Source: Spirochaetaceae bacterium
GTDB taxonomy: Bacteria; Spirochaetota; Spirochaetia; DSM-27196; PWMO01
NCBI GenBank assembly: GCA_003558175.1
Contig: PWMO01000439.1
Coordinates: forward strand, 1 to 12,058
DNA length: 12,058 bases
Direction of reading: 5' to 3'
The notes beneath the pieces were generated by a model that worked only from the letters and a program-made list of their open reading frames with translations, was not told the DNA's origin and did not search any database. Positions 1 through 12,058 of the stretch are shown in pieces (the stretch's first letter is position 1; each line of letters opens with the position of its first letter). The translations under genes and the position numbers were made by a program.

Positions 1-54
1 CGACCGCGGGGTTCGTAGCTTCGACGGGGTGTGCCAGGGAGGCGTGGCCGAGTA

Positions 55-435
55 TTGTCGGTACCCGGCGATACAGGCGATCTGTGCGCCGGCGGTCTGC
101 GCGTCCCTGTCACCGTTGTAGACAACAAGTCCTTCCGTCTCTGTATTGCCCGGAAGGGTCAGTTGTCCGTGCTGGATAATGAGATCGATCTCGCGACCGA
201 TCTTCTCTCTCCAGCACGAAAGGGTCGCTCTGCCGGCGCTGTGGTAGATTCTCTTGTACAGCTGCGCGGCAACAACAGGTCCGCCGTCGGTGCATCCTGG
301 ATGCTCTGCAGTTCGGTTACGGTAAAGGGAAAGAGCCCAGACGTCGCAATACGACCCTCTGCGTACCCTGCTCCATGAGCAAGAACTGATGGGAGCCGGT
401 GAGAACGTACTGTCGCTCAGTAACGGCGCCGGTAC
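55..435 (-). pseudogene. Decayed AAA_14/DUF4143 ATPase gene (remnant in three frames)
   Basis: On the minus strand three pieces of one recognisable family appear in order but in different frames. Piece A (about 435-368) reads RQYVLTGSHQFLLMEQ, the sensor region that follows the Walker B strand in ATPases with a C-terminal DUF4143 domain. Piece B (359 to about 265), shifted in frame, reads GRIATSGLFPFTVTEL, matching the family's 'AGR...LLPFSxxEL' stretch. Piece C (261 to about 60), in the third frame, reads WREKIGREIDLII and then GLVVYNGD, matching the C-terminal nuclease-like part (usually W-R-D-x-x-G-x-E-[VI]-D). The P-loop part and well over 100 residues between B and C are absent, as is the 'PVEIKSG' section within C. 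So there are at least two frameshifts plus large deletions. The gene cannot make the normal protein. The family assignment is by eye from motif order and is fairly secure. Confidence 0.72.
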
Positions 436-469
436 TTGACAGACATCGCCATTTGTAATTACGGTAATT
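436..469 (+). promoter_or_regulatory. Putative mazEF promoter with overlapping palindromic operator
   Basis: A perfect -35 hexamer TTGACA lies at 436-441. With an 18-bp spacer the -10 would be TACGGT (460-465), which is weak. Over this -10 sits GTAATTACGGTAATT (455-469): GTAATTAC is an 8-bp palindrome, and AATTAC/GTAATT form an inverted repeat about one central base. MazE-type antitoxins commonly bind palindromes at their own promoter, so this is a plausible autoregulatory operator. With this geometry transcription would start at or next to the mazE ATG (472), giving a leaderless or nearly leaderless mRNA. That fits the absence of a clear ribosome-binding site there. Inferred only from sequence. 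Confidence 0.45.
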
Positions 470-471
470 CC

Positions 472-729
472 ATGAAAGCTCGGTTGATTCGGATCGGGAA
501 CTCTCGGGGAGTGCGTATACCCCGGGAGATGCTGCGGCTCTATAATCTCGCCGAGGGCGACGAGATTGAGCTGCAAGAGCGTCAAAACGGAATCCTGCTC
601 CACCCGGTCAGCGGTGAAGCGGAGGCTCTGAGTTACACTGAGGCCTACCGCGAGATGGCGGAAGAAGTGGCCGAGGCGGCCGAGTGGACCCAGTGGGACG
701 AGAGTGCCGGAGACGGCCTTGACGATTGA
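472..729 (+). CDS. mazE: MazE-like antitoxin (SpoVT/AbrB fold)
   Basis: An 85-residue protein whose N-terminal half (residues 2-46) is a SpoVT/AbrB swapped-hairpin DNA-binding domain, seen in KARLIRIGNSRGVRIPREML and EGDEIEL. This is the typical MazE signature of a basic '[KR]xIRIGNSxGVRIP' strand followed by an acidic GDEIEL. The C-terminal half (about 50-85) is strongly acidic (AEEVAEAAEW, DESAGDGLDD), as expected for the tail that wraps the toxin and blocks its RNA-binding groove. The open frame runs back to a TTG at 436, but the ATG at 472 fits the family's N-terminus exactly and is preferred. The 3' end overlaps mazF, indicating co-translation. Expected role: neutralise MazF and, with it, repress the operon at the palindrome just upstream. 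Confidence 0.85.
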   Translation: MKARLIRIGNSRGVRIPREMLRLYNLAEGDEIELQERQNGILLHPVSGEAEALSYTEAYREMAEEVAEAAEWTQWDESAGDGLDD

Positions 730-1060
730 GCGCTACACAGTGTACTGGGTCAATTTCAATCCCGTACAGGGGAGCGAGCTCGCGAAAAAGCGTCCCGCCG
801 TTGTGGTGAGTGACGATGCCATGAATGCAATGTTGGAAACGGTTGTCGTCTGCCCCATGACGACGCGACTGCATCCACGGTGGCCGAGCCGCGTTCGAGC
901 CGATCTGCCCAATCGCCTTGGTGAGATTGCAGTCGATCAGATCCGTACTATCTCGCGCACTCGCATCGGCGAAAAGTTGGGACGGATAGACGATCGCACC
1001 GCCGCTCAACTGCGCCACGTCATTACTGAGATGTATGGCGTGCTTTCTGTTCGCGAGTGA
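719..1060 (+). CDS. mazF: MazF/PemK-type endoribonuclease toxin
   Basis: A 113-residue protein of the MazF/PemK/CcdB-like fold, an mRNA-cleaving interferase. Visible family motifs are VYWVNFNP near the N-terminus, GSE (18-20), KKRPAVVVS (23-31) with R25, CPMTT (45-49) with T48, and VDQIRTISRTRI (72-83). R25 and T48 fall exactly where the catalytic Arg and Thr of B. subtilis MazF lie, so the toxin looks intact. Start choice: GTG at 704 is possible, but TTG at 719 has GGAG (709-712) six bases upstream and gives the usual family N-terminus, so it is preferred. Either way the gene overlaps the end of mazE. Stop TGA at 1058. Nothing suggests inactivation, so the pair is probably a functional type II toxin-antitoxin module. 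Confidence 0.88.
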   Translation: MTIERYTVYWVNFNPVQGSELAKKRPAVVVSDDAMNAMLETVVVCPMTTRLHPRWPSRVRADLPNRLGEIAVDQIRTISRTRIGEKLGRIDDRTAAQLRHVITEMYGVLSVRE

Positions 1061-1063
1061 GAT

Positions 1064-1140
1064 GCTGCTGAACTGTACAACCCGGCGCACCGCGGTACTG
1101 CTTTGGTCCGCGTAGACGCTCGGTTATGTTCTTCAGCAGC
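1064..1140. repeat. Long imperfect inverted repeat between convergent genes
   Basis: GCTGCTGAA at 1064-1072 is the exact reverse complement of TTCAGCAGC at 1132-1140. Pairing continues inward with mismatches: AACC (1079-1082) with GGTT (1122-1125), GCG (1085-1087) with CGC (1117-1119), and CGCGG (1091-1095) with CCGCG (1108-1112). The loop is about 12 nt. The whole forms a hairpin of about 77 nt starting four bases after the mazF stop and ending 20 bases before the hydrolase stop. No T-run follows on either strand, so it is not a textbook intrinsic terminator. It may still separate or protect the two convergent transcripts. It does not match the integron attC end consensus. Confidence 0.55.
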
Positions 1141-1159
1141 GCGCCCGGCCGCTGCGATG

Positions 1160-2233
1160 CTACGTGCACTTGAGCAGCGGGGCGACGATTCTGGAGAGCA
1201 TGAACCGGAGCGCCTTTGATTTGTGTTCGGTGTCGTTGAACGTTCCGATCAAGTACGACTCGGTTCCCGGGTGAAAGAACATGAACGCGCCGGTGACGCC
1301 GACGCAGCCCCAGCAGTTGTACTTTGCGGGAGTCAGGAGCGGGACCGTGATGAACTTCCAGACGGCATAGCCGTAGCGCAGACCGGGCATTGACGCTGCG
1401 TCATCAGAGAGCATTGTCTGCAGCGTTGCGGCACTGACAAGCCGGTGATTGACAAGCGCCGTCATGAACCTGAGGTAATCATCGAGCGTGGCGCGGACGC
1501 CGCCGCCGGCGTAATCGATCTCGGCAAAGCCGAGCGTCTCGGTGACGTCCGTTCCGTGGATGAAGAGCCGTGCCGGTGGGTAGGCAGACGGAGCTGGCGG
1601 TTTGGAGAAGCCGTCCATGTAGGCGCTCTGCATCTCAAGCGGATTGAAGATGAACTGGTGCAGCGCATCGTGGAACGGCTTTCCGGTGACGCTCTCGACA
1701 ATCAGTCCGAGCAGATAGTAATTGGTGTCGGTGTAGATGTGTTTCCGACCCGGTGTAGAGCCCGGCCTGAGATGCAGCTTGCCCCACTCGACCGCGTCGC
1801 GCGGCATGAGCCGTGACGTTTGATTGTCGGCGAGCTGACGCATCAGCGGCCAGAACACATCGTACAGGCCGGAGGTCTGGTTGAGCAGATGTCGGATCTG
1901 GATCTCGTTCGAGTAGTCGGTGCCGCGCCGCACATGCAGGCCCGACATGAGGTCCGGATCGAGATATCGTGAGATCGGATCATGAAACGAGAGCTTGCCC
2001 CGCTCGCTCAGCATGCTGACGATGGTGGCGGTGAACAGCTTGCCGACGCTGGCCAGATGAACCGGCTGCTGCGTATTGGCATCGGCGGTTCCGGGCTTCC
2101 CCTCGGCAAGATTCAGATTGACGCCGAGCCTGTCCGAGAAAACGCGCAGGTAGGCGTTGCGCGGGTTACGACTTCTGCGGACCTGTTGCCGGAAACTGCG
2201 CTCAATGCGTGATGCGGCTTCAGTTCCGGTCAT
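1160..2233 (-). CDS. Serine beta-lactamase-like hydrolase (class C / DD-peptidase family)
   Basis: A 357-residue serine hydrolase of the beta-lactamase/penicillin-binding-protein (PF00144) superfamily. Motifs (numbered from the ATG at 2233): SVGK at 62-65 gives the nucleophilic Ser and general-base Lys in HLASVGKLFTA. RHLLNQTSGL (about 114-123) is the usual helix after the SxxK core. YTDTNYYLLGLI (about 167) supplies the tyrosine motif, Y-x-D instead of Y-x-N. The third motif region reads WGCVGVTGA, so Cys stands where many members have His or Lys (HxG/KTG). No signal peptide is visible, so it is probably cytoplasmic and more likely an esterase or peptidase-like enzyme than an antibiotic-resistance beta-lactamase. 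The ATG at 2233 has GGAG six bases upstream; TTG at 2236 is too close to it. The gene stands alone with its own promoter. Confidence 0.85.
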   Translation of the reverse strand: MTGTEAASRIERSFRQQVRRSRNPRNAYLRVFSDRLGVNLNLAEGKPGTADANTQQPVHLASVGKLFTATIVSMLSERGKLSFHDPISRYLDPDLMSGLHVRRGTDYSNEIQIRHLLNQTSGLYDVFWPLMRQLADNQTSRLMPRDAVEWGKLHLRPGSTPGRKHIYTDTNYYLLGLIVESVTGKPFHDALHQFIFNPLEMQSAYMDGFSKPPAPSAYPPARLFIHGTDVTETLGFAEIDYAGGGVRATLDDYLRFMTALVNHRLVSAATLQTMLSDDAASMPGLRYGYAVWKFITVPLLTPAKYNCWGCVGVTGAFMFFHPGTESYLIGTFNDTEHKSKALRFMLSRIVAPLLKCT

Positions 2234-2265
2234 CAACGGCTCCGTGACGTGCTCGGCATGTACAG

Positions 2266-2294
2266 ATAGTAGAGTCAGAAGATACGCCCGTCAA
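2266..2294 (-). promoter_or_regulatory. Sigma70-type promoter for the beta-lactamase-like gene
   Basis: On the minus strand, TTGACG (2294-2289) and TACTAT (2271-2266) are separated by 17 bp, a near-consensus -35/-10 pair. Transcription would start near 2259, leaving a leader of about 25 nt that contains the GGAG ribosome-binding site before the ATG at 2233. Position, spacing and hexamers agree well. Not experimentally supported. Confidence 0.65.
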
Positions 2295-2483
2295 GGCGGG
2301 GGGCCGTGGTCGACGCGGCGCAAGGGGCGGAACGAGCGGGCATCCGGTTGGAGTGGGCACCGAGGGTTGAGGGCGTAGACGGCATTGGACAATCATAATT
2401 TCGAGTATCAGACAAAGCAGTAATCAGGATTGCCGCAAGAATGTGCTTGTGGCGTTTCTTTTGCCGGCGCCCGGCTGTTCCCT

Positions 2484-2705
2484 CTACCGCGGCAGCCGCA
2501 GGAGGGAGTCTTTGTCGGTTTCTTCGATGATCGCGTCCAGCGCGGCATCGAGTTTGTCGGACTCTTGCGTTGACTGAATGAGCTGCCGTTCCGCCTCCAG
2601 AATGCCGTACTTGCGCTCAATCAACCGCATCAGCACCGCCTGCTTTCCTTCGAGCTTTCCTTCGGTTTTTCCTTCGGTCTTCCATTGCTCGGCAATTGTC
2701 ATCAT
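2484..2705 (-). CDS. Possible internal in-frame product of the rpn gene (RpnS-like, 73 aa)
   Basis: At codon 250 of the rpn gene there is ATG ATG (2705-2700) preceded by GGAGG (2715-2711) with a 5-base gap, a better initiation site than that of the full-length protein. The product would be 73 residues: MMTIAEQW, the TEGK/LEGK tract, and the C-terminal helical domain ending LLRLPR, without the nuclease domain. For E. coli rpn genes, short C-terminal proteins made from an internal start are reported to bind and inhibit the full-length toxic nuclease. By analogy this could be the antitoxin of an overlapping-gene pair. GGAGGAAGC also simply encodes Glu-Glu-Ala, so chance is not excluded. Confidence 0.5.
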   Translation of the reverse strand: MMTIAEQWKTEGKTEGKLEGKQAVLMRLIERKYGILEAERQLIQSTQESDKLDAALDAIIEETDKDSLLRLPR

Positions 2706-3452
2706 CGCTTCCTCCGCAGGCCGGTACTGGACCTGTCGCACCGCCTCTACCAGCCTATCTCGCGGCTCAGCCGAAACGCGGAACGCGTACTCCAGCATCG
2801 CCGTCAAGAACGCCCGCGTCTCCGAGGTCGGCGGCAACGCATCACGCACGAGCGCTACAAGATCGCCAAGTACCTTTGCGATCTCCCGATACGCTTGCAG
2901 CAGCCGCACCCCGGCAACAAATCTCGCGCCGCCGCGCACCTCGCCTGCAGACCGTCCAGCGGTCTCATAGAGCGATGCGTTGAACTGCGGCGTGTGCCGC
3001 AGCTCCTGCTCAGAGTGTAGCGCTACCAGCGCAGAGAAGTCCAGCGCGTACGGCCACACCCGCGCCGAATGGCTGAACAGGAGCGGAATCACCGGTGGCA
3101 GCAGCTGTTGCCCCGGGTTATCACGGCGGTGCTGCTTCCAGATCTCAACCATGTAGCCGAGCAACTGCAGCAGTGCCCAGCGGTCGGGCGCGGATTTATG
3201 TTCTACCAGCACATAAATGTAGACTGAGTCGCTGACACCGTTTCGCGTCAGCTCAAAGAGAATATCGGAGCACGTCGCACGCAGGTTGTCTGCGATGTAA
3301 CTCTGCTGGTGGATCTTGAGACTGCCGAAGTCCAGCCCCGATGCAATCTCGGCCGGCAGTCCTGCCCGGATAAGGTCTACTGCTGCGTCGGGGTGGGAGA
3401 ACAGGTGACGGAAGAAAGCATCGTGCGGAGGTCCGTTGGGTTTTCCGTGCAT
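2484..3452 (-). CDS. Rpn-family PD-(D/E)XK nuclease (YhgA-like 'transposase')
   Basis: A 322-residue member of the Rpn/YhgA family (PF04754), once called transposase-like and now known as recombination-promoting DNA nucleases. The N-terminus PHDAFFRHLFSHP (9-21) is the family hallmark. The PD-(D/E)XK active site is visible as D63 in CSDILFEL and E84-H85-K86 in YVLVEHKS. A helical region follows, then a Glu-Gly-Lys tract (about 258-270) made by a 12-bp DNA repeat, and a charged C-terminal helical domain. The start ATG at 3452 has GGAGG only one base upstream, too close for good initiation, and no better start exists nearby. Full-length translation may therefore be weak. The same frame contains a well-equipped internal start (2705). 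It is monocistronic; the gap to the upstream EamA gene is 112 bp. Confidence 0.87.
   Translation of the reverse strand: MHGKPNGPPHDAFFRHLFSHPDAAVDLIRAGLPAEIASGLDFGSLKIHQQSYIADNLRATCSDILFELTRNGVSDSVYIYVLVEHKSAPDRWALLQLLGYMVEIWKQHRRDNPGQQLLPPVIPLLFSHSARVWPYALDFSALVALHSEQELRHTPQFNASLYETAGRSAGEVRGGARFVAGVRLLQAYREIAKVLGDLVALVRDALPPTSETRAFLTAMLEYAFRVSAEPRDRLVEAVRQVQYRPAEEAMMTIAEQWKTEGKTEGKLEGKQAVLMRLIERKYGILEAERQLIQSTQESDKLDAALDAIIEETDKDSLLRLPR
2644..2679 (-). repeat. 12-bp tandem repeat, three units, in the rpn gene
   Basis: Plus-strand units TTTCCTTCGAGC (2644-2655), TTTCCTTCGGTT (2656-2667) and TTTCCTTCGGTC (2668-2679) differ at one to three positions at their 3' ends. On the coding strand they encode TEGK, TEGK and LEGK. 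A 12-bp unit keeps the frame, so gain or loss of copies would change only the length of this linker or coiled-coil tract. Such EG-rich tracts with variable copy number are common in Rpn-family genes. Confidence 0.8.
2711..2715 (-). promoter_or_regulatory. Internal ribosome-binding site in the rpn gene
   Basis: GGAGG on the minus strand at 2715-2711 is followed after AAGCG by ATGATG. Spacing is 5 bases to the first ATG and 8 to the second. This is the strongest Shine-Dalgarno arrangement seen in the gene and defines the start of the proposed 73-residue product. Confidence 0.5.
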
Positions 3453-3564
3453 ACCTCCAATTACGGGGGTAAATGGCGTGCTGATTGAGTTTGCATCAAA
3501 GAGTCTTGTGTTTATTTCGAAACCAGGGGAATCTTCTGCCGAAGTCGTGCAAGTCCAGCAGCTG

Positions 3565-4425
3565 CTAATGGGCCACCGTCACCATGAGGGCGCCCAGAAC
3601 AATCGCCACGGTGGCGAAAGCGCGTTGTGGCGTGATGCGCTCACCCAGCATCAGTCGCGAGAAGAGGAATGTCAGCGGTAGTTGAGCCAGCACAAGTACT
3701 GAAGTCACCAGTGATCCTAATCGCTCAATTGAGGTAAGCTTGAGGTAGATGAATACGACTTGCACCAGAAGGCCGCTCAGTAGCGACATCAGAACCACAC
3801 GGCGCAATTCTGTACCGCGTGCGCTTTTGTGAGCTCGGCTTTGAGCACGAACAAACAACCCCCCGGCCATAGTGGCATACGCAGCGTTCTGCGCAACAAT
3901 CAGCGCAACACGCGAAAAATGCCGCAGCACAACCGCCAGAATCACCATGTTGACACCGTTTATTGCCGCGGCAGCAAGACCGAACAGCACTGCGCGCCGC
4001 GGCGGAACGTGACTTCTTCCCGTCACCAGCATTGCGATGCCAGACAGAATGACCGTAACACCAAACCAGGCGGCAGGCGCGGCAAACGAGTTGAGAATGG
4101 CAGCCTCACTCAGGACCACAAAAATGGGCGTCGACTGAAGGATTGCAGTCTGCGTCCCAACTCCGGCGTAGCGCACGCCCGAGAAGAAGAACAGGTTCAT
4201 AATGAATGGCACCAGGACAACCGATAGCGCCAGCAGAAGGAAGGCGAAAAGCGGAGCCTGGTCAACTCGAATGAACGGCAGAAGCGTGAGCGAGAGAGCT
4301 AACCCGGCAAACGATCGGAAAAAGATGAACGTTCCGGCGTCCGTATCGCGCAAGACCAGCTTCGCGAGCACCATGCTGAACGATATTGCCGTTGCGCCAA
4401 GCAGCGGGATGAAGTAGTCAAACAT
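3565..4425 (-). CDS. EamA/DMT-superfamily membrane transporter
   Basis: A 286-residue inner-membrane protein with about ten hydrophobic segments arranged as two tandem EamA units (about 1-136 and 145-285), as usual for the 10-TMS drug/metabolite transporter family. The first unit has the typical FIFFRSFAGLALS and VRYAGVGTQTAILQSTPIFV segments. The second ends with the family's LGERITPQRAFATVAIVLGA stretch before the last helix. Members export or import small metabolites; the substrate cannot be predicted. It lies 74 bp downstream of the dehydrogenase on the same strand and is probably the last gene of that locus, perhaps removing or exchanging a pathway product. The ATG at 4425 has only a weak GCGGG upstream. 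No clear terminator follows it. Confidence 0.85.
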   Translation of the reverse strand: MFDYFIPLLGATAISFSMVLAKLVLRDTDAGTFIFFRSFAGLALSLTLLPFIRVDQAPLFAFLLLALSVVLVPFIMNLFFFSGVRYAGVGTQTAILQSTPIFVVLSEAAILNSFAAPAAWFGVTVILSGIAMLVTGRSHVPPRRAVLFGLAAAAINGVNMVILAVVLRHFSRVALIVAQNAAYATMAGGLFVRAQSRAHKSARGTELRRVVLMSLLSGLLVQVVFIYLKLTSIERLGSLVTSVLVLAQLPLTFLFSRLMLGERITPQRAFATVAIVLGALMVTVAH

Positions 4426-4499
4426 CCCGCAATGCCCGTAGCAATCTTCGCTGTCTGCGCGCCAATGTGTTCAAATCGACTCCCTGCGACATCGACCTC

Positions 4500-5486
4500 T
4501 TACGACTCACTCATTGCCCGAGCACGCTCAGCGTTGAGCGACGAGTCCGGCTGCTTGCCGCTATAAAACGCTTCTATTTCGTCCGCGAGCGTCTCCCACC
4601 GCTGCTCAAACTCAATGGCGTTATTGGCACGATGCGGCGTAAGCAACACGCGATCACTCTGCCGGAGAGGGCTGTCCGCAGGCAGCGGTTCTTCTTCAAA
4701 AACGTCCAGCGCTGCGTAGATTTTTGAGGCTTGGAGCGCTTCGATGAGTGCAGCCTCGTGCACCATCTTGCCGCGCGCAATGTTTACGAACAGCGCATCC
4801 TGCTGCATTCGCGCAAACTGCTCGCGTCCGATCATGTGGTGTGTCTCCGGATTGTACCCACCGGCAAGAACGATAATCTCCGCGTCGGCGCATAGTTCAT
4901 TCAGAGACTTCAATGATACCCGCGCATCTGCCGCCACTTCTGCACTCAGATGACGTGAACAGACTGCCACATGGGAGGTGAACGACTGCAGCATACGGAC
5001 AATTCCTTCGCCGATACGGCCATAGCCAATTACTCCCACCGAACGGTCTTGCAGAATGCGGCCACGAGGATACTTGAATCTCGGCCATTGTTCACCTGCC
5101 CGCATATCGTGGTGGTAGAGATGGATATGCATGAGCGAACTCAGGATGAGCGCAAGGGTGTACTGCGCCATTGGGCGCACCCGTGACGCCCCGGTGTGAA
5201 TTACGGTAAGGCCGCTGGAAAGCGCGTACTGGTCATCTACGTTTTGACGAACACCGCCATACGTAGTCCCTACCAGTCTCAGTCCGGCAACACCATCTAT
5301 CACCTCGCGTGTAATCATTGGATGAGAAGTGTAGCCGACGATGATGCCATCAGCGTCTCGACACTCCTCAAGCAACGACTGGGGGCTGTCAACCGTGACC
5401 TCTTTGATATCGACCCACTGCTCAATCCGCTTGCGTGCGTTCTCGTCTGCGATGTTGCATGCAAACACCAGTTGTGGCTTTTTCAT
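4500..5486 (-). CDS. NAD-dependent D-2-hydroxyacid dehydrogenase family protein
   Basis: A 328-residue cytoplasmic oxidoreductase of the D-isomer-specific 2-hydroxyacid dehydrogenase family, which interconverts D-2-hydroxy acids and 2-keto acids with NAD(P)H. The Rossmann motif GYGRIG is at 154-159. The catalytic set is R238 in FVNIARGKMV, E266 in DVFEEEPLP and H285 in LTPHRANN. Length and order match the family. Oddities: Q108 replaces the usual acidic residue in the 'V/M-A-E-x-x-L' helix (PMAQYTLALIL), and the substrate loop TTYGGVRQNVD departs from the common GxGxDNID. It may therefore belong to a specialised subgroup. The ATG at 5486 has AAGGAG eight bases upstream. It sits 52 bp after the LamG gene and 74 bp before the transporter, suggesting a catabolic role for whatever the TRAP system imports. 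Confidence 0.87.
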   Translation of the reverse strand: MKKPQLVFACNIADENARKRIEQWVDIKEVTVDSPQSLLEECRDADGIIVGYTSHPMITREVIDGVAGLRLVGTTYGGVRQNVDDQYALSSGLTVIHTGASRVRPMAQYTLALILSSLMHIHLYHHDMRAGEQWPRFKYPRGRILQDRSVGVIGYGRIGEGIVRMLQSFTSHVAVCSRHLSAEVAADARVSLKSLNELCADAEIIVLAGGYNPETHHMIGREQFARMQQDALFVNIARGKMVHEAALIEALQASKIYAALDVFEEEPLPADSPLRQSDRVLLTPHRANNAIEFEQRWETLADEIEAFYSGKQPDSSLNAERARAMSES

Positions 5487-5538
5487 GATTCCCGCTCCTT
5501 AGCATTCTTGAAGATACGTGCTGGATACGTTGCGCGTC

Positions 5539-6162
5539 TTATGGTTCCGTAGACCAGACGATTCGCCGTATAGCCCCCCGGAAGAACGAGACCTGGTTCT
5601 GGCGCATTCCGATTGAACAATGGTCTCCTGATAGAGGACTATATCCGTCCGGCAGGGCGGCCGCCCGCCGCAGTTCCGTTACCCCATCAACCGCACCCGA
5701 CAGTTCCCGTCCGTCGAACGCGAGCGTTGCACTGTACCACCGCCCGGCGGTATGGAGCCTGGACGAATCTCTCAGGGCACACGACCAGCCGGCTATGGAA
5801 AGATATACGTCCAGATACCAGCGTCCGTCGCTGTTCATCCGCAGCTCGAGCAGCGCACGATCCTGGTGCACCGTTCCCGCGTGCAGGAATCGCTGTTCAG
5901 CGGGGCCATCCGGTTCAGGGCAGAATTCAACCATACAGCTGAATCGACGTCTCCCGTGCAGGGGATTTACTGCCAGAAGCAGCCCGTCACCAACACCGTC
6001 AAAACAGATTCCAGACGAATTCCCATTGCCGCACCCGTGAGGAGCACCAAAAACCGTTGCGGGATGCCTTGCAATCCGGCTGGGTTCTTGTAGCTCCCAG
6101 GTCAGTGTATCCACCCGGACATCATCCAACAGGCAGTCGCCCGAACACCATCCATTATCCAA
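5539..6162 (-). CDS. LamG / concanavalin-like jelly-roll protein
   Basis: About 207 residues that look like a single LamG-type (Laminin G 3, concanavalin-A-like) beta-sandwich: a strand with GICFDGVGDGLLL, a middle part FSCMVEFCPEPDGPAEQRFLHAG, the WYSATLAFDGRELSGAVDGV segment typical of LamG folds, and a closing GMRQNQVSFFRGAIRRIVW. The N-terminal stretch VDTLTWELQEPSR may be a further strand. No signal peptide is visible, so the protein appears cytoplasmic unless its start is wrong. The start is uncertain: TTG at 6162 follows an in-frame TAA and has no ribosome-binding site, and TTG at 6129 is another option. LamG domains bind carbohydrates or act in carbohydrate-active enzymes. Here it lies between the response regulator and the dehydrogenase, so a sugar-related role is inferred. 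No catalytic residues can be named. Confidence 0.72.
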   Translation of the reverse strand: MDNGWCSGDCLLDDVRVDTLTWELQEPSRIARHPATVFGAPHGCGNGNSSGICFDGVGDGLLLAVNPLHGRRRFSCMVEFCPEPDGPAEQRFLHAGTVHQDRALLELRMNSDGRWYLDVYLSIAGWSCALRDSSRLHTAGRWYSATLAFDGRELSGAVDGVTELRRAAALPDGYSPLSGDHCSIGMRQNQVSFFRGAIRRIVWSTEP

Positions 6163-6192
6163 GAATTATTTGCACAAAGCGACGCGAATGCG

Positions 6193-6198
6193 CTCCTC
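6193..6198 (-). promoter_or_regulatory. Orphan ribosome-binding site before the LamG gene
   Basis: GAGGAG on the minus strand just after the response-regulator stop is followed by CGC ATT CGC GTC GCT TTG TGC AAA TAA in the LamG reading frame. There is no ATG or GTG at a suitable distance, and the TAA lies six bases before the TTG at 6162. Either translation begins elsewhere or the original start has been lost by mutation. Confidence 0.4.
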
Positions 6199-6202
6199 GC
6201 CG

Positions 6203-6946
6203 TCAGTCGCGGAGACTACTCTCGCAGCCTTCTTCCCGAAATCTACTGGGCGTCACCCCTGTGCAGCGCCGAAACACTTTACAGAAGTAGTTGGGGTCAC
6301 TGAAACCAACCGCACGAGCAGTGGCAGAAACTGACGCTCCGGGCGATCTCAGCAGCTCCTTGGCGTGACGAACCTGCTGTTCCGTGAGGTACTCTTTGAA
6401 TCCGATGCCGGCAACCTGTCGAAAGCACCTGCTGACATACGCGGTACTCAGCCCTGCACTTTCGGCGACTTCACCCAGGGTGATCGAAGTCTTCATGTGG
6501 GATTCTATGCAGGCTTTTACAAACCGAACCGTTCGCTCCGCGCGCGACTCCTTCTGCGGCGGCCGGGACATCTTTGCTTCAGGCAGCAGGAGGGTGATGG
6601 ACTTCATAAGCTCGTCGCGCGAGATGGGCTTCAGAAGGTAGTCTTTCACTCCGACCTGGATGGCCTTCTGCGCGTACGCGAATCGACTGTACGCAGTCAG
6701 AATCAAGGCGGGGGCGACAACTCCAACACTCCGCAACACAGAGAGACAATCCAGCCCGCTCATCTCCGGCATCTCGATGTCCATCAGTATGATATCAGGG
6801 TCCTGTTCGATCGCCTCCTGCAACGCCTGCAGACCGGTAGACGCTTCAACGATCGCAACGTCCTCGTGGGAAAGTTCCTGGACAAGAATAGTACTCAGCG
6901 CATGACGCTCCAACTGCTCATCTTCTGCAATCATGATCCGGATCAT
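6203..6946 (-). CDS. YesN-type response regulator (REC + AraC HTH)
   Basis: A 247-residue cytoplasmic transcription regulator. The receiver domain (1-122) has the acidic pocket E8-D9, the phospho-acceptor D56 in ILMDIEMP, T84 and K106 in LLKPIS, so it looks fully competent. After a short linker comes an AraC-type double helix-turn-helix (about 137-238), with LGEVAESAGLSTAYVSRCFR and then AVGFSDPNYFCKVFRRCTGVTPSRFR as the second motif. The gene overlaps the kinase gene by 4 bp (ATGA at 6946-6943), so the two form a two-component pair. GAGG lies seven bases before the ATG. It probably activates the TRAP and associated genes on signal. YesM/YesN pairs more often sit beside sugar ABC transporters, so the TRAP context is a slight departure. 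Confidence 0.92.
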   Translation of the reverse strand: MIRIMIAEDEQLERHALSTILVQELSHEDVAIVEASTGLQALQEAIEQDPDIILMDIEMPEMSGLDCLSVLRSVGVVAPALILTAYSRFAYAQKAIQVGVKDYLLKPISRDELMKSITLLLPEAKMSRPPQKESRAERTVRFVKACIESHMKTSITLGEVAESAGLSTAYVSRCFRQVAGIGFKEYLTEQQVRHAKELLRSPGASVSATARAVGFSDPNYFCKVFRRCTGVTPSRFREEGCESSLRD

Positions 6947-8418
6947 GGTGAGACCTCGAGTGGTATCGGAATACGGATTGTTACCTCGGTCCCTTTTCCT
7001 GGCGCGGAGTCGAGAGAGAGCATCCCTGCTTCGCCGTAGGCGAGGCGCAGCCGGCTGCGTACGTTTGCCAGACCGATACTCGGTCTCCCGGCTGCTGCCG
7101 ATTCGTCCTGTTCTTCAAGTTCGCGCATGCGTTCATGGCTTATTCCACAACCGTTGTCCGAGATCGTGATGCGGACAAGCCCGCCTTCGCAGATCACCGC
7201 AACACGCACCGTCGCCCCTGTGCGCCGATTCTTCAGCCCGTGGATTATGCTGTTCTCCACCAGGGGTTGCAATATCATAGGAGGCACCTCAAGATCAGGA
7301 ACGTTCTGATCTACGGAAAGCACGATCTTCACGCGCCCTTCAAAACGGGTTTCCTGCACGAAGATGTACGAGTGTAAAATTTCCAGTTCCTGAGACAGTT
7401 GAACAGTTCGTGAGCCATTATCGAGATTGAAGCGAAGAATTCGAGAGATCGCCTCGACGAGCGCAATCGTCGATTCGGTGTCGTTGAACATCGCTGTTCG
7501 ACTGATCAAGTTCAACGTGTTGAAGAGGAAATGCGGATTGATCTGTTGCTGCAGTGCATTGAGCTGTGTCTGTCGCAGCAGCTTCTCCTTCTCGGCATTC
7601 GCAAGTTGCTCGCGATGCAATCGAGCGTCGAGTTCTGCGTTCTTCTCAATCGATGCGACAAAATCGATGATGTTGTGCTTCATCTCGTTAAACGCGTCTG
7701 CAACCGAAGAGAGTTCACCGTAGCGCGTCTCGGCAAGATCAGGAACGTTCCAGTCGCCAAGAGATAGGCGCCGAGCCGTCTGCTCCACTCGATCAAGATG
7801 CGCCGAAAGATCGCGAATCAGCGCAATAGAGCCGAGAATAAGCAGCGCAAAAAGCGACACGATCCCGAGTGTGAGCCGATTCACGACCGCCTGTGTGTGA
7901 GACAGAACCGCCGCATGTTGCTGGCTCGAGAGATCGACCGTTCCGACAACAAGCTCCTGAGCACGAAGGATTATTCGATTTCCAACCAGTCTTAAGAAGC
8001 GCAATTCTGAGTAGACAGCCGCGTCATACACCGACAGCTCAATGATCGAGCCGGCCGAACGCCGGTAGTATTCAAACATTGTAGACAAACTGCGCTGAAA
8101 GGCCGAGAGCCGCGGACTGTTGCGGTGCATGCCGCGAATGTCATCCAGAGCAGACTGAATTGCTGCCGATTCGTTCCAGAAAAGCTCCCGAAACTCTTGG
8201 TTACCGGTATTGGTGTACGTCTCGAACGCGCTTACCATTCTGGAAAGGGCGAGCGGCACCTCTGCCAGCCTGGCCGTGGACTCAACGGTGGTTGTCGTCC
8301 ATCGGACGAAAGACACGTATTGACCGATACCAAGCACAAACGCCAGGAACGCAAGTCCAAGGCTCCCGATCAAAGTGACGAGAACACGGGATCGGATCGA
8401 GGAGAGCCGGCTATACAT
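6943..8418 (-). CDS. YesM/LytS-type sensor histidine kinase
   Basis: A 491-residue membrane kinase. TM1 is about 12-34, followed by an extracytoplasmic, mostly helical sensor region (about 35-180) resembling the four-helix-bundle sensors of chemoreceptors, then TM2 (about 181-202), a HAMP-like linker and a coiled coil (about 255-290). The His_kinase box (PF06580) LQQQINPHFLFNTLNLI contains the phospho-accepting H296. The ATP-binding domain shows QPLVENSIIHGL (N389), DNGCG (421-425) and SIGLANVRSRL (447-457), with Ser in place of the first Gly of the usual GIGL. It is complete and should phosphorylate the overlapping AraC-type regulator. The ATG at 8418 has only a weak GGGTG upstream. It follows dctM by 106 bp on the same strand, so it may sense the TRAP substrate, perhaps through the loaded binding protein (inference). 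Confidence 0.92.
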   Translation of the reverse strand: MYSRLSSIRSRVLVTLIGSLGLAFLAFVLGIGQYVSFVRWTTTTVESTARLAEVPLALSRMVSAFETYTNTGNQEFRELFWNESAAIQSALDDIRGMHRNSPRLSAFQRSLSTMFEYYRRSAGSIIELSVYDAAVYSELRFLRLVGNRIILRAQELVVGTVDLSSQQHAAVLSHTQAVVNRLTLGIVSLFALLILGSIALIRDLSAHLDRVEQTARRLSLGDWNVPDLAETRYGELSSVADAFNEMKHNIIDFVASIEKNAELDARLHREQLANAEKEKLLRQTQLNALQQQINPHFLFNTLNLISRTAMFNDTESTIALVEAISRILRFNLDNGSRTVQLSQELEILHSYIFVQETRFEGRVKIVLSVDQNVPDLEVPPMILQPLVENSIIHGLKNRRTGATVRVAVICEGGLVRITISDNGCGISHERMRELEEQDESAAAGRPSIGLANVRSRLRLAYGEAGMLSLDSAPGKGTEVTIRIPIPLEVSP

Positions 8419-8524
8419 AGCGCACCCAGCTTACCTTCACAGACTTGTTCAGCGCAAGTCATGATTCTCGACACGCCGCTTGGCTCGTGCCGCCTGCCCG
8501 GATGAACGTTAGGCGCACAGGGCC

Positions 8525-9817
8525 TCAATAGAAGAGCCCGGGAAGAAACATAACGAGTTCCGCTATGAACGTGATAGCCAACAGCACTCCGACCATGACC
8601 ACATAGAACGGAACCATGGCCTTCGACAACTTCTCGATTGACAACCCTGATATGGCGCTTCCAATGAAGAGCACACCGCCCACCGGCGGCGTGATCAAAC
8701 CGATCCCCAGGTTGAGAATCATCACGACACCAAAGTGAACGGGGCTCATCCCGAAATGCGTTACGATCGGCAGCAGGATGGGAGTCATAATGACAATCAG
8801 AGCGGACATTCCGGTTAACGTTCCAAGGAACAGCAGCAGTAGATTGATCAACACAAGAATCACGACCCGGTTACTGGTAAGCCCTAACATCGCTTCAGCG
8901 AAAACGGTAGGTATACGCAGATAGGCGACGAGAAAACCAAAGGCACCGGCTGCAGATATCAGAACCATCACAATTGCCAGGGTTTTCATGGTTGACGTCA
9001 GAACGCCGTAGAACGCTCGAACCGGGATCTCGCGGTAGACCACAAACGTAACGAAAATTGCCCAGAGAACGGCAATTGCCGCGGCCTCCGTGGCAGTAAA
9101 GATGCCGCCGACCACACCGACAACAACAATCAGTACCGTCATCAGACCCCAGGCCGCATGATAGGTTGAAACCAACGCCAGCTTGAGGTTAAACGGCGCG
9201 CCTTTGGGGTAATTCTTCGCCCGCGAAACGATGTAACTGTAGACCATCAACGCGATGCCAAGAAAGATCCCCGGGAAAAGACCTGCCATGAACAGCCGGC
9301 CAACGCTCACGCCACCGGCAGCCATGGCGAAGATCACGAAATTGTGGCTTGGAGGCACGAGCAACCCTTGTATTGAACTGGCCATCGTGACCGTCGTGGC
9401 AAAATCTGCGTCGTAACCTTCTTTACGCATCATTGGAATCAATATCGAGCCGATCGAGGAGGTATCGGCGGTGGCCGAGCCGGATATCCCGCCGAAGAAC
9501 ATGCTGGCCAGAATATTGACCATCGCCAGCCCACCACGCATCCAGCCGATCAACGCCTTTGACAACACGATGAGTCGATCGGAGATCCCTCCCGCGCCCA
9601 TCAGTGCTCCGGCCAGGATAAAGAACGGAACCGCCTGCAGCACGAATACGTTTGCTCCCTTGACCATGTTCATCACGATGGTGGACAGAGGGAGGCCGAG
9701 GTACCAGCTGGTCAGCGCTGCTGAGATTCCCATTGCCAGGGCAATCCGCTGGCCGATCACAATCATGAACAGGAAACTGCCGAGCAGAATAGCAATCGCT
9801 ATGTTGGTGTCAGGCAT
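8525..9817 (-). CDS. dctM: TRAP transporter large permease DctM
   Basis: A 430-residue inner-membrane protein, the usual length for DctM, with about a dozen hydrophobic segments. It is the ion-coupled translocation subunit of a tripartite ATP-independent periplasmic transporter. Family signatures include QAVPFFILAGALMGAGGIS (61-79), FFGGISGSATADTSSIGSI (107-125), GIFTATEAAA (239-248), TLTGMSALIVIMTPILLPI (333-351) and GLITPPVGG (373-381). The frame stays open to a TTG at 9847, but the ATG at 9817 has a perfect AGGAGG six bases upstream and gives the normal N-terminus, so it is chosen. It overlaps dctQ by 8 bp, indicating translational coupling and a fixed stoichiometry of the two membrane subunits. 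Confidence 0.95.
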   Translation of the reverse strand: MPDTNIAIAILLGSFLFMIVIGQRIALAMGISAALTSWYLGLPLSTIVMNMVKGANVFVLQAVPFFILAGALMGAGGISDRLIVLSKALIGWMRGGLAMVNILASMFFGGISGSATADTSSIGSILIPMMRKEGYDADFATTVTMASSIQGLLVPPSHNFVIFAMAAGGVSVGRLFMAGLFPGIFLGIALMVYSYIVSRAKNYPKGAPFNLKLALVSTYHAAWGLMTVLIVVVGVVGGIFTATEAAAIAVLWAIFVTFVVYREIPVRAFYGVLTSTMKTLAIVMVLISAAGAFGFLVAYLRIPTVFAEAMLGLTSNRVVILVLINLLLLFLGTLTGMSALIVIMTPILLPIVTHFGMSPVHFGVVMILNLGIGLITPPVGGVLFIGSAISGLSIEKLSKAMVPFYVVMVGVLLAITFIAELVMFLPGLFY

Positions 9818-10331
9818 CGTGCGCCTCCTGGAGACCTCGTCCTTCAAACAGCCGACAGGCAGACTTCAGTGTCAGCATTGCGATCAGAAAGACTCCGCCG
9901 ACGGGAACCGACGCATACAGAATGCCAACCGAGATGCGCAGGGCGGTACTCATTCGGTTTATGTTCAGCAGCACAACGTCTATACCGTGTCGGATCAGAA
10001 TGAATGCAAAGGCCAGGACGACTAGGTCGTTGAAGACACTGATACCCGCCAACCATTTGCGCGGCAGAAGGCGGTCCAGCACCGTCATCCGAATATGATT
10101 CTCGTTCCGGAACCCGATACTCACACTCAGCATGGTAAACCAAACCATACAGAGCAACGAGAGCTCCTCGCCCCATCCGGGACTGCGCCGAAATGCAAAT
10201 CGACCAATGACCACAATCGATATCGCCACAATCTGGGTAGACAGGAGTGCGTTACAGAGCGCGTTGCACACGTGATAGAGCGCTTCTGTGGCAGCCACCA
10301 GCCTCCGATGCAAAGAAGAATCTGCTTTCAT
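9810..10331 (-). CDS. dctQ: TRAP transporter small permease DctQ
   Basis: A 173-residue inner-membrane protein with four hydrophobic segments (about 27-46, 58-75, 99-116 and 137-156), the standard DctQ layout. Family motifs are visible: R44-x-x-F then GWGEELSLLCMVWFTMLS (52-69), with the conserved W-x-E-E (53-56), G73 in SIGFRNENHIRM, and SVGILYASVPVGG (134-146) near the last helix. It pairs with DctM to form the membrane part that receives substrate from DctP. The ATG at 10331 has GGAAGG five bases upstream. The gene is 157 bp downstream of dctP, and that gap contains a strong hairpin. Confidence 0.93.
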   Translation of the reverse strand: MKADSSLHRRLVAATEALYHVCNALCNALLSTQIVAISIVVIGRFAFRRSPGWGEELSLLCMVWFTMLSVSIGFRNENHIRMTVLDRLLPRKWLAGISVFNDLVVLAFAFILIRHGIDVVLLNINRMSTALRISVGILYASVPVGGVFLIAMLTLKSACRLFEGRGLQEAHDA

Positions 10332-10401
10332 TAGTACCTTCCGAACGTACAGAAAATGAATCGACAGTCTGTCTGTGGGACGGACGAACAGCCTGCACCG
10401 C

Positions 10402-10438
10402 GAGCCGGCCGGCGCCGATGGTGCGCCTTGGCCGGCTC
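10402..10438 (-). ncRNA. Intercistronic hairpin between dctP and dctQ
   Basis: GAGCCGGCC (10402-10410) is the perfect reverse complement of GGCCGGCTC (10430-10438). Inside it GGCGC (10411-10415) pairs with GCGCC (10423-10427), leaving a 7-base loop and a 2-base bulge (TT, 10428-10429). The 14-bp, almost pure G/C stem would be very stable. No T-run follows on the transcribed strand, so it is unlikely to be a full intrinsic terminator. Similar hairpins after binding-protein genes shield the upstream mRNA from 3' exonucleases and keep the binding protein in excess over the permease. It is an RNA structure within the operon mRNA, not a separate gene. Confidence 0.65.
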
Positions 10439-10464
10439 ATTCTGTGTGAGCAACGCAGACGACG

Positions 10465-10487
10465 CTTTCGCGCCGCGCCGACGAAAG
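10465..10487 (-). repeat. Short inverted repeat directly after dctP
   Basis: CTTTCG (10465-10470) and CGAAAG (10482-10487) are exact inverted repeats around an 11-base G/C-rich loop, starting one base after the dctP stop codon. Alone it is a weak hairpin. It may add to the stronger structure at 10402-10438 in stabilising the dctP message, or be chance. Confidence 0.3.
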
Positions 10488-10488
10488 A

Positions 10489-11508
10489 CTACTGTACGGC
10501 CTGGATTCGCTCGATCAAGTCCAGGTAGTTTGCTCCGTACTCCTGTACGACCGGCCGTGCCGCTTCGAGCCACGCGTCCTTGTCCTCAAGCTCGATGAAG
10601 GTTACGCCGTGCTCATTCTCCAGTTCCGCGATCAGATCTTCACGTTGCGAAGCAACCAGCTCGAGAACGAACAGACCGCTTTCAACTGCGGCATCACGGA
10701 TGAGCTCACGGTCGGCTGCACTCAGCCTATTCCACGTCATCTCGGACATGTGCACCATGCTCGGAGCCATTGTGTGCTCGTTAAAGACGAAGATCGGGGC
10801 AACTTCAAAGAAGTTGTTGGCGTGATAGCCGGTCAGTGGGTTCTCGGCGGCATCCACAACCCCGGTCTGCAACGCAGAAAACAGCTCAGCGTAGGCAATT
10901 GGTGTGGGAGAGGCATTAAACGCTTCCATCAGGTCAATGAACACCTGAATTGGTTGTACGCGCACCCGTTGCCCCCGCATGTCCGCCAGCGTTCTGACTT
11001 CTTTTTCGCGGAAGAACATGCTCCGCGCACCGTCGGAATAGTATGCAAGCGACACCATGCGCAGACCGGCTTCCTGTACGCCGTCCAGCAGTTGCTCGCC
11101 GATCTCCGAGAACATTATTTCATTCAGATGGTCCTCATCACGAAACACGTAGGGCAGCTCGTAAACATTGATCTCTTCGTATCCCATATCCGCCAGCGTG
11201 CCCGGTTTGGAAAACGTCAGGTCCAACGCGCCTACCTGCACCTGCTGCAGCATCTCGGACACGCCGCCCAACTGACTGCTGGGATAGAACGTGATCGTAA
11301 TCCGCCCATCGCTGCGTTCTTCCAGCAAGTCGGCCATATGCTGCGCACCCTGCAGGAACGGATGACTCATTGGGTTCACCGCACCAAATCGCAGATTGAT
11401 GGGTTCAGCATCTGCCTCCGGACGAGCTGCCGGTTCCGCCTGTCCTCCGGCGAAAGCACCACTTACCACTACCGCAGCAATAATCAACACGAAACAGAGT
11501 CGCTTCAT
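10489..11508 (-). CDS. dctP: TRAP transporter solute-binding protein DctP
   Basis: A 339-residue periplasmic binding protein of the DctP family. The N-terminus is a clear Sec signal peptide (MKRLCFVLIIAAVVVSGAFA, residues 1-20) with probable cleavage before GGQAEP; there is no lipobox cysteine. Family features are RFGAVNPMSHPFLQGAQHMA (40-59), YPSSQLGG (75-82), GQRVRVQP (179-186) with R183 at the place of the conserved Arg that grips the substrate carboxylate, ELFSALQTGVVDAAENP (208-224) with N223, and HTMAPSMVHMS. It should therefore bind an organic anion, such as a sugar acid or a 2-keto/hydroxy acid; which one is not visible. The frame extends to 11610, but the ATG at 11508 has AGGAGG eight bases upstream and begins the signal peptide. 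A promoter lies just upstream, so this is the first gene of the TRAP transcript. Confidence 0.95.
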   Translation of the reverse strand: MKRLCFVLIIAAVVVSGAFAGGQAEPAARPEADAEPINLRFGAVNPMSHPFLQGAQHMADLLEERSDGRITITFYPSSQLGGVSEMLQQVQVGALDLTFSKPGTLADMGYEEINVYELPYVFRDEDHLNEIMFSEIGEQLLDGVQEAGLRMVSLAYYSDGARSMFFREKEVRTLADMRGQRVRVQPIQVFIDLMEAFNASPTPIAYAELFSALQTGVVDAAENPLTGYHANNFFEVAPIFVFNEHTMAPSMVHMSEMTWNRLSAADRELIRDAAVESGLFVLELVASQREDLIAELENEHGVTFIELEDKDAWLEAARPVVQEYGANYLDLIERIQAVQ

Positions 11509-11545
11509 CACACAGTCCTCCTTATGTGAATTGGTGATGCTTACG

Positions 11546-11573
11546 ATTGTAGCAGCAGACGAGCCTGTCGCAA
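11546..11573 (-). promoter_or_regulatory. Sigma70-type promoter upstream of dctP
   Basis: On the minus strand TTGCGA (11573-11568) and TACAAT (11551-11546) are spaced by 16 bp. The -10 is one mismatch from consensus and the -35 two. The start would be near 11538, giving a leader of about 30 nt that includes the AGGAGG of dctP. This is the best promoter in the locus and probably serves dctPQM and perhaps the genes beyond. Confidence 0.55.
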
Positions 11574-11582
11574 CGGTAAGTA

Positions 11583-11625
11583 GCTGACGCTGTCTGGAAC
11601 TTTTTGACATCAGCGCCCCGTCAGC
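11583..11625. promoter_or_regulatory. Inverted repeat upstream of the dctP promoter (possible operator)
   Basis: GCTGACG (11583-11589) and CGTCAGC (11619-11625) are perfect 7-bp inverted repeats with 29 bp between them, lying just upstream of the -35 box. That is where an AraC-type activator such as the locus's own response regulator would bind. AraC-family sites are more often direct repeats, so this is only a candidate. It could also be part of the 3' end structure of the upstream gene. Confidence 0.3.
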
Positions 11626-11630
11626 CCCAA

Positions 11631-12058
11631 TTAGCGCACAATCCCTTTCGCGGTGACTACGTTGGCCTCGTGCAGTGACATACGGTGCAGACGGTAAGGC
11701 CCCTCATAACCGGTGTCACCAAGTATCATGGAAACCAGCGCGATGGAGAGCGGATAGAACCAGCTTCCGAGCATGATGTGCGTGCGTGAAGGGTCTTCGT
11801 CTCGATATTCGGCACTGACCTCCGTGTGGCCGTCCTTCCAGATCCAGTGGGGTCGTGACTTCCAATCTGAAGGAGAACTGCCGCGGCGGTGGAGTAACCA
11901 CCCTTCCTGGTTCGGGTCTTCATGCATCAGCGCGTGTGCCAGATAGCGACGTGCCGCAGAATGGACATCCTCGCAGCGATAATCGGTGAGTCGCGAGAGG
12001 TTCAGCAGCATGTACGCTCCATCAAAATCCGGACAGTCCGAGCCTCCGGGCCAGAAAG
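11631..12058 (-). CDS. Unrecognised protein, 3' part only (possible alpha/alpha-toroid fold)
   Basis: The minus-strand frame is open from the window edge to TAA at 11631, giving the last 141 residues of a longer protein. An internal ATG at 12011 exists, but the reading continues upstream through FWPGGSDCPDFDGAYMLLNL without a stop, so it is not the real start. Visible are the Cys-Pro-Asp-Phe-Asp motif, a helical run with YRCEDVHSAARRYLAHALMH, a Trp-rich section (WIWKDGHTE), and GSWFYPLSIALVSMILG near the end. The pattern 'D-F-D, helix pair, later W-F-x-P-L-x-I-A-L' recalls alpha/alpha-toroid proteins of carbohydrate or terpene enzymes, but I do not recognise the family with confidence. It precedes dctP by 122 bp on the same strand and may belong to the same pathway. 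Confidence 0.6.
   Translation of the reverse strand, partial: FWPGGSDCPDFDGAYMLLNLSRLTDYRCEDVHSAARRYLAHALMHEDPNQEGWLLHRRGSSPSDWKSRPHWIWKDGHTEVSAEYRDEDPSRTHIMLGSWFYPLSIALVSMILGDTGYEGPYRLHRMSLHEANVVTAKGIVR

Follow-up and report, generated by a model that had tools for sequence, protein, structure and literature searches.

The rpn gene and its probable second in-frame start

The window analysed here, i.e. a stretch of 12,058 nucleotides from contig PWMO01000439.1 of a Spirochaetaceae bacterium, carries on its minus strand a gene for a protein of the Rpn family of nucleases. PF04754 matches residues 9–201 of the product with an E-value of 2.4e-41 (142 bits against a cut-off of 21), the NCBIfam Rpn subfamily model TIGR01784 reaches 57.5 bits and thus exceeds its cut-off of 52.1, and the RpnA and RpnC-type models match more weakly, under their equivalog cut-offs. 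PADLOC contained no model matching rpn. The predicted structure of the full-length protein is of high confidence (mean pLDDT 89) and includes a helix at residues 244–282. The relevant features are as follows:

2484..3452, minus strand: rpn (RpnL), 322-residue Rpn / PD-(D/E)XK nuclease, predicted toxin (PF04754, TIGR01784)
3454..3458, minus strand: GGAGG preceding the ATG of full-length rpn at a spacing of 1 nt
3452-3450, minus strand: ATG of full-length rpn, read directly
3195..3266, minus strand: nuclease core, D63 and E84-H-K86, from an alignment of 14 sequences
2711..2715, minus strand: internal Shine-Dalgarno GGAGG, read directly and conserved family-wide
2705-2703, minus strand: ATG of codon 250, 5 nt from the internal GGAGG
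2700..2702, minus strand: ATG of codon 251 (MTIAEQW), 8 nt from the internal GGAGG; corresponds in position to where E. coli RpnA-S begins
2484..2705, minus strand: rpnS, predicted antitoxin with 73 residues if initiated at codon 250 and 72 if at codon 251 (2702-2700)
2646..2681, minus strand: KTEG-KTEG-KLEG, three repeats of four residues each, within the first RpnS helix
2486-2484, minus strand: rpn stop codon, read directly

A preliminary description of this DNA had identified the gene as an rpn nuclease with active-site residues D63, E84 and K86, and had placed the full-length ATG at 3452 with a GGAGG one base off and an ATG at codon 250 with a GGAGG five bases upstream. Both family models agree with this assignment, the three residues are all present in the full-length protein, and direct reading reproduces the coordinates exactly. 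In the 14-sequence alignment, D63, E84, H85 and S87 are invariant, and position 86 is either lysine or glutamine. The internal product of 73 residues that had been proposed is obtained from codon 250, but the second ATG, at codon 251, would yield one of 72. Since Met250 is kept in all four of the closest relatives (P0002–P0005) and Met251 in three of them (P0004 has lysine), codon 250 appears at least as likely a start as codon 251.

The full-length start has no Shine-Dalgarno match at a spacing of 4–10 nt, its match of 6 nt standing at a spacing of 1. When ribosome-binding energies were compared in 32 genes, the internal site was the stronger in 22 and equal in 2 (mean −9.2 kcal/mol against −4.6 kcal/mol for the full-length start). 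This comparison is not relied on, because the scoring let the spacing be too short (the full-length start of the window scored −10.2) and because, where several full-length starts were candidates, the best one was taken; our view of the full-length start as a poor one therefore derives from its spacing in the window alone. No sigma-70-like promoter was found inside rpn, where 0.3 would be expected. Internal transcription starts have been reported in E. coli rpn genes (PMC10327210), and the extra transcript known from there is therefore unsupported in the window.

Elsewhere in the window, the gene for DctP (minus strand) has a twin layout like that of rpn, with TAAGGAGG located 5 nt before a GTG and 8 nt before an ATG; DctP more likely starts at this GTG (11511) or ATG (11508) than at the first ATG (11610). 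A second toxin–antitoxin pair, about 1.4 kb from rpn, consists of a MazE-like antitoxin (PF04014) and a PemK/MazF-like toxin (PF02452) on the plus strand (436-1060), which overlap by 26 bases and whose listed start codons have no Shine-Dalgarno match. As in this type II system, rpn would combine a toxin with a protein antitoxin, but the MazEF-like pair comprises two separate genes, whereas rpn would have two starts within one.

Conservation of the internal site

Taken in isolation, the internal site of rpn is unremarkable, and it exceeds chance only once relatives are compared. The pattern GGAGG-N4-9-ATG occurs four times in the window (two of these being the rpn site with its two ATGs) against an expectation of 2.15, and 33 of 200 shuffled windows also reach four. 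With the codon use of rpn (GCG for 20 of 36 alanines, GAG for 17 of 25 glutamates), the probability of a GGAGG given Ala-Glu-Glu is 0.378. The caveat voiced earlier, i.e. that the GGAGG could be due to chance as it also encodes Glu-Glu, is thus justified for the single gene but fails across relatives, where the site is far above chance.

For comparisons across the family, a site was defined as an in-frame ATG, GTG or TTG preceded, at a spacing of 4–10 nt, by a match of at least 5 nt to TAAGGAGGTGA, a sequence not read from the 16S rRNA end of the window organism itself. Of 183 profile matches, the 116 in which the Met column is occupied were retained; 76 of these were distinct and 75 had 33 nt upstream; filtering at less than 60% junction identity left 44, and two more (L092|1139 and L074|8804) were dropped for lying too close to the start of their ORFs. 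The resulting 42 non-redundant tails include the window gene, E. coli rpnB, rpnC and rpnD (L071, L072, L073), some partial genes, and Pseudomonadota and other named genomes (L032, L034, L037, L039).

A site is present in 36 of these 42 tails. In 400 synonymous recodings that preserved the codon use of every gene, the count averaged 17.6 and never exceeded 27; among windows of equal size taken from other parts of these ORFs, only 22 of 792 carry a start with a Shine-Dalgarno match, i.e. they do so roughly thirty-fold less often. The recodings preserve residues and codon use but not the kinship between genes, and the size of the excess is therefore not to be read as a probability. Matches of at least 7 nt occur in nine of the 42 tails, which equals the recoding maximum (mean 3.9). 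The spacing between match and start is 5 nt in 18 tails, 8 nt in 10, 7 nt in seven and 10 nt in one; among the six junctions without a match of at least 5 nt, three have no match at all. A narrower first scan, which was restricted to a zone of five codons at the Met column and was later extended to 14 as junctions were misaligned (both controls being widened likewise), had found the site in 34 of 44 tails, against a mean of 14.8 and a maximum of 23 in 1000 recodings, and at only seven of 226 other in-frame ATGs.

Moreover, the same site is encoded by differing residues (A-E-E, K-E-G, Q-E-D or R-E-E) and in one subgroup even in another codon phase, with GGAGGT spanning the Glu-Val of E-V-K, as selection at the nucleotide level would give.

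This pattern extends to a mostly new set of PF04754 genes drawn from the phylum (296 genomes), with 23 of 27 carrying the site (recodings: mean 12.4, maximum 17, n = 100) and a site density of 1.16 per 100 codons in the tail zone versus 0.13 elsewhere. Besides the window gene (L155), these 27 contain L164, L166 and L171, which had already been counted in the first set, and a spurious ORF without a site that runs antisense on the plus strand of L174; the count for new genes proper is therefore 19 of 22. A smaller first run through the phylum (9 of 12 and 8 of 10; highest recoded counts 11 and 8) would not have been decisive alone. The preliminary description had proposed to examine in Rpn homologues whether the nucleotides of the internal ribosome-binding site are conserved beyond codon need; they are, and well beyond it (36/42, 34/44 and 23/27). 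Altogether, these comparisons suggest nucleotide-level selection on internal start sites across the Rpn family.

The PF12784 (PDDEXK_2) nucleases, which belong to another Pfam family but likewise join a nuclease to a C-terminal helix, also appear to be enriched in internal starts, which would be a modest extension of the finding. A match of at least 5 nt is found in 28 of 40 non-redundant genes (L116–L145, L176–L221; recodings: mean 14.9, maximum 22), with L133 being doubtful among the 28 because all its sites use GTG and lie at the zone boundary; with matches of at least 6 nt the count is 21 of 40 (recoded mean 7.5, maximum 18). Site density is 0.90 per 100 codons in the tail zone and 0.26 elsewhere, and the start lies mostly 70–119 residues before the stop, as compared with mainly 50–79 in PF04754. 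Among 296 genomes of the phylum, PF04754 occurs in 71 and PF12784 in 102. The main text of PMC10327210 names neither PF12784 nor PDDEXK.

At closer range, the only near relative with readable DNA (L031, identical to L002; SLTF01000216.1), whose contig lacks the 5' end of rpn, retains the GGAGG, the 5 nt and both ATGs. The expectation that a close homologue would keep the internal site is borne out in this respect, but not as an excess of codon conservation: between the window and L031, 5 of 11 codons are unchanged at the junction and 44 of 108 elsewhere, a weak test since it rests on 11 codons. L108 and L109, a divergent Rpn-like pair that, like L031, comes from the genus of the window organism, keep a GGGGAGG, the 5 nt and the ATG, and 13 of 14 junction codons are unchanged versus 228 of 303 elsewhere; against PF04754, L108 reaches 12.8 of the 21 bits needed and L109 has no match. 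Together with L112 and L093, these two represent a divergent subfamily that scores below or slightly over the PF04754 cut-off and keeps the internal site at a junction reading TMPYVTSWERI or similar.

The predicted small protein and its counterparts

According to its structural model (mean pLDDT 80, pTM 0.60; helices at 3–31, 36–44, 48–59 and 64–68), RpnS would be a long helix containing the three four-residue repeats, followed by short helices. A varying number of such repeats is typical of Rpn proteins (PMC10327210); among the relatives compared here, which are not strains of one species, there are three in the window protein, P0004 and P0005 and five in P0002 and P0003. The E. coli structure 7TH0, in which RpnS has a three-helix fold, was not among the Foldseek or VIA-align 2 results for the modelled structure. 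Comparison of profiles aligned the window-type tail with E. coli RpnS tails at 94.6% probability over 34 columns only, the part after the repeats matching poorly. Sequence alignment places Met251 of the window protein opposite the residue with which 7TH0 chain A begins, i.e. Met244 of E. coli RpnA.

RpnA (YhgA) of E. coli is one of the nearest points of reference. It shares with the window protein the PF04754 nuclease, the C-terminal helical domain and an in-frame internal start, with AAGGAG preceding its Met244, but whole-protein identity is 25% and its tail has 49 residues as compared with 72-73 in the window. In E. coli RpnA, changing the ribosome-binding site together with Met244 leads to loss of RpnA-S (PMC10327210). 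The statement in the preliminary description that E. coli rpn genes produce short inhibitory proteins from within the gene agrees with this publication (PMC10327210).

In E. coli RpnE, the internal start also resembles that of the window gene, and it recurs, with the same ATG and the same AAAAGGAG, in a separate copy, YpaA (RpnE-S); in contrast, the window rpn has no adjoining separate copy. Seven of the E. coli haplotypes examined have both an RpnE tail within the gene and a separate copy downstream (L074, L222–L227, i.e. MG1655, BH100, 2022N21, AVS0362, GN03590, MS1050 and DETEC-E1070), and in all seven the two carry unequal numbers of repeats. In K-12, the RpnE-S encoded within rpnE and YpaA are one repeat apart, and RpnE itself is annotated as inactive. 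The E. coli sample consisted of eight of the 20 listed matches plus K-12, with five of the 20 matching K-12 at 100% identity across the query; the separate RpnE-S copy is absent from O169:H41 and EC0026B. A similar arrangement exists at L092 (G044:C28, positions 3-1424), where two separate copies, of five and two repeats, lie behind an Rpn-like tail of seven, each beginning at the internal ATG with a GAGGAG. Tandem runs of rpn genes were also seen (L078 and L091 on G044:C130 and C521; L076 on G009:C245; L097 on G054:C32), and in L097 and L078 the repeat number differs between neighbouring rpn genes.

One extra repeat in RpnC-S is sufficient to stop neutralisation (PMC10327210), and therefore separate copies may not serve their neighbour. 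The mismatch in all seven haplotypes speaks against a simple spare copy but not for a particular target, and it may also stem from independent drift, repeat numbers being so variable. A speculative and on balance doubtful extension would be that the internal antitoxin start is old, selected and common to PF04754 and PF12784 across the phylum, and that separate RpnS copies, instead of being spares, are aimed at other Rpn variants (of phages, plasmids or rival copies), with the window gene as one unit of a length-coded recognition.

Probable toxin and antitoxin within one gene: interpretation and alternatives

Judged by sequence and by analogy, the window rpn is probably a spirochaete member of the known RpnL/RpnS kind of gene-within-gene toxin–antitoxin system. 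The overlapping toxin–antitoxin pair initially proposed thus gains support from the family, the position of the site and its family-wide selection, with the function of the small protein taken from E. coli. In such a system, rpn would produce two proteins in the same frame, RpnL (322 residues), a PD-(D/E)XK DNA nuclease that would harm the cell when free, and RpnS (72-73 residues), the same C-terminal helical domain alone, translated from the internal GGAGG-ATG. RpnS would bind RpnL via the long helix that bears the four-residue repeats, restraining the nuclease until infection or another stress upsets the balance. The strength of the internal site, together with the poor spacing of the full-length one, would tend to yield more antitoxin than toxin. 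Family membership, active-site residues, the site and the family-wide selection on it were found here; translation of RpnS in the window would follow the precedent of E. coli and C. difficile (PMC10327210). Toxicity, binding, inhibition and phage restriction are expected by extension from E. coli alone, with the anti-phage effect having been demonstrated for RpnP2 (PMC10327210).

An alternative would be that the GGAGG-ATG merely results from the residues Ala-Glu-Glu ... Met in combination with codon bias, with no initiation occurring there. In the window alone such a by-product would be unremarkable, given the probability of 0.378, the frequency of GGAGG-N4-9-ATG and the missing excess of unchanged junction codons in comparison with L031. 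We nevertheless consider it improbable, because none of 400 and none of 1000 recodings reached the observed counts at 5 nt, and because of the enrichment of tails over other windows of the same ORFs. It is also conceivable that RpnS is made but acts as a structural partner that shapes RpnL in a mixed oligomer, rather than as an antitoxin. The shared domain is an oligomerisation helix, the E. coli complex consists of two RpnA-L and two RpnA-S, and internal starts in other systems yield subunits such as Cas11d (PMC10327210). E. coli RpnS, however, lowers growth inhibition, SOS induction and DNA cleavage (PMC10327210), which makes a purely structural role quite unlikely. Finally, Rpn genes are frequently gained and lost, and the genomes searched contain many partial matches, such that rpn could be a decaying remnant and its internal site a fossil; with a full-length open frame, its nuclease residues kept and a structure modelled with high confidence, we regard this as extremely improbable.

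A search of the literature since 2023 on recombination-promoting nucleases, with most subscription journals outside its reach, found no later functional study of Rpn proteins. Beyond the two published species, E. coli and C. difficile, the present analysis adds nucleotide-level evidence for a selected antitoxin start in rpn and extends the sign of an internal start to PF12784 nucleases. If the RpnL/RpnS interpretation is true, many genes annotated as a single putative transposase would be toxin–antitoxin pairs with the antitoxin unannotated. Rpn relatives are also found on mobile elements, i.e. on 4,630 of 72,556 plasmid records and on 10 phage records, including two from Leptospira phages (KF114877.1 and KF114876.1).
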